From: Planctomycetia bacterium | Lineage (GTDB): Bacteria > Planctomycetota > Planctomycetia > Gemmatales > Gemmataceae | Length of the DNA: 56,187 bases | Assembly: GCA_005772955.1 (NCBI GenBank) | Contig: SXID01000163.1 | Location: 1-56,187, forward strand | Direction of reading: 5' to 3' | Shown: piece after piece, positions 1 through 56,187 of the stretch | How positions within the stretch are numbered: position 1 is the first letter of the stretch | Layout: each line of letters opens with the position of its first letter | The notes under the pieces: model-generated | Database searches by the model: none | The model's input: the letters and a program-made list of their open reading frames with translations, nothing else | What the model was told of the DNA's origin: nothing | Made by a program: the position numbers and the translations under genes

Positions 1-113
1 CGAAGGCTCAACGCCAGGAGGGTTCCTTCGGAACAATGAAGCTCTCACCCATCGCCAAAAAGTTACAGAAACTCATCGACGGGGAAGACGCGAACTCGGC
101 CGAACGCGGCTGA
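1..113 (+). CDS. C-terminal fragment of an unidentified protein (cut by left edge)
   Basis: An open frame enters from the left edge and ends at TGA 111-113. About 36 residues are visible, starting KAQRQEGSFGTMK and ending DGEDANSAERG. The tail is lysine-rich and then acidic. No domain is recognisable and the start lies outside the window. The protein lies upstream of nuoI on the same strand, so it could be the preceding gene of that unit, but the 297-base gap makes this uncertain. The frame has GC-rich third positions like neighbouring genes. I cannot assign a function. Confidence 0.4.
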   Translation, partial: KAQRQEGSFGTMKLSPIAKKLQKLIDGEDANSAERG

Positions 114-410
114 GTTACAAGTCCACAGCGCAAGCCCCTCTACGAAATTCCGCGCGCGAAATCCTCACCATTACCGCGGAATCAGGCCTTCACGAACTTC
201 GCCGCCAGCCCCGCCACGGCCCGCGTAAAATGGTGATCCGGGAACTTGCGCGAGAAGATGCCCTTGTACGGACAACAGGATGCGAACGGAACCGCCGCCC
301 TTCTCACCCGCACCAAACGGGGGGTAGCTCAGGGCACCTACTTCTTGTACTTCCGCCCCGCTCTCCCTTACAATCACCTCTCCTCACCACTCCCCGCGCA
401 CGGTTAACCC
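114..410. other. Intergenic region before nuoI; possible gene remnant on the minus strand
   Basis: No convincing gene. On the minus strand a short open frame (313 down to the stop at 182-184) encodes about 43 residues including CCPYKGIFSRKFPDHHF and a C-terminal VAGLAAKFVKA. Its composition looks protein-like, but it has only a weak GTG start and no recognisable family, so it may be the relic of a decayed gene. An alternative reading of the same strand (377-171) looks like a shadow. Confidence 0.3.
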
Positions 411-989
411 ATGCGAGCCTGGTTCCGCAACATCTACCTCGCGACGGTCACACTCGCGGCGGGCATGTACGTCACGCTCTGGTACTTCGTGCAGTCGTTT
501 CGTCGCGGCACGTTCACGGGTCACTTCGCCTACCCGGAACAGCCGGTGCCGATCCGTCCGCGGTATCGCGGGTTTCACCGATTCGACCTCACCACGTGCA
601 TCGGGTGCGACAAGTGCGCCAGGGCGTGCCCGGTCGATTGCATCTACATCGACAAGGAGAAAGCCACGCCGCCCGCGAAGGGGTTCGTGGTCACCGGCTT
701 CAAGATCGACTACACGAAGTGCATGTTCTGTGCGCTCTGCGTGGACCCGTGCCCGGTCGATTGCATCTTCATGGGGTCGAACCACGACATCAGTACCTTC
801 ACCCGCGACGGGTGCGTGGTCGATTACGCGAAACTGCCGCTGGAAGTGGCGTGGGGTCAGGCGACACTGAACCCGACCGCGGTGCAGGAGTCGAAGCGGA
901 TCAGTCTGCCGGTGTGGACGAAGGCGGCAGAACCCGCGAAACCCGCCGAGACGCCCCGCCCTGCCGCTGACGGGAAGCAAGCCACATGA
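411..989 (+). CDS. nuoI: NADH-quinone oxidoreductase subunit I (two 4Fe-4S clusters)
   Basis: 192-residue complex I subunit of the hydrophilic arm, which relays electrons from NADH towards quinone. Two ferredoxin-type cluster motifs are visible: CIGCDKCARACP (Cys63, 66, 69, 73) and CMFCALCVDPCP (Cys104, 107, 110, 114). This is the 8-Fe pattern of NuoI. The first 30 residues contain a hydrophobic stretch (VTLAAGMYVTLWYFV) that could contact the membrane. The C-terminus has a proline/alanine-rich tail (about residues 172-192) beyond the family core. The gene overlaps nuoA by 4 bases (ATGA), so the two are translationally coupled. Having nuoI first, before nuoA, is not the classical nuoA-N order. 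The start is the ATG at 411, which preserves the usual N-terminal length. Confidence 0.95.
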   Translation: MRAWFRNIYLATVTLAAGMYVTLWYFVQSFRRGTFTGHFAYPEQPVPIRPRYRGFHRFDLTTCIGCDKCARACPVDCIYIDKEKATPPAKGFVVTGFKIDYTKCMFCALCVDPCPVDCIFMGSNHDISTFTRDGCVVDYAKLPLEVAWGQATLNPTAVQESKRISLPVWTKAAEPAKPAETPRPAADGKQAT

Positions 990-1579
990 CAACGACGACC
1001 CTCGTCCTGTTCATCCTGATCTTCCTCGCGGCGGGCTTCACCCTGCTCGCGGCGAACCTCGTGTTGGGCTGGTTCGTTCGTCCAGACCGCCCGAGCGCGG
1101 GAAAAGCGGAAGTCTACGAGTGCGGCGAGCAACCCATTGGCGATTCGTGGATTCAGTTCGACCTGCGATTCTACGTCGTCGCTTTGCTGTTCGTGATCTT
1201 CGACGTGGAACTCGCATTCTTTTTCCCGTGGGCGGTGGTGTTCGGCAGCGCGGTGCGAACCGCGGACGACACGCAACCGGCCGAGGTGCGAGTCGAAGCG
1301 GCGCTGAACCTTCAGCCGCAAGGCGCCGCGCCCGAGATCGCCCCACCGCCGACCCCGTCTGCCGCGAAGTCGCTCGCCTGGATCGCGTTCGCGGACATCA
1401 TGGTGTTCTTCGGCGTGCTGTTGGTCGGGTTCGCGTATTTGTGGCGCCGCGGCGACCTCGAATGGGTACGGAGCGTGGCCTCCCAAGACGGCGCGAGTAC
1501 GAGTGCGATCGAAAAACGGTCGGAACCAAGCCCCGCGACCGCAGTCGCGGGGTTGGAGGTGCAACGTGGGACTTCTTGA
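986..1579 (+). CDS. nuoA: NADH-quinone oxidoreductase subunit A, enlarged
   Basis: Membrane subunit of complex I, 197 residues. The family core is clear: a first transmembrane helix, the loop [12 protein letters not shown], then [21 protein letters not shown] in the second helix, and a third helix near residues 135-152 ending YLWRRG. Typical NuoA proteins are about 120-150 residues. The extra length comes from a proline/alanine-rich insertion of about 45 residues between helices 2 and 3 (around residues 88-130) and a C-terminal tail of about 40 residues. The tail DNA contains a perfect 9-bp-stem palindrome (1531-1552), so part of the tail is repeat-derived. The gene overlaps nuoI by 4 bases and nuoB by 14 bases, so it is part of one operon. 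Confidence 0.93.
1531..1552. repeat. Hairpin repeat inside the 3' end of nuoA
   Basis: CCCCGCGAC (1531-1539), 4-base loop, GTCGCGGGG (1544-1552). It is translated as part of the NuoA tail and lies directly upstream of the nuoB ribosome-binding site (GGAGG, 1555-1559). It could tune nuoB translation, or it may simply be an inserted repeat tolerated in the dispensable tail. Confidence 0.7.
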
Positions 1580-2180
1580 AGGTCGGCTCGAAGACGGGTT
1601 CATGGTCACATCTCTGGAGCACGCGATCAACTGGGCGAGAGAGTCGTCGCTGTGGCCGATGACGTTCGGCCTCGCGTGCTGCGCAATCGAGATGATGGCG
1701 ACCGGCGCGCCGCGGTACGACATCGACCGGTTCGGGGCGGGCGCGTTCCGTGCGACCCCGCGACAAGCCGACCTGATGATCGTGGCCGGCACGGTGAACC
1801 TGAAGATGGCGGACCGCGTGCGCCGGCTCTACAACCAGATGCCCGACCCGAAGTTTGTGATCGCGATGGGCGCCTGCACGTGCGGCGGCGGCCCGTACTA
1901 CAAGTACGGCTACAACGTCGCCAAGGGCGTCGATCTGGTGGTCCCCGTCGATGTGTACGTGCCCGGTTGCCCGCCGCGTCCGGAGGCACTGCTCGAAGGG
2001 CTGATGCGGGTTCAGGACAAGATTCACAAGATGCGCGACCTGACGAAGGGTGACCTTGCGTCGATTCCGATTCCGACGCGGACCGGGCGTGTCGAGTTGC
2101 CAGCGGAACTGGCCGACCCCGCGAAGGCGGTCGCGTTCCTCGCGGAAACCAAGGAACGCGCCAAGCCGGTGAAAGCGTAA
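1566..2180 (+). CDS. nuoB: NADH-quinone oxidoreductase subunit B (N2 cluster subunit)
   Basis: 204-residue subunit that carries the terminal 4Fe-4S cluster N2 next to the quinone site. The ligand pattern is complete: the Cys-Cys pair in [10 protein letters not shown] (Cys38, 39), [10 protein letters not shown] (first Cys104) and [11 protein letters not shown] (Cys135). I chose the GTG at 1566, because GGAGG lies at 1555-1559 with 6-base spacing and the protein then has the usual NuoB N-terminus ([12 protein letters not shown]). An upstream ATG in the same frame (1503) would read through the nuoA hairpin. The start overlaps the end of nuoA by 14 bases. The C-terminal extension after residue 165 is short and alanine/lysine-rich. 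Confidence 0.95.
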
Positions 2181-2189
2181 GGGAAACAG

Positions 2190-2723
2190 ATGACCGCTGC
2201 TGAAATCGCATCGCTTCTGCAATCGCAATTCGGGTCCGCGATCACGGGCACGAAGTTCGACGCGCTCGACCCGTTCGTTACCGTCGATCCGGCGAGGCTT
2301 GTCGAAGTGTGCCTGTTCCTGCGCGACGACCCCAGGCTGAAGTTCGCGCTGCTCAACGACATCACCGGCGTCGATTACCTCGAACCCGACGCCAAGAAGG
2401 CGCCCAAAGCCGGCTTCGAGCCGCACCTCGAAGTGCTGTACCACGTGTCGAGCTTCGCGTTCCCCGGTCGCCGCTTCACGCTGAAGCTCGTGCTGCCGCG
2501 CTGGAAGGATAGCGTTGTGGGTTCGCTGCCCGAAGTGCCCACGGTATCGCACGTGTGGCGCACGGCCGACTGGCACGAGCGAGAGGTGTACGACCTCCTC
2601 GGTGTGTTCTTCCCCGGCCACCCGAACCTCGTTCGCATCCTGCTCAACGACGACTGGGTTGGTCACCCGCTCCGCAAGGACTACGAGTTCCCACTCGAAT
2701 ACCACGGCATCCGCTGCCGCTAA
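2190..2723 (+). CDS. nuoC: NADH-quinone oxidoreductase subunit C (30 kDa subunit)
   Basis: 177-residue hydrophilic subunit of complex I. The complex I 30 kDa signature is present: WHEREVYDLLGVFFPGHPNL followed by RILLNDDWVGHPLRKDYEFP near the C-terminus. The N-terminal part reads FALLNDITGVDYLE, the usual strand-helix start of the domain. The gene begins 9 bases after the nuoB stop codon. It is a separate gene, not fused to nuoD as in some bacteria. A hairpin directly after the stop codon (2727-2778) suggests that transcription of nuoIABC ends here, which would leave nuoD, 2.5 kb away, needing another promoter. Confidence 0.94.
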   Translation: MTAAEIASLLQSQFGSAITGTKFDALDPFVTVDPARLVEVCLFLRDDPRLKFALLNDITGVDYLEPDAKKAPKAGFEPHLEVLYHVSSFAFPGRRFTLKLVLPRWKDSVVGSLPEVPTVSHVWRTADWHEREVYDLLGVFFPGHPNLVRILLNDDWVGHPLRKDYEFPLEYHGIRCR

Positions 2724-2726
2724 GTA

Positions 2727-2778
2727 AGTCGCAAGTTGGGTGCCTGGGTGTAAGCCCCAGGCACCCAAACTTGCGACT
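2727..2778. terminator. Bidirectional hairpin between nuoC and the SGNH hydrolase
   Basis: The arms are at 2727-2748 and 2756-2778 (AGTCGCAAGTTGGGTGCCTGG on the left, one-base bulge, 7-base loop). It lies between two convergent genes, and the right arm overlaps the stop codon of the minus-strand gene. There is no U-run, so it may be a repeat acting as an mRNA end stabiliser and not a classical intrinsic terminator. Confidence 0.65.
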
Positions 2779-3436
2779 ATCGTAGAGCCTTCTTCACTTC
2801 GGCGGTCCACACCTCGTAGCCCTTCGGGGTCATGTGCAACCCGTCCTTCACGAACAGTTCCGGGATTGGCGTGCCATCGGAGCCGAGCATCACCGGCACC
2901 ACGTCCACGTACACCAACCCTTTCTCCTTCTCGCAGAACGCTTTCACCAGCGCGTTCGCCTTCTTCTGCTCCTCGAACTTCTTCCACCGGGCGATGCTCG
3001 GCTTCACCGCGATGAACAGCACGCGGCAACTCGGGTTGTCCTTGCGCGCGACCGCGACGAACGCCTTGAAGTCGTCGACCACCTGCTCCGGCTTGTTGCC
3101 GCGACCGATGTCGTTGTCGCCTGCGTAGAACACGATCGTGCCCGGCTTGTGTGGGGTCAGGATGCGGTGCGCGAAGTGCGTGCTGTCCGCGATGACGGAG
3201 CCGCCGAACCCGACGTTCACGTGCCCGGCGTCCGGGAAGTACTTCTTCACGTCCCAGCCGACGATGCTCGACGAGCCGACGAAGAACACCGCGCCCGGCT
3301 TCGGCGGCGTCGCGGTCAGTCGTTTCTCGATGGCGACGATGTTCTTCTCCCACTTGGCGAACGGATCGACCATGTGGGGTGGAGGCGCGACTGGGAGTTC
3401 CGCAGCGGTTGCGGTGAAGAGGAGTAGCGCGAGCAT
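2777..3436 (-). CDS. Secreted SGNH/GDSL-family hydrolase
   Basis: 219 residues from the ATG at 3436, which is followed by a signal peptide (MLALLLFTATAA). The SGNH blocks are visible: VGSSSIVGW (block I, nucleophile Ser), GFGGSVI (block II, Gly), AGDNDIGRG (block III, Asn) and DGLHMTPKGY (block V, Asp-His dyad). The fold hydrolyses esters, often acetyl groups on polysaccharides or lipids. The substrate cannot be read from sequence. A GTG at 3484 would add 16 residues but would bury the signal peptide. The gene points against the nuo genes and separates nuoC from nuoD, so it does not belong to the respiratory operon. Confidence 0.85.
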   Translation of the reverse strand: MLALLLFTATAAELPVAPPPHMVDPFAKWEKNIVAIEKRLTATPPKPGAVFFVGSSSIVGWDVKKYFPDAGHVNVGFGGSVIADSTHFAHRILTPHKPGTIVFYAGDNDIGRGNKPEQVVDDFKAFVAVARKDNPSCRVLFIAVKPSIARWKKFEEQKKANALVKAFCEKEKGLVYVDVVPVMLGSDGTPIPELFVKDGLHMTPKGYEVWTAEVKKALR

Positions 3437-3541
3437 GGCGGGTTCCCAAGGTAACGGTGATTGGGGCAGCATACCGAACCGCACCGGCGCTTGCTACAAT
3501 TACCCCACTTCCACCCCCTGAAAAAGGCAGGTACGCGCACG

Positions 3542-4369
3542 ATGGACCCGACTCAGCCCACGCCCGCCCCGACCGGCGCGGAGTGCTGTCCGCGGCGATC
3601 GTTCATGCTTGGCGGCCTGCTCGGCGGCGCTGGCGGACTCGCGGTCGCGAAGGCGTCGGGCTGGTCGTGGTCCCCGAAGCCAGAGCCGGGGCCAAAGCCG
3701 CTTGACCCAGTTCCGAAAGGCCAGCCGGAAGGGACGAAACTCTCGTACGCCCAGTTCGGTGAAGACCTCGTTGCCGCGAGCCTGTTCTACTCGATTCACG
3801 TCACCCACCCGACATACCTCGACATCGGCGCGTATCGGCCGATCAAGTCGAACAACACCTACCTCTTCTACCGTCGCGGCGCGCGGGGCGTGCTGGTCGA
3901 ACCGAACGTGGCGCTGACGGAGGAACTGAGACGCGAGCGCCCCGAGGACAAGGTACTCGTCGCCGGTATCGGGATCGACGACACCCCGGCGGCCGACTAC
4001 TACGTGATGAACATCGACGAACTTAACACGTTCGACAAGGGTCAGGCCGAGCATCTGGAGCGGGCGGGCCAGAAGATTCTCCACGTGGTCAAGATGCCTT
4101 TGGTGAACATCAACCGCGTGATCGCGGACCACTTCGGCGGCGCGGCCCCGGACTACCTCTCGATTGACATCGAGGGGATGGACTACGCAGTGCTGAAGAC
4201 GCTCGATTACGCGCGGTTCCGGCCGAAGGTGATCTGCGCCGAGACGCTCATCACGACCACACTCAAGCACAACCCCGACACCGTCAAGTTGCTTAACGAG
4301 AAGGGGTACGAACTGCGAGGCATGACCTACCCCAACGTGTTCTTCATGGACAAGCGCCTGCTGGGGTGA
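3542..4369 (+). CDS. FkbM-type methyltransferase with a Tat-like N-terminus
   Basis: 275 residues. The core has the FkbM SAM-dependent methyltransferase pattern: YLDIGAYRPIKSNNT (SAM-binding loop), GVLVEPN (acidic residue for SAM ribose) and PDYLSIDIEGMDYAVL. These enzymes usually O-methylate sugars or other hydroxyls. The N-terminus has RRSFMLGG followed by a Gly/Ala-rich hydrophobic run, which matches a twin-arginine export signal. A secreted SAM-dependent enzyme would be odd, so the segment may instead anchor the protein. The gene lies between nuoC and nuoD. After it comes a repeat cluster and a RAYT transposase, so the region looks like an insertion hotspot. Confidence 0.8.
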   Translation: MDPTQPTPAPTGAECCPRRSFMLGGLLGGAGGLAVAKASGWSWSPKPEPGPKPLDPVPKGQPEGTKLSYAQFGEDLVAASLFYSIHVTHPTYLDIGAYRPIKSNNTYLFYRRGARGVLVEPNVALTEELRRERPEDKVLVAGIGIDDTPAADYYVMNIDELNTFDKGQAEHLERAGQKILHVVKMPLVNINRVIADHFGGAAPDYLSIDIEGMDYAVLKTLDYARFRPKVICAETLITTTLKHNPDTVKLLNEKGYELRGMTYPNVFFMDKRLLG

Positions 4370-4370
4370 G

Positions 4371-4604
4371 GTGCGGCCCTTCAATCGCGTAGCCAATCGC
4401 GTAGCCGCGACGCGCAGCGGAGCGCGGAACGTTTGCGCGAGGAGCCGCGCTCCGCTGCTACACGACTGGAATGTTTGCGCGAAGGGTCGTGCTCTACGCC
4501 TTGGACTTTTTCCTTGCCTTGGACCTTTGCGCGAGGAGCCGCGCTCCGCTGCGCGAGGAGCCGCGCTCCGCTGCGCGTCGCGGCTACGCGAATGAGAGGT
4601 ACCC
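4371..4604. repeat. REP-type repeat cluster upstream of the RAYT gene
   Basis: The REP core GTAGCCGCGAC occurs at 4401-4411 and, inverted, at 4577-4587. Between them a 24-base unit beginning GCGCGAGGAGCC occurs three times (4435, 4529, 4551), the last two head to tail with a 22-base period. The unit is itself partly palindromic (GAGCCGCGCTC). This is the arrangement expected of a REP/BIME cluster next to the transposase that uses it. No gene is seen in the interval. Confidence 0.8.
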
Positions 4605-5210
4605 GTGAAGCCCGTTCTTGGCTACCACGTCATTTTCAGCGCCTATGGGTTCTGGCTGCCGAACGACCCGCGTGGGTCGTGGTCCGATTTCGTCGGTGCA
4701 TGGGATCTGTTCCACGCCGGCGGCAAGGCCACCACAACCACAGAGCGCCGCGCCCTTCACCGCGACCCACACGACCGCGCGAAGCGACTCGCAACCAAGC
4801 AGGCGCTCGCGCGACCAGCGGTGAAATTCACCGGGTTGCAAGCGTGGGCCGCGTGCCAAGGGTTCGGTGAATACATCGCGAAGTCCGGGCTGCCGGTGTG
4901 GGCGTGTGCCATCATGCCGGACCACGTTCACATGGTAACCGGCCCCTTTCGCCTCGATGTCGAACAGATCGTCGTTCAGTTGAAGGCCGCGGGCACGCGC
5001 CGGTTGATTGAGGAACGGCTTCACCCGTTTACGCACCTCGCGGAAGACGGCGACCGGCCACCGAAGTGCTGGGGACGCGGCGAGTGGAGCGTTTTCCTCG
5101 ACTCCCGCGAAGACATCACACGCTGCATCGGGTACGTTGAGAACAACCCCGCCAAGGAGGGGAAGCCACGACAGTCGTGGTCGTTTGTAACACCCTACCA
5201 ACCTGCGTAG
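4605..5210 (+). CDS. REP-associated tyrosine transposase (RAYT, IS200/IS605-like Y1 HUH family)
   Basis: 201 residues. The HUH motif is in IMPDHVHMV (His107, His109), and the likely nucleophile is Tyr177 in CIGYVENNPAKEGKPRQ, the C-terminal signature of RAYT proteins. RAYTs are single-copy, domesticated relatives of IS200/IS605 TnpA. They bind and nick REP palindromes and are thought to spread them. The gene sits between inverted REP copies: 4401-4411 and 4577-4587 upstream, and a perfect 27-bp-arm palindrome (5206-5266) downstream, where the gene's own TAG stop forms part of the REP core. The family is longer here than minimal TnpA. The context, between nuoC and nuoD, suggests that it entered the operon. 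Confidence 0.88.
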   Translation: MKPVLGYHVIFSAYGFWLPNDPRGSWSDFVGAWDLFHAGGKATTTTERRALHRDPHDRAKRLATKQALARPAVKFTGLQAWAACQGFGEYIAKSGLPVWACAIMPDHVHMVTGPFRLDVEQIVVQLKAAGTRRLIEERLHPFTHLAEDGDRPPKCWGRGEWSVFLDSREDITRCIGYVENNPAKEGKPRQSWSFVTPYQPA

Positions 5211-5266
5211 CCGCGACCCGAAGGGGATCGCGAAACGCACGCGATCCCCTTCGGGTCGCGGCTACG
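5206..5266. repeat. Perfect REP palindrome at the 3' end of the RAYT gene
   Basis: Arms of 27 bases at 5206-5232 and 5240-5266 (beginning CGTAGCCGCGACCCGAAGGG), with a 7-base loop. The core matches the REP copies at 4401, 4577, 15514, 48924 and 51313. It overlaps the transposase stop codon and ends 15 bases before the nuoD start, so it lies in the nuoD leader. Confidence 0.85.
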
Positions 5267-5281
5267 CCAAATGGCCTCTCC

Positions 5282-6571
5282 ATGCCACCTGAAGACCCCA
5301 CTGTTATCGAGTTCGACGTTCGGACCGACGAGATGCTTATCAACATGGGTCCGCAGCACCCCAGCACGCATGGCGTGTTGCGGCTCGTGCTGCGGACCGA
5401 TGGCGAAGTCATTTCCGAAGTCACGCCGCACCTCGGCTACCTGCACCGGTGCGCCGAGAAGATCGGCGAGAACGTCACGCCCATTCAGTTCATCCCGTAC
5501 ACGGACCGCATGGACTACCTTGCGGGGATGAACATGAACCTCGGCTACTCACTTGCCGTCGAGAAGCTCTGCGCGCTGAAGATCCCCGAAAAGGCACAAG
5601 TGATTCGCGTGCTGATCTCCGAGTTGAACCGGATCGCGTCGCATCTCGTCGGGATGGGCGCCTACGGTCTGGACCTCGGTACGTTCTCGCCGTTCCTCTA
5701 CGCCTTCCGCGAGCGCGAACACATCCTCGATCTCTTTGAAGACGTGTGCGGCGCGCGGCTCACCTACAGCTACCTCACAATCGGCGGCGCGCACGACGAC
5801 TTGCCGGCGGGTTTCACCACGCGGGTGAAAACGTTCCTCGCGTACTTCAAGCCGCGCATCCCGGAGTATCACACGCTGCTCACGGACAATCACATCTTCG
5901 TGAAGCGCACCGGTGGCATCGGCGTACTCTCGAAGGAGATGGCCCTCGACTACGGCTGCACCGGGCCAATGCTCCGCGGCTCGCTCGACCGTTCGAAGGG
6001 CGACCCAGACTGGGATCTTCGCAAGACCGAACCGTACTCCGGCTACGAGCAGTATCAGTTCGATGTGCCGCTGCCGCCGTACCCTCGCACGCCCCGAGGG
6101 GCCGTTATCGGCGACTGCTGGCACCGGTTCTACGTGCGGATGCTCGAAGTGGTGGAAGCGATCAAGATCGTCGAACAGGCCGTTGCGAAGTACGACGCGC
6201 TACACGCCGAAGGCGAGAGCGTGAAGGCCGAGTTCGCGGCCCGCAAGCCGACGCTTTCGCTCGACGAGGCGAAGAAGGACGACGCGAAGTTAGCAGACCT
6301 GATGAAGACGAAATACGCGCACCGCGTCGAACCGCCGCGAACGCTCACGCCGGGCGAGTGCTACGTCGAAACGGAGTGCCCACGTGGGCAGATGGGGTTT
6401 CACGTGGTCGGGCGGCCCGCGAAGGAGAACGTGCCGCTCCGCGTGCGGGCGCGGTCGAGTTGCTTCGCGAACCTGAGTGTAACCGGCGAACTGTGTCGCG
6501 GTTGCCTCATCGCCGACGTACCGGCTATCGTGGGAAGCATCGATGTCGTGATGGGCGAAATCGACCGATGA
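5282..6571 (+). CDS. nuoD: NADH-quinone oxidoreductase subunit D (49 kDa subunit)
   Basis: 429-residue subunit that forms the quinone-reduction pocket with NuoB. The signature is clear: INMGPQHPSTHGVLRLVLR, the segment YTDRMDYLAGMN and the family-typical end AIVGSIDVVMGEIDR. A charged insertion of about 45 residues (around 305-350, rich in Lys, Asp, Glu) replaces the usual short linker before the PPRTLTPGECYVETECPRGQ segment. I chose the ATG at 5282, since upstream codons in the frame are REP sequence. The gene is separated from nuoC by cargo on both strands, although nuoC and nuoD normally touch. It overlaps a broken downstream gene by 4 bases. Confidence 0.95.
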   Translation: MPPEDPTVIEFDVRTDEMLINMGPQHPSTHGVLRLVLRTDGEVISEVTPHLGYLHRCAEKIGENVTPIQFIPYTDRMDYLAGMNMNLGYSLAVEKLCALKIPEKAQVIRVLISELNRIASHLVGMGAYGLDLGTFSPFLYAFREREHILDLFEDVCGARLTYSYLTIGGAHDDLPAGFTTRVKTFLAYFKPRIPEYHTLLTDNHIFVKRTGGIGVLSKEMALDYGCTGPMLRGSLDRSKGDPDWDLRKTEPYSGYEQYQFDVPLPPYPRTPRGAVIGDCWHRFYVRMLEVVEAIKIVEQAVAKYDALHAEGESVKAEFAARKPTLSLDEAKKDDAKLADLMKTKYAHRVEPPRTLTPGECYVETECPRGQMGFHVVGRPAKENVPLRVRARSSCFANLSVTGELCRGCLIADVPAIVGSIDVVMGEIDR

Positions 6572-6857
6572 GCCGCTCTCTGCTAGCGCTGGTTTTTGTA
6601 TTCCTCGCGGCACCCGCAGTGCGTGCGGACATGGGGCCGTTCATCCCGGTGGCCTAGTACGCCCAGACGACGGTGAGCCGGATCGAGTTCGCGGACGCGA
6701 TGACGGAACACGTCGGTGTGTTCGTGAAGAGCTTCGGCCCGCCGAAGTTCAGCACCGAAAGCGAGTTTGTCTTGCTGGCGTCCTCGCGGTGCTGCTCGGC
6801 GGTTTCTGGTTCGTGCGGCGTATCTTCCGTCTCGTGCGTTCCGCGCCCACAAGGTAA
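6568..6857 (+). pseudogene. Degraded signal-peptide / single-TM protein gene
   Basis: An ATG overlapping the nuoD stop (ATGA) begins a good signal peptide (MSRSLLALVFVFLAAPAVRAD), but TAG at 6655-6657 ends the frame after 29 residues. The same frame continues with SRIEFADAMTEHVGVFVKSF. After about position 6775 a shifted frame gives a C-terminal membrane segment (LAGVLAVLLGGFWFVRR) ending at TAA 6855-6857. Signal peptide plus C-terminal helix and basic tail is the layout of the intact gene that follows. This is probably a decayed duplicate with one nonsense codon and one frameshift. The middle is also shorter than in the intact gene. Confidence 0.6.
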
Positions 6858-6926
6858 CGGCCGCGTGCGTTCCGCGCCCGGTCTGGTAAGCTCATCTCCG
6901 CGAACATTCCCCAACGAGGTACGACC

Positions 6927-7541
6927 ATGAACAAGAAATTGACTGCTCTCACGGTTGCCCTGCTCTGCGCGAACGTCGCCATCGCCGACGTGCCACCACC
7001 ACCGCCGCCGAAGGGCAAGAAGTACATCTCGGTGAACAGCGAAGTGATCCTCGGTAAGGATGTGACTGGGTACGTGTTCGTCACACAGGTGAGTACGTTC
7101 CCGGCGCGCGGGGCCACGCACGCCAAGGTGGAATTCCCCGCGGGTAAGGCGGTGGCCATGCCCGCGGGCGGCCGCCGCACCTTCGTGGAACTGATCGCCG
7201 TCCCGCAGGACGCCGCGAAGGAGTTCAAGACGGACGCTGAGCTGTTCACTGCGCTCGGGACGAACAAGGTGAAGGGCACGCAGCGCCTCGGGTTCGGCGG
7301 GACCGCAACCGTGGCCGACACGATCAAAGGCGCCTCCGTCAAGTGGACGCACACCATTACCGCCATCGACGCGAAAGGCATCAAGGCGAAGGTCGAGGGC
7401 GAAGGCTACGAGGTACCGGTGCCCAAGAAGGGTAAGGAACCGCTGGCTCTGGGCGGGTTGTGGATGGCTGGCGGTGCCGCAGCGCTGGCGGTGATGTTCG
7501 GCGGGTTGTGGGTCGTCGGGCGCAAACGCCGCAAGGTGTAA
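6927..7541 (+). CDS. Secreted protein with C-terminal membrane anchor, unknown function
   Basis: 204 residues. There is an N-terminal signal peptide (MNKKLTALTVALLCANVAIA), a short proline run (PPPPPPK), a beta-rich body of about 140 residues, then GGLWMAGGAAALAVMFGGLW and a basic end VGRKRRKV. The layout is that of an exported domain tethered by a C-terminal helix, resembling sortase-independent planctomycete surface proteins with a Gly-rich segment before the anchor. I recognise no named domain. It follows the broken relative at 6568-6857, which suggests a tandem duplication. The ATG at 6927 is preceded by ACGAGGT, a plausible ribosome-binding site. Confidence 0.7.
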   Translation: MNKKLTALTVALLCANVAIADVPPPPPPKGKKYISVNSEVILGKDVTGYVFVTQVSTFPARGATHAKVEFPAGKAVAMPAGGRRTFVELIAVPQDAAKEFKTDAELFTALGTNKVKGTQRLGFGGTATVADTIKGASVKWTHTITAIDAKGIKAKVEGEGYEVPVPKKGKEPLALGGLWMAGGAAALAVMFGGLWVVGRKRRKV

Positions 7542-7559
7542 TGGGCTATGCGAGCTTCA

Positions 7560-7960
7560 CCAGTTCGTTAGTGGGCACATTCATGGTCTCCGCCTGTGCT
7601 TGCGGACGAACTCGCGCGCCTTCAAGTCAGACGCCATCGCCATCACGGAGACTTCGCGCCTTTGTCCTTCGCGAGCTTCCGTGACACGGAGTCCCTACGG
7701 AACGGGTCTGGAATAAGTTCCCGTTGTGGTGAGCAGGAAGTCCGACTCCGCGACCGCGGTCTTCACCGCTTCTGCCCCTTGCCCGATGCTCACTTTCGGA
7801 AACCGTTTCTTCAGCGTGTCGCTGACACCGTTATCGACGTTCGACGGCCATAACCGGACCTCGGCGTTGGGGACGTGCATCGCTCGCGATCGTTGCGGCC
7901 CTCGCGCCGATCAGCAGGTTTCGTTGGGGGAGGGTCACGTTGGGTTTCTCGTCATTGCGG
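7560..7960 (-). pseudogene. Decayed gene, possibly a polysaccharide pyruvyl transferase relative
   Basis: No intact gene lies between 7541 and 8059, but the minus strand keeps protein-like pieces in several frames. One piece (7880-7695) reads VPNAEVRLWPSNVDNGVSD followed by LKKRFPKVSIG and AVAESDFLL. Nearer 7690-7600 are RDSVSRKLAKDKGAKSP and then DLKAREFVRKH in another frame. From memory of planctomycete proteins annotated as polysaccharide pyruvyl transferase, both pieces resemble conserved segments in this order. The reading frame is broken by several changes and no start is left. The identification is tentative. Confidence 0.4.
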
Positions 7961-8058
7961 CCGGTGGAGTCGTCGCGGGTGCGCCTTGTCGTGTGCGGTC
8001 GCGCGCCGGTATATTCTGCGCACATACGCCTCTCGTCACAAGCCGCCCGCGGGGACAC

Positions 8059-9579
8059 ATGGAAGCTTCCGTCTGGTATTACGTCGTCAACGATTCGCAA
8101 GTCGGCCCGCTGACGCTCGCGGATCTGAGGGCCGCTGTTGCCGCCGGGAAGGTGGGGCCGACGGACCTGGTGTGGCAGGACGGCACACCCGCCTGGGTTG
8201 CGGCACGCACCATCCCCGGGCTGTTCCTGTCCGCGCCCATACCGCCCGCGCCTGCACCACCCGTGCCCGCGACCGACGCCGCATACCCGCTCGCCGAACC
8301 GCCTCCGCGCGTGAGTACCGCACTGGTCCCGGTTTCGCGACCTGCCGAAGTGCTTTCGCTTGACGACGAATCACCAGTATCCACGCGGAAGCGCGAGCGT
8401 GATCCGAACGCGAAGGCTCCCGGTGCCGAACTGGTGGCGCTGGTGCAGGTCCTGGTCCGTCGCGCGCTTCACCCGGACTTGTCCGCGTGCGCGCCGACCG
8501 CCGACGAGGGTGCGAAGCTGACTGCGGCCAGTGTCATGGACGCGACCGCCCGCAAACTCGCCGTGTGGCGCCGGTCGGTGCTGTCCGTCGCGGCTGTGCC
8601 GTGCGCGTTCGCCGCGATGTTCGGCCTCATCGACGTGCTGGACATGGACAAGGAACAGCGCGAGGTGTTCAGCGCGTTCGGCATTTTCCTCCATTTCGTT
8701 CAAGCGCTCGCACTGTTCGCGCTCCCCGTGGCGGCTGTCTTTGGCGCGCTCGCATACGATCGCTTGGCCGTCTCCGCGAAGTGGGTGCTGGCCGGCGGGT
8801 TGGTGTCGCTCGCCGTGCCGCTGATGATCGCGTTCGTTCCCACCGACTGGCTACTCGATCTGAAAACGGAGCCGGGTGAAACTGTGGCCGCCGCCGCGAG
8901 AAAGCGGTTGATCGCCGGATTGGTGATGGGAGTCTCGTTCTACATCGCGCTGATGCCGGCCGTGCTATCGCTCCTGCCGGCGGTGGCTCGCGCGTGCGTG
9001 CGGATGAGATTGCTTCTGCCCGAATCGCTCGTGCCCGGCTGGGGGTTGGTCACCAGCGTCCCGCTGTGCGTGTTACTCACGCTGGCGACGTTTGTACTGC
9101 TCTACCACGCCGCGAGCAACCTGCTGCTCATCCTCGCCTTACTGTTGTGGATCGGCGCGCCGCTCGTGTACTTCACCAAGTTCGAGTTGTTCACGCGACC
9201 GCTTGTGTCTCCAGTGGAACGCACCGCCATCGTCCGCACGTCCCTGATCGTGTTCGGTCTCATCGTGACGGGCATGGTGCTATTGCTCGTGTACATGTTC
9301 ACAACCAAGTTCGGAGACAAAACGATCCTCGGGTTCAGCGACAGCTCGCTCGTCCGGCCGTGGACTCTCGATCTGCACAAGACGTGGATCGACTTCGTCG
9401 GCCGGTCGCTGTTCTTGACGGTGTTTTTCGCGGACATCCTGCTGCGAATCGCGCTGTTGGTGTGGCGCGAGGAACGCGCGTTCGCCAACTCGCCCGAAGC
9501 GGTCGGGTTCGACCGCACCATGTCGGGCTTGGGGACCGCCGTGTTGCCGCGTGGCGGCGTGACACCACCAACGGCATGA
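8059..9579 (+). CDS. GYF_2 (DUF4339) domain membrane protein
   Basis: 506 residues. The N-terminal 50 residues are a GYF_2 domain: WYYVVNDSQVGPLTLADLR, then TDLVWQDGTPAWVAA. This bacterial domain is thought to bind proline-rich or partner peptides. A proline/alanine-rich linker follows, and from about residue 185 there are several hydrophobic segments (for example SVAAVPCAFAAMFGLIDVL and ASNLLLILALLLWIGAPLVY), probably six to eight transmembrane helices. The ATG at 8059 puts the GYF_2 domain at the very start. Upstream codons in frame are non-coding. No operon partner is evident, and the next gene is convergent. Confidence 0.8.
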   Translation: MEASVWYYVVNDSQVGPLTLADLRAAVAAGKVGPTDLVWQDGTPAWVAARTIPGLFLSAPIPPAPAPPVPATDAAYPLAEPPPRVSTALVPVSRPAEVLSLDDESPVSTRKRERDPNAKAPGAELVALVQVLVRRALHPDLSACAPTADEGAKLTAASVMDATARKLAVWRRSVLSVAAVPCAFAAMFGLIDVLDMDKEQREVFSAFGIFLHFVQALALFALPVAAVFGALAYDRLAVSAKWVLAGGLVSLAVPLMIAFVPTDWLLDLKTEPGETVAAAARKRLIAGLVMGVSFYIALMPAVLSLLPAVARACVRMRLLLPESLVPGWGLVTSVPLCVLLTLATFVLLYHAASNLLLILALLLWIGAPLVYFTKFELFTRPLVSPVERTAIVRTSLIVFGLIVTGMVLLLVYMFTTKFGDKTILGFSDSSLVRPWTLDLHKTWIDFVGRSLFLTVFFADILLRIALLVWREERAFANSPEAVGFDRTMSGLGTAVLPRGGVTPPTA

Positions 9580-9757
9580 ACCCGAAGACAGGGGACAGGG
9601 ATCAGAGGACAGACTACTTCGCCCCTTCGGGTCGAACGCTAAATGGCGCGATTCTTTGCTATCTTCTGCTGTCTGTTCTCTGCTCCCCAAGAAAACGCCA
9701 CCGCCCCAGGCGGCGAGACCCGGGGCGGCGCGAGGTAAGGGGGATTCCTTGTGATTC
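9580..9757. repeat. Repeat-bearing spacer between convergent genes
   Basis: Contains the dispersed motif GGGTCGAACGCTAAA (9629-9643), also seen as GGGTCGCACGCTAAA at 16739 and as GGGTCCAACGCTAAA at 47639. It is flanked by an imperfect inverted pair (ACAGGGATCAGAGGACAG near 9596 and CTGTCTGTTCTCTGCTCCC near 9668). A second GC-rich fold (CGCCACCGCCCC and GGGGCGGCGCG, about 9697-9733) precedes the end of the protease gene and could terminate either transcript. Confidence 0.5.
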
Positions 9758-11185
9758 TTACGGCACGCTCGTGATCCAGCCGTCTTTCAACTTGCCATCG
9801 CGGGCGACGAAGTATTTCAGCGGCAGGAACGTGGCGAGGTCTTTGTGATTGAGGACGAATGTCACGTTGTCGAGGTTGAGCGTTTCCCACAGGTGGAGAC
9901 CGACCAACACGTCACCCTTCTGAATACCGGCTGTCGCGGCGACGCTGCCCGCGGCCACATCCATAACCTGCAGCCCGCCGCGGAGCTGCGGGTTTGCCTT
10001 CGCGACCGATTCCGCGCCGACCGGGGCGACCTTCACACCCAGCTTCTTCCACACCGCGTCGCCCACGCCCACCGGCACCTTCGCGGCGGCCTGAAGTGAA
10101 ATCTCCAGATCGGTCGCGACGCCGGCTCGCTTCACCTTTACGGGGATCTTCTGCCCCGCTGGGCGGTCGATCAAGCCGCGCTCGAAATCGATGGACGTGA
10201 GTACGGTCACGTCGTCCACCTGCTCAAGCACGTCGCCCACCTTGAACCCGGCGGTCGCGGCCGGTGAGTTCGCTTCTACTTGCTCCACGCTCACGCTCCG
10301 CTTTGAAACGCTCTCGGTGACTTCACGCGTCACCTGGTCATGGAGCGTCAGCCCGTGACGCACGCCGAGCTTTCGACGGACGCTGATTAAGTCTGCGGCG
10401 CGCGGGATGACCGCATCGACGGGAAGCGCGAAGCCGATGTTTTGCGCTCCGGCGCGGATCGCAACGTTCACGCCGACCACTTCACCCAACACGTTCAGCA
10501 GCGGCCCACCGCTGTTGCCGGGATTGATCGGCGCGCTCGTCTGAATCAGTCCCTTGTAGCCCATGTCCTTGTTCAGCGACACGTCGCGACCCTTGAACGA
10601 CACGCGACCATCGGTGACCGAGTGCTCGTAGCCGAAGGCGTTGCCGATCGCGATGACCGCTTCGCCCACCATCAGGTCCGACGACGTGCCGAGGCCAATT
10701 ACCGGGAGTGCCTTCGCGGGGTCGATCTTGATGAGTGCGAGGTCGGCTTCCTTGTCCGTCGAGACGATGCGGGCAGTGTGGCTGGCGCCGTCGTGCAGTC
10801 GGACGCGGAGGCTGGTCACGTCATCGACGACGTGGAAGTTCGTGAGGATGTACCCGCGACCATCGAGCACGATGCCGGTGCCCATGCCGTTGACACGCTG
10901 CGGCTGTCCGGCGGGCCGAAAGGGATCGCCGCCGGGTTCTGCGACCGTGCGCTCGCTGTGGATGTTCACGACAGCTGGCTTGAGCCGTTCGTATACGTCC
11001 ACCACGCGATCACGCCGCTTGGGCGGCGTGACGGCACGTTCACCAGCGGCGGTCGCCGCCGGTGGCGGGTCGGAGAACGCGGGGGTGAACGTGGCCAGCC
11101 CGACAGCGGCGGCCGAGAGTGCGGCCGGCGCGAGGAGCCGGTGACGCGCGAACCGAAGTAACGTGGTGAGTGTCACCGAACGCAT
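9758..11185 (-). CDS. HtrA/DegP-type periplasmic serine protease with two PDZ domains
   Basis: 475 residues from the ATG at 11185. A signal or anchor segment (LAPAALSAAAVGLATF) is followed by a trypsin-like domain with a complete triad: TNFHVV (His118), EADLALIKID (Asp148), NPGNSGGPLL (Ser225). Two PDZ-like segments follow: one around residues 300-370 (AATAGFKVGDVLEQVDD) and a more divergent one (VAATAGIQKGDVLVGLHLW). These proteases degrade or refold damaged envelope proteins. A longer reading from 11611 is possible, but its extra 142 residues are Arg/Cys-rich and look non-coding, so I reject it. The gene is convergent with the GYF_2 gene. Confidence 0.92.
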   Translation of the reverse strand: MRSVTLTTLLRFARHRLLAPAALSAAAVGLATFTPAFSDPPPAATAAGERAVTPPKRRDRVVDVYERLKPAVVNIHSERTVAEPGGDPFRPAGQPQRVNGMGTGIVLDGRGYILTNFHVVDDVTSLRVRLHDGASHTARIVSTDKEADLALIKIDPAKALPVIGLGTSSDLMVGEAVIAIGNAFGYEHSVTDGRVSFKGRDVSLNKDMGYKGLIQTSAPINPGNSGGPLLNVLGEVVGVNVAIRAGAQNIGFALPVDAVIPRAADLISVRRKLGVRHGLTLHDQVTREVTESVSKRSVSVEQVEANSPAATAGFKVGDVLEQVDDVTVLTSIDFERGLIDRPAGQKIPVKVKRAGVATDLEISLQAAAKVPVGVGDAVWKKLGVKVAPVGAESVAKANPQLRGGLQVMDVAAGSVAATAGIQKGDVLVGLHLWETLNLDNVTFVLNHKDLATFLPLKYFVARDGKLKDGWITSVP

Positions 11186-11526
11186 GTGGCCCCCATGCCA
11201 GCGGCGGAATCCTTCCTTGTGCAGCACTTCTGTTCGACACCGGAGCGGGAACCGCTGCACGCTCCGCACGCCCGGAACGCACACCCAAGCCCGTGCGCGG
11301 CACACCTGCACAGCGCGTACCCCATGGCGCGAACAGAACGGTTGGCCGGATTCGCAAACTGTATCGACTGCGCCGGTCGTGCGGCGCGTTGTCCCTTTGA
11401 GATCATTGACTAGGGTGAAGGGGTGCAGCGAACTTGAAGGATTTTCTGGCGTTTGGCGTCGTCGCCATCGGCGACGGTATTGCAATCGTCGCTGATGGCG
11501 ACGACGCGAAACTTGAGGAACGCACA
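11186..11526. other. Spacer between divergent genes with a 19-bp-stem hairpin
   Basis: No convincing gene. It must hold the promoters of the protease (minus) and of the small TPR gene (plus). A near-perfect inverted repeat starts GTCGTCGCCATC: arms 11458-11476 and 11487-11505, 18 of 19 bases paired, 10-base loop. It lies 21 bases upstream of the TPR gene start and would fold in its leader. Confidence 0.55.
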
Positions 11527-11850
11527 ATGGCCCGCACCCCGCGCATGGCGCAGATCGAAGCTCTTCTCGTTGACGACCCCGACGATGCATTCCTGCGCTA
11601 CGGTCTCGCAATGGAACACGCCAGCGCCGGCGACGACGCCGTGTGTGTGAACGTGCTGAACGACCTCATCACCCGCCCCGCGTCGCAACCCTACGTGCCG
11701 GCGTTCCTTCAGTGTGGTCAGGCGCTCATGCGGCTCGACCGCACCGAGGAAGCGTGCGCCGTACTCAAGCAGGGCGTTGAGGTGGCCGGCCGTGCTGGGG
11801 ACACTCACGCTCAGGGCGAGATGCAAGGGCTGTTGGCTTCCCTCGAGTGA
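11527..11850 (+). CDS. Small TPR-like protein
   Basis: 107 residues. The sequence shows helical repeat signatures: DDAFLRYGLAMEHASAGDD, then YVPAFLQCGQALMRLDRTEEA and AVLKQGVEVAGRAGD. This matches two or three tetratricopeptide units that would mediate protein contacts. The ATG at 11527 gives MARTPRMAQIEALL, a start I recall from homologous short planctomycete TPR proteins. There is no signal peptide, so it is probably cytoplasmic. The gene ends 59 bases before the serine hydrolase. The inverted repeat at 11862-11956 falls in the space between them. Confidence 0.75.
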   Translation: MARTPRMAQIEALLVDDPDDAFLRYGLAMEHASAGDDAVCVNVLNDLITRPASQPYVPAFLQCGQALMRLDRTEEACAVLKQGVEVAGRAGDTHAQGEMQGLLASLE

Positions 11851-11861
11851 AGCGGAAAGCG

Positions 11862-11956
11862 GATTCACCGCAGAGCACGCGGAGAAAAACAAACCCAGGA
11901 GCTTCCACCATGCGCTTTTGTCTCATGTTTTCTCTCTGCGTTCTCTGCGGTGAATC
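11862..11956. repeat. Inverted repeat spanning the start of the serine hydrolase gene
   Basis: The left arm 11862-11890 begins GATTCACCGCAGAGCACGCG. The right arm 11927-11956 ends TTCTCTGCGGTGAATC. The arms pair over about 29 bases with a few mismatches and a 36-base loop that contains the start codon (11910). The right arm is translated as the signal-peptide core MFSLCVLCGES of the hydrolase, so this repeat supplies both the leader hairpin and part of the export signal. Confidence 0.8.
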
Positions 11957-13067
11957 ACTTTGCTTCGGTGCCGACATCGACAAGACCAAACTCGCGGAGA
12001 TCGACACCGCGGCCGAGGCCGCGATCAAGCGTGGCGAATGCCCCGGTGCGGTCATCGTCGTGGTTCACGCCGACGCGGTCGTGTACCGCAAAGCGTTCGG
12101 CAACCGTGCCACCAAGCCGGACGCGGTCGCGATGACGCCCGACGCGGTCTTCGACATGGCTTCGCTCACCAAGCCCGTCGCGACGGGCACTTCCGTGATG
12201 CTCTTGATTCAGCAAGGGAAACTGAAGCCAGAAGACCTCGTGAGCAAGCACTGGCCAGAGTTCGCCGCGAACGGCAAAGACAAAGTCACCGTCGAACACC
12301 TTCTCCTTCACACGTCCGGGCTGACCGCGGACAACGCGATTGCCGACTACGCCGACGGCCGCGCGAAGGCGATGGAGCGCATCGCGGGGCTGAAACTCGA
12401 AGCGCCCGCCGGCATGCGGTTCCGGTACAGCGACGTGGGGTTCATCGTGCTCGGCGAACTGGTCGAGAAGCTCGGCGGGATGCCGGTGGACAAGTTCGCG
12501 CGTAAGCACGTCTTCGAGCCTTTGAAGATGGCCGACACCGGCTACATGCCCGCCGACGTGCTCAAGAAGCGAGTCGCCCCGACCGGGCTTCGCGACAGCA
12601 AGATCGTCCTGGGCGAAGTCCACGACCCGCGAGCGTTCAAGATGGGCGGCGTGGCCGGGCACGCGGGGCTGTTCTCAACCGCCGACGACATGGCGCGTTA
12701 CTGCCAAATGTTGCTCCGCAACGGGGAACTCGACGGCACTCGCATCCTCGGCGCGAAGACCGTAAAGTTGTTCACCGAACCGCACGCTGTGCCGGTGCTC
12801 GACAAATCAGGGAAGCAACTAACGGGCGCGCGTTCCTTCGGGTGGGATGTGGATACAAGCTATTCGGCGCCGCGCGGCGACGGCTTCAAGAAGGGTGAAG
12901 GCTACGGCCACACCGGGTTCACGGGTACGAGTGTGTGGGTCGATCCCGGCACCAAGACGGCCGTGATCATCCTGACGAACCGCGTTCACCCTGACGACAA
13001 GGGTAACGCCACGCCTCTGCGCCGCGCGGTGGGAACGATTGTCGCCGCGGCCGTCGGCAAGAAGTGA
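11910..13067 (+). CDS. Exported serine hydrolase of the beta-lactamase / class C penicillin-binding family
   Basis: 385 residues. The active-site motifs of this fold are present: SLTK (Ser85-Lys88), YSD (Tyr173) and HTG in GYGHTGFTG near the C-terminus. Members include esterases, D-aminopeptidases and beta-lactamase-like enzymes, and the substrate cannot be inferred. The signal peptide is MRFCLMFSLCVLCGESLCFG, with cleavage probably near Ala21. Most of it is encoded by the right arm of the inverted repeat 11862-11956. The ATG at 11910 lies in the loop of that repeat. Codons upstream in the same frame belong to the left arm and are not expected to be translated. The gene stands alone and is followed by another hairpin. 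Confidence 0.88.
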   Translation: MRFCLMFSLCVLCGESLCFGADIDKTKLAEIDTAAEAAIKRGECPGAVIVVVHADAVVYRKAFGNRATKPDAVAMTPDAVFDMASLTKPVATGTSVMLLIQQGKLKPEDLVSKHWPEFAANGKDKVTVEHLLLHTSGLTADNAIADYADGRAKAMERIAGLKLEAPAGMRFRYSDVGFIVLGELVEKLGGMPVDKFARKHVFEPLKMADTGYMPADVLKKRVAPTGLRDSKIVLGEVHDPRAFKMGGVAGHAGLFSTADDMARYCQMLLRNGELDGTRILGAKTVKLFTEPHAVPVLDKSGKQLTGARSFGWDVDTSYSAPRGDGFKKGEGYGHTGFTGTSVWVDPGTKTAVIILTNRVHPDDKGNATPLRRAVGTIVAAAVGKK

Positions 13068-13088
13068 TTCTGGATCGTGTGCCTTTTC

Positions 13089-13163
13089 TTCTGTAGCCGG
13101 AGTCTGTGACCGCGGAGCGATACCAGTTGCGATGGCCCGGCCTCACAGAGGCCGGCTACAGAA
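13089..13163. repeat. Hairpin repeat between convergent genes
   Basis: TTCTGTAGCCGG (13089-13100) pairs with CCGGCTACAGAA (13152-13163), and GGCCTCACAGAGGCC adds an inner stem. It could act as a transcription end for the hydrolase gene and for the kinase gene on the other strand. Confidence 0.6.
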
Positions 13164-13202
13164 ACAACGATCCAAGATAACCCGTATGATTCCGACCGCG
13201 CG

Positions 13203-14939
13203 TCACGCGACGCGTGCCTTCCGCTGCCGGTAGTATTTCAATCCCGGCACGAAGAACGACATCGCCGACACCGCACCGAACAGCAAGATGCTCACGTGCG
13301 GCACTAGCGGCATGACGATGGCCGCGGCGAAGTTCAGCGCGGCCCACCCGTAGAACCGGCCGGACAGGATGCCAGCCTTGAACACCATCACCATTCCGGC
13401 CGCGACCGCCACCGCCGGCGACAGCGTCAGCGCGTCCAACGGAATCAACCACTCGATCCAGAACATCGCGATACTGGCGCACACGCCAGCGGCCCAGGCG
13501 TGCGCGATCTGACGCTCGACGAACAGCACCGGACCGGCCGCCTTGCGGAGTTGCCAGAGCACCGCGCCCCACGTCACCAGACCCACCGACCACACGCCCA
13601 TGTACCACACGTGATCGTTCAGTTCCGACCACTTCATAATCTGCGTGAGTAGGCACAAGAGGAAGATCATCACGCTGTGGAAGATCCACAGTTTGCCCCA
13701 GTTTTCGAGGATGTCGGCGTGGTGCGTTTCGCGGAACAGACGAGCCACGAAGAACCGCAGCCCACTCGGGGCAGCAGCAACGGGGCGCCCGGCGGTGTAG
13801 GCTTCGAGGTCGTCGGCCAGCGCGGCGGCGGTCGGGTAGCGCATGTCCGCGGGTTTCTGAAGACACTTCAGGCAGATGAGTTCGAGTTCGCGGTCCACGG
13901 TCGCGTTCAGGTGGCGTGGCGGCACCGGTTCCTGTTCGAGTACGAGCAACAGCGTATCGAGCGGGTGCGCGGCCTGGAACGGCGGTCGTCCCGTGAGCAG
14001 TTCGTAGAGCACCGCGCCGAGCGCGTATACGTCCGCGGCGGGCGTGAGAAGTTTCCGCCCCGCGGCCTGTTCGGGCGCCATGTAACTTGGCGTGCCGACC
14101 ACCGCTCCGGTCCGTGTCAGGCTCTCCGAGTTGTCGATTTTCTTGGCGAGGCCGAAGTCGGACACCTTCGGTTCGAAGGCGGAGGGGGGAAGGCGGAAGG
14201 CGGAGCCAGAATCGGCTGTTGGATCCGCCTTCCCCCCTCCGCCTTCCGCCTTCGCCAGGAGGATGTTGCTCGGCTTCAGGTCGCGGTGCAGGATGCCTTC
14301 GGAATGGGCGTGTTCGACCGCTCGCGCGATCACCGCGACGAGGTGCGCCGCTTCGCGCGGCGGAAGCGGTCCGTCGGCGCGGACCTTCTCCGCGAGCGTT
14401 TGCCCGCCGACGAACTCCATGCACAGGTACGCTTGCCCGCCCGCGGTGCCGACCTCGTACACGGTCACGATGTTCGGGTGCTTGAGCTTCGCGGCGGACT
14501 CGGCCTCGGTGCGAAACCTGGCGAGGTCGGCGTCCGTGGCGAGGTGCGCTTCGCGCACCATCTTCAGCGCGACGATGCGGTTCAGACTCTTTTGACGTGC
14601 GCGGTACACGACGCCCATGCCGCCGCGTCCGACCTCTTCGAGCAACTCGAAGTCGCCGAAGTCTCGCGGGAGCGTCGTGGGAGTGTGCACGGTGTGATCG
14701 CCCGCGAACGACGGCGTGAGTGGTCCGGTGAGCGCGGATGCAACGGCGAGGGGCGGGGACGGTTCCGGCAGACTCGCCATGTACGCGAACTGCGCGACGG
14801 CCCACAGTTCGCGCAACTCCGCCGCGAGATCGGGGTGGTTGCGTGCAGCGGCGTCGATGTCAGGCGGTCGCCCGTCCCGCTGCTCGCCCGCGAGCCGGTC
14901 GATGAGCGCTGCCAACTGTTCGTCGCGTTCGGGGGTCAT
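13203..14939 (-). CDS. Ser/Thr protein kinase with C-terminal membrane domain
   Basis: 578 residues. The kinase domain covers about 95-385: GRGGMG (104-109), Lys126 in ALKMV, HRDLKPSN (Asp220, Asn225), DFG (261-263) and APE (288-290). All catalytic residues are present. About six hydrophobic segments follow (420-570), so the kinase faces the cytoplasm at the membrane. The stretch between Asn225 and DFG is about 23 residues longer than in ordinary kinases. The extra DNA is a perfect 23-bp-arm palindrome (14175-14246) kept in frame. The gene is the last of a minus-strand unit with an ECF sigma factor. Such kinases probably control that sigma factor or its partners by phosphorylation (inference). 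The N-terminal 90 residues are typical of planctomycete kinases of this unit. Confidence 0.93.
   Translation of the reverse strand: MTPERDEQLAALIDRLAGEQRDGRPPDIDAAARNHPDLAAELRELWAVAQFAYMASLPEPSPPLAVASALTGPLTPSFAGDHTVHTPTTLPRDFGDFELLEEVGRGGMGVVYRARQKSLNRIVALKMVREAHLATDADLARFRTEAESAAKLKHPNIVTVYEVGTAGGQAYLCMEFVGGQTLAEKVRADGPLPPREAAHLVAVIARAVEHAHSEGILHRDLKPSNILLAKAEGGGGKADPTADSGSAFRLPPSAFEPKVSDFGLAKKIDNSESLTRTGAVVGTPSYMAPEQAAGRKLLTPAADVYALGAVLYELLTGRPPFQAAHPLDTLLLVLEQEPVPPRHLNATVDRELELICLKCLQKPADMRYPTAAALADDLEAYTAGRPVAAAPSGLRFFVARLFRETHHADILENWGKLWIFHSVMIFLLCLLTQIMKWSELNDHVWYMGVWSVGLVTWGAVLWQLRKAAGPVLFVERQIAHAWAAGVCASIAMFWIEWLIPLDALTLSPAVAVAAGMVMVFKAGILSGRFYGWAALNFAAAIVMPLVPHVSILLFGAVSAMSFFVPGLKYYRQRKARVA
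14175..14246. repeat. In-frame palindrome inside the kinase catalytic domain
   Basis: The arms are 14175-14197 (starting GAAGGCGGAGGGGGGAAGG) and 14224-14246, perfectly complementary over 23 bases, with a 26-base loop. On the minus strand it encodes kinase residues of about 231-255 (reading AEGGGGKADP and later FRLPPSAFE). The frame stays open through both arms. Confidence 0.85.
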
Positions 14940-14947
14940 GTGTTTGT

Positions 14948-15018
14948 CGAACCGCCGGCGTAAGCCGGCCGGGTGTTCTCCTCGGCCGTCAACCCAGCCG
15001 GCTTACGCCGGCGGTTCG
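14948..15018. repeat. Hairpin between the kinase and the upstream gene of the unit
   Basis: CGAACCGCCGGCGTAAGCCG begins the left arm (14948-14969). The right arm is 14997-15018. The 22-bp stem is perfect, with a 27-base loop. The right arm codes the last residues (GEPPA) of the upstream protein, and the hairpin lies just before the kinase start (14939). It could lower kinase expression relative to the sigma factor. Confidence 0.7.
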
Positions 15019-15494
15019 CCTTCCTCCGCGGTCAACCGCGTGGCGTACTCGGCGAGGGCTTCGCCCGCGGCGTCGGCGAAGTCGATCGCGTCGTCGATGT
15101 CGAACCTGATGAAGCCGTAGGGCTCCCGCGGGTCGATGCGCACGGCGAGATCGAGCCACCGCCCGCCGAGTTGGTACGTGAGCCACCCGGCTTCGAGCGG
15201 CTCGTACCGAGCACCCGGTATGCCCGCGATCACGGTCAGGTCCGGGCGCTGCGGTGACACCAGTACCGACGCCTCGCGCACCGTGTCCTTCAACAGTGGG
15301 TAGATCTCGTCGGGCGGCGCGGAAAGTTCCCAGTCCTTGCCGTCAATGCGGTAGTAGAGCAACCCGCCCTCTTCGCCGAACCGCACTTCGAGTTGTGTCG
15401 CCTTGTCGCGGATCGCGTTCAGGAGGACGACGTGCAGGAACCGGCGCGCGTCCAGTTCGGCGAGTAGTTGGTCGGCGGATTCGTAAGCGAGCAT
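15003..15494 (-). CDS. Unknown protein in the sigma factor-kinase unit
   Basis: 163 residues from the ATG at 15494, preceded by GAAGGGA as ribosome-binding site. A GTG two codons upstream is less likely. The N-terminal half reads LLNAIRDKATQLEVRFGEEG and YRIDGKDWELSAPP. This is reminiscent of the N-terminal domain of type II/IV secretion ATPases (GspE, PilB), in which a similar segment binds partner proteins, but no ATPase domain follows. The C-terminal half has DLAVRIDPREPYGFIRFDID. There is no signal peptide or membrane segment. It starts two bases beyond the stop of the upstream membrane protein, so the two are coupled. Any role is inferred from context only. Confidence 0.6.
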   Translation of the reverse strand: MLAYESADQLLAELDARRFLHVVLLNAIRDKATQLEVRFGEEGGLLYYRIDGKDWELSAPPDEIYPLLKDTVREASVLVSPQRPDLTVIAGIPGARYEPLEAGWLTYQLGGRWLDLAVRIDPREPYGFIRFDIDDAIDFADAAGEALAEYATRLTAEEGEPPA

Positions 15495-15496
15495 CG

Positions 15497-16060
15497 TCAC
15501 TTCCCTTCGTCGCGTAGCCGCGACGCGCAGCGGAGCGTTAGCAACTGATCGAGTGCGTCGAAGTCGGCCGTTCGCATCATGTGTTGGTGAAGGCGAAGCG
15601 GCACGGCGCTCAGGTCGTGGCTAATCTCCAGAACCTGATTGTGCGCCGGACCGTCGCGCGTCACTCCGCGGATCGCGGTGAACGGAATCGCCTCTGGGTG
15701 CAGCGGCTCCGGCGAAAGTTGTTCGCCGTGTTCGTCCTGCGGTGGTTCGCCGCGCGCTTCCTTCGGCAAAAGAATCGCGGTTGCGGTGACCTGCAACAGT
15801 GGCGGACGCGCAGTGTCGCGAAGCCCCGCGTACAGCGACCTGAACGACATGTACAGCGTGGGGATGCCGAACACCCCCATGATCATCAGCGCGATGCCGG
15901 TCGGCAACTGGCCCTTCTGGGCCTTCTCGTATCCGGCGGGGATGAGCGTGACCGCGATCAACCCGAGCAGGCCGAAGAACAGCACCGCGCACCCGACCGC
16001 GTGCCACCCAGTGCGATACGGGAACGCACGCCTCGCTTGCGATTCAATTTCAGACGCCAT
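15497..16060 (-). CDS. Two-helix membrane protein next to the ECF sigma factor
   Basis: 187 residues. Two transmembrane segments lie near the N-terminus (GCAVLFFGLLGLIAVTLIPAG at about 24-44, and TGIALMIMGVFGIPTLYMSF at about 54-73). A soluble part of about 110 residues follows, with strands such as LLQVTATAILLP and FTAIRGVTRDG. The start overlaps the end of the sigma factor gene by 11 bases. By position it is a candidate regulator or anti-sigma-like partner, but it lacks a recognisable zinc anti-sigma motif. The last 13 residues (LTLRCASRLRDEGK) are encoded by a REP element, so the true ancestral end was probably near residue 174. Confidence 0.7.
   Translation of the reverse strand: MASEIESQARRAFPYRTGWHAVGCAVLFFGLLGLIAVTLIPAGYEKAQKGQLPTGIALMIMGVFGIPTLYMSFRSLYAGLRDTARPPLLQVTATAILLPKEARGEPPQDEHGEQLSPEPLHPEAIPFTAIRGVTRDGPAHNQVLEISHDLSAVPLRLHQHMMRTADFDALDQLLTLRCASRLRDEGK
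15511..15540. repeat. REP copy forming the 3' end of the membrane protein gene
   Basis: GTAGCCGCGAC at 15514-15524 followed by GCGCAGCGGAGCG, the same sequence as the RAYT-flanking copy at 4401-4423. It is read on the minus strand as LRCASRLR, the C-terminus of the 187-residue protein. Confidence 0.8.
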
Positions 16061-16691
16061 CGAGCGGCTCCTGACCGTCTGGCACCAGCACGGTGCGCAG
16101 GCGCCGCAGCGCCCGGAGATAGCGCATCGACGCGGCGGCTTCGGTCAGTTGCAACGCGTGCGCCACTTCCTGATTCGAGAGCGCTTCGTGGTGCCGCATC
16201 AGGATGATTTCGCGGTCGTCGTCGGAGAGTTGGTCGATCGCGATCGTGAGCCGGCGCTGAAGCTCCATCCGAATCGCTTCGGACGTGGGCGTGCGCTCGG
16301 TGTCGATGAGTTGCGCGACGAGCGACACGCTCGACTCATCGTTCCACGCGGGGCGGGCGATGGCTTGCTCTCGGTCCACGCTCCGGCGCTGCGCGAGCCG
16401 GTGCCTGCGGTGCGTGTCGATGATGCGGTCCTGCGCCAGATGCCGCAGCCACAAGTGGAACGGCATGTCGGGCTTCTTGAGGTACTCCGTGAGTCGCTGG
16501 TTGGCTTCGATGAGTACGTCCTGAACTACGTCGGACGCATCGACGCGGCGCGCGACCGCCGGGTCGAGTCGCAGCCCGATCACCTTGCGGAGCGGGTCGC
16601 GGAATTCGCCCAACAACTTGTCCACGGCGCCAGGCTCGCCGGTGCGGGCGTCGTTGAGCAGGCGGTCGGTTTCTTCGCGGTTGGGCCACAT
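16050..16691 (-). CDS. ECF-type RNA polymerase sigma factor
   Basis: 213 residues. Region 2 is visible around DASDVVQDVLIEANQRL and LRHLAQDRIIDTHRRHR (about residues 52-100). Region 4 is near the C-terminus (SDDDREIILMRHHEALSNQE followed by VAHALQLTEAAASMRYLRAL). The architecture fits extracytoplasmic-function sigma factors of the planctomycete groups that occur beside Ser/Thr kinases. It is the first gene of a four-gene minus-strand unit (sigma, membrane protein, unknown, kinase). The unit probably links an envelope or cytoplasmic signal to transcription by phosphorylation. No classical anti-sigma factor is present. Confidence 0.92.
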   Translation of the reverse strand: MWPNREETDRLLNDARTGEPGAVDKLLGEFRDPLRKVIGLRLDPAVARRVDASDVVQDVLIEANQRLTEYLKKPDMPFHLWLRHLAQDRIIDTHRRHRLAQRRSVDREQAIARPAWNDESSVSLVAQLIDTERTPTSEAIRMELQRRLTIAIDQLSDDDREIILMRHHEALSNQEVAHALQLTEAAASMRYLRALRRLRTVLVPDGQEPLDGV

Positions 16692-16765
16692 GCCGATATT
16701 CTACAGACGATCCACCATTGGAGCGACGGCGCCCCTCTGGGTCGCACGCTAAACGAGAATACGTT

Positions 16766-16798
16766 TTCGTGGGGCAGGCCAGCGGCCTGCCCCACGAA
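16766..16798. terminator. 15-bp-stem hairpin downstream of the SirB1-like gene
   Basis: TTCGTGGGGCAGGCC (16766-16780), loop AGC, GGCCTGCCCCACGAA (16784-16798). It lies between the stop of the SirB1-like gene (minus) and the start of the sigma factor unit (minus). The motif GGGTCGCACGCTAAA (16739-16753), shared with 9629 and 47639, is adjacent. There is no strong U-run. Confidence 0.65.
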
Positions 16799-16803
16799 CA
16801 CAA

Positions 16804-17625
16804 TTAGTTCCAGCGCGCGACTTCGGTGAGCGCTTGCGACAGGAACTTCTCCACGTCGCGCTTGTCTTCGGCGTTGGGTTCCGCGCGAAGGTAGGCGCGA
16901 AGCGGGTCGATCGCGCGGCCGGGTTGCTCGGCCTGCACCAGAAGCACACCCAGGTCGCGGTGCTGAGTCGCATCCGTGGGGATGAGTTGCGTTAATCGGC
17001 GTGTCACGCGCGCGGCGCGGGCGTATAACCGGTCCGCGAGGTACGCGGTCTTCAGGTTCTGGAGCATTCGCGCGACGATCGCGCCCGGCGGCGTCGCTGC
17101 GAGCGCCGCCGGAGTTGCTTCAAAGGGCCGACCGGTCACGCCGCCGACCAGCACCTCGCACGCTTCGATGTCGAGGAACTGCCCGCCGTTGAACGGGTCG
17201 AATAGCACCTCCTCGTTCCCGTCCACCGACTTCGCGATGAAGTGTCCAGGCAAGCCCACGCCGACCACGTTCAAGCCGGCGCGCGTGCCCACCGCGACCG
17301 CCAGCACGGACAGCGCGATCGGCAACCCGACCTGCCGGTCGAGCACCTTGTTCAGATAGCTGTTTCGCGGGTCGTAATAGTTCTCGGTGTTCCCCGCGAA
17401 GCCGCACTCTTCAAAGAGGAAGGTGGTGAGTTCGGCGGTGCGGCCTGCGAGCGAACCTATTAGGCGAGGTCGCAGTTGGTCCGCGAGCCGGTTGATGCGG
17501 CCCAGGTACGCGTGCGGACTCATGTGCCCGTAGGCATCGCGCGCAATCAGGAGCGCGACGCGGGCGAGGTCGGTCGGTGCGTGTGGGTCGGCGGCGAGAG
17601 CCGCGAGAGCGGAACTGAGTTTCAT
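16804..17625 (-). CDS. SirB1/YchA-type transglutaminase-like protein with TPR tail
   Basis: 273 residues. The SirB1-like N-terminal region reads AYLGRINRLADQLRPRL, then FAGNTENYYDPRNSYLN and VGLPIALSVLAVAVGTRAGL, with GLPGHFIAKS as the usual His-containing motif. The C-terminal 80 residues are TPR-like (AYLADRLYARAARVTRRL, DLGVLLVQAEQPGRAIDPL). The family shares the transglutaminase fold. The Cys nucleophile is usually absent or degenerate, so a protein-interaction role is likely. The gene starts at the ATG at 17625 and is not coupled to neighbours. Confidence 0.85.
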   Translation of the reverse strand: MKLSSALAALAADPHAPTDLARVALLIARDAYGHMSPHAYLGRINRLADQLRPRLIGSLAGRTAELTTFLFEECGFAGNTENYYDPRNSYLNKVLDRQVGLPIALSVLAVAVGTRAGLNVVGVGLPGHFIAKSVDGNEEVLFDPFNGGQFLDIEACEVLVGGVTGRPFEATPAALAATPPGAIVARMLQNLKTAYLADRLYARAARVTRRLTQLIPTDATQHRDLGVLLVQAEQPGRAIDPLRAYLRAEPNAEDKRDVEKFLSQALTEVARWN

Positions 17626-17744
17626 GTGTGTATTGTAACCACCGGGGACAAATCGCGTTGAAGGTGAACTGGCCGACGCAGGTTAAGAATCTCCGCGCAG
17701 GTCGGTACGCTCAAATAGGATGAGTCCTCACAGAGGTGCACACC

Positions 17745-18470
17745 ATGTTGGTTCACCGGTACAAGACCGACCTGCACTGCGGGGCGTGCGTCGCGAAAGT
17801 GCAACCGCTCCTCGACGCCGCGCCGGACGTGGTCCGATGGGGCGCCGACACCAGCGGTTCGCCAGCCGTGCTGACCGTCGAGGGCGACGGCATCACGGCG
17901 GAACGCGTTGACGCGCTGATTCAGCCGGCGGGCTACCACGTCCTCGGCGAAGAGGCCACGGCACCGCCCGCGGCGCCGGCACCAACCGACAAGCCGACGT
18001 CATACTTCCCGCTATTGCTGATCCTCTTCTACCTGCTCGGGGCGGTCGCGGTCGCGGAGGTCGCGTCTGGCACGTTCGACACGATGCGTGCGATGGGCCG
18101 GTTTATGGCTGGCTTCTTCCTCGTGTTCTCGTTCTTCAAACTGCTCGATCTGCGAGCATTCGCGGACTCCTACGCCACCTACGACGTCGTCGCCGGGAGG
18201 TGGCCCGTGTATGGTTACCTCTATCCGTTCATCGAGTTGGGATTGGGCGTCGCGTACTTCACGCACTTCGCACCCGTGGCGACGAATGCGGTCACTCTCG
18301 TGGTGATGGGGGTGAGTTCCGTCGGTGTGGTGAAGGCGATCGTCACGAAGCGGAAGATCCGCTGTGCGTGCCTGGGAACCGTGTTCAACTTGCCGATGTC
18401 GGTGGTGACGTTGGTCGAAGATGTGCTGATGGTGGCGATGGCCGCCGCGATGCTGATTTGGCTGCTGTAA
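17745..18470 (+). CDS. Fusion of heavy-metal-associated domain and MauE/DoxX-like membrane domain
   Basis: 241 residues from the ATG at 17745 (ribosome-binding site AGAGG). The N-terminal 65 residues are an HMA metal-binding domain with HCGACVAKV (Cys12, Cys15). After an Ala/Pro linker there are four or five transmembrane helices (for example FPLLLILFYLLGAVAVAEVA, and GRFMAGFFLVFSFFKLLDL) and the motif RKIRCACLGTVFNLP between the last two. That Cys pair resembles the thiol motif of MauE-type proteins, which act in disulfide or electron transfer. A role in copper handling or thiol oxidation at the membrane is plausible but inferred. The metal ligands and the membrane Cys pair are both intact. 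A GTG 9 bases upstream is an alternative start. Confidence 0.82.
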   Translation: MLVHRYKTDLHCGACVAKVQPLLDAAPDVVRWGADTSGSPAVLTVEGDGITAERVDALIQPAGYHVLGEEATAPPAAPAPTDKPTSYFPLLLILFYLLGAVAVAEVASGTFDTMRAMGRFMAGFFLVFSFFKLLDLRAFADSYATYDVVAGRWPVYGYLYPFIELGLGVAYFTHFAPVATNAVTLVVMGVSSVGVVKAIVTKRKIRCACLGTVFNLPMSVVTLVEDVLMVAMAAAMLIWLL

Positions 18471-18807
18471 AAAAGTCAAACCGCACGACTGACTGACAGC
18501 CTCTCCCTCTGTCAGCCAGCCGCACGGCTAATTTGGCTCTCGCCGAATGTGGTAATAGCGAGCGGCGTGCCAATCGCCTTCGGGGGTGCGTTAAGAAGTC
18601 GCAAAGACTGGCGGTGTAAGGCAGTTTGGACCGCCAAGATTTTCCGACCCGCGACACCGATTCTGCCGGACGCACAGAAAATAGGCACGACTTGGCATTA
18701 GGTGCATTCAACAACGGCATTCGTGTGCCGAACACATCTCGGTTGACCCTTTCCCTCGTTCACGCCCACAATGTGCCGCGAATTGCTCCCACGAGAGATC
18801 CCGCACA
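18471..18807. other. Intergenic region upstream of ftr
   Basis: No gene seen. There is a short hairpin CTGACAG (18495-18501) with CTGTCAG (about 18511-18517) just after the HMA-MauE stop codon, a plausible transcript end. The rest is of mixed composition. I found no convincing -35/-10 pair for the downstream gene. Confidence 0.4.
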
Positions 18808-19755
18808 ATGCCGGCCACTATTGACGACACCTACGCGGAAGCGTTCCGCAGCATCTACGCGAGCGTTCTCGTCACCGCGCGCGACCGATACTGGCTCGAT
18901 AAAGCCATCAATGCGAGCACCGGGAACGCGAGCAGCACCATCCTCTGCGACTGCGAAGCCGGACTCGACCGCTACGTTGACGCGAGCGAAACCCCCGACA
19001 ATCGCCCCGGTGCGATTCTTCAGTTCCACGTGCCCCGGTTTCACAAGGACCGCGAAGCGCGCCTCGAACGCACGGTACTGGTTCGCGTGTCGCAGAACGT
19101 AATGCCGTGTCCGACCACGGCCGCGTTCAACGTGCTGGACGCAAGCGGGAGCTGGTTCGCGAGTACACAACCGCCGAAATTAGGTGGCAAGTGGTTCCCG
19201 CTTGGCCGGAAAGTCGCGTACTTCGGTGACGGTCATCAGTTCACGGCAGAGCGCCACGGGCGCCGGTGCTGGGTGGTGCCGATCCTGAGCGGCGAGTTCG
19301 TGATTGAACGAAGGTGTGGGTTCGCGGACGGGTTGATGGGCGGGAATCTGTGGTTCTTCGGCGCGACGCCCGATGCCGCGCTCGCCGCCGCCACGCGCGC
19401 CGCAACTGCCGCGAGTGAGATTCCGGGCGTGGTCTTGCCTTTTCCGGGCGGGGTCGCGTCGAGCGGAAGCAAGGCGGGAAGCAAGTACAAGTTCACCATC
19501 GCGAGTACGTTCGCGGAGTACTGCCCGACACTTCGCGGGAAGGACGGGATCGTATCGCGCCTGCCGGATGGTGTGACGAGCGTGCAGGAGATCATCATCA
19601 ACGGCGCGGACCTGCCAACCATCGTCAAAGCCACGCAAGCCGCGATCGCGGCCTCGAAGGACACGCCGGACCTGCGGATCATCTCCGCGGGCAACTACGG
19701 CGGCCGGCTCGGAAAGAGTTTTGTGTATCTGCACCCCGAGAAGCAACCCATCTGA
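18808..19755 (+). CDS. ftr: Formylmethanofuran:tetrahydromethanopterin formyltransferase (Ftr/FhcD)
   Basis: 315 residues, the usual Ftr length. Family patterns are MPATIDDTYAEAFRSIYASV at the start, STILCDCEAGLDR, DETPDNRPG-like SETPDNRPGA, NVMPCPTTAAFN, and AGNYGGRLGKSFVYLHP near the end. Ftr moves a formyl group between methanofuran and tetrahydromethanopterin. In bacteria it is part of the Fhc complex that oxidises formaldehyde-derived C1 units. Planctomycetes are among the few bacterial groups that carry these archaeal-type C1 genes. No other fhc, mch, mtd or fae gene is seen within the window, so the gene is isolated here. The start ATG at 18808 gives the standard N-terminus. The gene is followed by a hairpin terminator. 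Confidence 0.9.
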   Translation: MPATIDDTYAEAFRSIYASVLVTARDRYWLDKAINASTGNASSTILCDCEAGLDRYVDASETPDNRPGAILQFHVPRFHKDREARLERTVLVRVSQNVMPCPTTAAFNVLDASGSWFASTQPPKLGGKWFPLGRKVAYFGDGHQFTAERHGRRCWVVPILSGEFVIERRCGFADGLMGGNLWFFGATPDAALAAATRAATAASEIPGVVLPFPGGVASSGSKAGSKYKFTIASTFAEYCPTLRGKDGIVSRLPDGVTSVQEIIINGADLPTIVKATQAAIAASKDTPDLRIISAGNYGGRLGKSFVYLHPEKQPI

Positions 19756-19789
19756 ACGCCGCTCGCGCCTTCGCGAACGCCATCACGTC

Positions 19790-19831
19790 TGGTAGGGTGG
19801 GTCGAAACGCCGGTCTCGACCCACCCTACCA
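19790..19831. terminator. 15-bp-stem hairpin after ftr
   Basis: TGGTAGGGTGGGTCG (19790-19804), 12-base loop, CGACCCACCCTACCA (19817-19831). It lies between convergent genes. No long U-run follows on either strand. Confidence 0.65.
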
Positions 19832-19847
19832 GAACCGCAAGAACCGG

Positions 19848-20618
19848 CTACGCCTTTCCCAAGACCAGATCGATGACCCAGCACCCACGAGCGTGCGCCA
19901 TATTGGCGCGGCAGTGGTTCAGCACGTCTTTGCTGTCGCACCCGGCGTCCTGAATCGCGTCGGCAAGAATGGGCATGTGCTCGAACGCGCGGTTGTCGTA
20001 GATGTTGGTTGCTAGCGCCATCACGTCAGAGGTGAACCACGCGTGATCGGGCACCACGGGCCGGAACTGATCGCTGAACAGATCGCGGACGATGTCGGCT
20101 TGGGCCTTGCGCTCGTCGGCGCGGGCGGCGTTCTGGTGAATCGTTTCCACGAACCGGTAGCGCGCCCCACCTCGGTACGCGACGCTCGCAGCGTAGCACC
20201 CAGCAGCGCGGGCCGAACTGCCGCCGAATCCCGTAACTCGCAGCGTGGCGACCGTGGCCTCCGCGACGCTCAGCGCCGCCGCGTACTCGGCCTCCGCGAA
20301 GGAGAACGCGCTGGCGCTCGCAGCAGACCACGACCTGTCGGGCGAGTCACCCGCGTTTGAATATGCCCGCCCCGCGAGGTCCACCCATTCGCGCACGCGT
20401 TGGTTCGCTTCGGTGAGTTCCTTCGCGGAGGCGAGTCCATCGGCGAACCGCTCCGCGACCGCGACCGCCGCGCGCCCTGTGGCGTCTGGGAGCAGTTCCG
20501 CGGTGCGCCGGCAACACGCGCACGCGAACAGCCGCAACTTGCGGGCGCTCGCGTCCTTGCCGAGCACGTCGAGCATCGTTCCGGGGTCGTCGCACGCGAG
20601 CCACTGCGGTTCGGTCAC
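19848..20618 (-). CDS. Lineage-specific Gemmata-type protein, unknown function
   Basis: 256 residues. The sequence begins MTEPQWLACDDPGTMLDVL, then RKLRLFACACCRR and AVAVAERFADGLASAKEL, and ends with NIYDNRAFEHMPILADAIQD, DAGCDSKDVLNHCR and GCWVIDLVLGK. I recognise this as a paralogous family common in Gemmata-like genomes, with a fixed start (MTE.EW) and end (GCWV.D..LGK). No enzymatic motif is visible. The conserved Cys residues (CACC, and DAGC) could bind metal. A deleted second copy of the family is at 24045-24252. The gene is probably monocistronic. Confidence 0.75.
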   Translation of the reverse strand: MTEPQWLACDDPGTMLDVLGKDASARKLRLFACACCRRTAELLPDATGRAAVAVAERFADGLASAKELTEANQRVREWVDLAGRAYSNAGDSPDRSWSAASASAFSFAEAEYAAALSVAEATVATLRVTGFGGSSARAAGCYAASVAYRGGARYRFVETIHQNAARADERKAQADIVRDLFSDQFRPVVPDHAWFTSDVMALATNIYDNRAFEHMPILADAIQDAGCDSKDVLNHCRANMAHARGCWVIDLVLGKA

Positions 20619-20639
20619 GGCGTCTCCTGACTCCGCGTT

Positions 20640-21626
20640 CTACCCGCGTCGCAGTTCGAGGCCGAACACGTTCCGCAGCCCGATGTAGAGCAGCATGCTC
20701 ATCGAGCGAACCGCTTCCTTCTTATTCACCTTGCTCACGCCCGCGCGGCGGTTCGCGAACAGAATGGGGTATTCGCCCAGTTTCGCCCCGGATTTGTGGC
20801 AGCGGAACAGCACTTCTTGTTGGAACGAGTACCCGCGAGATCGCACGCGATCCAGTTCCGCGTTGCGGAGCGTGCTGACGCGGTAACACCGGAACGCGCC
20901 GCTCGCGTCCTTCACCGACATGCGGAACAGGAACCGCACCATCATGTTCACGGTCTGGCTGATGATCCGACGCGGCAGCGGCCAGTTCTCCGTTCCGCCG
21001 CCGTGGACGTAACGCGAGCCGATCATCACGTCGTACTTGCTCATCCCCGCGAGGATGCCGGGCAGGTATCGCGGCGGGTGGCTGAAGTCCGCGTCCATGT
21101 TCAGGAGGTAGTCGTAGTTCCGCGCCATCGCGAACTTCATCGCGGCGAGCGTCGCGGTGCCGAGTCCAAGTTTACCGGGGCGGTGAAGTACCTGAATGCG
21201 AGGGTCTGTTTCACCGAGCGCGGCGACGATGTGCCCGGTTCCGTCCGGCGAGTTGTCGTCGATCACCAGAATGTCCGCGTGCGGCACGACCTTGTGAATG
21301 TCCGCGATCAGCGCGGCGATATTCCCGGCCTCGTTGTACGTGGCCAGCGAGACGAGAAGTCGCGGCTCCCCGGTACGGTCCGGCGTGGTCGCGGATTCCG
21401 GCGAGCGTGGGGTGTAAAGCCCCGGAGACGAGTCGTCAGTCGAGGAAACGGTCACGGGCGGCTCGAGAGTGGCTTGCGGCACAGCGGTCACCTGCCTCGG
21501 GTTGGCGGCACCGAATCCGTTCAGAAAAACTGTAGAGTGCCGAGCGGATACGGTATTTTCTAGGATACTGATCCCGGCGCGGCCGATTTTATGCCCAACC
21601 TGAACCGGTTTTCCCCGCCACGGCAC
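20640..21626 (-). CDS. Family 2 glycosyltransferase, polyprenyl-phosphate mannose/glucose synthase type
   Basis: Up to 328 residues. The GT2 core of the DPM1 type starts near residue 88: LLVSLATYNEAGNIAALI, then ILVIDDNSPDGTG, the DxD in LLNMDADFSHPP, IGSRYVHGGGTENWPL and RCYRVSTLRN. It transfers a sugar from a nucleotide donor to a lipid-phosphate carrier, supplying membrane glycosyltransferases. The start is uncertain: the longest reading uses GTG at 21626, and there is no ATG before the core, so a later GTG is possible. There are no C-terminal transmembrane helices. It is not adjacent to the GT39- and GT87-like genes, but those are possible users of its product (inference). Confidence 0.88.
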   Translation of the reverse strand: MPWRGKPVQVGHKIGRAGISILENTVSARHSTVFLNGFGAANPRQVTAVPQATLEPPVTVSSTDDSSPGLYTPRSPESATTPDRTGEPRLLVSLATYNEAGNIAALIADIHKVVPHADILVIDDNSPDGTGHIVAALGETDPRIQVLHRPGKLGLGTATLAAMKFAMARNYDYLLNMDADFSHPPRYLPGILAGMSKYDVMIGSRYVHGGGTENWPLPRRIISQTVNMMVRFLFRMSVKDASGAFRCYRVSTLRNAELDRVRSRGYSFQQEVLFRCHKSGAKLGEYPILFANRRAGVSKVNKKEAVRSMSMLLYIGLRNVFGLELRRG

Positions 21627-21650
21627 CGGAAAGACTGAACGAGGCTACCC

Positions 21651-22397
21651 ATGGCGATGGTCATCGAGATCCCCTGCCCAAGCTGCGAGAAGGTACTGAA
21701 GGTGCCGGAAAGCGTGTTCGGCAAGAAGATCAAGTGCAAGCACTGCGGCGAGCCTATTCAGGTCGATGACCTGGACGACCTCGAGGCAGAGGAAAAGAAG
21801 AAGGCGAAGAAGCCTTCCAAGCCCGGCGGCGCCGTGAAGGTCAAGAAGGAGGAGCCAAAGAAGGAAGAACCGAAGAAGGAGGAGCCGAAGCCGGCTGCGG
21901 CCCCGTACAAGTTCGAGGACGACGATGACCAGGGAGGCGCGAAGCCGAACCCGCTGAAGGCGATCGAGGAAGAGGATGTCGCCCGGTGCCCGTTCTGCGC
22001 CAAGGAACTCGACCCGCCAGACGCCAAGGTGTGTCTGCACTGCGGATTCAACAACCTGACCCGCGAGCGGGCCGAGTCCAAGAGGGTCTGGGCCCCGGAC
22101 TCCAGCGACTACATGAACCACCTGGGGCCGGGCGTCGCCGCGCTGTTCATCTGCATCGTGCTGATCGTGCTGGACATCATCTGCCTGGTGAACATGCGCG
22201 ACTGGCTGACCGGCTCGTTCCTCGAGACGGACGAGGCCGACCCGACGAACCCAGATCGAAAGAAACTCATGGTCCGCCCGGGCGCGTTCATCACGCTCAT
22301 CTGGGCGGCCACGGTCATGCCAATCATCGGCACCGCCCGGTTCGCGATCAAACGCCTGGCGATCGACAACAAGCCGATGGAGAAGGTCAAAAAGTAA
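21651..22397 (+). CDS. Zinc-ribbon membrane protein, unknown function
   Basis: 248 residues. There are two zinc ribbons: CPSC...CKHC (Cys9, 12, 29, 32) and CPFC...CLHC (Cys113, 116, 128, 131). Between them lies a low-complexity Lys/Glu/Pro stretch with KEEPK repeated (residues 65-80). Two transmembrane helices (about 158-180 and 215-235) follow. This architecture is frequent in planctomycetes and probably senses or scaffolds at the membrane. No enzymatic domain is seen. The start is ATG 21651. It diverges from the glycosyltransferase and is followed by a direct/inverted repeat (22396-22491). Confidence 0.8.
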   Translation: MAMVIEIPCPSCEKVLKVPESVFGKKIKCKHCGEPIQVDDLDDLEAEEKKKAKKPSKPGGAVKVKKEEPKKEEPKKEEPKPAAAPYKFEDDDDQGGAKPNPLKAIEEEDVARCPFCAKELDPPDAKVCLHCGFNNLTRERAESKRVWAPDSSDYMNHLGPGVAALFICIVLIVLDIICLVNMRDWLTGSFLETDEADPTNPDRKKLMVRPGAFITLIWAATVMPIIGTARFAIKRLAIDNKPMEKVKK

Positions 22398-22491
22398 GGA
22401 TGAAGGATGAAGGATGAAAAAACAACATTGGAGTGTTGCGTATCGCGCGTCGCGGCTCTTGGTTTTGATTCATCCTTCACCCTTCATCCTT
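22396..22491. repeat. GGATGAA repeat with inverted copy
   Basis: Three tandem copies of AAGGATG/GGATGAA at 22396-22418 pair with TTCATCCTTCACCCTTCATC (start of the arm 22469-22491), 22 of 23 bases matching, with a 50-base loop. The arms overlap the stop codon of the zinc-ribbon gene and end 14 bases before the comM start. Confidence 0.75.
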
Positions 22492-22504
22492 TTCCCGGTG
22501 CCCC

Positions 22505-24043
22505 ATGCTCGCCCAGCTCCGCACCTTCGCGCTGCTCGGCATTGACGCCGTGCCGGTGGACGTGGAGGTGGACACGTCGCCGGCCCAGCAGCCGAAGACG
22601 GTAATCGTCGGGCTGCCGGAAGCAGCCGTGCGCGAGAGCATCCACCGCATCGAGCGGGCGCTGGTAAATCTCGGTTACCGCTTGCCGTACGGGCGCACGG
22701 TTATCAACCTCGCGCCCGCGGACCTTCGGAAAGATGCGGGCGCGTTCGACCTGCCCATTGCGCTCGCGCTGATCACCTCGATGGGGCAAATCGTCGCGGA
22801 CCAACTCGACACCTTCGCCATCGTGGGTGAACTCGCGCTCGACGGCACCGTGCGCCCGGTCGTGGGTGCGCTGTCGATGGCGATGGAAGCCCGCGCTCGC
22901 GGCATTGCGAAGCTGATCGTACCCGCCGCGAACGCACGCGAAGCATCGGTCGTGCGCGAGGTCGAAGTGTACGGCGTCGGCTCACTCGCGGACGCGGTCG
23001 GCATCGTGACGGGGCTGGCGCCCATCGATCCGGTTTCGCCGCCCACGGAGGACATCGAGGCGAAGCTCAACAAGTACGCGATCGACTTCGCGGACGTGAA
23101 GGGACAGGAGTTCGCGAAGCGCGCGCTGACGGTCGCCGCGAGTGGCGCGCACAACGTCATCATGTTGGGCAGTCCCGGCAGCGGCAAAACCATGCTCGCC
23201 CGCCGGTTGCCCACGATCCTGCCACCGCTAACGCCGGACGAGAGTCTCGAAACGACGCGCATCTACTCCGCGGTGGGGAAGCTCGCGCCCGGCGAATCAC
23301 TGCTGTGCGTGCGGCCATTTCGCAGCCCGCACCACTCAATCAGCGGGGCCGGGATGGTCGGTGGCGGGAGCATTCCGCAACCGGGCGAAATCTCGCTCGC
23401 GCACCACGGCGTTCTCTTCCTCGACGAGTTGCCGGAGTTCAATCGCAACAGCCTCGAATCGCTGCGGCAACCGCTCGAAGAGGGTCGCGTGACGATCAGC
23501 CGGGCGGCGCACTCGACCACGTTCCCGGCCGACTTCGTACTCTGTGCCGCGATGAACCCCTGTCCTTGCGGTTTTTTGGGCGATCCGAAGAAGCCGTGTA
23601 AGTGCGCCCCGATCGCCGTCGAGAAGTACATGGGCCGAATCAGCGGGCCGCTGCTCGACCGCATCGACTTGCACATCGAAGTTCCGCCGGTGCCGTTTGA
23701 AGACCTATCCAAGCCCGGCGACGGCACCGGTAGCGCAATGATGCGCGAGCAAGTGTTCGCAGCGCGTGCGATTCAGGCCAAGCGCTTTGGCGACAAGGCC
23801 GGTGGGCTGAACGGCCGCATGACCTCGAGGCAGATTCGCACGCACTGCGTCCTCGACGCTGACGGCCAAACCACCCTGAAGGAAGCGATGGAAGCGCTGG
23901 GCCTCTCGGCGCGTGCGCACGACCGCATCTTGCGTGTGGCTCGCACGGTCGCGGATCTAGCCGCGAGCGACACGATCACGCAGGACCACGTCGCGGAGGC
24001 GATCGGCTTCCGTGCGCTCGACCGCAAGCTGTGGGAGCGCTGA
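22505..24043 (+). CDS. comM: YifB/ComM-family Mg-chelatase-like AAA+ ATPase
   Basis: 512 residues, standard length. The N-terminal domain (LRTFALLGIDAVPVDVEVD, GLPEAAVRESIHRIERAL) is of the Lon-like ChlI/ComM type. The AAA+ core has Walker A GSPGSGKT (about 218-225), Walker B GVLFLDELPEF and CAAMNPCPCGFLGDPKKPCK, a Cys-rich insert typical of YifB. The C-terminal sensor and lid region ends HDRILRVARTVADLA. ComM acts as a branch-migration helicase during natural transformation in proteobacteria. Here its role is inferred from homology. The ATG at 22505 follows a GGATGAA repeat. A deleted pseudogene begins immediately after the stop codon. Confidence 0.93.
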   Translation: MLAQLRTFALLGIDAVPVDVEVDTSPAQQPKTVIVGLPEAAVRESIHRIERALVNLGYRLPYGRTVINLAPADLRKDAGAFDLPIALALITSMGQIVADQLDTFAIVGELALDGTVRPVVGALSMAMEARARGIAKLIVPAANAREASVVREVEVYGVGSLADAVGIVTGLAPIDPVSPPTEDIEAKLNKYAIDFADVKGQEFAKRALTVAASGAHNVIMLGSPGSGKTMLARRLPTILPPLTPDESLETTRIYSAVGKLAPGESLLCVRPFRSPHHSISGAGMVGGGSIPQPGEISLAHHGVLFLDELPEFNRNSLESLRQPLEEGRVTISRAAHSTTFPADFVLCAAMNPCPCGFLGDPKKPCKCAPIAVEKYMGRISGPLLDRIDLHIEVPPVPFEDLSKPGDGTGSAMMREQVFAARAIQAKRFGDKAGGLNGRMTSRQIRTHCVLDADGQTTLKEAMEALGLSARAHDRILRVARTVADLAASDTITQDHVAEAIGFRALDRKLWER

Positions 24044-24044
24044 C

Positions 24045-24252
24045 GTGGCCAAGCGGAAGAAGCCGACCGACACGATGACCGAGGCCGAATGGCATCTACG
24101 ACGAGCGTGCCTTCGATCGCATGCCGATCCTTGCCGACGCGATTCAGGACGCGGGGTGCGACAACGACACCGTGCTGAACCACTGCCGCGACGATAAGCA
24201 AGTTCACGTGCGCGGGTGCTGGGTCGTCGATCTGCTGTTGGGGAAGATGTGA
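24045..24252 (+). pseudogene. Internally deleted copy of the Gemmata-type family (MTE.EW ... GCWV.D.LLGK)
   Basis: A GTG at 24045 begins AKRKKPTDTMTEAEW, the conserved family start. Directly after Trp the sequence jumps into the family C-terminus, IYDERAFDRMPILADAIQ, DAGCDNDTVLNHCRD and VRGCWVVDLLLGKM, ending TGA at 24250-24252, but in another reading frame. About 190 codons are missing and the junction is out of frame. The intact relative is at 19848-20618. This is a clear deletion pseudogene. Confidence 0.85.
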
Positions 24253-24347
24253 CGCCGGGTCGCGAACTCCCGGACACGAAAACTAGACCGCGTCCGCTCC
24301 TCTCTGCTACATTTCAGGAACTCTTATCCGACTTCGAGTTTCGCCTC

Positions 24348-25832
24348 ATGTTCTCCGACCGCGACGCACTGCTGGCCGCGATCCGCACCAACCCGGACGA
24401 GGACACCCCGCGATTGGTGTTCGCCGACTGGCTCGACGAGAACGGCGACCCGGATCGCGCCGAGTTCATTCGCGGGCAGTGCGAACTCGCGGGCTTCGCT
24501 GATGAAAACAGCGGCAGCTACGCGATGTACGAGTTCCTCCACGAACGCTACGCCCTCGGACTCGCCGCCACCGACTGGACCCGCATCGACGCGGGCGTTC
24601 ACCGGCTTGTCACGCTCGCGGCGCGAGCCGACGACCTGCTGAAGCAACACGGCGCGAAGTGGCTGCCGAAGTTGGCCAAGAAGTACAAGGTGCAGTGGGG
24701 CGGGTTCTGCCGCGGGTTCCCGCACCGTGTCGCGTTTCAGAACATCCAGAAGGTGGTTCCGGTCGCGGAGCGGCTTCGCGAAGCGGTCCCGCCGGTCACG
24801 CTGATCGATAACAACTTCACGGCCGACACCGTCGCGCGACTGGCCGAAGCCGGTCTGCTTGGGTGGATCGCTGGGTTGGAGGTGGACCGGGATTGTGCGG
24901 CGGGGTTGCACGCGCTCGGCCAGCAACCCGAGGCCCGGAACCTTCGCTCGCTCACGGTCCGGTACGGTGACGCGAACGACTTCGCACTGGTCCTGGCCGA
25001 CGCACCGCACCTCACCGGGTTGCGGGAACTCGACCTGTCGGAAACATACATCAGTGCGGGAGCCGCCGAATCGCTGTTTCAAGCGAAGCACCTGCACACG
25101 CTCCGCCGGTTGCACGTGCGCGGGTCGGGCGACTGGACCGCGGACACCGTTCGCGTACTCACCGCGGGCGGGTTCACGAACCTCACCTCCCTCCTCCTCG
25201 CGCACTGCCAACTGGACGACGACGCGGCGGAAACTCTCGCGAACTGCCCGGACCTTGCCAACGTGCGTTCGCTCGATCTCGCGCACAACCGCATCGGCGG
25301 GCGCGGCGCCACGGCGCTGCTGTGTTCGCCGCACCTCGCGAACGTCGCGTACCTGGGGCTGGACGGCAACCCGTGTACCGTGGTGGACGCGGACCGGCTC
25401 GCCGCGACACCGCCCGCGGCGCTGCGGTTGCTCAACTGCCACGGGTGCCGGTTCCGCGCCGCGGACGTGCGTGCCCTGGTGCAATCCCCGCGGCTCCGCA
25501 CACTCTGGTATCTCGACTTCGACGACAACAACCTCGGCGTGTCCGGGGTGCGTGCCCTGATCCGCGGGTTTGGGAACTGGTGCCCGCCGATTCTGTGGCT
25601 GATCCGCAACCGGATCGACGATCGCTGCGTCCAACTGCTGGCGAACTGGAAGACCGCGAGCGGGTTGAGCGCGCTGCACGTGAAGTACAACCCGTTGGTG
25701 ACCGACGCCGGCATCCGCGCATTGCTCGACAGCCCGAACCTGACGAACCTGGACGCGCTTGGCGTCCCCGAACCGAGTGCCGAAACGGAAACCCGGCTCC
25801 GGGCGCGGTTCAAGTACCCCGACGGCTACTGA
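24348..25832 (+). CDS. TIGR02996-domain protein with leucine-rich repeats
   Basis: 494 residues. The N-terminal 45 residues match the TIGR02996 repeat-companion domain: DALLAAIRTNPDEDTPRLVF followed by ADWLDENGDPDRAEFIRGQ. This short domain is typical of Gemmata and a few other lineages. After LLKQHGAKWLPKLAKKY come about eight leucine-rich repeat units (for example LRELDLSETYISAGAAESLF, VRSLDLAHNRIGGRGATALL, LWYLDFDDNNLGVSGVRALI). Probably it mediates protein recognition in the cytoplasm. There is no signal peptide or anchor. I chose the ATG at 24348, which starts the domain. Upstream frame sequence is pseudogene remnant. The C-terminus closes with a short non-repeat tail. Confidence 0.9.
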   Translation: MFSDRDALLAAIRTNPDEDTPRLVFADWLDENGDPDRAEFIRGQCELAGFADENSGSYAMYEFLHERYALGLAATDWTRIDAGVHRLVTLAARADDLLKQHGAKWLPKLAKKYKVQWGGFCRGFPHRVAFQNIQKVVPVAERLREAVPPVTLIDNNFTADTVARLAEAGLLGWIAGLEVDRDCAAGLHALGQQPEARNLRSLTVRYGDANDFALVLADAPHLTGLRELDLSETYISAGAAESLFQAKHLHTLRRLHVRGSGDWTADTVRVLTAGGFTNLTSLLLAHCQLDDDAAETLANCPDLANVRSLDLAHNRIGGRGATALLCSPHLANVAYLGLDGNPCTVVDADRLAATPPAALRLLNCHGCRFRAADVRALVQSPRLRTLWYLDFDDNNLGVSGVRALIRGFGNWCPPILWLIRNRIDDRCVQLLANWKTASGLSALHVKYNPLVTDAGIRALLDSPNLTNLDALGVPEPSAETETRLRARFKYPDGY

Positions 25833-25909
25833 TACGCCGGTGGCGTGTGGCGCGCGCACCTCGTATCCTGACCGAACGGTTGCTCCCTCCCCATTCGTTC
25901 GCGCACCTC

Positions 25910-27844
25910 ATGCCCGTTCCCCTGTGCTGTCCGTGGCGGTCGGTCTGGTTGGCGCGGGCGGTCGCCCTGATCGCGCTCGTCATCGGCGTGCCGCTGTTCC
26001 TGCGGATGCCGCCGTGGTGCGACCTCACGCTCTATCAGATGGCGGCGCGAAACATCCTCGACGGCGGCGTTCACTACCGCGACATCTTCGACACCAACCT
26101 GCCCGGCTTCGTGTGGGCGCTCACGGTCATTCAATGGGTGTTCGGTGAGAGCGTGGTCGCGGTGCGTGCCGCGGACCTACTCATCGTCACCGGGATCATG
26201 TTCCTCCTTGATCGGCTGGCGAAGTGGGGCGGGGCATCGCCCGCGGCGCGGTGGTGGGCGGTGGCGGGCGCGACCGCGTTCTACCCGTTCACGGTGGAGA
26301 TGTCGCACGCGCAGCGCGACACCTGGATGGCGCTGCCGGGACTCGCCGCAGTCGCGCTCCGCGTGCGCCGCGGGATGGGGAGAGAAGAACCTCTCCCCCC
26401 AACCCCCTCCCCTAAGAAGGGAGGGGGAGCAGAAGAGCCGTCTTCTGCTGAAAGCCCCTCCTTCTCAGAGGGGAGGCGGGGGGAGGGGTTGTCTTCGTTT
26501 CGCCTCTCGCTCTGCGAAGGCGCACTGTGGGGCGCCGCGGTGTGGGTGAAGCCGCACATCGTGGTGATGGCCGCGACGGTGTGGTTGCTCACGGCGCGGC
26601 GGCTCGTGGGCGAACACCCACGCCCGTGGCGCGCCGCCGGGGCCGACCTGCTCGGCAACATCCTCGGCGGTCTCCTCGTCGGTGCGGCGGGCGTGGTCTG
26701 GCTGTTCGCTTCCGGCACCTGGGAGCCGTTCGTCGATGTGTTCACGAACTGGAACCCCGGCTATCTCGGGCTGATGTGGTCCGAACTCGAACAGCGGACG
26801 GACCAGCAACTTCACTGGTTCCCACCGTGGAGCCTGGGCCTACTCCTGACCGTGCCGCTCGCGCTCGTGTCGGCGCTGGACATGGCCCCGTGGTCGGGCC
26901 GCGAGGCCGCGACCGCGCGCCCGGACCGGGCCGGGTTCGTCGGCCACTGGCTGCCGCGATTCCTGTGGGACAAGCAAGCCAGCGCGGACGCGCGGTTCGC
27001 TCGCGGTGTACTCGGCGGGTTCTACCTCGCGTGGACCGCGCAGGCGTTCTTCCTTCAGCGCGGGTTCGAGTACGCACACGCGCCCGAAACGCTCCTCATG
27101 CTTGGCGTGTGGGCCTCGCACCGGTGGGCGTGGGGCGTGGTCGTGCTGCTCTGGCTCGCTGCGACCACGAGTACGTGGTCCCTCGCCGAAACCGACCCCG
27201 GCGTGCGAAACGAACTTCACAACATGCCCAAGACGGCGCGCGAACACTACGTCCCGCGACACCCGATCTTCGATTCCGACCGGTTGCGGCAGTGGCCGAA
27301 GTGCTGGCGCCCGGACTTGACCGACGCCGAGCGGTTCGCTCTGTGGGACAAGCTCCGGCTGCACCCGCCGCACGAGGCCGTCATCAGTTGGGAAGAACTC
27401 GCGGAGGTCGCGGAGTTCCTCCGCGCGCAAGGGGTGAAGGATTACGAGGTGATCGCGTGGTTCGACTCACCGCACGCGATCTACCTCACGATGCACCTCA
27501 AACCGGGCGTGCGGTTCATGCACGTGAACACGGCCTGTTCCATCGGGAGGGACAGCAACGGCGAGGACGGCGGCACGAAGGTGATGCGCGAACTGGCCAC
27601 GAAGACGCCGAACGCGAGGTTTGTCATCAACGATCTGGAGTGGGTGGTGCTGTCGGCCTCGACAGACGAGCAGCGCACGCTTTGGACCGGGCCGCCGCGT
27701 GACCCGCCGCACCACCTGATGCCGCGTGACACGCCATACCCCAACGACTTCCCGTTCAACCAACCGACCGTGTTCCGTACCCGCAACGGCAACGGTCGGT
27801 ACCTCGTTCACAAGGTCGTCACGCGCGAGAACAACCCCAAGTAG
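25910..27844 (+). CDS. Multi-pass membrane glycosyltransferase of the GT39/PMT-like type
   Basis: 644 residues. The N-terminal signal-anchor helix is followed by DLTLYQMAARNILDGGVHYR and DIFDTNLPGFVWALTVIQW, a pattern of lipid-linked-sugar-dependent transferases (acidic residues in the first periplasmic loop). I count about eight to ten transmembrane helices and a C-terminal soluble part of about 200 residues from residue 440 (LRQWPKCWRPDLTDAERFAL). An in-frame palindrome (26385-26499) encodes residues of about 158-197, a Pro/Gly/Ser-rich stretch (EEPLPPTPSPKKGGGAEE), which interrupts a hydrophobic loop. The start is the ATG at 25910. A longer reading from 25322 overlaps the LRR gene and is rejected. 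Confidence 0.75.
   Translation: MPVPLCCPWRSVWLARAVALIALVIGVPLFLRMPPWCDLTLYQMAARNILDGGVHYRDIFDTNLPGFVWALTVIQWVFGESVVAVRAADLLIVTGIMFLLDRLAKWGGASPAARWWAVAGATAFYPFTVEMSHAQRDTWMALPGLAAVALRVRRGMGREEPLPPTPSPKKGGGAEEPSSAESPSFSEGRRGEGLSSFRLSLCEGALWGAAVWVKPHIVVMAATVWLLTARRLVGEHPRPWRAAGADLLGNILGGLLVGAAGVVWLFASGTWEPFVDVFTNWNPGYLGLMWSELEQRTDQQLHWFPPWSLGLLLTVPLALVSALDMAPWSGREAATARPDRAGFVGHWLPRFLWDKQASADARFARGVLGGFYLAWTAQAFFLQRGFEYAHAPETLLMLGVWASHRWAWGVVVLLWLAATTSTWSLAETDPGVRNELHNMPKTAREHYVPRHPIFDSDRLRQWPKCWRPDLTDAERFALWDKLRLHPPHEAVISWEELAEVAEFLRAQGVKDYEVIAWFDSPHAIYLTMHLKPGVRFMHVNTACSIGRDSNGEDGGTKVMRELATKTPNARFVINDLEWVVLSASTDEQRTLWTGPPRDPPHHLMPRDTPYPNDFPFNQPTVFRTRNGNGRYLVHKVVTRENNPK
26385..26499. repeat. 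In-frame palindromic element in the GT39-like gene
   Basis: The left part reads AAGAACCTCTCCCCCCAACC and the right part GAGGGGAGGCGGGGGGAGGG followed by GTTGTCTT, imperfectly complementary over about 29 bases. Two inner hairpins are nested: CCCCCTCCC with GGGAGGGGG (about 26403-26426) and GCAGAAGA with TCTTCTGC (about 26430-26449). The reading frame stays open through the whole element (about 38 residues). The same sequence family is found at 28374-28515. Confidence 0.8.
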
Positions 27845-27908
27845 TTCCGAGTTGAAGACACGCAACCTCGGCTCTTTGCCTTCGGCTCGGAACTCGGAAC
27901 TCGGAACT
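27843..27908. repeat. Dispersed repeat AGTTCCGAGTT / AACTCGGAACT
   Basis: AGTTCCGAGTTG (27843-27854) with inverted partners AACTCGGAACTCGGAAC ending about 27908. The same repeat is at 46511-46618. It lies downstream of the glycosyltransferase stop codon (27842-27844) and could form the transcript end. Confidence 0.7.
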
Positions 27909-27984
27909 TTCTTGTTAGGGTTGACCGCGAGCGGCCACATCCGGCATCATCGCACTCCTGACGTTCCCCACAGGAGGCGGATTC

Positions 27985-29499
27985 GTGCGCGTGCTGTCGT
28001 TCTCGCGGTTCACCACCTGGCTTCGCACCACCCACGCCGCGAACCCGCGCCGCCCGCGTGCCGCGTTCCTCGCGGTGCTGGCCGTGGTCGTGGTGCTGAT
28101 GAGCGTGAAGTACGCGGCCAAGATCGCCAAGCCCGGCGACACCGGGCAGCAAAGCCGGTCCGCGTTCCTGCGCTGGCGCGCGATGGTGAACGGCGTGTTC
28201 GCGGGCGAGAACATCTACGTCGGGGTGAACGAGTACCCGAACCCACCGATCATGGCGGTGGTGCTGCGCCCGTTCACCGCACTGCCCCCCGTTGTGGGCG
28301 CGCTCGCGTGGTTCTACGCGAAGGTGCTGCTCGCGGTGCTGGCCGCGGTGTGGGTGTTCCGTTTGTGCCGCGGAGAACCTCTCCCCCCGTCCCCCTCCCC
28401 TAAAAAGGGAGGGGGAGCAGAACCAACAGAAGGTGACGCCCGCGTTTCACCGGCGCGCGATCCGCGCGAGGCGCCTCCTCCCTTTTTAGGGGAGGGGGTT
28501 GGGGGGAGAGGTTCTTCGCTCCGCCTCGACCTCGCCCGCGGAGCCGCGATCATCCTGTGCCTGCCGCCGTTGCTCGGCGACCTGTCGCACAACAACGTGA
28601 ACATCTTCATCCTGTTCCTCGTGGTCGGATGCCTCGAAGCGTTCCGACGACGGCTCGACACGCTCGCGGGGTTGACGCTCGCGCTCGCTGTCGCGTGCAA
28701 GGTGACGCCGCTGCTGTTCGTCGCGTACTTCGCGTACAAGCGGTGCTGGCGCGCTCTCGGTGCGACGCTCGTGGGCCTCGCGCTGTGGCTCGCGGTCGTG
28801 CCTGGCCTCGCGTTTGGCTGGGACCGCAACCGCGAACTCATGACCGGCTGGTACGCGCTCATGATCGAACGGCCGCTCTTGAAGGGCGAGATTACGACCG
28901 AACACCCGAATCAGGCCATCACGGGGTTCGTGTACCGGCTGTTCACTCACAGCCCGTCGTACCTCGTGTACCCGAACAACATCCCGACGCCGGCCGAGTA
29001 CCACAACCTCGCGGACATCGGCCGCCCGGCTGCGTGGGTCGTCGTGAAGGCGCTCACGGCCGTCTTCGCGCTCGCGGTGATGTTCCTGTGCCGATCCCCG
29101 GTGCGCAGGTCGACCGACGCGCGCCAGGGATGGCGCATCGCGGCCGAGTGTGGGCTGATCTGCCTCGGCATGTTGCTTTTCAGCGAGCGCACGTGGAAGC
29201 ATCACGCGACCATCCTGTTACTGCCTCTTGCGGCGCTCACATTCGCGGTCGCGGTGGTGGAACTCTCAAGCCGCGTGCGAGCCTTCACCATCGGCGTACT
29301 GGTCGCGTCGTTTGTGCTGATGGCAGGGCCGGGCCTGCTCGGGGGTCGCGGCGCGGACCTCGCGATGGTGTACGGCACGCACACGATCGCGTTCGCGTTG
29401 CAAACGGTCGCGGTAGGCGTACTTTTGGCGTGCCGGTCACGCGGTGCGGACGACATGTGCGGGTCACGCAGCGCGGCGCGCGAAACGATTCCCAATTGA
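27985..29499 (+). CDS. GT87-family (DUF2029) membrane glycosyltransferase
   Basis: 504 residues. DUF2029/GT87 proteins are integral-membrane transferases that add sugars from polyprenyl-phosphate donors. Family features visible here are NEYPNPPIMAVVLRPFTALP, NNVNIFILFLVVGCLEAFRR, ALAVACKVTPLLFVAYFAYK, and ITTEHPNQAITGFVYRL in a periplasmic loop. Roughly ten transmembrane helices are present. The start is GTG at 27985, with AGGAGG at 27972-27977. A 142-base palindromic element (28374-28515) is inserted in frame, giving residues of about 130-177 (LPPSPSPKKGGGAEPTEGD and, on the other arm, PPPFLGEGVGGRGSS). It separates two transmembrane segments. The gene is the second of a tandem pair, both carrying the same insertion type. 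Confidence 0.82.
   Translation: MRVLSFSRFTTWLRTTHAANPRRPRAAFLAVLAVVVVLMSVKYAAKIAKPGDTGQQSRSAFLRWRAMVNGVFAGENIYVGVNEYPNPPIMAVVLRPFTALPPVVGALAWFYAKVLLAVLAAVWVFRLCRGEPLPPSPSPKKGGGAEPTEGDARVSPARDPREAPPPFLGEGVGGRGSSLRLDLARGAAIILCLPPLLGDLSHNNVNIFILFLVVGCLEAFRRRLDTLAGLTLALAVACKVTPLLFVAYFAYKRCWRALGATLVGLALWLAVVPGLAFGWDRNRELMTGWYALMIERPLLKGEITTEHPNQAITGFVYRLFTHSPSYLVYPNNIPTPAEYHNLADIGRPAAWVVVKALTAVFALAVMFLCRSPVRRSTDARQGWRIAAECGLICLGMLLFSERTWKHHATILLLPLAALTFAVAVVELSSRVRAFTIGVLVASFVLMAGPGLLGGRGADLAMVYGTHTIAFALQTVAVGVLLACRSRGADDMCGSRSAARETIPN
28374..28515. repeat. In-frame palindromic element in the GT87 gene
   Basis: Arms of 38 bases: 28374-28411 (begins AGAACCTCTCCCCCCGTCCC) and 28478-28515, 36 of 38 positions complementary, 66-base spacer. 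The inner part includes CCCCTAAAAAGGGAG. The frame stays open on both arms. The outer arms match those of the element at 26385-26499. The intergenic palindrome at 33035-33082 shares the GAACC...CTCCCCCTCC part. Confidence 0.85.
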
Positions 29500-29569
29500 C
29501 GAAGCGAATCGGCTACGGGGTTTGGGTATACTGAGCGGAGATGGCGATGCGCCCACTCTGAGTGACCCC

Positions 29570-32500
29570 ATGCCGTCGCGCGTGAAACCCCCTACCCCCC
29601 CGGCCTCCCTCCCTTCAATACGTGAGGGGGGCATCTGGAGGGGCGCAGGTCTCTGGACCTTCGCCCTCGCGCTACTCCTGACGGGAACGGTCGCACTCTC
29701 CGCACAGCCGCCCGCGATCGATCCGCTCAAGAAGATCGTGGACCCACCCAAGACCGACAAGACCGACAACAAGCCGCTCGTCGTGAAGTTGCCCGACGGC
29801 ACGTTCCTCTGGCTCGGTCCTAACGACGGTGGCGAGCGGGTCACCCTCACGCCGCAAGAGTTTCAGAAACTCCTCGACCGCGTCGATGCGCTCAAGAAGG
29901 AACTGGCCGCACGCAAGCCGATCGCGCCAAGCGGGTGCGCCGTTCGCGGGCGCGTCGAGAAGCGCGGCGAGCAACTCGTCGCGGCGCTCAAACTCACGTA
30001 CACGTTCCGCACCGCGCAGCCGAACACCGCGGTCTCGCTCGGCGGACGTAAGGCGTTCCTGGTCGGGGCTGCGCTCGACGGCGCGAAACTGCCCGTACTC
30101 GACACCGCTGACGACGGCTTCGCGGTGCTCGTGGAAACCGCCGGCGATCACACGCTCGTTCTCGATGTCGAAGCACCCGTGACCGCGCACGGTGTGAAGG
30201 CCGAAATCGGCTTCGACCTTGGGCTGCCACGCGCACCCATCACCACGCTCACCCTCGACCCACCAAGTGGAGACGTGAAGCGCGTCACCCTCGCCACCAA
30301 GACGCCCGACCCGACGAAGCCGGCCGAATTGCGGCGCGTCGCGGTGGATGTGAAGCAACTCGCGCCGAAGGGTAACGAGGCCGGGCTTCCGCTCGGCCCG
30401 GTTGAATCGCTCGAAGTGACCTGGGATCCGCCCGCGGCGGTCGCGCAACCGGCGGACCAGATTCAAAGCGCCGAGATCGACGTCGCCGTGGTCCTCACCG
30501 ACGGGTTCGTGGAGTCCACCGCGAAGGTGAAGGTGCGCGGCCCGGCGCGCGAGTGGATGCTGGTCGCACCGGCTTCCGCCGACGTGAGCGTGGACCGCGT
30601 CGCGGCACCGGGTGACACCGGGGCGACGCAGCAACCCGTGGTGACCAAACCCACCGACCCTAACAAGCCGGTGTGGAAGATCGAACTGCCGACGGGTTCG
30701 ACCGGGGCCGACTGGGTCGTGACGGCCGTGGTGCGTCAGGCGCGGTCCAAGTCCGGCGGGGGAAAGTCGGTCGCGTTACCGGTCGGTCCGTTCGCGGTGC
30801 TGGACGTGTTCCGGCAGACCGGCATCGTGAACGTGAAAGCCGGGCCGCACAACCGGTTCGTCTTCAAGCACGGCCCAGACTTGCGCCGCGCGGAGGTTCC
30901 CGGCACGCCCGAAGACGACGTGAGCGCGGCGCTGTTCCGCCTCACGACCGGGCCGACTGGCACCACACCGGTGAACACGCCGCTACTGACCGTGGAGGCC
31001 TGGCCAGTGGAAGGCGCGGTCCGCGTGCGCCCGGTGTACAAGTTGGAACGCACTGACACTGGCTGGAAGGTACGAGCGGAAATCGCCGTCAAACCGATCC
31101 GCACCGAGGTGGACACGATCACCATCGACGTACCGGCTGAATGGCGTGGGCTGGAGTCGGAATTCGACCCCGAGGCGGTGCAGGGCGTGAGTCAAGGGAA
31201 GGTGGAGGGCGCGTGGGGTCCGGTCACGGTGCGTCTGGCCAGCGCGACGAAGCAACCGTTCAGTGTGGTGCTGCTCGGCACGGTGCCCGTGCCGCCGGGC
31301 ACGCGAGAAGTAGCGATCCCGTTCCCGCGATACCCGAAGTCTGTGGAACGTGACGCGACGATCACAGCGAGCGTACCGGACGGCTTCGAGGTGCGAGGCA
31401 CCGCTCGGGGGTGGGACGGTGAACAACCGGCCGCGTGGGGCGCGCCACTCGTCGCCGTTCCCGGCGCGGACGGGAAGGTTCCCAAGGTCGTCGTCGCGGT
31501 GACCGGCCGGGCTGAACTCGGGTTCGCACGCGCCGTGCTGAACTGGCAACCGCACCGACCGGACGTGACGGCTGAGGTCAAGACCGAGGTGACCGTCGGC
31601 GAACGTCAGATCACGGTGAAACAGGAGTTCCGCCTCCGCTCGCCCGACGGGTTCATCAAGCCAGTGCGATTCAGCGGCCCGCGCGACGCGCTCGGACTGA
31701 AGGCCGTGCCGGCGCTCGAACCCGCGGGGCTGGGCGTGTGGACCTACTCGCCGACTACCAGCGATAAGAACGCCACGATCCACGTGAACTTCGCGCTGCC
31801 GCTTCCAGACCACGCCGACGGACCGCTGTCGCTCTCGGTCGGGCTGCTCTGGCCGACGGACGCGGTTCGCACGGAAGCGAACGTGCGCGTCTGGGCCAAC
31901 AGTGTGACTGGGCGCACGGTGAACACCGCTGTGGCCGGCTGGCGCGAACTGCCGCCGGAAGTCTCGCCCGAACGCGACACGTTACCCGCTCTCACGCTCG
32001 CCGCGTCCGCCGAACACCCGCTTGTGCTGGAAGTGCGTCAGTCGAACTCGGAATCGGCGGTAGCGGTGTGGGTGGAACGAATGCTGGTCGAAGCCGGGAC
32101 GACCGAGGACGGCGCGGTGAGTTACCGCGCGCGGTTCCGGCTGTCGCGCTGGCTCGCGCCCGCGATTGAGGTGTGGCTGCCCGGCGCGATCGGCCCGAAC
32201 CCGACGGCGCGCATCGACGGTGTGGGCGCCTTGCTGCAACCCATTGGCGAAGCGGACGGCGGGCGCCGGTTCCGCGTGAGCCTACCCGACGTGCTGGCCG
32301 GGCGCAGCGCTGTACTCGAACTGCAGTACACGCTCCCCGGTTCGCGGCAGGTGCTTGGCGAAACCGTCTACCAACCGCCGCGGTTGACTTCCGCGGCCTA
32401 CTCGGGTCCGGTGCGGTGGCTCATCACCGAAGCGTCCGGTTCCGCGCCGCTGTTGTTCAGCGATCGCGCGCGGCCGGAACTGCGGTGGCGCTGGCGCGGC

Positions 32501-33031
32501 CCGATCCTCGCGCCTTCGGCCGCCCCTCGCGCCGACCTCGAACGCTGGTTCAACTCCGGCGAACCGGACGCGGGCGGATGGGCCTCCGCGCAGGAGGGCG
32601 AACCGCTCGCGGTCCGGCAGACCGCGCCGGACGCGGTCCGCGTGTTCCGCGCACCGTGGCTTGCGTTCGTCATCGTGTGTTCGCTGGTGGTGTTCCTCGT
32701 CGTGATCCTGCTGACGTGGCTAACCCCGATCGCAGCTGGATTGGTGGTCACTGTGTTGTGCGGTGTGTTCGCGGTCGTGGCTGTGTTGTACCCGCAACCG
32801 GCGGCGCAGGCGGTCGCGGCCGGGCAACCGGGGTTGGTGATTGCGCTGCTCGCTGTGACCGTGCAGGCGCTGGTGCGGTGGGAAATCCGCCGGCGCGTGC
32901 GGTATCTGCCGGGCTTCACGCGGACGCTGCCGGAAGCGATCGCTGGCACCGCGCCCACGGGTTCTGTGCCGTCGGCGCGGAGCCGACCGGCGAGTACAGG
33001 CGTGCCCGCGCCCACAGAAAGTGGTTCGTAG
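29570..33031 (+). CDS. Very large secreted/membrane protein, unknown function (module type 1)
   Basis: 1153 residues. Signal segment FALALLLTGTVALSAQPPA (cleavage near Ala46), then a segment VKLPDGTFLWLGPNDGG and a helix with LTPQEFQKLLDRVDALKKEL. A long beta-rich extracytoplasmic part of about 950 residues follows, with no catalytic motif. The C-terminus has three or four transmembrane helices (FVIVCSLVVFLVVILLTWL and VLCGVFAVVAVLYP) and a basic tail. The ATG at 29570 starts MPSRVKPPTPPASLPS, a repeat-like Pro-rich lead before the signal. The gene is followed within 62 bases by a second giant gene with a related layout. Such pairs seem to be peculiar to planctomycetes. Its role may be in envelope structure, but this is inferred. 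Confidence 0.75.
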   Translation: MPSRVKPPTPPASLPSIREGGIWRGAGLWTFALALLLTGTVALSAQPPAIDPLKKIVDPPKTDKTDNKPLVVKLPDGTFLWLGPNDGGERVTLTPQEFQKLLDRVDALKKELAARKPIAPSGCAVRGRVEKRGEQLVAALKLTYTFRTAQPNTAVSLGGRKAFLVGAALDGAKLPVLDTADDGFAVLVETAGDHTLVLDVEAPVTAHGVKAEIGFDLGLPRAPITTLTLDPPSGDVKRVTLATKTPDPTKPAELRRVAVDVKQLAPKGNEAGLPLGPVESLEVTWDPPAAVAQPADQIQSAEIDVAVVLTDGFVESTAKVKVRGPAREWMLVAPASADVSVDRVAAPGDTGATQQPVVTKPTDPNKPVWKIELPTGSTGADWVVTAVVRQARSKSGGGKSVALPVGPFAVLDVFRQTGIVNVKAGPHNRFVFKHGPDLRRAEVPGTPEDDVSAALFRLTTGPTGTTPVNTPLLTVEAWPVEGAVRVRPVYKLERTDTGWKVRAEIAVKPIRTEVDTITIDVPAEWRGLESEFDPEAVQGVSQGKVEGAWGPVTVRLASATKQPFSVVLLGTVPVPPGTREVAIPFPRYPKSVERDATITASVPDGFEVRGTARGWDGEQPAAWGAPLVAVPGADGKVPKVVVAVTGRAELGFARAVLNWQPHRPDVTAEVKTEVTVGERQITVKQEFRLRSPDGFIKPVRFSGPRDALGLKAVPALEPAGLGVWTYSPTTSDKNATIHVNFALPLPDHADGPLSLSVGLLWPTDAVRTEANVRVWANSVTGRTVNTAVAGWRELPPEVSPERDTLPALTLAASAEHPLVLEVRQSNSESAVAVWVERMLVEAGTTEDGAVSYRARFRLSRWLAPAIEVWLPGAIGPNPTARIDGVGALLQPIGEADGGRRFRVSLPDVLAGRSAVLELQYTLPGSRQVLGETVYQPPRLTSAAYSGPVRWLITEASGSAPLLFSDRARPELRWRWRGPILAPSAAPRADLERWFNSGEPDAGGWASAQEGEPLAVRQTAPDAVRVFRAPWLAFVIVCSLVVFLVVILLTWLTPIAAGLVVTVLCGVFAVVAVLYPQPAAQAVAAGQPGLVIALLAVTVQALVRWEIRRRVRYLPGFTRTLPEAIAGTAPTGSVPSARSRPASTGVPAPTESGS

Positions 33032-33034
33032 AGC

Positions 33035-33082
33035 GAAGAACCACTCCCCCTCCTTTCTTGTAGGGAGGGGGAGTGGTTCTTC
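33035..33082. repeat. 19-bp-stem hairpin between the two giant genes
   Basis: GAAGAACCACTCCCCCTCC (33035-33053) pairs perfectly with 33064-33082. The loop is 10 bases. It starts 3 bases after the first gene's stop codon and ends 10 bases before the second gene's ATG. It is the intergenic relative of the in-frame elements at 26385 and 28374. Confidence 0.85.
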
Positions 33083-33092
33083 TGGAGTTCCC

Positions 33093-36000
33093 ATGCCCCG
33101 TTCGGGCTGGCTACTTCTGGTGTGCGCGTGCGCGGCCGGGACCGCGCTCGGGGCGGTGCCGCGCCCACCCACGAACGCCCTCGTCCGCGGCACGATCGAC
33201 TTCGTCCCCGCCGAAGACCCATTCCCCATCCACCGCGTTCGCGGCGCTGACGCCCGCTTACCGGACCTGCTCAAAGAACTGGAACCCGGCCCGGTCACGC
33301 GAATGCCGCGCCCGGAGTTCGAGTCTCGCGTGCGTGCCGCCGGGCGCGGCGCGTACCAAACAAAGCACGGCGCGCGGGTTGTGGACGCGACCTATACGGC
33401 CGAACTCGACGGTGGCGACCTGAACGGCACGGCCGAACTCGGCATCCTGAACGCGAGCGGCGTGACCGGGTTTCTGCCCCTCGATCCCCTCAAGTTGGCG
33501 TTGGCTGGCGCGAAGTGGGTCGGCGGCAACGAGGCGGTGCTCGCCGTACTCCAGACCGCAACTCCGAACGTGAGCGTGCCGGCCGTGTGGGTGGACCGCG
33601 ACGGGCGCCGCGTGTTGCAGTTCAAGTGGTCGCTGACCGGGACGACGGAACCCGGTGAGCGGCGGTTTGAACTACGCGTTCCGCCATGTGCCGCCTCGGC
33701 GATCGAACTGAGTCTGCCCGCCGATCAGGTGCCGACCGCGTCAGCGGACGTGTTGCTCACTGGCCCGTTCGAGGTGACCGGCAAGCCGACGCGTCGGGCG
33801 TGGCGGTTGCGATTCGGCGGGCGCGCGAAACTCGAGTTTGCCGTGCGCGCCGGCGGCGCGCCGTCCGTGGGCGCGACGGCGGCACTTGTCGCGAAATACG
33901 AACTCAGTCCCGGTCAACTCACGGCCGCGTTCGAGTACGAACTCCACCCGGCACGCGGGTCGGTGGCCGAGTGGACGTTCACTGCCGACGCGGGTTTGCG
34001 CATCACGGAAGTGATCGCGAACAACCGCGCTGGGTGGGTCGTCGATCCGCCGCTTGTGCCCAACGGTCCCCGGCGCGTGCGTGTCAGTCTCCGGCAGCCC
34101 GGCCCCGGTGGGAAGATTCTCATCAACGCGGTCGCGCCGCTGCCCGACCCCGCGCGCCCCGCGGATGCGCCGCTGTTGGCCGTGCGCCCGCTCGGCGCCG
34201 TCATCGAGAGCGAAGCGGTGGAACTGCGGGTCGCGCCTGGCCTGCGGATCGACTCCTGGGCACCGGGCGATTACCGCCTCATAGACGCGGTCAGTCCTCC
34301 CCTCGGCGCTCTTGATCAGGCGCGGGTGCTGTCGCTCGTTGGCACGCTGCTTCCCGGCGGCACGGACGAAGCGTTCCGGCGAATGCCGTCGGTCCGCACT
34401 GTCGCGCCCGACGTTGAGTTCACTACCGTCGAACGGCTGGAGTGGACCCCCGGTGCAACGCGGTCTTCGCTGGTCGCGAGAGTCCGAGTGCGAGTGGTGC
34501 GCGGTCCGTTGTTCCAACTCACAGTGCGCCCGTTGCCGGGTTTCGTGCTCGATCGCGGCGCGGCCGGGACTGACGAACTGGTCGCGTACATCGGCCCGCC
34601 ATCGCCTGCGGGTCAGGTGATCGAACTCGCGCGTCCACTGCTCGTGTCGCAGTCCGCAGAGTTGCGACTGGAGTTCCGGGGGTCTGGTGTGAAGCCCGGC
34701 GAACCGGTGCTGTTTCCGGCGTTCGCGGTACTCGGCGCGACCGAGCGCGACGGATGGTTGAGCGTCGCGGCCGACCCCGCGTGGGCGGTGAGCACCCGAC
34801 CCGGCGCGGGCGCGTCGGCCACGGGGTTGTGGGGTTGGTTGACGCTCGACGCCCCCCGCGACGCGCGGTCGGTGTTCTCATTTCACGCGAAGGAACCGGA
34901 CGGGTTCGCGACCCTCACGCCGGTGATCCCGAAGGTGAGTGTTCAGGCGGTCGTTACCCTCGACGCGCCCGACGAGCGGTTGACCGCGACCACACGATTC
35001 ACCGTCACCGCGACCGGCGGCGTGCTTTCCTCGCTCGTGGTATTCGTCCCCGGTCCGCGAGTGAGCGATCGCTCGTGGAAGTCGCTCGACCCGACAAACG
35101 TGGTGGCCGACGTGATCTCCGTTCCGTCCGAACTGTTGGAGATGGTGCCATTGTTCGCGCCGCTCGACATGCACGCGAGCGCCGTCGGAACGCGGGCGCG
35201 CGACGGCGCCCCGGACGGCACGTTCTGGGTTCTGTGGTTCGCACGCCCGCTGACCGGCGTGGCAGTTCTGGAAACGGTCGGACCCGCTCCGCTCGGCGCG
35301 GACTCGGTGTCGTTCCCGGTTCCGCAGATTTTCGGCGTGACGCAGACAACGCGCGCGGAGGTGGTGCCTGCTCTCAAAGATCGGTTCGCGGCCGAAGTGG
35401 TCGGGAAGGTGGTGCGGGTTGGTCCGCTCCCGCGGGTCACGCTCGGCGCGTACCCGGTGTCCGATGCGTATCTACTCACGACCGTGCGTGCGCCAGGTGA
35501 AGCGGTCGCCGCGTTCGGTGGGACGGTTCGCGACTCCCCGGGCGGTGTGCTGCCGGTTGGCCTGCCGCCGGGCGCGGAGGTGCGTGGAGTGTGCGTCGCG
35601 GGTCGGTGGCTGAACCCGGCGCAGTGCAACGCTGCGAATGGTAAACTACGCGTTCCGATCCCGGTGGGACCGGCGGTGCGTTTCGAGGTGCGCTACCATC
35701 TGCTGGCCGCGACCGGGTGGCCGACGCGGCGTGTCACCAGCCCGGTGCCGACGGTGCCCGGCGACCCACCGGTGCGCCGGTGGTGGAGCTTCGGAGCTGG
35801 CACGCTTCCCGGGTGGCCGGCGCGACCGTGGGAAACGACGGCAGACGAACCACCGCTCCTGGGCGGGCCGCTCACGAGCGGTGACCCGGCGCTCGTCACT
35901 CGTTCGGACGACACATGGGTCCGAGTCGGCGCGGTGCGCGGTGCCGATTCGCTGGCGGTTGGACTGGTCGTGGGGGTCGTCGCGCTCGGCTGTGTGGCGA

Positions 36001-37877
36001 TGCGTCGCCGTCGTGTTCGCGGCGCGCTGGTGCTGGCGGGTGCCGTGTGCGCGGCGTTCGTGATCGGGGAACTTGGCCCGCCGTGGTGGGCGCGGGTCGC
36101 GTGGTCCGTGCTGTGCGCGGCAGCGGTCGCGCTGATCGGGGTACTCGCGGGCATCGCGCTGCGCCGCCGCCCCGTCGTTCTGGTGGCCGCGACCGTGGCG
36201 TTCGTGTTCTCGCTTGTCTCGTTGAGCGCGCTCGCGCAACCGCCGGCGCCGGTGACGGTGTTGATCGTACCCGGCGCAGACGGGAGTGAGGAAGTTATCA
36301 TGCCTCACGCACTCCTTGAACGGCTCGACGCATCCGCCCGGCCAGCGATCCCGGCGCCGGTGGTCGCGTCCGCCGTGTACGACGTGCTCGCGGACGAGTC
36401 GAGTGCACACATCACCGCGAAGTTCGTCGTTTATGCCTTCCGTTCGAGGGACAACGTGGTGTTACTCTCGCTGCCCGACGCGCGACTGGAGCGGCTGACG
36501 GTGGGCGGTGTCGCCGCATTCCCGACTGTCCCGCGACCGGACACGTACGCCATCGCACTGCCTGGGCCTGGGCGCCATGAGGTCGAGGTCCGGTTCGCCG
36601 CGACCGTGACAACGGCCGGCCCGGAGCGTGAGGTCCGGTTCGGCGTTCCTGAGGTCGTGGACGCGAAACTGTCGGCCTCGCTACCCGGCGCGGCACGCCA
36701 GCCGCAAGCGGTTGGCCGGTTCGGTCGTCAAGTGGTCGGGGTCTCGGGCGATCACGCGACTCTCGATGCCGACCTTGGCGCAGTGAAACAGGTGCAACTG
36801 CGTTGGCGTGAAGGAGCCAGCGGTGCTGCCGTGATCAAGGTCCGCGAGGGGTGCATCTGGGACGTGACCGAGGCTGGCGCCGAACTGACCGCCGCGTATC
36901 TTGTCCGTGTCGAACAGGGTACGGTCGCCGGTCTGCGGTTCGATGTGCCTGCCGAACTTGAAGTGCTGCGAGTCGCGGTCCGCTCCACTGAATTGCCCAC
37001 AGCGCCGATCGCGCTGCAAGACTGGATGCTGGCGCCGGAGAAGGGTGGACTCCGCGCGCTGCGGCTTGACTTCCAGGCGTTCACTGCGGGGCGGTTCCTG
37101 GTCGTGTTGGAGTGCGCACCGCGAAAGCCGCTCACGCGCCAGCCGATTTTGAGATTCCCGCGTGTTACGTTCGGCACCATGAAAGGCGAAACAGAAGCGG
37201 TGTACGGGCTGCGCGCGGCTCGCGTCACTCTCGATGAAGTGGGACGCGGCGGGGTGATCGACTTCCCTGCCGATGCGCTGCGCGACTTCGCCGCCATCCC
37301 AGACTTGAGGCTCGACCCGAACGCGCCCGTAAAGGTGTTCCGACTGGTGCCGGGCGCGACGGCAGAACTGCGCCCGGTAATTCGCGCGGGCGACCTCCCG
37401 GTTGTGCGCACGCTCACCTCCTGGCGGGTCGGTCCCTCTCGGGCCGATGCGACCGGCACCGTAGCGTGGTCGGCACGCGACCCGGTCGCGTTCGTCGAGT
37501 TCAACATCGCGAACGTGAAGGTACTGGAGGTCCGCGGCGCGGACGTGGTTGGGTGGAGCCAGTCGGGCGCGCGGGTGCAGGTGTGGCTTCGGGCGGGCAC
37601 GAGAGAGGACGCAGTTGAGTGGATCGGAACCGCCGTTCCCGTACCACCGGGAAAGTCCGCGTCTAACCCGCTGTCATTTGATGCGGTACATCCGAAGGTC
37701 ACGCACGCACGCCTCGCGCTCGATGAAGTTCGCGTGCGTGCGCTCGACGGTTTTGCACTTCGGACGGACCGCGCTCGCGGGTGGCAGACGCTCCCCACAC
37801 CTGCCGGCGAACAGCGATTCCGCACCGACTCCGCCTCGGCCCAGGGGCTTCGCGTGCAACTCGCGCCAGTGCGATGA
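33093..37877 (+). CDS. Very large secreted/membrane protein with two extracytoplasmic modules
   Basis: 1594 residues. Signal peptide MPRSGWLLLVCACAAGTALG, then a first beta-rich module of about 900 residues, a cluster of three or four transmembrane helices (about 950-1045, e.g. VGLVVGVVALGCVAMRRRR and VLAGAVCAAFVIGELG), and a second module of about 550 residues. The second module begins AQPPAPVTVLIVPGADGSEE and continues LLERLDA, closely paralleling the start of the 1153-residue protein (AQPPA..., LPDGT, LLDRVDALKKEL). The beta part after it (VVYAFRSRDNVVLLSLPDAR) parallels LTYTFRTAQPNTAVSLGGRK of that protein. So the polypeptide reads like two surface modules joined by a membrane hinge. No enzymatic motif is found. 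It ends at 37877 without a terminal anchor. Confidence 0.72.
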   Translation: MPRSGWLLLVCACAAGTALGAVPRPPTNALVRGTIDFVPAEDPFPIHRVRGADARLPDLLKELEPGPVTRMPRPEFESRVRAAGRGAYQTKHGARVVDATYTAELDGGDLNGTAELGILNASGVTGFLPLDPLKLALAGAKWVGGNEAVLAVLQTATPNVSVPAVWVDRDGRRVLQFKWSLTGTTEPGERRFELRVPPCAASAIELSLPADQVPTASADVLLTGPFEVTGKPTRRAWRLRFGGRAKLEFAVRAGGAPSVGATAALVAKYELSPGQLTAAFEYELHPARGSVAEWTFTADAGLRITEVIANNRAGWVVDPPLVPNGPRRVRVSLRQPGPGGKILINAVAPLPDPARPADAPLLAVRPLGAVIESEAVELRVAPGLRIDSWAPGDYRLIDAVSPPLGALDQARVLSLVGTLLPGGTDEAFRRMPSVRTVAPDVEFTTVERLEWTPGATRSSLVARVRVRVVRGPLFQLTVRPLPGFVLDRGAAGTDELVAYIGPPSPAGQVIELARPLLVSQSAELRLEFRGSGVKPGEPVLFPAFAVLGATERDGWLSVAADPAWAVSTRPGAGASATGLWGWLTLDAPRDARSVFSFHAKEPDGFATLTPVIPKVSVQAVVTLDAPDERLTATTRFTVTATGGVLSSLVVFVPGPRVSDRSWKSLDPTNVVADVISVPSELLEMVPLFAPLDMHASAVGTRARDGAPDGTFWVLWFARPLTGVAVLETVGPAPLGADSVSFPVPQIFGVTQTTRAEVVPALKDRFAAEVVGKVVRVGPLPRVTLGAYPVSDAYLLTTVRAPGEAVAAFGGTVRDSPGGVLPVGLPPGAEVRGVCVAGRWLNPAQCNAANGKLRVPIPVGPAVRFEVRYHLLAATGWPTRRVTSPVPTVPGDPPVRRWWSFGAGTLPGWPARPWETTADEPPLLGGPLTSGDPALVTRSDDTWVRVGAVRGADSLAVGLVVGVVALGCVAMRRRRVRGALVLAGAVCAAFVIGELGPPWWARVAWSVLCAAAVALIGVLAGIALRRRPVVLVAATVAFVFSLVSLSALAQPPAPVTVLIVPGADGSEEVIMPHALLERLDASARPAIPAPVVASAVYDVLADESSAHITAKFVVYAFRSRDNVVLLSLPDARLERLTVGGVAAFPTVPRPDTYAIALPGPGRHEVEVRFAATVTTAGPEREVRFGVPEVVDAKLSASLPGAARQPQAVGRFGRQVVGVSGDHATLDADLGAVKQVQLRWREGASGAAVIKVREGCIWDVTEAGAELTAAYLVRVEQGTVAGLRFDVPAELEVLRVAVRSTELPTAPIALQDWMLAPEKGGLRALRLDFQAFTAGRFLVVLECAPRKPLTRQPILRFPRVTFGTMKGETEAVYGLRAARVTLDEVGRGGVIDFPADALRDFAAIPDLRLDPNAPVKVFRLVPGATAELRPVIRAGDLPVVRTLTSWRVGPSRADATGTVAWSARDPVAFVEFNIANVKVLEVRGADVVGWSQSGARVQVWLRAGTREDAVEWIGTAVPVPPGKSASNPLSFDAVHPKVTHARLALDEVRVRALDGFALRTDRARGWQTLPTPAGEQRFRTDSASAQGLRVQLAPVR

Positions 37878-37990
37878 AGTTCTTTCCCGCTTGCTCACGC
37901 CCTGGGGTTCATCTAAACTCCAATAAACTCCCACCCCACTCGGAGCGGCTCACGCTCTTTAGCTTGCCAATTTCATCCGTGAGTTCCCAC

Positions 37991-40207
37991 ATGTCTCGGT
38001 TCTCGTACCTGCTCGCTGCGGTCGTCGCTACCGGTTCGCCCGCTGTGTCGTTCGCGGGGGAAGGACCGTCCTTCGCAACGGACGTGATGCCGCTGCTCAC
38101 AAAAGCCGGGTGCAACGCGGGCGCGTGTCACGGGAAGGGCACGGGCCAGAACGGATTCCGTCTCTCGCTCCGCGGGTTCGCGCCGGACCAGGATTACAAG
38201 TGGATCACACGCGAGTTCAGCGGGCGCCGCCTCGACCGCACACGCCCTGAAGAGAGCCTCCTCCTTCGGAAGGCAACCGGGCAGACGCCGCACGAGGGTG
38301 GCCGACTGTTCTCCACTGCGAGCCGCGAATACAAGCTCATCCTCGACTGGCTCAGGGCCGGGTATCCGGGCTTCGACAAGAACGAGGCGAAGGTCAGCAA
38401 ACTCGAACTCACGCCAGCGGCACAAGTACTGAAGCCGGGCGAAGAGGTACAGTTGGTTGCGACGGCCACGTTTACCGACGGCACGATGCGCGACGTGACC
38501 TGGCTCACCAAGTTCGACTCCAACGACCCTGCGTATCTCGAAGTGACGCCAAGCGGCAAGGCGAAGGCTGTGCGTAACGGGGCGAGCGCCGTGCGTGCGA
38601 TGTACCTCACTGAGGTCGCCGTCACGGTGTTCGCGATGCCGTTCGACCGGCCCGTTGACGACAGGAGGTTTGCTGCCACGAACAACTTCGTCGATACGCA
38701 CGTGTTCGCGAAGTTGAAGGAACTCCGCATCGAGCCATCGGACCTCTGCACCGACGACGAGTTCATCCGGCGACTCTTCCTCGACGCCTGCGGCGTCCTC
38801 CCGAGTGCGGCGGAAGTGACCGCGTTCGGCGCGGATATGGACGCGAAGAAGCGCGAAAAACTGATCGACGCGGTTCTCGCAAGATCGGAGTTCAACGACT
38901 ACTGGGCGCTGCAACTCGGCGACCTACTTCAAAACCGTAAGGAGCGCGATCACGACGTTCGCGGCGTGAAAGGCGTGCGACAGTTCCACGACTGGCTGCG
39001 GAAGCAGGTCGCGGCAAACCGGGCGTGGGACGACATCGCGCGCGACGTCCTCACCGCGACCGGTTCAAACGCCGACAACCCCGCCGTCGGCTACTTCATC
39101 GTCACGGTCGGCGAGCAGCGGCACGGCGAGAACTCCGAGGCGCCAGAGTCGATCGCGCAAGCGTTCCTGGGCACGCGCATCGGCTGCGCGAAGTGCCACA
39201 ACCACCCACTCGAACGCTACACGCAGGACGACTTCTATCACTTCGCCGCGTTCTTCAGTCGCGTGAAACTCGACCGCAAGGACGCGAAGACCGGGCCGAC
39301 AATGCTGCGCGTCAGCCACCCGGACCTAAACCAAAACAAGAACCCCGTCGGCGTGAGCCAACCGCGCACCGGGATGTTTCTGAAGCCGCAACCGCTCGAC
39401 CGCATTGCGGGGAAGGTGGAGCCAGGCGACGATCCGCGTGTGTCACTTGCAAAGTGGATCACCGACCCGAGCAACGAGTATTTCGCCGGCGCGATGGTGA
39501 ATCGCGTGTGGCGGCACTACATGGGCGTGGGCCTGGTCGAACCGGTTGACGATCTGCGTGCGACCAACCCGCCGACCAACCCGGCACTGTGGAAGGCTCT
39601 GAAGAATGAGTTCGTGGAGAAGAAGTTCGACCTCCGCGCACTGATGCGGGCGGTACTCAATTCGCGTGCCTACCAACTTTCGAGTTCGACGCGAGTGGGC
39701 AACGAAACGGATGCACGATTTTACTCGCACTACTACGCCCGGCGCTTGCCCGCGGAGGTGTTGCTCGACGCGATCAGTACCGCGACCGAGATCCCCGAAC
39801 GCTTTGACGGCTACCCGGTGGGCATGCGTGCGGTGCAGGTTCCCGACCCCGGTTCGGTGTCGTACTTCCTGAAAGCGTTTGGGCGCTCGGACCGGGTGAC
39901 CGCGTGCGCCTGCGAGCGAGTCGGCGACGTGAGCCTGCCGAACGTGCTCCACCTGATCTGCGGCGACACGCTGACCGCGAAACTGAACAGCGGCACCGGT
40001 TGGTTGGCGAAGCGCCTGAAGGACGAGAAGGACGACGTGAAGTTGACGGAGGAGTTATTCCTGCGGGTCTACTCGCGCAAGCCGACGGCCGGCGAAGCAA
40101 AGACGGTGGCGATGCTGCTGAAGGACAAGGACACGCACCGGGACGAACTGTTCCGCGACCTGTTCTGGGCGCTGTTGAACAGCAAAGAGTTCCTGTTCAA
40201 CCGGTGA
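37991..40207 (+). CDS. DUF1549/DUF1553 protein with cytochrome-type domain (planctomycete PSCyt class)
   Basis: 738 residues. A signal peptide (about 1-22) is followed by a haem-type motif GCNAGACHGKG in a domain like planctomycete cytochromes, then an Ig-like region (KLELTPAAQVLKPGEEVQLV), DUF1549 (FVDTHVFAKLKELRIEPSDL and the second CxxCH in CAKCHNHP), and DUF1553 (SLAKWITDPSNEYFAGAMVN, then RVWRHYMGVGLVEPVDDLR). These proteins usually stand next to a DUF1501 gene and work in periplasmic polysaccharide or peptide metabolism. The expected DUF1501 neighbour is absent here. ATG 37991 starts a good signal peptide (MSRFSYLLAAVVATGSPAVS). Confidence 0.88.
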   Translation: MSRFSYLLAAVVATGSPAVSFAGEGPSFATDVMPLLTKAGCNAGACHGKGTGQNGFRLSLRGFAPDQDYKWITREFSGRRLDRTRPEESLLLRKATGQTPHEGGRLFSTASREYKLILDWLRAGYPGFDKNEAKVSKLELTPAAQVLKPGEEVQLVATATFTDGTMRDVTWLTKFDSNDPAYLEVTPSGKAKAVRNGASAVRAMYLTEVAVTVFAMPFDRPVDDRRFAATNNFVDTHVFAKLKELRIEPSDLCTDDEFIRRLFLDACGVLPSAAEVTAFGADMDAKKREKLIDAVLARSEFNDYWALQLGDLLQNRKERDHDVRGVKGVRQFHDWLRKQVAANRAWDDIARDVLTATGSNADNPAVGYFIVTVGEQRHGENSEAPESIAQAFLGTRIGCAKCHNHPLERYTQDDFYHFAAFFSRVKLDRKDAKTGPTMLRVSHPDLNQNKNPVGVSQPRTGMFLKPQPLDRIAGKVEPGDDPRVSLAKWITDPSNEYFAGAMVNRVWRHYMGVGLVEPVDDLRATNPPTNPALWKALKNEFVEKKFDLRALMRAVLNSRAYQLSSSTRVGNETDARFYSHYYARRLPAEVLLDAISTATEIPERFDGYPVGMRAVQVPDPGSVSYFLKAFGRSDRVTACACERVGDVSLPNVLHLICGDTLTAKLNSGTGWLAKRLKDEKDDVKLTEELFLRVYSRKPTAGEAKTVAMLLKDKDTHRDELFRDLFWALLNSKEFLFNR

Positions 40208-40256
40208 CGGCGTGGGTTACGGAATCTCCTGCCCTTCCGAGACAGGGGTTTCGTAG

Positions 40257-40291
40257 TGGGCGTTTTAGCCCCTCCGGGGCGAAAACGCCCA
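40257..40291. terminator. 16-bp-stem hairpin after the DUF1549/1553 gene
   Basis: TGGGCGTTTTAGCCCC (40257-40272), loop TCC, GGGGCGAAAACGCCCA (40276-40291), with one mismatch. It is placed between convergent genes and could end both transcripts. No long U-run follows. Confidence 0.65.
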
Positions 40292-40313
40292 ACCGCCGAA
40301 TTCCGAAGGAGCC

Positions 40314-40586
40314 TCATTGCGCGTCGAGCGACTCCCGTTGTTCAAATTCCCCCTGAGGGTAGCGCTTGAACGCGGGGTCGTCGATGGAGCCGATGACGTT
40401 CTCGAAGAACCCCGGTGGCCAGCCGAGTTCTTCCGGCGTCTTCGGCGCGGGGGTGGCGGTGCCGGTTGCGGTCGGCTTTTGGGAAACGACCACGGCCACC
40501 TCGAACTCGCCCACCGATCCGACGGGGACGCTCAAGTGCAGAACCCCGTCGGGGCCGGATGTCGCGGACAGGCGGATCACGTTCAT
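40314..40586 (-). CDS. Small protein resembling an antitoxin, no toxin beside it
   Basis: 90 residues from the ATG at 40586 (MNVIRLSATSGPDGVLHLSV). An N-terminal strand segment is followed by an Ala/Thr/Pro linker, and the C-terminal part reads EELGWPPGFFENVIGSIDD with FKRYPQGEFEQRESLD. The GWPPGFFE...G.F..RE pattern occurs, as I recall, in short bacterial proteins annotated as antitoxins beside PIN-domain toxins. A start 9 codons upstream is possible. No PIN toxin lies on either side: downstream is a convergent DUF1549 gene and upstream is non-coding. It may be an orphan, or its partner has been lost. Function uncertain. Confidence 0.55.
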   Translation of the reverse strand: MNVIRLSATSGPDGVLHLSVPVGSVGEFEVAVVVSQKPTATGTATPAPKTPEELGWPPGFFENVIGSIDDPAFKRYPQGEFEQRESLDAQ

Positions 40587-40613
40587 CGCTCGCTCCGTGC
40601 GGTCGGGGCACAC

Positions 40614-40991
40614 GGGTGATTCTAACTGCTTTGGGCGCGGGCCGGAACCCCCGACTCAGGCGCGGAAGCCCACCGCACCTCCCGTTCGCAGTAGGTCGGT
40701 CTTCAGGCGCGAGGACGGCTTCGCGCCGCGCGGGATCGAGAAACTCTCTGGTAACGTCGAAACACGGCGCGCGGCGCCAGAGACGACCGACCCGACGCGC
40801 GCGTGTGGGTCGTCGGAGAGATTGCAACCCGTGGGAAGCGGGAAGGGAGGTGCGGACGCGGGTCGCTTCTTCGTACGCGATCAGGAGATGTGTAGCACCT
40901 CAACGAGTCGCGACCGCAAGAAAGCGGTTCACGTTGCCCGCTCCCTTGCGGTCGCTCGTTGGCAGAACGCGACAGCATTCCTGAAAGCGCT
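40614..40991. other. Intergenic region, inverted repeat only
   Basis: No gene is supported: open frames on the plus strand (40366-40995) have shadow-like composition. There is an imperfect inverted repeat, AACGAGTCGCGACCGCAAG (40902-40920) with CTTGCGGTCGCTCGTT (40945-40960), three bases longer on the left. Confidence 0.4.
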
Positions 40992-41465
40992 CTAGTGCGA
41001 CCCGCTGCGGGCGATCATTTGTTCAAGTTCGGCTTCGAGCTTCCGGGAGAGGGCGTCGTGGGTGCCGTCCGGGGCGCGGGCGAGCGCGTAGGAAATCACG
41101 TTGCGGGCGGACTTCTCCAGGTCCGTGGCACCGGGGTAAGACATGCGGATCGCGTCCACGTACCCCGGACGTGTGGCGTTCAGTTCGATGAACTTTGCGG
41201 TCACCTCGGCCAGCGTCGTGCGCCCGGCGATCAGTTCGCTGACAATGCTCTCTTTCACGGCGATCCTGCGGCGAACCTCGTCGCCCTCGGCGTCGAGTTG
41301 GTCGCTCATGCCTTCCGATTCGCGTAACTGGTCGTTGAGCGTGGGGACATTCCACACGTCCGCGCCAACGGACTTCGCCAGCGTCGGGTGGCACGCCAAC
41401 AGCACGAGGCTCGCGAACACAGCTGCGGTCAGGAGGCGCGCGCGGGTCAGCAAAATCGTGAACAA
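40992..41465 (-). CDS. Small exported protein, unknown function
   Basis: 157 residues. A signal peptide (MFTILLTRARLLTAAVFASL then VLLACHPTLA) precedes a helical body (DVWNVPTLNDQLRESEGMSD, VRRRIAVKESIVSELIAGRT). Residues around LLACHP could be a lipoprotein lipobox, but a true LxxC with Gly/Ala before Cys is not exact. The amphipathic helices suggest a four-helix bundle. I recognise no family. Its start ATG at 41465 is followed by a hydrophobic core of suitable length. The gene points towards a non-coding stretch. Confidence 0.65.
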   Translation of the reverse strand: MFTILLTRARLLTAAVFASLVLLACHPTLAKSVGADVWNVPTLNDQLRESEGMSDQLDAEGDEVRRRIAVKESIVSELIAGRTTLAEVTAKFIELNATRPGYVDAIRMSYPGATDLEKSARNVISYALARAPDGTHDALSRKLEAELEQMIARSGSH

Positions 41466-42111
41466 GGTATCATCTCCATCGGAACGGTCGCTGGGTGCGA
41501 CAAGGCGGGCGCCACCTGCCGGGAGTGGCAGGGGGCGGGGAGGTAGGCCAACGGCGCACCGGTAGAAAACCGTCGGGGACGGTTCCGTGATGCGGGGTCG
41601 GAGGTCACACGGTCAGACCGCGGGTGAGCGGGCGGGGCGATCCGTCCATCACTTCGGGGTCTGGCAGCGGGAACCGCGGTTGTGTGCTTTCACACGGCAA
41701 ACTCGCGGAGAAACCCGCTTCTGGCGAGGACCGTTCTCGTTCCGCGTCGGTGTTCCAGGCCGACACAGTCGCGAACAGTTTGGGGTGGGCGGTTCTGCTC
41801 TTTGGTTCAGTGTACAGTTCTGGCTATCCACAGGGAACCTTAACACTGCACTTCTTACTAAGTCAACACCTGCGCCGGGTTTCAAGTCCCGCGAAATCAT
41901 TCTTGCAACCCGCGATGAAGCCCGGGTTTGCGAAGTGCGATTTTCCCGTGTGGATGTGCGGGCGGGTGAGCCTCTGCGTTGCGAACAGGCAAATCCTGCC
42001 AGACTTCGCCACATTTTGAGGGGGAATTGATTTACGGTTCGTGTGGGTGGTTCGCGCCGGGTCGGATAAGATGCGCGAACCGGTCCGCGAACTCACGACT
42101 CCTATCCCCCG
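41466..42111. other. Long non-coding region upstream of the AI-2E-type gene
   Basis: About 650 bases with no gene that I can support. Open frames present are short and overlap in several phases, with no ribosome-binding site. The part from about 41800 to 41900 is AT-richer (TTAACACTGCACTTCTTACT) and could contain promoters. Confidence 0.45.
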
Positions 42112-43197
42112 ATGTCGATATCCGACCCCGCGTCCAACGCCCAAACCCCGCCCGCGCCGCCGAAGTGGCGTGGCCCGGACACGCTGCGTACAGTGGTTCT
42201 TGTGCTCGTCGGGGCCGCAGCCACCTGGTATCTGTTGCTCCAACTCGCGTCGGTGTTGCGCCCGCTCCTGGTCGCGGTGTTCCTCGCCTATGTGCTGATG
42301 CCGTATCACTCGCGCCTGCGGAAACACGTCGGCACGCTCGCGTCGATCATCCTCCTCGCGGGCGGCACGGCCAGCGTGCTGGTGGTGCTGGCGTTCGTCA
42401 CTTCCGCGAGCGTACTCGCGCTCCATGACGATATGCCCAGGCTCGAAAAACGCGCCGACGAGTTGGTGACCGAACTGGAGCGGGCCGTTGTCACGAAAGC
42501 GCCGTGGGCATCGCCGGTCGAGACTGGCAAGCCCATACAGGCGCAGACGAGCGAGCAGATCAAGTTCGTGGTCCGGGTGATCCTCAACGTGGCCGCGACC
42601 GCGATCATCGAAGCGTGCGTGATCGCGCTGTACCTGCTGTTCCTGCTGCTCGAAGGCACCCGGTTCCCGGACCGCGTGCGACGTGCCTACGCGCCGGCGC
42701 GGGCCGAAGAGATTCTGGACGTGGCCGGGCAGGTGAACTCGGCCGTCATCAGTTATCTGAAAGCGAAGGTGAAGGCGAGCCTGTTCCTCGCGGTGCCGGT
42801 CGGATTTGTGCTGTGGGCGGTGGGCGTAAAGTTCGCGCTGCTCTGGGCCGTGCTGACGTTCCTGTGCAACTTCATTCCGTACATCGGAACGGTGGTCGCG
42901 TACTCTCTGCCGGTGGGGTTCGCGTTCCTGTGGTTCGGACTGACATGGGAGCCGTTCGCGGCGGCGGGGTTGCTGTTGGTGTGCCACGGCGTGTCGTCGT
43001 CCGTGGCCGAACCGATGATCATCGGCAACGCGGTCGGCGTTAGCCCGTTGGTGCTTCTTGGTTCATTGGCGTTCTGGGGCTTGTTGTGGGGCGTGTGGGG
43101 GATGTTTCTCGCGGTCCCGCTGACGGCGGTGATGATTCTGGTAATGGGGCACTTCGACCAGACCCGCGCGCTCGCGAAACTCCTCAAGGGCGGGTGA
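42112..43197 (+). CDS. AI-2E family transporter-like membrane protein
   Basis: 361 residues. The family pattern is a soluble-then-membrane layout with about seven or eight helices: LRPLLVAVFLAYVLMPYHSR near the N-terminus, then the conserved NFIPYIGTVVAYSLPVGFAF and SVAEPMIIGNAVGVSPLVLL towards the C-terminus. PF01594 proteins export or exchange small solutes. The autoinducer-2 name is historical. The ATG at 42112 starts MSISDPASNAQTPPAPPKW. The gene is alone, with non-coding DNA upstream and a different transcript downstream. Confidence 0.9.
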   Translation: MSISDPASNAQTPPAPPKWRGPDTLRTVVLVLVGAAATWYLLLQLASVLRPLLVAVFLAYVLMPYHSRLRKHVGTLASIILLAGGTASVLVVLAFVTSASVLALHDDMPRLEKRADELVTELERAVVTKAPWASPVETGKPIQAQTSEQIKFVVRVILNVAATAIIEACVIALYLLFLLLEGTRFPDRVRRAYAPARAEEILDVAGQVNSAVISYLKAKVKASLFLAVPVGFVLWAVGVKFALLWAVLTFLCNFIPYIGTVVAYSLPVGFAFLWFGLTWEPFAAAGLLLVCHGVSSSVAEPMIIGNAVGVSPLVLLGSLAFWGLLWGVWGMFLAVPLTAVMILVMGHFDQTRALAKLLKGG

Positions 43198-43288
43198 GAC
43201 TCGCGGCTTCGGCTTGCTGCCGGGGTCGGTCGCAAATAGGCTGGCGGGACGGGAGTAATTCGCTCCCTTACCTCTACCGAGGCCCACT

Positions 43289-43861
43289 ATGCTCATGCGT
43301 TCACTCTCCATCCTCGCCATTGTCCTCGCTCCGGTCGTTGCCCGCGCGGCCGACGAGGAGAACCCGTACAAGAGCGCCAAGGTTGGCGACTTCGCGAAAT
43401 ACAAGATGACCACGAAGGTCGCCGGGTTGAGCCTCGACGGCACCGTGGTCCAGACCGTCACCGCCAAGAGCGACAAGGAAGCCACAATTGAGGTGACTGG
43501 GAGCATCGAATTCAACGGCAACAAGATGGACATCCCGAAGCAGGAGCAGAAGATCGACCTGACCAAACCCTACGACCCGACCAAGGGCGGGAACCTGCCG
43601 GGCGGGGCGGATGCCAAGGTCGAGAAGGGCAAGGAAGGGAAGGAGAAGCTCAAGGTCGGCGGCAAGGAGTACGAGACCACCTGGACCACCTACAAGATGA
43701 AGGCGAAGCAGATGGGGCAGGAGATCGACGCCGAGGTGAAGACGTGGATGGCGAAGGACGTACCCGGAGGCGGGATGGTGAAGATGACCATGACCGCCAA
43801 GATCGCCGGGCAGGAGATGGAGATGGTGATGGAACTGATCGAGACCGGCAAAAAGAAGTAA
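43289..43861 (+). CDS. Small exported lysine-rich protein, unknown function
   Basis: 190 residues. The signal peptide is MLMRSLSILAIVLAPVVARA (cleavage after ARA). The mature part begins DEENPYKSAKVGDFAKYKMT, a start shared with other planctomycete secreted proteins of unknown role, and continues as a beta-rich Lys-heavy domain with KVEKGKEGKEKLKVGGKEYE. The C-terminus (MELIETGKKK) stops just before a 62-base perfect palindrome. A second in-frame ATG at 43295 is also possible. The lysine-rich tail resembles the right-edge partial protein only in composition. Confidence 0.72.
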   Translation: MLMRSLSILAIVLAPVVARAADEENPYKSAKVGDFAKYKMTTKVAGLSLDGTVVQTVTAKSDKEATIEVTGSIEFNGNKMDIPKQEQKIDLTKPYDPTKGGNLPGGADAKVEKGKEGKEKLKVGGKEYETTWTTYKMKAKQMGQEIDAEVKTWMAKDVPGGGMVKMTMTAKIAGQEMEMVMELIETGKKK

Positions 43862-43866
43862 TGTGG

Positions 43867-43928
43867 CGTAAACGATTGCGGCCCGCGCACCACTTCGCGA
43901 AGTGGTGCGCGGGCCGCAATCGTTTACG
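43867..43928. repeat. Perfect 62-base palindrome
   Basis: CGTAAACGATTGCGGCCCGC begins the left half, and its exact reverse complement ends at 43928 (CGTTTACG). Every position pairs around the centre between 43897 and 43898. It starts 5 bases after a stop codon. As RNA it would form a 30-bp hairpin, or as DNA a cruciform. There is no U-run. Confidence 0.9.
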
Positions 43929-44480
43929 AGATCGGCTTGCACACCACGACAAGCCAAGATCGACTTTCCGTCCACGAGGCGCGGCCCTGTGTCGGTCGCG
44001 CTCCGCGTCGGACCGTTGTACCCGATTCGGTTTCACTGTCGTGATCAGCGCGTTCACGGTGCTGCCCAACGGCGCCACTGCCGTGAACGGATCGCCGCGT
44101 TCCGCCCACAGCAGGTACGCGAACCGTCCGCCGTGCTCGTTGCGGCACTCCGGCCCGGAAAACAAATGACCGCGAAGACCAAACGCGACCTAAACGCGCT
44201 CCGATAACGGCCACAAAAACCACACCACCACTTCAACACGACATTAGCATCGAAGTGATTGTCTATTATTGTTGTATTTAGTCCTTAATATTACGATAAT
44301 AAAGTCCATCAAACTGACTAATTGCGTGCGTGCGGAAAGAAACTCGAAAAAAGTGCGCTTTCTGTGTTGACGTGAATAGTGTACGGGCGTATAAATAGTG
44401 TGTCGGCTGCTAATGAGGAGTTGAGACTGGCAACCGACCGGGTGGAACGCGATCGGGCAACACTGTGAGGAGGAGCGACG
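43929..44480. other. AT-rich spacer upstream of the 149-residue gene
   Basis: No gene is supported, though the minus strand from 44165 reads a coding-like stretch (FSGPECRNEHGGRFAYLLWA, then VAPLGSTVNALITTVKP) without a good start or end. It may be a decayed gene. From about 44210 the DNA is far more AT-rich (TTATTGTTGTATTTAGTCCT) than the rest of the window, as expected of a promoter or transferred region. Confidence 0.4.
44367..44395 (+). promoter_or_regulatory. Sigma-70-type promoter
   Basis: TTGACG (44367-44372) and TATAAA (44390-44395) separated by exactly 17 bases, in an AT-rich stretch. It is followed by a strong ribosome-binding site (GAGGAGGAG, about 44466-44474) of the gene starting at 44481. 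Both elements match 5 of 6 consensus positions. Confidence 0.7.
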
Positions 44481-44930
44481 ATGGAAAGCTGGCGTCTGGT
44501 ATGGCGAGACGGGTTCGTGCCGAGCCTTTCAACCAACGGGTTGGAATCACTGCGAGACGCCCTTCGTGGCGACGACCCCAGGCTGACGCAAGGCAGCACC
44601 ACAACTCCTCCGCCCTTGATGTGCGTGCAGGACTGGCCGGTGGAGGCCGCGTGCGCACTCGGCTTCTGCGGCTGGCAGGGTGACGAACTCGAATCCGTCG
44701 GCCAGGTCGAAGAGTTCTTCGCGCGGGCCTGTTTCGAGGCCGACCAGCGTCTTGGTGAACCGGCCGCGTGCCGCTGGTTCCTTAACTGGTTCGACGACAC
44801 GCCCCGCGACCAGATGCGCCGCGAGTTGCTCCAGGAAGTCGAACTCGCACTCATGCAACGTCTCCCGCTCAATCGCGTCAGCCCGGAAATCGACCGGCTC
44901 GCGAAACAACCCGAGATCGCGGCCGCGTGA
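44481..44930 (+). CDS. Lineage-specific small protein, unknown function
   Basis: 149 residues. It starts MESWRLVWRDGFVPSLSTNG, and continues LMCVQDWPVEAACALGFCGW and FARACFEADQRLGEPAACRW. A soluble, acidic, alpha-rich protein without signal peptide. Conserved Cys and Trp residues suggest a compact fold. I recognise no family name. A near-consensus promoter (44367-44395) and a strong ribosome-binding site precede it, so it is probably well expressed. The next gene is unrelated by sequence, although a weak co-transcription is possible because only 144 bases separate them. Confidence 0.65.
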   Translation: MESWRLVWRDGFVPSLSTNGLESLRDALRGDDPRLTQGSTTTPPPLMCVQDWPVEAACALGFCGWQGDELESVGQVEEFFARACFEADQRLGEPAACRWFLNWFDDTPRDQMRRELLQEVELALMQRLPLNRVSPEIDRLAKQPEIAAA

Positions 44931-45074
44931 GCCACCAGCAAACACGACCGCGCAAGAGTTCACGAGGTCGGAAGTATTCACTTGAACACTAAATCGGAAC
45001 GCGAGCGGGTGAAAACTCCTCCATTCCAGCACAATTTGAACCAAAACGCTTAACCCCCCAACTCGGATACCGTC

Positions 45075-45419
45075 ATGAACCCGATCTGCCGCCACTGCAC
45101 GAAGTCGAAGGTCAACCGTCCGCGCGGTCTGTGCTGGAGCTGCTACTACACCCCCGGCGTGAAGGAAATGTACCCGTCCACAAGCAAGTACGCTCGGCGG
45201 GGGGTCGGCAACTTCACGGGCAGCGCGCCGCTACCCTCGTCCCCGACGACCGCCGCGCCCGGTTCGCCCGAAAAGCTCGCGGTTCTGGAGCAGCGCGCGA
45301 AGATGAAGCAGGCGATCTTTCACCCAGACGACGCCCGCTACGCGGGCGACCCGCGCCCGCTTGAGTTCCTCAAGAACAAGTCCCGCAGCGCCGCAAACGA
45401 AATGGCTTGCGTTGCGTGA
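45075..45419 (+). CDS. Small zinc-finger-like protein of Gemmata type
   Basis: 114 residues. The N-terminus has a metal-binding pattern: ICRHCTKSKVNRPRGLCWSC (Cys4, 7, 20, 23 in numbering from Met1 approximately). It is followed by YYTPGVKEMYPSTSKYARRG. As I recall, this 40-residue block is highly conserved among short Gemmata proteins and is also reminiscent of phage-type or transcription-related zinc ribbons. The C-terminal half is a Pro/Ala linker and a short helix (LAVLEQRAKMKQAIFHPDDA). No catalytic motif. A DNA- or RNA-binding role is possible, not demonstrated. The gene is followed by a MITE-like element. Confidence 0.7.
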   Translation: MNPICRHCTKSKVNRPRGLCWSCYYTPGVKEMYPSTSKYARRGVGNFTGSAPLPSSPTTAAPGSPEKLAVLEQRAKMKQAIFHPDDARYAGDPRPLEFLKNKSRSAANEMACVA

Positions 45420-45421
45420 CG

Positions 45422-45600
45422 CCCTGAGCGTGTGAGTGCGGCGTGCGAGCGTGAGTTTGAAGGCCGCTCGCTCAAACGGCTCCTCCCTCCTCCGCACAGG
45501 TCCAGTGAAATATCGGACGGCGCGAGTGACGGCAGGCGCGGTTCACGCGTGTTCTTTTGTCCGACACTCACGCTTGCACGCTGCACTCACACGCGCAGGG
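45422..45600. mobile_element. MITE-like element with 35-base terminal inverted repeats
   Basis: Left end 45422-45456 (CCCTGAGCGTGTGAGTGCGG...) and right end 45566-45600 are complementary at 32 of 35 positions. The 109-base interior has no gene. Total length is 179 bases. It starts 3 bases after the stop of the zinc-finger-like gene. A clear target-site duplication is not visible. It could equally be a long-stem hairpin repeat. Confidence 0.6.
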
Positions 45601-45647
45601 AATCGAGGAACGGGCCGGTTCAGGAAGCATTCCGCCCGTTTCTCACC

Positions 45648-45678
45648 AAAGACCGCCCGTGTTAGACGGGCGGTCTTT
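45648..45678 (+). terminator. Intrinsic-terminator-like hairpin
   Basis: AAAGACCGCCCGT (45648-45660), loop GTTAG, ACGGGCGGTCTTT (45666-45678), followed by GCGTTTGTG. A 13-bp perfect stem with terminal U residues on either strand, so it can work in both directions. It lies in the non-coding region before csrA (45601-46087, otherwise empty). Confidence 0.7.
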
Positions 45679-46087
45679 GCGTTTGTGTGCCGCTTCTGAG
45701 CGAATCTGCGAATTGATGCTCGTTTTGGTCTGGTCACTCCATGACCAGGTCACAAGAATAAAGTGACAGGCCGTTGTCACTGCGTCCCGCACCCAACGTG
45801 TCCGGTCATGGGGAATCGGAGTGGTTTTGCGGCTTGGACCGATTGCCAACCGCAAACTCGCCAGGGCGTGGCGTGGGCAGGTTCGGCGGGGGCGATTCGG
45901 CTTGTAATGTGGTTAGACGCGATGTGGGCCCGTTAGGGTGTCTGGCGCACTCATTATTCCGGCCGTGCGCCCAAAACCCCAGGTGTCGAAACGGCATTTG
46001 TCGCGTCGCCGCAACTACATACGGAATCGTGGCGTAGAATTGGGAAGCGTTTTACGGACGAGTGATGCACAATGGAGGGACGCGATC

Positions 46088-46297
46088 ATGCTCGTTCTCA
46101 GTCGTAAATTGGGCGAGAAGATTTTCATCGGTGACAACATCTGCATCACGGTAGTGGACATTGACCGCGGCAAGATCCGGTTGGGTATCGAAGCCCCGCG
46201 AGACGTGCCTATTTACCGCCAGGAGTTGCTCCCACTCGAACAGCAGAAGGCACGCACCGACGCGGCCGGTCAGTCGAACCTGCCCGCCGTTTCCTGA
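46088..46297 (+). CDS. csrA: Carbon storage regulator CsrA
   Basis: 69 residues, standard size. CsrA is a dimeric RNA-binding protein that represses or stabilises mRNAs by binding GGA motifs. The family core is complete: MLVLSRKLGEKIFIGD, then VVDIDRGKIRLGIEAPRDV and PIYRQELLP, including the RNA-contacting Arg6 and Arg44. The start codon ATG 46088 is preceded by GGAGGGA. The C-terminal 20 residues are a species-specific tail. The gene stands alone with non-coding DNA on both sides and a strong terminator after it (46329-46377), so its level is probably set by its own promoter and terminator, and possibly by autoregulation (the GGA motif overlaps its own ribosome-binding site). Confidence 0.95.
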   Translation: MLVLSRKLGEKIFIGDNICITVVDIDRGKIRLGIEAPRDVPIYRQELLPLEQQKARTDAAGQSNLPAVS

Positions 46298-46328
46298 CCA
46301 TTCTGCAGTTGCCCACACGCACGATCCC

Positions 46329-46377
46329 GCGTGGCGGGTGGCGCTCAACCATTGAGCGCCACCCGCCACGCGTTTTT
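46329..46377 (+). terminator. Rho-independent terminator of csrA
   Basis: GCGTGGCGGGTGGCGCTCAA (46329-46348), loop CCA, reverse complement (46352-46371), then TTTTT at 46373-46377. A perfect 20-bp GC-rich stem with a U-tract, the most convincing intrinsic terminator of the window. Confidence 0.9.
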
Positions 46378-46510
46378 CGTTTGTGGCCCCTTTGGGTCCG
46401 CCGCTCAACAGTTCGGAACGCGCCCCACTCACACGCTGGTTCGGCGCGTCGCTCGCTGCGCCCACGTTCGAAGCGTTCGCGGTCATGCTCCGCTCCGGGC
46501 GGTAGTCCCG

Positions 46511-46618
46511 AGTTCCGAGTTGAAAGACGGTTGCTTTTGAACGCAACTCCTTGCTTCGAGGTGCTGTTACGCTCACACTGTGAAGCACTTCTTCACTCGG
46601 AACTCGCAACTCGGAACT
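46511..46618. repeat. Dispersed repeat AGTTCCGAGTTG with inverted partner
   Basis: AGTTCCGAGTTG (46511-46522) pairs with CAACTCGGAACT (46607-46618). The same family is at 27843-27908. It ends 6 bases before the start of the asparaginase-type gene, so it lies in that gene's leader. The rest of 46378-46624 shows no gene. Confidence 0.7.
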
Positions 46619-46624
46619 CACACT

Positions 46625-47569
46625 ATGGCTGAACCAATCACGATTGCCACCTGGCCGTTTGGTAAAACCGCGGTCGAGGCCGCGATGAAACTGCTGGCGA
46701 AAGGCGAACCGGCCCTCGACGCCGCGCTTGCCGGCGCACAAGCAGTCGAAGACGATACGAGCATTCGCAACTCGGTGGGGTTCGGCAGTCTGCCGGACCG
46801 CCTTGGCCGGCTCACGCTCGATGCTTGCGTGATGGACGGGCGCACGCTCTCGTGCGGCGCGGTCGCGTGTGTCGAACACATCAAGCACCCTGCCGCGCTC
46901 GCCCGCCGTGTCATGGAGAAGACGCCGCATGTGCTGCTCGTGGGCGAAGGTGCCAAGTGGTTCGCGCTTCAACAGGGCTTCCCGCTCGAAGTGCCGTACA
47001 CCGCTGAGAGCATCAAGGAATGGCTCGACTCGCACCCCGATAGGAAGAAGCCCGAAGGGAAAGACAAAGCCCCTTCGCCCGTGAGGACCGACGGCGCGTC
47101 CAGCATCAACGTGGACGAGTTCAACCACGATACGGTAACGGTGCTGTCGCTCGACAAGAAGGGGCACCTGGGCGGGGTCTGCACGACGAGCGGACTGGGG
47201 TACAAGTTGCCCGGCCGCGTCGGGGATTCGCCCATCATCGGCGCGGGATTGTACGTCGATGACCTCGCTGGCGCCGCAGGCGCAACGGGCGTGGGCGAAG
47301 AAATCATCCGCATCGGCGGGAGCCTGTTCATCACCGAACAGATGCGTGCCGGCAAGTCGGCGCAAGAAGCATGTGAACTGGCCTGCAAACGCGCGAACGC
47401 CGCGTCCGGTCGCCGCGGTGTTCACCCGACGCGGGTCGCGTTCCTGGCGCTGGACCCGAAGGGCAACATCGGTGCGGCCTGCACCGAGAAAGCCGGATTC
47501 AAGTACGCCGTGGGCCGCGGGGACAAGGTCGAACTGCTCACCGCAAAAGAGATCGGGCCTCAGGCTTGA
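46625..47569 (+). CDS. N-terminal nucleophile hydrolase of the asparaginase 2 / glycosylasparaginase family
   Basis: 314 residues. The family shares IATWPFGKTAVEAAMKLLAK at the start, NSVGFGSLPD, DGRTLSCGAVACVEHIKHP and the cleavage region NHDTVTVLSLDKKGHLGGVC, where Thr170 becomes the N-terminal nucleophile after autoproteolysis between Asp169 and Thr170. The last part has GRVGDSPIIGAGLYVDD, typical of the beta subunit. Enzymes of this type hydrolyse isoaspartyl peptides, asparagine or N-glycan-linked asparagine. Several planctomycete members have a signal peptide, but here none is seen, so it is probably cytoplasmic. The start is the ATG at 46625, preceded by dispersed-repeat DNA. Confidence 0.92.
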   Translation: MAEPITIATWPFGKTAVEAAMKLLAKGEPALDAALAGAQAVEDDTSIRNSVGFGSLPDRLGRLTLDACVMDGRTLSCGAVACVEHIKHPAALARRVMEKTPHVLLVGEGAKWFALQQGFPLEVPYTAESIKEWLDSHPDRKKPEGKDKAPSPVRTDGASSINVDEFNHDTVTVLSLDKKGHLGGVCTTSGLGYKLPGRVGDSPIIGAGLYVDDLAGAAGATGVGEEIIRIGGSLFITEQMRAGKSAQEACELACKRANAASGRRGVHPTRVAFLALDPKGNIGAACTEKAGFKYAVGRGDKVELLTAKEIGPQA

Positions 47570-47580
47570 GTGGACAGCAG

Positions 47581-47669
47581 ACAGAAGTCAGAGGTGTTTA
47601 GCGTTGGACCCAGCGGGGCCAAGACGCCTGGCCCCGCTGGGTCCAACGCTAAACACCTCTGACTTCTGT
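47581..47669. repeat. Perfect 41-bp-arm hairpin repeat
   Basis: ACAGAAGTCAGAGGTGTTTA begins the left arm (47581-47621). The right arm 47629-47669 is its exact reverse complement. The loop is AGACGCC. It contains the motif GGGTCCAACGCTAAA shared, with one or two changes, with 9629 and 16739. It begins 12 bases after the Ntn hydrolase stop codon. It is followed by CTCTGTCCTCTGTC repeats. Confidence 0.9.
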
Positions 47670-47739
47670 CCTCTGTCCTCTGTCTTCCATCTCTTGGTAC
47701 AATTCACCTGTCCCACGTTTTCAGAGCGGAGGGGGCGGA

Positions 47740-48900
47740 ATGTCGTTGGCGGTCGTCCGGTGCCCGGCATGCGAGGGCGCGTCACATGTCGCGTCCGACG
47801 CGATCGGTCAAATGGTCGGGTGCCCGCACTGTCAGTCGCCGTTCGTGGCGGCCGAAGATGCACCGGAGGCGCCACTGCCGTCGCGCGCCGGTTCCAAACC
47901 CCCGCGTGGCCGACCCGCGCGCACCGAACCCCGCCCGGCTGCGGTCATCCCTATCGCACCCCCGCGTCAGTCCCGCAACGAACCGCCACGCGAATCGCCG
48001 AGGGAACCGCAGTCGGGGTCGGAACCGGTACTCGTGACCGAAGTGACCGACCCGGAACACGACCCGCACACGCCGTCAGTCGGCGGGCTGCCGGCGTCGG
48101 TCCTGGTTGGCTTCGCGCTCATGCCGTTCGGCATTCCGCTGTTGTGGTTCGTGGGTCCGCTCCTCGCCGGCAAGGAAGCGTCGCTCTCGATCGCGGTGCC
48201 CGTGTCTCTGGCGGTCGCGGCGGCGGCGCTGTGCCTGGGCGTCGTGTACACCATCGACTGGACCGCCGCCACGCGCATCAAGGGCGTGCTGATGCTCGTC
48301 GGCCTGGCGTACCTCACAGCAGCCGGCCTGTACTTCCTGAAGAAAGACCTGATGGACCGCATCCAGGGGTTTTTCCGCCAGTCGAACGAATGGGGCTGGG
48401 TTCACGCCAGGGACGGCCGGTGGCGAGTCAAGATGCCACGCCCGGCGTGGCCCGACGAGCAGCGCCCGTTGACGGTACTGGGACCGGAATCTGAAGCCCG
48501 GTGGGCGCGATACGTGCCCGAGTCCCAACCCGAACAGAATTACGAGTACTGGTTCATCGTCGGTGCCCCGGACCCCGACGCGCGAGAGATCAGTAGCGGG
48601 GGCTTCGGGTTGGTCCGCGAACAGACGTGGTTCGCCTGCGTCGGCGAACAGTTGAAGGGCAAGGGCGGGGAACTGGTCACTGTGGAACCGATCACGTACC
48701 CGCCATCACTGGAAGCCAACGGGCGTCAGTGGACGTTCAAGATCGAGAACGGCAAAACCTTTCGCATCGTGCGGGTCTTCGCGATCAAGGGGCGTGTGTA
48801 CTACCTCTCCGCCGAAGGGCCGGGGCTGACCCCCGACGACGAAGAATTGGCCAAACCGTTCTTCAATTCGTTCGAGATCCTTCCGCCGAAGAAGAAGTGA
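47740..48900 (+). CDS. Zinc-ribbon and multi-helix membrane protein, unknown function
   Basis: 386 residues. The zinc ribbon at the N-terminus has Cys8, 11, 28 and 31 (CPAC...CPHC). A Pro/Arg-rich linker of about 90 residues follows. Then four transmembrane segments (about 110-205, for example LVGFALMPFGIPLLWFVGPL and LVGLAYLTAAGLYFLKKDL) lead to a soluble C-terminal domain of about 175 residues (WVHARDGRWRVKMPRPAWPD, EITYPPS-like ITYPPSLEANGRQWTFKIE). The C-terminal part resembles domains found in other planctomycete membrane proteins. No enzymatic motif is seen. The ATG at 47740 follows GGAGGGGG. It could be a membrane-bound sensor (inference). Confidence 0.78.
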   Translation: MSLAVVRCPACEGASHVASDAIGQMVGCPHCQSPFVAAEDAPEAPLPSRAGSKPPRGRPARTEPRPAAVIPIAPPRQSRNEPPRESPREPQSGSEPVLVTEVTDPEHDPHTPSVGGLPASVLVGFALMPFGIPLLWFVGPLLAGKEASLSIAVPVSLAVAAAALCLGVVYTIDWTAATRIKGVLMLVGLAYLTAAGLYFLKKDLMDRIQGFFRQSNEWGWVHARDGRWRVKMPRPAWPDEQRPLTVLGPESEARWARYVPESQPEQNYEYWFIVGAPDPDAREISSGGFGLVREQTWFACVGEQLKGKGGELVTVEPITYPPSLEANGRQWTFKIENGKTFRIVRVFAIKGRVYYLSAEGPGLTPDDEELAKPFFNSFEILPPKKK

Positions 48901-48936
48901 GGAGCGTTCGCGCTCCGCTTCGAGTCGCGGCTACGC
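48900..48936. repeat. REP copy downstream of the zinc-ribbon gene
   Basis: GTCGCGGCTAC at 48924-48934 preceded by GGAGCGTTCGCGCTCC. It has the same core as the RAYT-flanking palindromes. It lies between the stop codon of the zinc-ribbon gene and the YkgJ-type start. Confidence 0.75.
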
Positions 48937-48959
48937 AAAACACCAAACACCAACGAAGC

Positions 48960-50231
48960 ATGCAAGTCCGCTCGCTACCCGTGTTGCAGAACTGGGATTG
49001 CCACTCGTGCGGCGACTGCTGTCGCTCGTACGCGGTGCCGGCGACCGCAGACGAGCGGCGGCGCATCGAAGGCCAGGGGTGGGAATCGCTGCCGGACTTT
49101 CAGGGCGTGCCGTTCTTCGTGAAGCGCGGCGGCGAGTTTTACCTGAACCACCGCGCCGATGGCGGGTGCGTGTTCCTGGGCACGGACAACCTGTGCCGCA
49201 TTCACGGGAAGTTCGGGTCCGCTGCGAAGCCGCTTGCGTGCCGCATCTACCCGTTCCTGCTCGTGCCAGCCGGCGACCACTGGAACCTCGGGCTGCGGCT
49301 CGCGTGCCCGTCCGCCGCTGAGAACAAGGGCCGGGGACTGAACGCGCAACTCGGCGACGCGCGAGAGTACGCGACCTTCTTCGAGAGCACCGCGGCGAAG
49401 GGCGCGATTGAATCACCGCCGCCACCGCTGCACGGTTCGCAAGTAGTCCCGTGGGGCGACGTGGCCCGCATCGCGAGCGCGTTCTCGAAGATGCTCGCGA
49501 ACGACGAAGACCCGTTTGAGCGCCGCTGGCGCAAGATTCTCTTCATCATCACGATGCTCAAGAAGGCGAAGTTTGACGGTGGCGGAGACGCGAAGAAAGC
49601 CGTGACCGCCGGGAAGTTGAGCGAGATGCTTCACGTGCTCGGCCTCGCGGCCGATGACGACGAACCCGAAACCGCGGCCGAGGTGAAACGCCCCGGCTGG
49701 GCCGGGCGCACCGTGTTCCGCCAACTGGTCGCGGTGTTCTCTCGTAAGGACCATGGCGCGGAGAAGGGAACCGCACAGAGAGGCCCGGTGCGCCGGTTCG
49801 CTTCTGCTGTCAAGTTCGCCGCCGGGCGCGGGCGTGTACCGAAGGTTCACGCGGTGCTCACGGACGCGGCCACATTCGCGGCGGGCGAGGTTCCGCTCGG
49901 CGCGCTGAGTGACACCGCGGTGTCACTGCTCGCGCGCTGGCACCGGGTGAAAGTCGAATCGCTCCAGTTTTGCGGCTCACCGAACTTCGGGCTGAGCGTG
50001 TGGGAAGGGCTGGAATCGCTGGCGCTAACGTTCCCGGCCGCGATGTGGTTAGCGCGCGTGCTTGTCGCGGGTGGCAAGTCGCTCGACGCGTCCGTCACGC
50101 AGGCGGTCCGCATGGTCGATGACAACTTCGGGTTCAACCCGCTACTCGGTTCGATGCGCCAGAAGTTCGCGCTGCGCATGCTCGCGAACCGCGGCGACCT
50201 GCCGCGATTGATCGCGTGGTACGGGCGGTGA
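48960..50231 (+). CDS. YkgJ-family cysteine cluster protein
   Basis: 423 residues. The N-terminal motif is WDCHSCGDCCRSY (Cys14, 17, 20, 21), the CxxCxxCC core of the YkgJ/UPF0153 family, with later Cys in GGCVFLGTDNLCRIHGKFG and PLACRIYPFLL. These residues bind Zn or Fe-S. Function is unknown, and some relatives are linked to metal transfer. The remaining 300 residues include a helical region (RKILFIITMLKKAKF) and a C-terminal part (MVDDNFGFNPLLGSMRQKFA). The ATG at 48960 starts MQVRSLPVLQNWDC. The gene is downstream of a REP copy and has no visible partner. Confidence 0.85.
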   Translation: MQVRSLPVLQNWDCHSCGDCCRSYAVPATADERRRIEGQGWESLPDFQGVPFFVKRGGEFYLNHRADGGCVFLGTDNLCRIHGKFGSAAKPLACRIYPFLLVPAGDHWNLGLRLACPSAAENKGRGLNAQLGDAREYATFFESTAAKGAIESPPPPLHGSQVVPWGDVARIASAFSKMLANDEDPFERRWRKILFIITMLKKAKFDGGGDAKKAVTAGKLSEMLHVLGLAADDDEPETAAEVKRPGWAGRTVFRQLVAVFSRKDHGAEKGTAQRGPVRRFASAVKFAAGRGRVPKVHAVLTDAATFAAGEVPLGALSDTAVSLLARWHRVKVESLQFCGSPNFGLSVWEGLESLALTFPAAMWLARVLVAGGKSLDASVTQAVRMVDDNFGFNPLLGSMRQKFALRMLANRGDLPRLIAWYGR

Positions 50232-50274
50232 ACGCTCGTAGTCCTCACGCGGAGCGTGATGACTACGATGACAA

Positions 50275-51291
50275 TCACTCATCGACATCAAACTGTACCA
50301 GTCGCCCGTCGGCGGTGCCGCACACGCCGGCCGACCCGTCGGCGGTGAACGCCAGACACGTCAGCGCGCCGCAACCCCAGTCGTACTCGTGGGTCACCTT
50401 CCACGTCTCCAGATCCCACAGCTTGAGTCGGCCGTTTTGTTCCGCGCCCTGGTCGAGACTCGTTCGCCACCCGCCCACGAAGGCATCCCACCGCTTCCAC
50501 CGGCCGGGTTGCTCGACCGTCGCGAAGTGCCGCCCGGAACCGGTGAACGCTGCGTCGTGGAATGGAGCTGCCAACTCGACGGTACGCTCTTCGTGGATCC
50601 TGCCCAGTTTGACCGTCTTCGTCGTGACCGGGCGCGAACCCGCGTCGGTACGGTGAATTGGCTTGGAGGTTCCCGTCGAGATGTCGAGTACGTGGAACTC
50701 GCTCTCCCACCCAAACACGCAGGTTCCGCTGTGGCGGGTGAACGCGACGAAGCCGGGCATGGTGAAGTCGCGCCGGTCGGGCAGTCGGTGCCGGTAGTCG
50801 AACCCCCCGCTGGTCGCGTACCGCAGCTCGAATCCTTCGGGCCAGATGCCCGCGAGGAAGTGTCCGTCCGGGCTGAACGCGAGTTTGCGGAAAGGCGACC
50901 AGTAGGTGAACCCGGTGAGCGGCTGACGCGCCGGCAGCGACCATCGCTTCAGTTCCACTTTCTCCCTGGTTCCGGCTTGCGTGGCGACCAGGGTCTTGCC
51001 GTCCGGCGCGATCGCGGCGGCCACACAGCGCCCGACGAGGTCGGGCGCGGGGACGTTCACGCCCATTCGATCGACGCGAAGCGTGTCGTGCTGGACGTAG
51101 ATCACTTCGTCGTTCGGGCCGAACGCCAGTTGTTCGCACGCGACTCCCAGTGGAAAGCGGCGCTCGGTATCGCCGCTCGCCCAGTCGAAGACCGCGTACC
51201 AGCCGTTGGTGCCGGACGCGGCGACGAACCGGCCGTCGGGCGACACCGCCACGGAACGCACTTCGCGTAAGTCCGCGTCGATCAGGCGCAT
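50275..51291 (-). CDS. WD40-type beta-propeller protein
   Basis: 338 residues from the ATG at 51291 (MRLIDADLREVRSVAVSPDG). Repeats end in typical patterns: AVSPDGRFVAASGTNGWYAV, AFSPDGHFLAGIWPEG, AFTGSGRHFATVEQPGRWKR and AFTADGSAGVCGTADGRLV with LKLWDLETWKV. About five to seven propeller blades. In planctomycetes such proteins often accompany kinases or sigma factors, but here none is adjacent. There is no signal peptide. A REP copy (51313-51323) sits in its 5' region. The longer reading from 51330 adds residues encoded by that REP. No coupled gene is seen. Confidence 0.82.
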   Translation of the reverse strand: MRLIDADLREVRSVAVSPDGRFVAASGTNGWYAVFDWASGDTERRFPLGVACEQLAFGPNDEVIYVQHDTLRVDRMGVNVPAPDLVGRCVAAAIAPDGKTLVATQAGTREKVELKRWSLPARQPLTGFTYWSPFRKLAFSPDGHFLAGIWPEGFELRYATSGGFDYRHRLPDRRDFTMPGFVAFTRHSGTCVFGWESEFHVLDISTGTSKPIHRTDAGSRPVTTKTVKLGRIHEERTVELAAPFHDAAFTGSGRHFATVEQPGRWKRWDAFVGGWRTSLDQGAEQNGRLKLWDLETWKVTHEYDWGCGALTCLAFTADGSAGVCGTADGRLVQFDVDE

Positions 51292-51312
51292 TGGTGGAAC
51301 ACTCCGCGGCGA

Positions 51313-51323
51313 GTCGCGGCTAC
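51313..51323. repeat. REP core copy upstream of the WD40-type gene
   Basis: GTCGCGGCTAC with CCGCGGCGA in front and GCGACAC after. The same core as the RAYT-associated repeats at 4401, 4577, 5206, 5255, 15514 and 48924. Confidence 0.75.
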
Positions 51324-51479
51324 GCGACACTCTTCAGGGTCGCCTCATTCTACCTCAGAGCCGACGCAATCCGCTATTTCGCTACTGTCCTCAGAATCGG
51401 CATCAGCTCCCGCTCCCGCGTACAAGACGAACACCTACCCCAACACCTCCGGTCGCTCCCGGCGCGCCAGCACCGAACT

Positions 51480-51880
51480 CGCGTGGGCAAAATTCCGGGG
51501 CGCATCTACCGGCCGGACGTAGCGAAGCCGAAACGCCTGATGGTCGCCATCGACACATCGGGGAGCATGAGTACGGAGGAGTGAAACGAGATCGCGGGGG
51601 AACTGCGGCGGTTAAGCAAACTCGCGCGATTCGCGGTCGTGGAGTGCGACACGATCATTCACCGCGTGTACCCGTTCGCGGGCGCGTTCGCGGCGGAACG
51701 GACTTGCGCCCCGTGTTCGGGCCAGAGTTTCTCGCGGAACACCGGCCGGACGGCATGGTGTACTTCACCGACGGCGACGGCCCGTACAACGAGGCGCCGC
51801 CTGGCGTGCCGGTGCTGTGGGCGCTGACGAAGGACGGGCCGTTCCGCTGTCCGTGGGGCCAGCAAACGCGGATGAAGTAG
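51480..51880 (+). pseudogene. Broken DUF2201 (VWA-like) metallopeptidase gene
   Basis: Fragments in order: RVGKIPGRIYRP, then LMVAIDTSGSMSTEE, stop TGA 51582-51584, then in frame NEIAGELRRLSKLARFAVVE with CDTIIHRVYPFAGAFA, then after a shift near 51690-51700 GTDLRPVFGPEFLAEHRPDG, MVYFTDGDGPYNEAPPGVPV and LWALTKDGPFRCPWGQQ, ending TAG 51878-51880. AIDTSGSM is the VWA-like motif of DUF2201 proteins, which pair with MoxR-type ATPases. The N-terminal half of the family is missing and the frame is broken at least twice. A truncated remnant. Confidence 0.8.
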
Positions 51881-51881
51881 A

Positions 51882-51960
51882 GCGAGCTGGGAGCGTAAGC
51901 GACGGGAGGCTTTGCGCACTCGATGCCCAAAGCCTCCCGTCGCTTACGCTCCCAGCTCGC
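51882..51960. repeat. Perfect 33-bp-arm hairpin
   Basis: Left arm 51882-51914 (GCGAGCTGGGAGCGTAAGCG...) and right arm 51928-51960, perfect complement, 13-base loop. It begins one base after the stop of the DUF2201 remnant and ends nine bases before the stop of the minus-strand propeller gene. It may end both transcripts. Confidence 0.85.
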
Positions 51961-51969
51961 CGAGGCGCG

Positions 51970-53220
51970 TTACTTCGCGGTCACGTCGTGGCACCAGAGG
52001 GTGTCGAGTTCGCGGACGTAGAACTTGCCGCCGACGACCACCGGGTGCGCCCACGTGTTGTTCTTCCCGTTCGGCACCTTGAACGAACTGATCTCGGTGT
52101 ACTTGTCCGCGGTCGCGTCCACCAACGCCACCCAGCCATCAGCGTAGCGGATGTACAGATTCCCGTCGGCGTAGGTGATCGACGCGGACCCGCGACCCTC
52201 GCCACCCTTGCGCGTCCACAACACCTTGCCCGTCTTGAAGTCCGCGCACCACGGGTTGCCGCTGTCGTCGCGGTCACCGAACAGTTTGTCGCCCACCAGG
52301 ATCACGCCGCCGTGCTTGTTCGTAAGCGCCTTGCTCCAGTAGACTTCTTCGACCGCGAACTTGTCACCGTCCTTCGTGATCTTCAGCAGCGCGGCCCCGC
52401 GTCCGTAGCCCGCGGAAGCGAACACGTGATCGCCGCTGATGATCGGCGTTGGGATGTTCGCGGTGTTCCCGCCGAACCGGTCGTTCTTCGTTCCGTACCG
52501 CCATAGCATCTTGCCGGTCTTCGCGTCGAACGACACCAAACCGTTCGCCATCAGTTGGACGTACTGCTTGATGCCTCCGAAGTTCGCGATCACGACCGAC
52601 GCGTACCCGGCCGTGTCGCCGCCCTCCACCGTGCCGGCCCACACCTGGTTGCCGGTCTTCTTTTCCAGCGTCACCATCGTGGCCTTCGAGCCGCCCGGCG
52701 TGACAATGAGAGTGTCGCCGTCGAGCAGCGGCGACTCGGTGAAGTTCCACCCGCCGGACTTCCCGCCGAAGTCTTTCGGCAGGTTCTTGCGCCACACCTC
52801 TTTGCCATCCTTCGCGGCGGCGCACACGAGGTCGCCGTACTGACCCAACGCGAAGACGAGTTCGCCATCGGTTGTGGGCGTGCAGCGCGGCCCCTGGTAG
52901 TTCCCGCCGGTCTTGCCGACCTTCAGTTCCCACGACGTCTCGCCCTTCGCGCGGTCGATCCCGAACAGGACACAGTCCGTCTTCGTGTCACCCATCGTGA
53001 ATACCTTGTCGCCGCTCACGGACACGCTGGAGAACCCGACCCCGAGGCCGGTTGCCTTCCACGCGAGCGGCGGGCCGTCCGCGGGCCACTGCTTCAGTAG
53101 TCCCTTGTCGGTGGAAATGCCGGTGCGGTCGGCGCCACGGAACGTGGGCCAGTCGGCCCCAATCGCGGTTGTCGCGAACGCGAGACCGGCGAGAAGCAAC
53201 GCAACCAGAACGCGAGGCAT
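51970..53220 (-). CDS. Exported PQQ-type beta-propeller protein
   Basis: 416 residues. A signal peptide (MPRVLVALLLAGLAFATTAI, cleavage near GADW) leads to DWPTFRGADRTGISTDKGLL, typical of planctomycete PQQ-like repeats. Blade signatures: GKEVWRKNLPKDFG, GNQVWAGTVEGG, GKMLWRYGTKND, GKVLWTRKGGEG. Such proteins usually bind no PQQ and serve as surface or periplasmic propellers with unknown ligands. About seven blades can be counted. The start is ATG 53220, and the hairpin after the stop suggests a single-gene unit. No dehydrogenase active-site residues are recognised. Confidence 0.88.
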   Translation of the reverse strand: MPRVLVALLLAGLAFATTAIGADWPTFRGADRTGISTDKGLLKQWPADGPPLAWKATGLGVGFSSVSVSGDKVFTMGDTKTDCVLFGIDRAKGETSWELKVGKTGGNYQGPRCTPTTDGELVFALGQYGDLVCAAAKDGKEVWRKNLPKDFGGKSGGWNFTESPLLDGDTLIVTPGGSKATMVTLEKKTGNQVWAGTVEGGDTAGYASVVIANFGGIKQYVQLMANGLVSFDAKTGKMLWRYGTKNDRFGGNTANIPTPIISGDHVFASAGYGRGAALLKITKDGDKFAVEEVYWSKALTNKHGGVILVGDKLFGDRDDSGNPWCADFKTGKVLWTRKGGEGRGSASITYADGNLYIRYADGWVALVDATADKYTEISSFKVPNGKNNTWAHPVVVGGKFYVRELDTLWCHDVTAK

Positions 53221-53330
53221 ACGGACTCCAGGTTGAATTGGGGGACAAGGCAGGAAAATCGCAGGCGGGCGGGGTCTCGTAGTGTGCTATTCACGGCGCG
53301 GGAAAACGGACAGAGACGAAGCCGGCGCAG

Positions 53331-54143
53331 TTACCCGCGGCGGTCCCCGCCCGTGTTCTCTGTGCCCGTGTGAACCGCGGTGTTCCTCAGCGTGCGTCGC
53401 AGTTCGGCGGCACCGGCCGCGGAGACTGCGTTGTCGTTCAGCCACAACTCGCCGAGCAAGCGGAACGCCGGCGCCGCGGCCAGCAACGCGATGGCCCCAT
53501 CGTGCAGGTCCGCGTCGCCCAGGTGCAGCACGCGCAGCGCCGGTGGGAACTGTTTCACGGCGGCGATCGCGGTTGCGCCGTCGAACCCGATGCGGTTGCC
53601 GGACAGGTCGATCTCGCCCACCGACGCAATCGCGATCGACGCCAGCACCGCCGCGACCCCGGCGGGACCGATCTCGCAATACGAGAGGTCGAGCGTCGTC
53701 AGGTTCCCGACGTGCTTCGACGCGGCCAGCGCCCGCGCCCCGGCGGTACCCCACGGGCCTTTCAGTGACAGTCCTTCGAGTGAAGCGAGCACCGGCAGCG
53801 CAAAGACTTCGGCCGCGAGGCCGGGCACAAGGTTGGCAAGATCGAGCGTCAGATAGCGGACCGTGGGCGCGACCGTGGGCAGCACCGCGCCCGCGTCGGG
53901 GAACTGCGCCGCGTCGAGCAACAGGTTGTGCGGCATACCGTCGCTGAAGAAGACCCGTGCGAGGCCGGGGATCGCCGCGCGCAGCGGGCGTTCCCACTCC
54001 GCCCCGTGTTCACGCAGCAACTCACGCTCCTCCGCGAGTAGCCCCGCGAGGCGGTCGTCGGCCCCGTCCCTGTCCTCGTTCACCGCGGCCAGTTGTCGCT
54101 GTACTTCGGTAAAGCGTTCGCGTGGGGCTGCATCCGTAGCCAT
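53331..54143 (-). CDS. Leucine-rich-repeat protein of Gemmata type
   Basis: 270 residues from the ATG at 54143, preceded by GGAGGG. The N-terminal 60 residues are helical (ERFTEVQRQLAAVNEDRDGA then LAEERELLREHGAEWERPLR). This resembles the linker after TIGR02996 in the 24348-25832 protein (LLKQHGAKWLPKLAKKY), but the TIGR02996 domain itself is absent. Six leucine-rich units follow, for example LASLEGLSLKGPWGTAGARA and TTLDLSYCEIGPAGVAAVLA. The C-terminus is a short tail. An upstream in-frame reading to 54464 overlaps the acyltransferase and is rejected. Confidence 0.82.
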   Translation of the reverse strand: MATDAAPRERFTEVQRQLAAVNEDRDGADDRLAGLLAEERELLREHGAEWERPLRAAIPGLARVFFSDGMPHNLLLDAAQFPDAGAVLPTVAPTVRYLTLDLANLVPGLAAEVFALPVLASLEGLSLKGPWGTAGARALAASKHVGNLTTLDLSYCEIGPAGVAAVLASIAIASVGEIDLSGNRIGFDGATAIAAVKQFPPALRVLHLGDADLHDGAIALLAAAPAFRLLGELWLNDNAVSAAGAAELRRTLRNTAVHTGTENTGGDRRG

Positions 54144-54205
54144 CGCTGCACCCTCCGGATTACGACGAAGCGGACCGTCCGCGAGGAACCCAATACACAA
54201 CCATT

Positions 54206-55423
54206 CTACGCCAGGGGATTCGGTTCGTTCTCGGGTTCGTCCGCGTTCGCGGGTAACCCAAACGGCGGAAGCGGGTCCAGCCCCAGGTGGACCCGCGCGC
54301 CGCTCACGAGGTTCATCAGGTGTGTGCGCGTGCGCAGGTGTTCTTCCAACACCTCCGGCGGAACCACGATCGCGGCCGACATGCCCACGCCGATCGGCTG
54401 GCGGAAGTCTGGTTTCTTGTTCTTCGTTGGCTGGCCCTTCGCGTGCGACAGGTAACTCCCCCACGCACCCTCAAGCCACGTCGCGAACACGGGGATGTCC
54501 GGTCGCGCCTTCAGCACCTGCCACACGCCCTGCCCGAACCGGCGGAGCACGTGGTCCTCGGTTCGGCGCAGGTAACCCTCGGGGAAGATCACCACGCACT
54601 CCCCGCGATCCAGCGCCGCGATGGCTTCCTGAACTTCGGGCGCATCCTTCTTGATCGCCTTCTCCGATACGCGAATGACTCCGAACGCGACCATCAGTTG
54701 GCGCATCAGTGGTAGGTCGTAGAACTTCGCAGTCATCATCGGCGTGAGCGGACGCGGCAACACCTTCGCCAGGAACATCGGGTCGAACCAGCACGCGTGG
54801 TTGGCGATCACGAGGCACGGCCCGGTTCGCGGAAAGTCCGTGAAACCGGGACCGGTCCGCCGCACGCGGTACATGACCCACAGGCCCGGTTCGCATACCA
54901 ACTCGAACAATGGGCGGAACAGCCGTGCCCACGACCACCCGACAAGCGCAACGGACGCGGCGAGCGCGAACCACGGCGGCACGTCATACGGCGGACCGCG
55001 CGACACGATCGCGGTCGCGACCCCCACGCCCACGAACACCGCGCCGAAGAGCGCTGCGGTTTCGGGCCACGGCTCTTTGCCGTGTCTGGCCCGCGTGCCT
55101 GCGCCGACGAGTAAACCGAGTGGAGTGCCGTGTGCCCAGCCGGGCCACTCAGCCCAGTACGCGCCGTGTGCGACGGCCGCGAGCCACACGACCGCCGCGA
55201 GCGGCACGAACCCCAGCGCCCGGTACGGCGCCCAGTACAGAAAAGGCAGCAACGCCGAACCGATCGCGGTTCCAACGAACCACAACACGTTCGCGCGCTG
55301 CGCGTTCACCGGAAGATCGGTGACGAGAAGCGTCACGACGGGCACCGCGAGGCACACGATCCCGACCGCGCCGAGAGCGCTGTGCCGGTTGTGGCGGACC
55401 TGGGGCGACTCGGCTTCGGGCAT
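54206..55423 (-). CDS. Membrane-bound PlsC-type acyltransferase
   Basis: 405 residues. The acyltransferase domain has NHACWFD (HX4D, His209 to Asp214) and FPEGYLRR (280-287), the active-site and substrate-binding motifs of glycerol-phosphate acyltransferases. It transfers an acyl group from a thioester to lysophosphatidic acid or another lysolipid in membrane lipid synthesis. The N-terminal 170 residues have about four to six transmembrane helices (GIVCLAVPVVTLLVTDL, LGFVPLAAVVWLAAVAHGA), so it is longer than minimal PlsC. The C-terminal tail is acidic. ATG 55423 begins MPEAESPQVRHNRH. The gene ends 62 bases before the LRR gene start and is divergent from rpmB. Confidence 0.88.
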   Translation of the reverse strand: MPEAESPQVRHNRHSALGAVGIVCLAVPVVTLLVTDLPVNAQRANVLWFVGTAIGSALLPFLYWAPYRALGFVPLAAVVWLAAVAHGAYWAEWPGWAHGTPLGLLVGAGTRARHGKEPWPETAALFGAVFVGVGVATAIVSRGPPYDVPPWFALAASVALVGWSWARLFRPLFELVCEPGLWVMYRVRRTGPGFTDFPRTGPCLVIANHACWFDPMFLAKVLPRPLTPMMTAKFYDLPLMRQLMVAFGVIRVSEKAIKKDAPEVQEAIAALDRGECVVIFPEGYLRRTEDHVLRRFGQGVWQVLKARPDIPVFATWLEGAWGSYLSHAKGQPTKNKKPDFRQPIGVGMSAAIVVPPEVLEEHLRTRTHLMNLVSGARVHLGLDPLPPFGLPANADEPENEPNPLA

Positions 55424-55483
55424 GTCGGCTCCGCGGGTCGGGGGTGCGAGCAGGTATACGGGTATACGGCGTCAGCGGAATCC

Positions 55484-55511
55484 TTGCCACCGGCGTGGCG
55501 CCCGCTATAGT
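55484..55511 (+). promoter_or_regulatory. Putative rpmB promoter and leader hairpin
   Basis: TTGCCA (55484-55489) and TATAGT (55506-55511), 16-base spacing, each 5 of 6 to consensus. Downstream in the leader is CCCCGGACTACCGGGG (55535-55550), a 6-bp-stem hairpin 22 bases before the start codon. Confidence 0.6.
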
Positions 55512-55572
55512 AAGATTTTCGATATTGTGTCTGTCCCCGGACTACCGGGGTAATGTCACGGGATTCACGGTC

Positions 55573-55833
55573 ATGGCCAAGACGTGCGTATTCACTGGCA
55601 AGAAGGCGGTTTTCGGAAACCGCAAGAAGTACCGCGGTAAGGCGAAGTACCTCGGCGGCGTCGGCAAGAAGATCCTCGGCACCAGCCGCCGGAAGTTCAA
55701 GCCGAACCTGCAGAAGGTGCTCTGCATCGTGGACGGCGTCGCGAAGCGGGTGTGGGTCTCGGCCTCCGCGATTCGCGGTGGGTTGGTGGTCAAGCCCGTG
55801 AAGGTGAAGCCGTTCGAGAAGGTCAACGTCTGA
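55573..55833 (+). CDS. rpmB: Ribosomal protein bL28
   Basis: 86 residues. The family pattern is MAKTCVFTGKKAVFGNRKKY at the start, followed by GKAKYLGGVGKKILGTSRRK and FKPNLQKVLCIVDGVAKRVW. It is a late-assembling component of the large subunit near the E site. The usual bL28 has Cys pairs binding zinc in some lineages. Here single Cys residues remain (Cys5 and one near CIVDG), so this is the zinc-free form. ATG 55573 is 83 bases from an upstream TTGCCA/TATAGT promoter and follows a small leader hairpin. The gene is alone, and no rpmG neighbour is visible. It is followed by a long hairpin (55869-55935). Confidence 0.95.
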   Translation: MAKTCVFTGKKAVFGNRKKYRGKAKYLGGVGKKILGTSRRKFKPNLQKVLCIVDGVAKRVWVSASAIRGGLVVKPVKVKPFEKVNV

Positions 55834-55868
55834 CAGATTGACAACAGCGCGGGTGCCTGTTTAGGTTC

Positions 55869-55935
55869 GCGTAGGCCCCGGCGGGGCCGTGCTTCTCCCT
55901 TAGTGGAGAAAACACGGCCCCGCCGGGGCCTACGC
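55869..55935. terminator. 23-bp-stem hairpin after rpmB
   Basis: GCGTAGGCCCCGGCGGGGCC... (55869-55891) and 55913-55935 pair perfectly. An inner stem TTCTCC/GGAGAA is nested in the loop. It separates rpmB from the convergent partial gene. Confidence 0.8.
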
Positions 55936-55950
55936 TATACATTCAATCCT

Positions 55951-56187
55951 TTATTTCTTCTTCTTGTACTCACCCTCAACGATATCCTTGGCGTCATCCA
56001 CGCCGGCGCCCTTGAATTCGGATAGCGTCGCGGTGTCGCCCTTCTCGGCCCACTTGAAACTGATCTTCTCGCCATTTTTTGGTTTGTTCGGGAAGTTGCC
56101 CTTCTCCTCCACAGCGGTGAACTCAGCTGTCACCACGTCCTTCTCTTTCGTCAGTTTCGCCTTGATGATGACGCCATTGCCGCCCGC
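55951..56187 (-). CDS. C-terminal fragment of a small lysine-rich protein (cut by right edge)
   Basis: 79 codons from the right edge to TAA at 55951-55953. The visible part reads AGGNGVIIKAKLTKEKDVV, FTAVEEKGNFPNKPKNGEKI, SFKWAEKGDTATLSEFKG and the end DIVEGEYKKKK. A beta-rich, Lys/Glu-rich domain and a basic tail. It is similar in composition, not clearly in sequence, to the exported protein at 43289-43861. The start lies beyond the window, so a signal peptide cannot be judged. I recognise no named family. Confidence 0.6.
   Translation of the reverse strand, partial: AGGNGVIIKAKLTKEKDVVTAEFTAVEEKGNFPNKPKNGEKISFKWAEKGDTATLSEFKGAGVDDAKDIVEGEYKKKK

Follow-up and report, generated by a model that had tools for sequence, protein, structure and literature searches.

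Two adjacent genes of a Gemmataceae bacterium carry in-frame copies of a palindromic repeat, family A, that is dispersed through the genome, keeps the reading frame of its host genes, lies within conserved enzymes and changes length there by whole codons. Its sites are reused by different palindromes in other species, and this reuse of loop sites is new here. We consider it probable that Gemmataceae carry family A as a small, dispersed palindromic repeat of the non-autonomous kind that occupies both gaps and genes, persists in genes in frame and has its sites reused.

Family A in the window and in the genome

The window, the whole 56,187-nt stretch of DNA analysed, contains palindromes at both sites of the original prediction. 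With refined coordinates (Table 1), they belong to one dispersed family, and both are stop-free in the host frame. The arms of copy 2 are 49 nt long, 90% complementary and 52 nt apart. The 3' arm of copy 1 is a shorter, divergent version, which makes this palindrome less perfect; its self-complementarity score is 53 against 23 ± 6 for shuffles, 1 of 300 of which scored equally high. The hairpin core common to both copies, CCCCCTCCCCTNANRAGGGAGGGGG, has five matches at three places in the window (≤3 mismatches) and none in 100 shuffles. Both hosts had been called membrane glycosyltransferases of paralogous type. The Pfam match of host gene 2 bears out the enzyme class for that gene; host gene 1 has no match at the threshold used, so both terms are unproven for it. 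The proposed non-coding relative is indeed an intergenic palindrome that has outer GAAGAACC and C-runs in common with family A, and its kinship with the family is uncertain. Over positions 26000-33300, Rfam gave seven matches at E≤1, every one below the gathering score.

Table 1. Host genes, family A copies and the intergenic palindrome in the window
Feature	Position	Strand	Description
Host gene 1	25910..27844	+	644 aa; no Pfam match at E≤1e-3; orthologues in genus
Family A copy 1	26384..26496	+	in frame in host gene 1 (EEPLPPTPSPKKGGG...SPSFSEGRRGEGL)
Family A copy 1 arms	left 26384-26430; right about 26454-26496	+	right arm divergent
Host gene 2	27985..29499	+	GT87 glycosyltransferase, 504 aa; PF09594, E 2e-24
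Family A copy 2	28370..28519	+	in frame in host gene 2 (EPLPPSPSPKKGGG...PPPFLGEGVGGRGSS)
Family A copy 2 arms	28370-28418 and 28471-28519	+
Intergenic palindrome	33035..33082	.	perfect 19-nt arms

Searching the whole genome, a 5.9-Mb draft in 278 contigs, revealed a dispersed repeat: CCCTCCCCTAARAAGGGAGGG has 126 matches at ≤1 mismatch and its backwards control has none. Our census of the family is incomplete and counts 72 copies. Thirty-three lie inside genes in a single open frame with no stop, 10 have coding flanks on both sides in different frames, and the other 29 have one or no coding side or flanks on opposite strands. Frameshifted genes were considered as an account of the 10 differently framed copies and rejected. 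In family A a variable core is flanked by two complementary arms of about 43 nt, which form terminal inverted repeats, and many copies are shortened. The two arms covary with each other; within an arm, 56 copies show no compensatory change and 16 broken pairs. In the hairpin variant most often listed for genomes G009, G010 and G012 (CCCTTCCC...GGAAGGG), one pair differs on both sides. The family may be mobile. No transposase was identified, nor was a clean empty site, the native loop sequence appearing replaced. Two sites compared by eye, with loops too divergent for a firm reading, gave no target duplication. The loops of G012 may bear deletion scars, as judged by eye.

Relation to known palindromic repeats

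The Rickettsia palindromic elements (RPE), named in the original prediction, are the best functional parallel. As described in parts of PMC2229807 and PMC10969869 (after Ogata et al. 2000, 2002), they are palindromic repeats of similar size, found in frame in unrelated conserved genes and between genes. The likeness is one of size and placement. Family A, however, is a free-standing family in another phylum, its in-gene copies gain and lose whole codons from species to species, and it shares sites with other palindrome families.

The strongest competing explanation, still an improbable one, is that RAYT (Y1) transposases move the copies, which would then be REP-like elements, in the way proposed for GTAG REPs. 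The double-hairpin layout recalls REP dimers, Y1 family genes occur in 16 of the 19 genomes of the genus, and passages of PMC3733652 record small GTAG/CGTC hairpin repeats and their dimers inside genes, uvrA included, and mention REP families for Planctomycetes. However, the A arm consensus of 56 copies has neither a GTAG nor a CGTC tag. G010 has 42 pattern matches and no Y1 match, whereas G015 has seven Y1 matches and no pattern matches. Over the 19 genomes the counts of Y1 genes and of elements are uncorrelated (Spearman 0.03), which speaks against a dependence of element number on Y1/RAYT abundance.

Two further systems resemble family A in part. MITEs fused in frame, such as ERIC/RU-1 (in the portion of PMC2229807 consulted), are likewise small, non-autonomous inverted-repeat elements; family A differs in that no target duplication was identified at the two sites inspected. 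The coding palindromes of Nematomorpha mitochondria are long inverted repeats in translated genes, but both of their arms are conserved protein sequence, at least as set out in part of PMC6649704, whereas the palindrome of family A is an added segment. A search of the open-access literature for coding palindromes of planctomycetes found nothing. By analogy, family A may work like the RPE, with intragenic REPs as a precedent; we claim membership in neither.

Reading frame, host proteins and length turnover

In a set of 30 in-gene copies each arm uses two reading phases, the left in 19 and 9 copies and the right in 22 and 6; two copies per arm could not be scored, and neither arm is ever read in the stop-bearing phase. 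It had been proposed that the element itself is selected to be stop-free. This is not supported: in six frames family A has 2.47 stops per 100 codons in genes and 2.85 elsewhere, against 2.57 for shuffled A (family B, 1.94; other palindromes, 2.31), the open-frame count behind this question not being length-matched. Selection on the host gene therefore suffices to account for open copies. In relatives, 40 of 45 coding-flanked copies contain no stop, and at the other five the host ORF terminates at or within the element. A survey of a second genus plus G010 found 11 of 12 copies stop-free and one with a stop; 3 of its 21 places (L312, L323, L324) hold a palindrome other than the one matched.

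Membrane glycosyltransferases are not special hosts, as most A hosts are of other kinds, including chorismate synthase, FPP synthase, MutL, FolC and QueG. At the thresholds applied, this genome yields a single match each for chorismate synthase and FPP synthase. Alignments to solved structures show gaps of element size in conserved hosts. The encoded segments, of about 20-55 residues, are rich in Pro, Gly, Ser and Lys and are probably disordered; runs such as LPPTPSPKKGGG and PPPFLGEGVGGRG can flag element-derived protein in annotation.

Between species, in-gene copies differ in length by -72 to +96 nt, and the change is a multiple of three in 18 of 18 pairs versus 3 of 11 for intergenic copies (Fisher p 5e-5). 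These whole-codon changes in the DNA are strong indirect evidence that in-gene copies are translated. The cores vary between species at fixed sites, possibly through recombination between copies: exchange is favoured at three of the six usable sites, disfavoured at one and unclear at two. Two of the eight comparisons were dropped, one for a wrong element pair (copy 2 against the neighbouring gene's element, L131) and one for a paralogous host (L055).

Might the segments instead be retained because they serve the protein as functional peptide modules, such as flexible linkers, with the palindrome as a by-product? The same sites are retained in related species and many lie between domains, as this would predict. 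Yet a peptide needs no arms that are complementary and covarying in the DNA, the same family also lies between genes, each arm is read in two frames, cores vary among orthologues and several orthologues lack the element; we regard the explanation as quite unlikely. An assembly or contamination artefact, conceivable for a draft of 278 contigs, can be set aside almost entirely, since the same sites are occupied in separately assembled records, the one-contig genome G010 holds three in-frame copies, and only genic copies change length by multiples of three throughout.

Reuse of sites and its meaning

Alignment of the hosts with their homologues, as originally suggested, shows that element-free orthologues exist. 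At the copy 1 site a related element is present at the identical position in G024, and most other host gene 1 orthologues have no A element there. The A segment of copy 2 is missing from all 29 other loci aligned, and a related genome (L131) has a different palindrome in the matching loop. In FPP synthase, a single loop holds four mutually dissimilar palindrome families across species, one of them only weakly palindromic. Loops are thus reused by different or unrelated palindromes across species. A part of PMC3733652 offers a precedent, with differing REPs at about one recB site in two Xanthomonas species.

As a dispersed repeat, family A occupies intergenic gaps and genes, and genic copies probably persist where the host frame is kept and the stop phase avoided, mostly between domains or in loops. 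Their cores then alter by whole codons, and other palindrome families occupy those permissive loops in other species. More tentatively, an established hairpin in a permissive protein loop may act as a docking site. Other palindromes, whether or not they are relatives of it, would overwrite it time and again by hairpin-driven template switching or inter-arm recombination, with only whole-codon products surviving. If so, palindrome sites, living or fossil, would make up many of the hypervariable loops in Gemmataceae enzymes, and selfish DNA would have a route to keep rewriting protein loops.

To our knowledge, most coding palindromes come from Rickettsia, and intragenic REPs are scattered elsewhere. 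In the present 5.9-Mb genome nearly half of the copies counted are in frame in genes, among which several encode core enzymes, and in related species the same genes can be seen with the site filled, filled by something different, or unfilled. An old question thereby becomes testable, namely how selfish palindromes enter and change within genes without breaking them, as does whether palindromes give protein loops raw material. In this family of bacteria, small mobile-like DNA elements seem to remodel working proteins.

Family A inside and between genes

The original prediction took the palindromic elements at 26385-28515 to be related, and this is borne out: both stretches are copies of one dispersed repeat, family A. 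The draft genome comprises 5,925,703 bases, with the window as its contig C143. The 56 copies with two full ungapped arms give the arm consensus GAACCTCTCCCCCCAACCCCCTCCCCTAAGAAGGGAGGGGGAG, and 9-63 nt separate an arm from its complementary arm (20 two-arm copies, this genome); degenerate and shortened copies are common. The arms covary, with 25 same-base double changes, 6 of them contributed by one shifted copy, against 7.4 expected (maximum 19 in 1000 shuffles).

Insertion keeps the frame. We fetched 79 stretches around listed matches, the lists giving about 100 of 149 and of 126 matches, and called a place genic when up to 210 nt on each side were stop-free in one common frame with the genome's codon usage (log-odds >0.05). 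Among the matches listed, 33 of 72 family A places were genic and all 33 were stop-free; 25 had one coding side, 10 had flanks coding in different frames of one strand, two lay between opposite strands and two had no coding side. In these 10 different-frame copies, the end of the upstream ORF falls at most 8 nt from the padded element start (7 copies), inside the element (2) or at its far end (1), and a start codon occurs between 17 nt ahead of the padded end and 73 nt beyond it; by sequence, they look intergenic, not like frameshifted genes. Intergenic copies such as those at loci L044, L046, L050, L072, L074 and L083 span the gap between two genes, because a stop codon lies a few bases upstream and a start codon follows soon after.

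The controls were a sister family, B (CCTACCCCCCAACCCCCTCCCTGAAGGGAAGGGGAG), and other palindromes. Family B had one-frame coding flanks in 7 of 22 places, 2 of the 7 stop-free; comparison with family A gives Fisher p = 0.002. Among 89 other palindromes listed in 568,424 bases, one was a family A copy in UvrA (L058) that a stricter census rule had overlooked; of the remaining 88, 9 were genic and stop-free and 4 genic but interrupted by stops; 71 lacked a single common frame and 4 sat at edges. Genic stop-free places are thus more frequent for family A, among the matches listed, than for other palindromes (33/72 vs 9/88, Fisher p = 5e-7).

Of 30 genic copies, 2 were unscorable for each arm. 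The left-arm reading is PLPPTPSPKKGGG in 19 copies and either NLSPQPPPLRREGE or NPSPTPPLRREGL in 9; for the right arm, PPPFLGEGVGGRG and its variants account for 22 copies, SPSLLRGGVGEG and its variants for 6. Two phases per arm are therefore in use and the stop phase never. The idea of an element under selection to be stop-free did not hold up: counted across all six frames, genic family A has 2.47 stops per 100 codons and its shuffles 2.57 (other A copies 2.85, family B 1.94, other palindromes 2.31), so nothing in family A itself points to selection against stops. It is probably the host gene that filters for open copies.

Features of the window, with host genes and neighbouring palindromes
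Feature	Coordinates	Strand	Remark
Host gene 1	25910-27844	+	carries family A copy 1
Family A copy 1	26384-26496		in frame
Host gene 2, GT87 glycosyltransferase	27985-29499	+	carries family A copy 2
Family A copy 2	28370-28519		in frame
Gene with third coding palindrome	13203-14939	-	presumably protein kinase-like, by motifs
Third coding palindrome, another family	14174-14254		in frame
Y1_Tnp (PF01797) gene, RAYT-like	4605-5210	+	perhaps a REP-transposase unit with its flanking palindromes
Palindromes beside Y1_Tnp gene	4394-4594; 5205-5267		contain GTAG (GCGTAGCCGCGAC...)
Long, nearly perfect palindrome	47569-47681		arms 53 nt
Long, nearly perfect palindrome	43867-43928		arms 31 nt
Long, nearly perfect palindrome	51882-51960		arms 37 nt

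The three long palindromes do not lie in one open frame where classified. In the kinase-like gene, a palindromic segment of 28 residues (AKAEGGGGKADPTADSGSAFRLPPSAFE) lies between HRDLKPSNILL and PKVSDFG.

Host proteins and relatives

According to Pfam and solved structures, family A sits within conserved enzymes or at domain borders: Pfam domains contain 9 of the 30 genic copies, another 15 flank domains or fall between them, a TPR protein accounts for 2, and 4 have no domain nearby. In chorismate synthase, 51 query residues fall in the gap that the alignment to 5z9a leaves between chain residues 261 and 268. Comparable gaps hold 52 residues in FPP synthase (7my7, 194 to 201), 48 in UvrA (9gxk, 628 to 633) and 47 in a phosphopantothenoylcysteine decarboxylase homologue (1e20, 63 to 71), whose N-terminal piece aligns weakly. 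Further hosts are FolC, QueG, MutL, 2-oxoacid dehydrogenase E2, apolipoprotein N-acyltransferase, an ABC protein and a P-type ATPase. Chorismate synthase (E<=1e-20) and FPP synthase (E<=1e-30) each have a single match in the genome, so the element-filled gene is probably the working one. A single ORF at L032 2871-4040 holds two family A elements, one a lone arm; its DUF559 domain adjoins a MobA-like domain, perhaps a further insertion.

The element-bearing relatives are recorded as Gemmataceae, Planctomycetia or Singulisphaera, and among the matches listed their loci come mainly from one MAG, labelled Singulisphaera sp. GP187 TrH-25oct19-98 and probably identical with G024. After removal of duplicates and copies near locus ends, 76 listed copies remained, 45 with one-frame coding flanks; 40 of these were stop-free, and the 5 exceptions have an ORF that terminates at the element or within it. 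In a second genus (G090-G092) and G010, 12 of 21 distinct places were genic, 11 of them stop-free, and 3 of the 9 non-genic places hold a palindrome other than the match. The hairpin pattern occurs patchily in 20 of 95 genomes of the family, with 0 to 273 matches per genome within the genus. Host gene 1 is present as two inverted copies with identical scores, each bearing the element, on contig C81 of G024 (L264, L282) and at L131 and L158, by inverted duplication or assembly artefact.

Between species, the core changes length in whole codons. Among the matches listed, 17 genic sites (18 pairs) had both DNA flanks in relatives' loci, 79-97% identical; the inter-flank lengths differ by -72 to +96 nt (17 non-zero, one zero), a multiple of three in 18/18, against 3/11 intergenic pairs (Fisher p = 5e-5). 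Consistent whole-codon change in genic pairs only is strong indirect evidence, from sequence comparison, that host genes are translated through the elements.

Reuse of insertion sites by unlike palindromes

Sites are reused. The GT87 loop holding window copy 2 carries in L131 a different 147-nt insert, itself palindromic (score 75; shuffles 18 +- 4, 0/300 as high); the inserts of G011, G021 and G023 tested as not palindromic. The E2 site has family A in two genomes and a GACCGC-type palindrome in L135 (score 92; shuffles 18 +- 4). The FPP synthase loop was compared in 18 genomes. G000 and G024 have family A there, and the loops of G017 (z 3.4) and G018 (z 1.0, not significant by stricter scoring) contain degenerate palindromes resembling A. 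A second family (GAGCGGGGGnCGTnAGnCCCC) fills the loop of G013 and of G015 (z about 17), and G016 has a single short hairpin of it (z 3.8). G020 carries a third family (GTGGGCAGTGGACAGTGGGCAG; z 6.6) and G026 a fourth, weak one (GCGGAACGCGGAACG; z 3.5). The G014 loop is marginal, and G009, G010, G011, G012, G019, G021, G022 and G023 have no clear palindrome there.

In chorismate synthase, G000 and G024 again have family A, a G025 fragment shows a right arm resembling that of A, and G014 has a GACCGC-type palindrome (z 10); the other genomes scored had no significant palindrome. At the host gene 1 site, G000 and G024 carry family A and G016 a palindrome that distantly resembles it (z 13); G011 and G017 carry other inserts, none significantly palindromic, and the remaining orthologues compared lack an A element. 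In G012, the loops of FPP synthase and host gene 1 (L249, L269) are short, with apparently only the outer ends of an A-like element left (GAACC-GGTTTCTG; ACCTCTC-TGTCTTC), possibly as deletion scars.

Compared pairwise, the inserts of the A-like and GAGCGGGG sets and that of G020 are mutually unmatched, and the sole match of the G026 insert, a weak one, is the window's kinase palindrome. The GACCGC and GAGCGGGG types are likewise dispersed in this genome. A tree of two enzymes (700 columns) pairs G000 with G024 (support 0.998) and places GAGCGGGG carriers in two positions (G013 with G016; G015 with G018). Outside families A and B, this genome has roughly one in-frame stop-free palindrome per 60 kb (9 in 568 kb), and the reuse by unlike palindromes is therefore far above that background; but it would also arise if the loops simply accept any insertion.

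Known systems and possible mechanism

The Rickettsia palindromic elements, as presented in parts of PMC2229807 and PMC10969869, are the functional parallel of family A. PMC3733652 describes REPs lying within genes, recB of two Xanthomonas species with different REPs at roughly one site, and REP families in Planctomycetes. In-frame palindromes are already known; our literature search found no report on coding palindromes of planctomycetes and, as far as searched, the new points are family A itself, the turnover by whole codons among orthologues, and how widely unlike palindromes reuse sites.

Y1 transposase counts do not track family A element counts. The elements seem to replace native loop sequence, not simply interrupt it. 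Copies may spread as DNA able to form hairpins, and the arms could supply homology for exchange between copies; such core exchange is only partly supported, with 3 of 6 usable sites for it, 1 against and 2 unclear. The host gene would then filter the products for frame.
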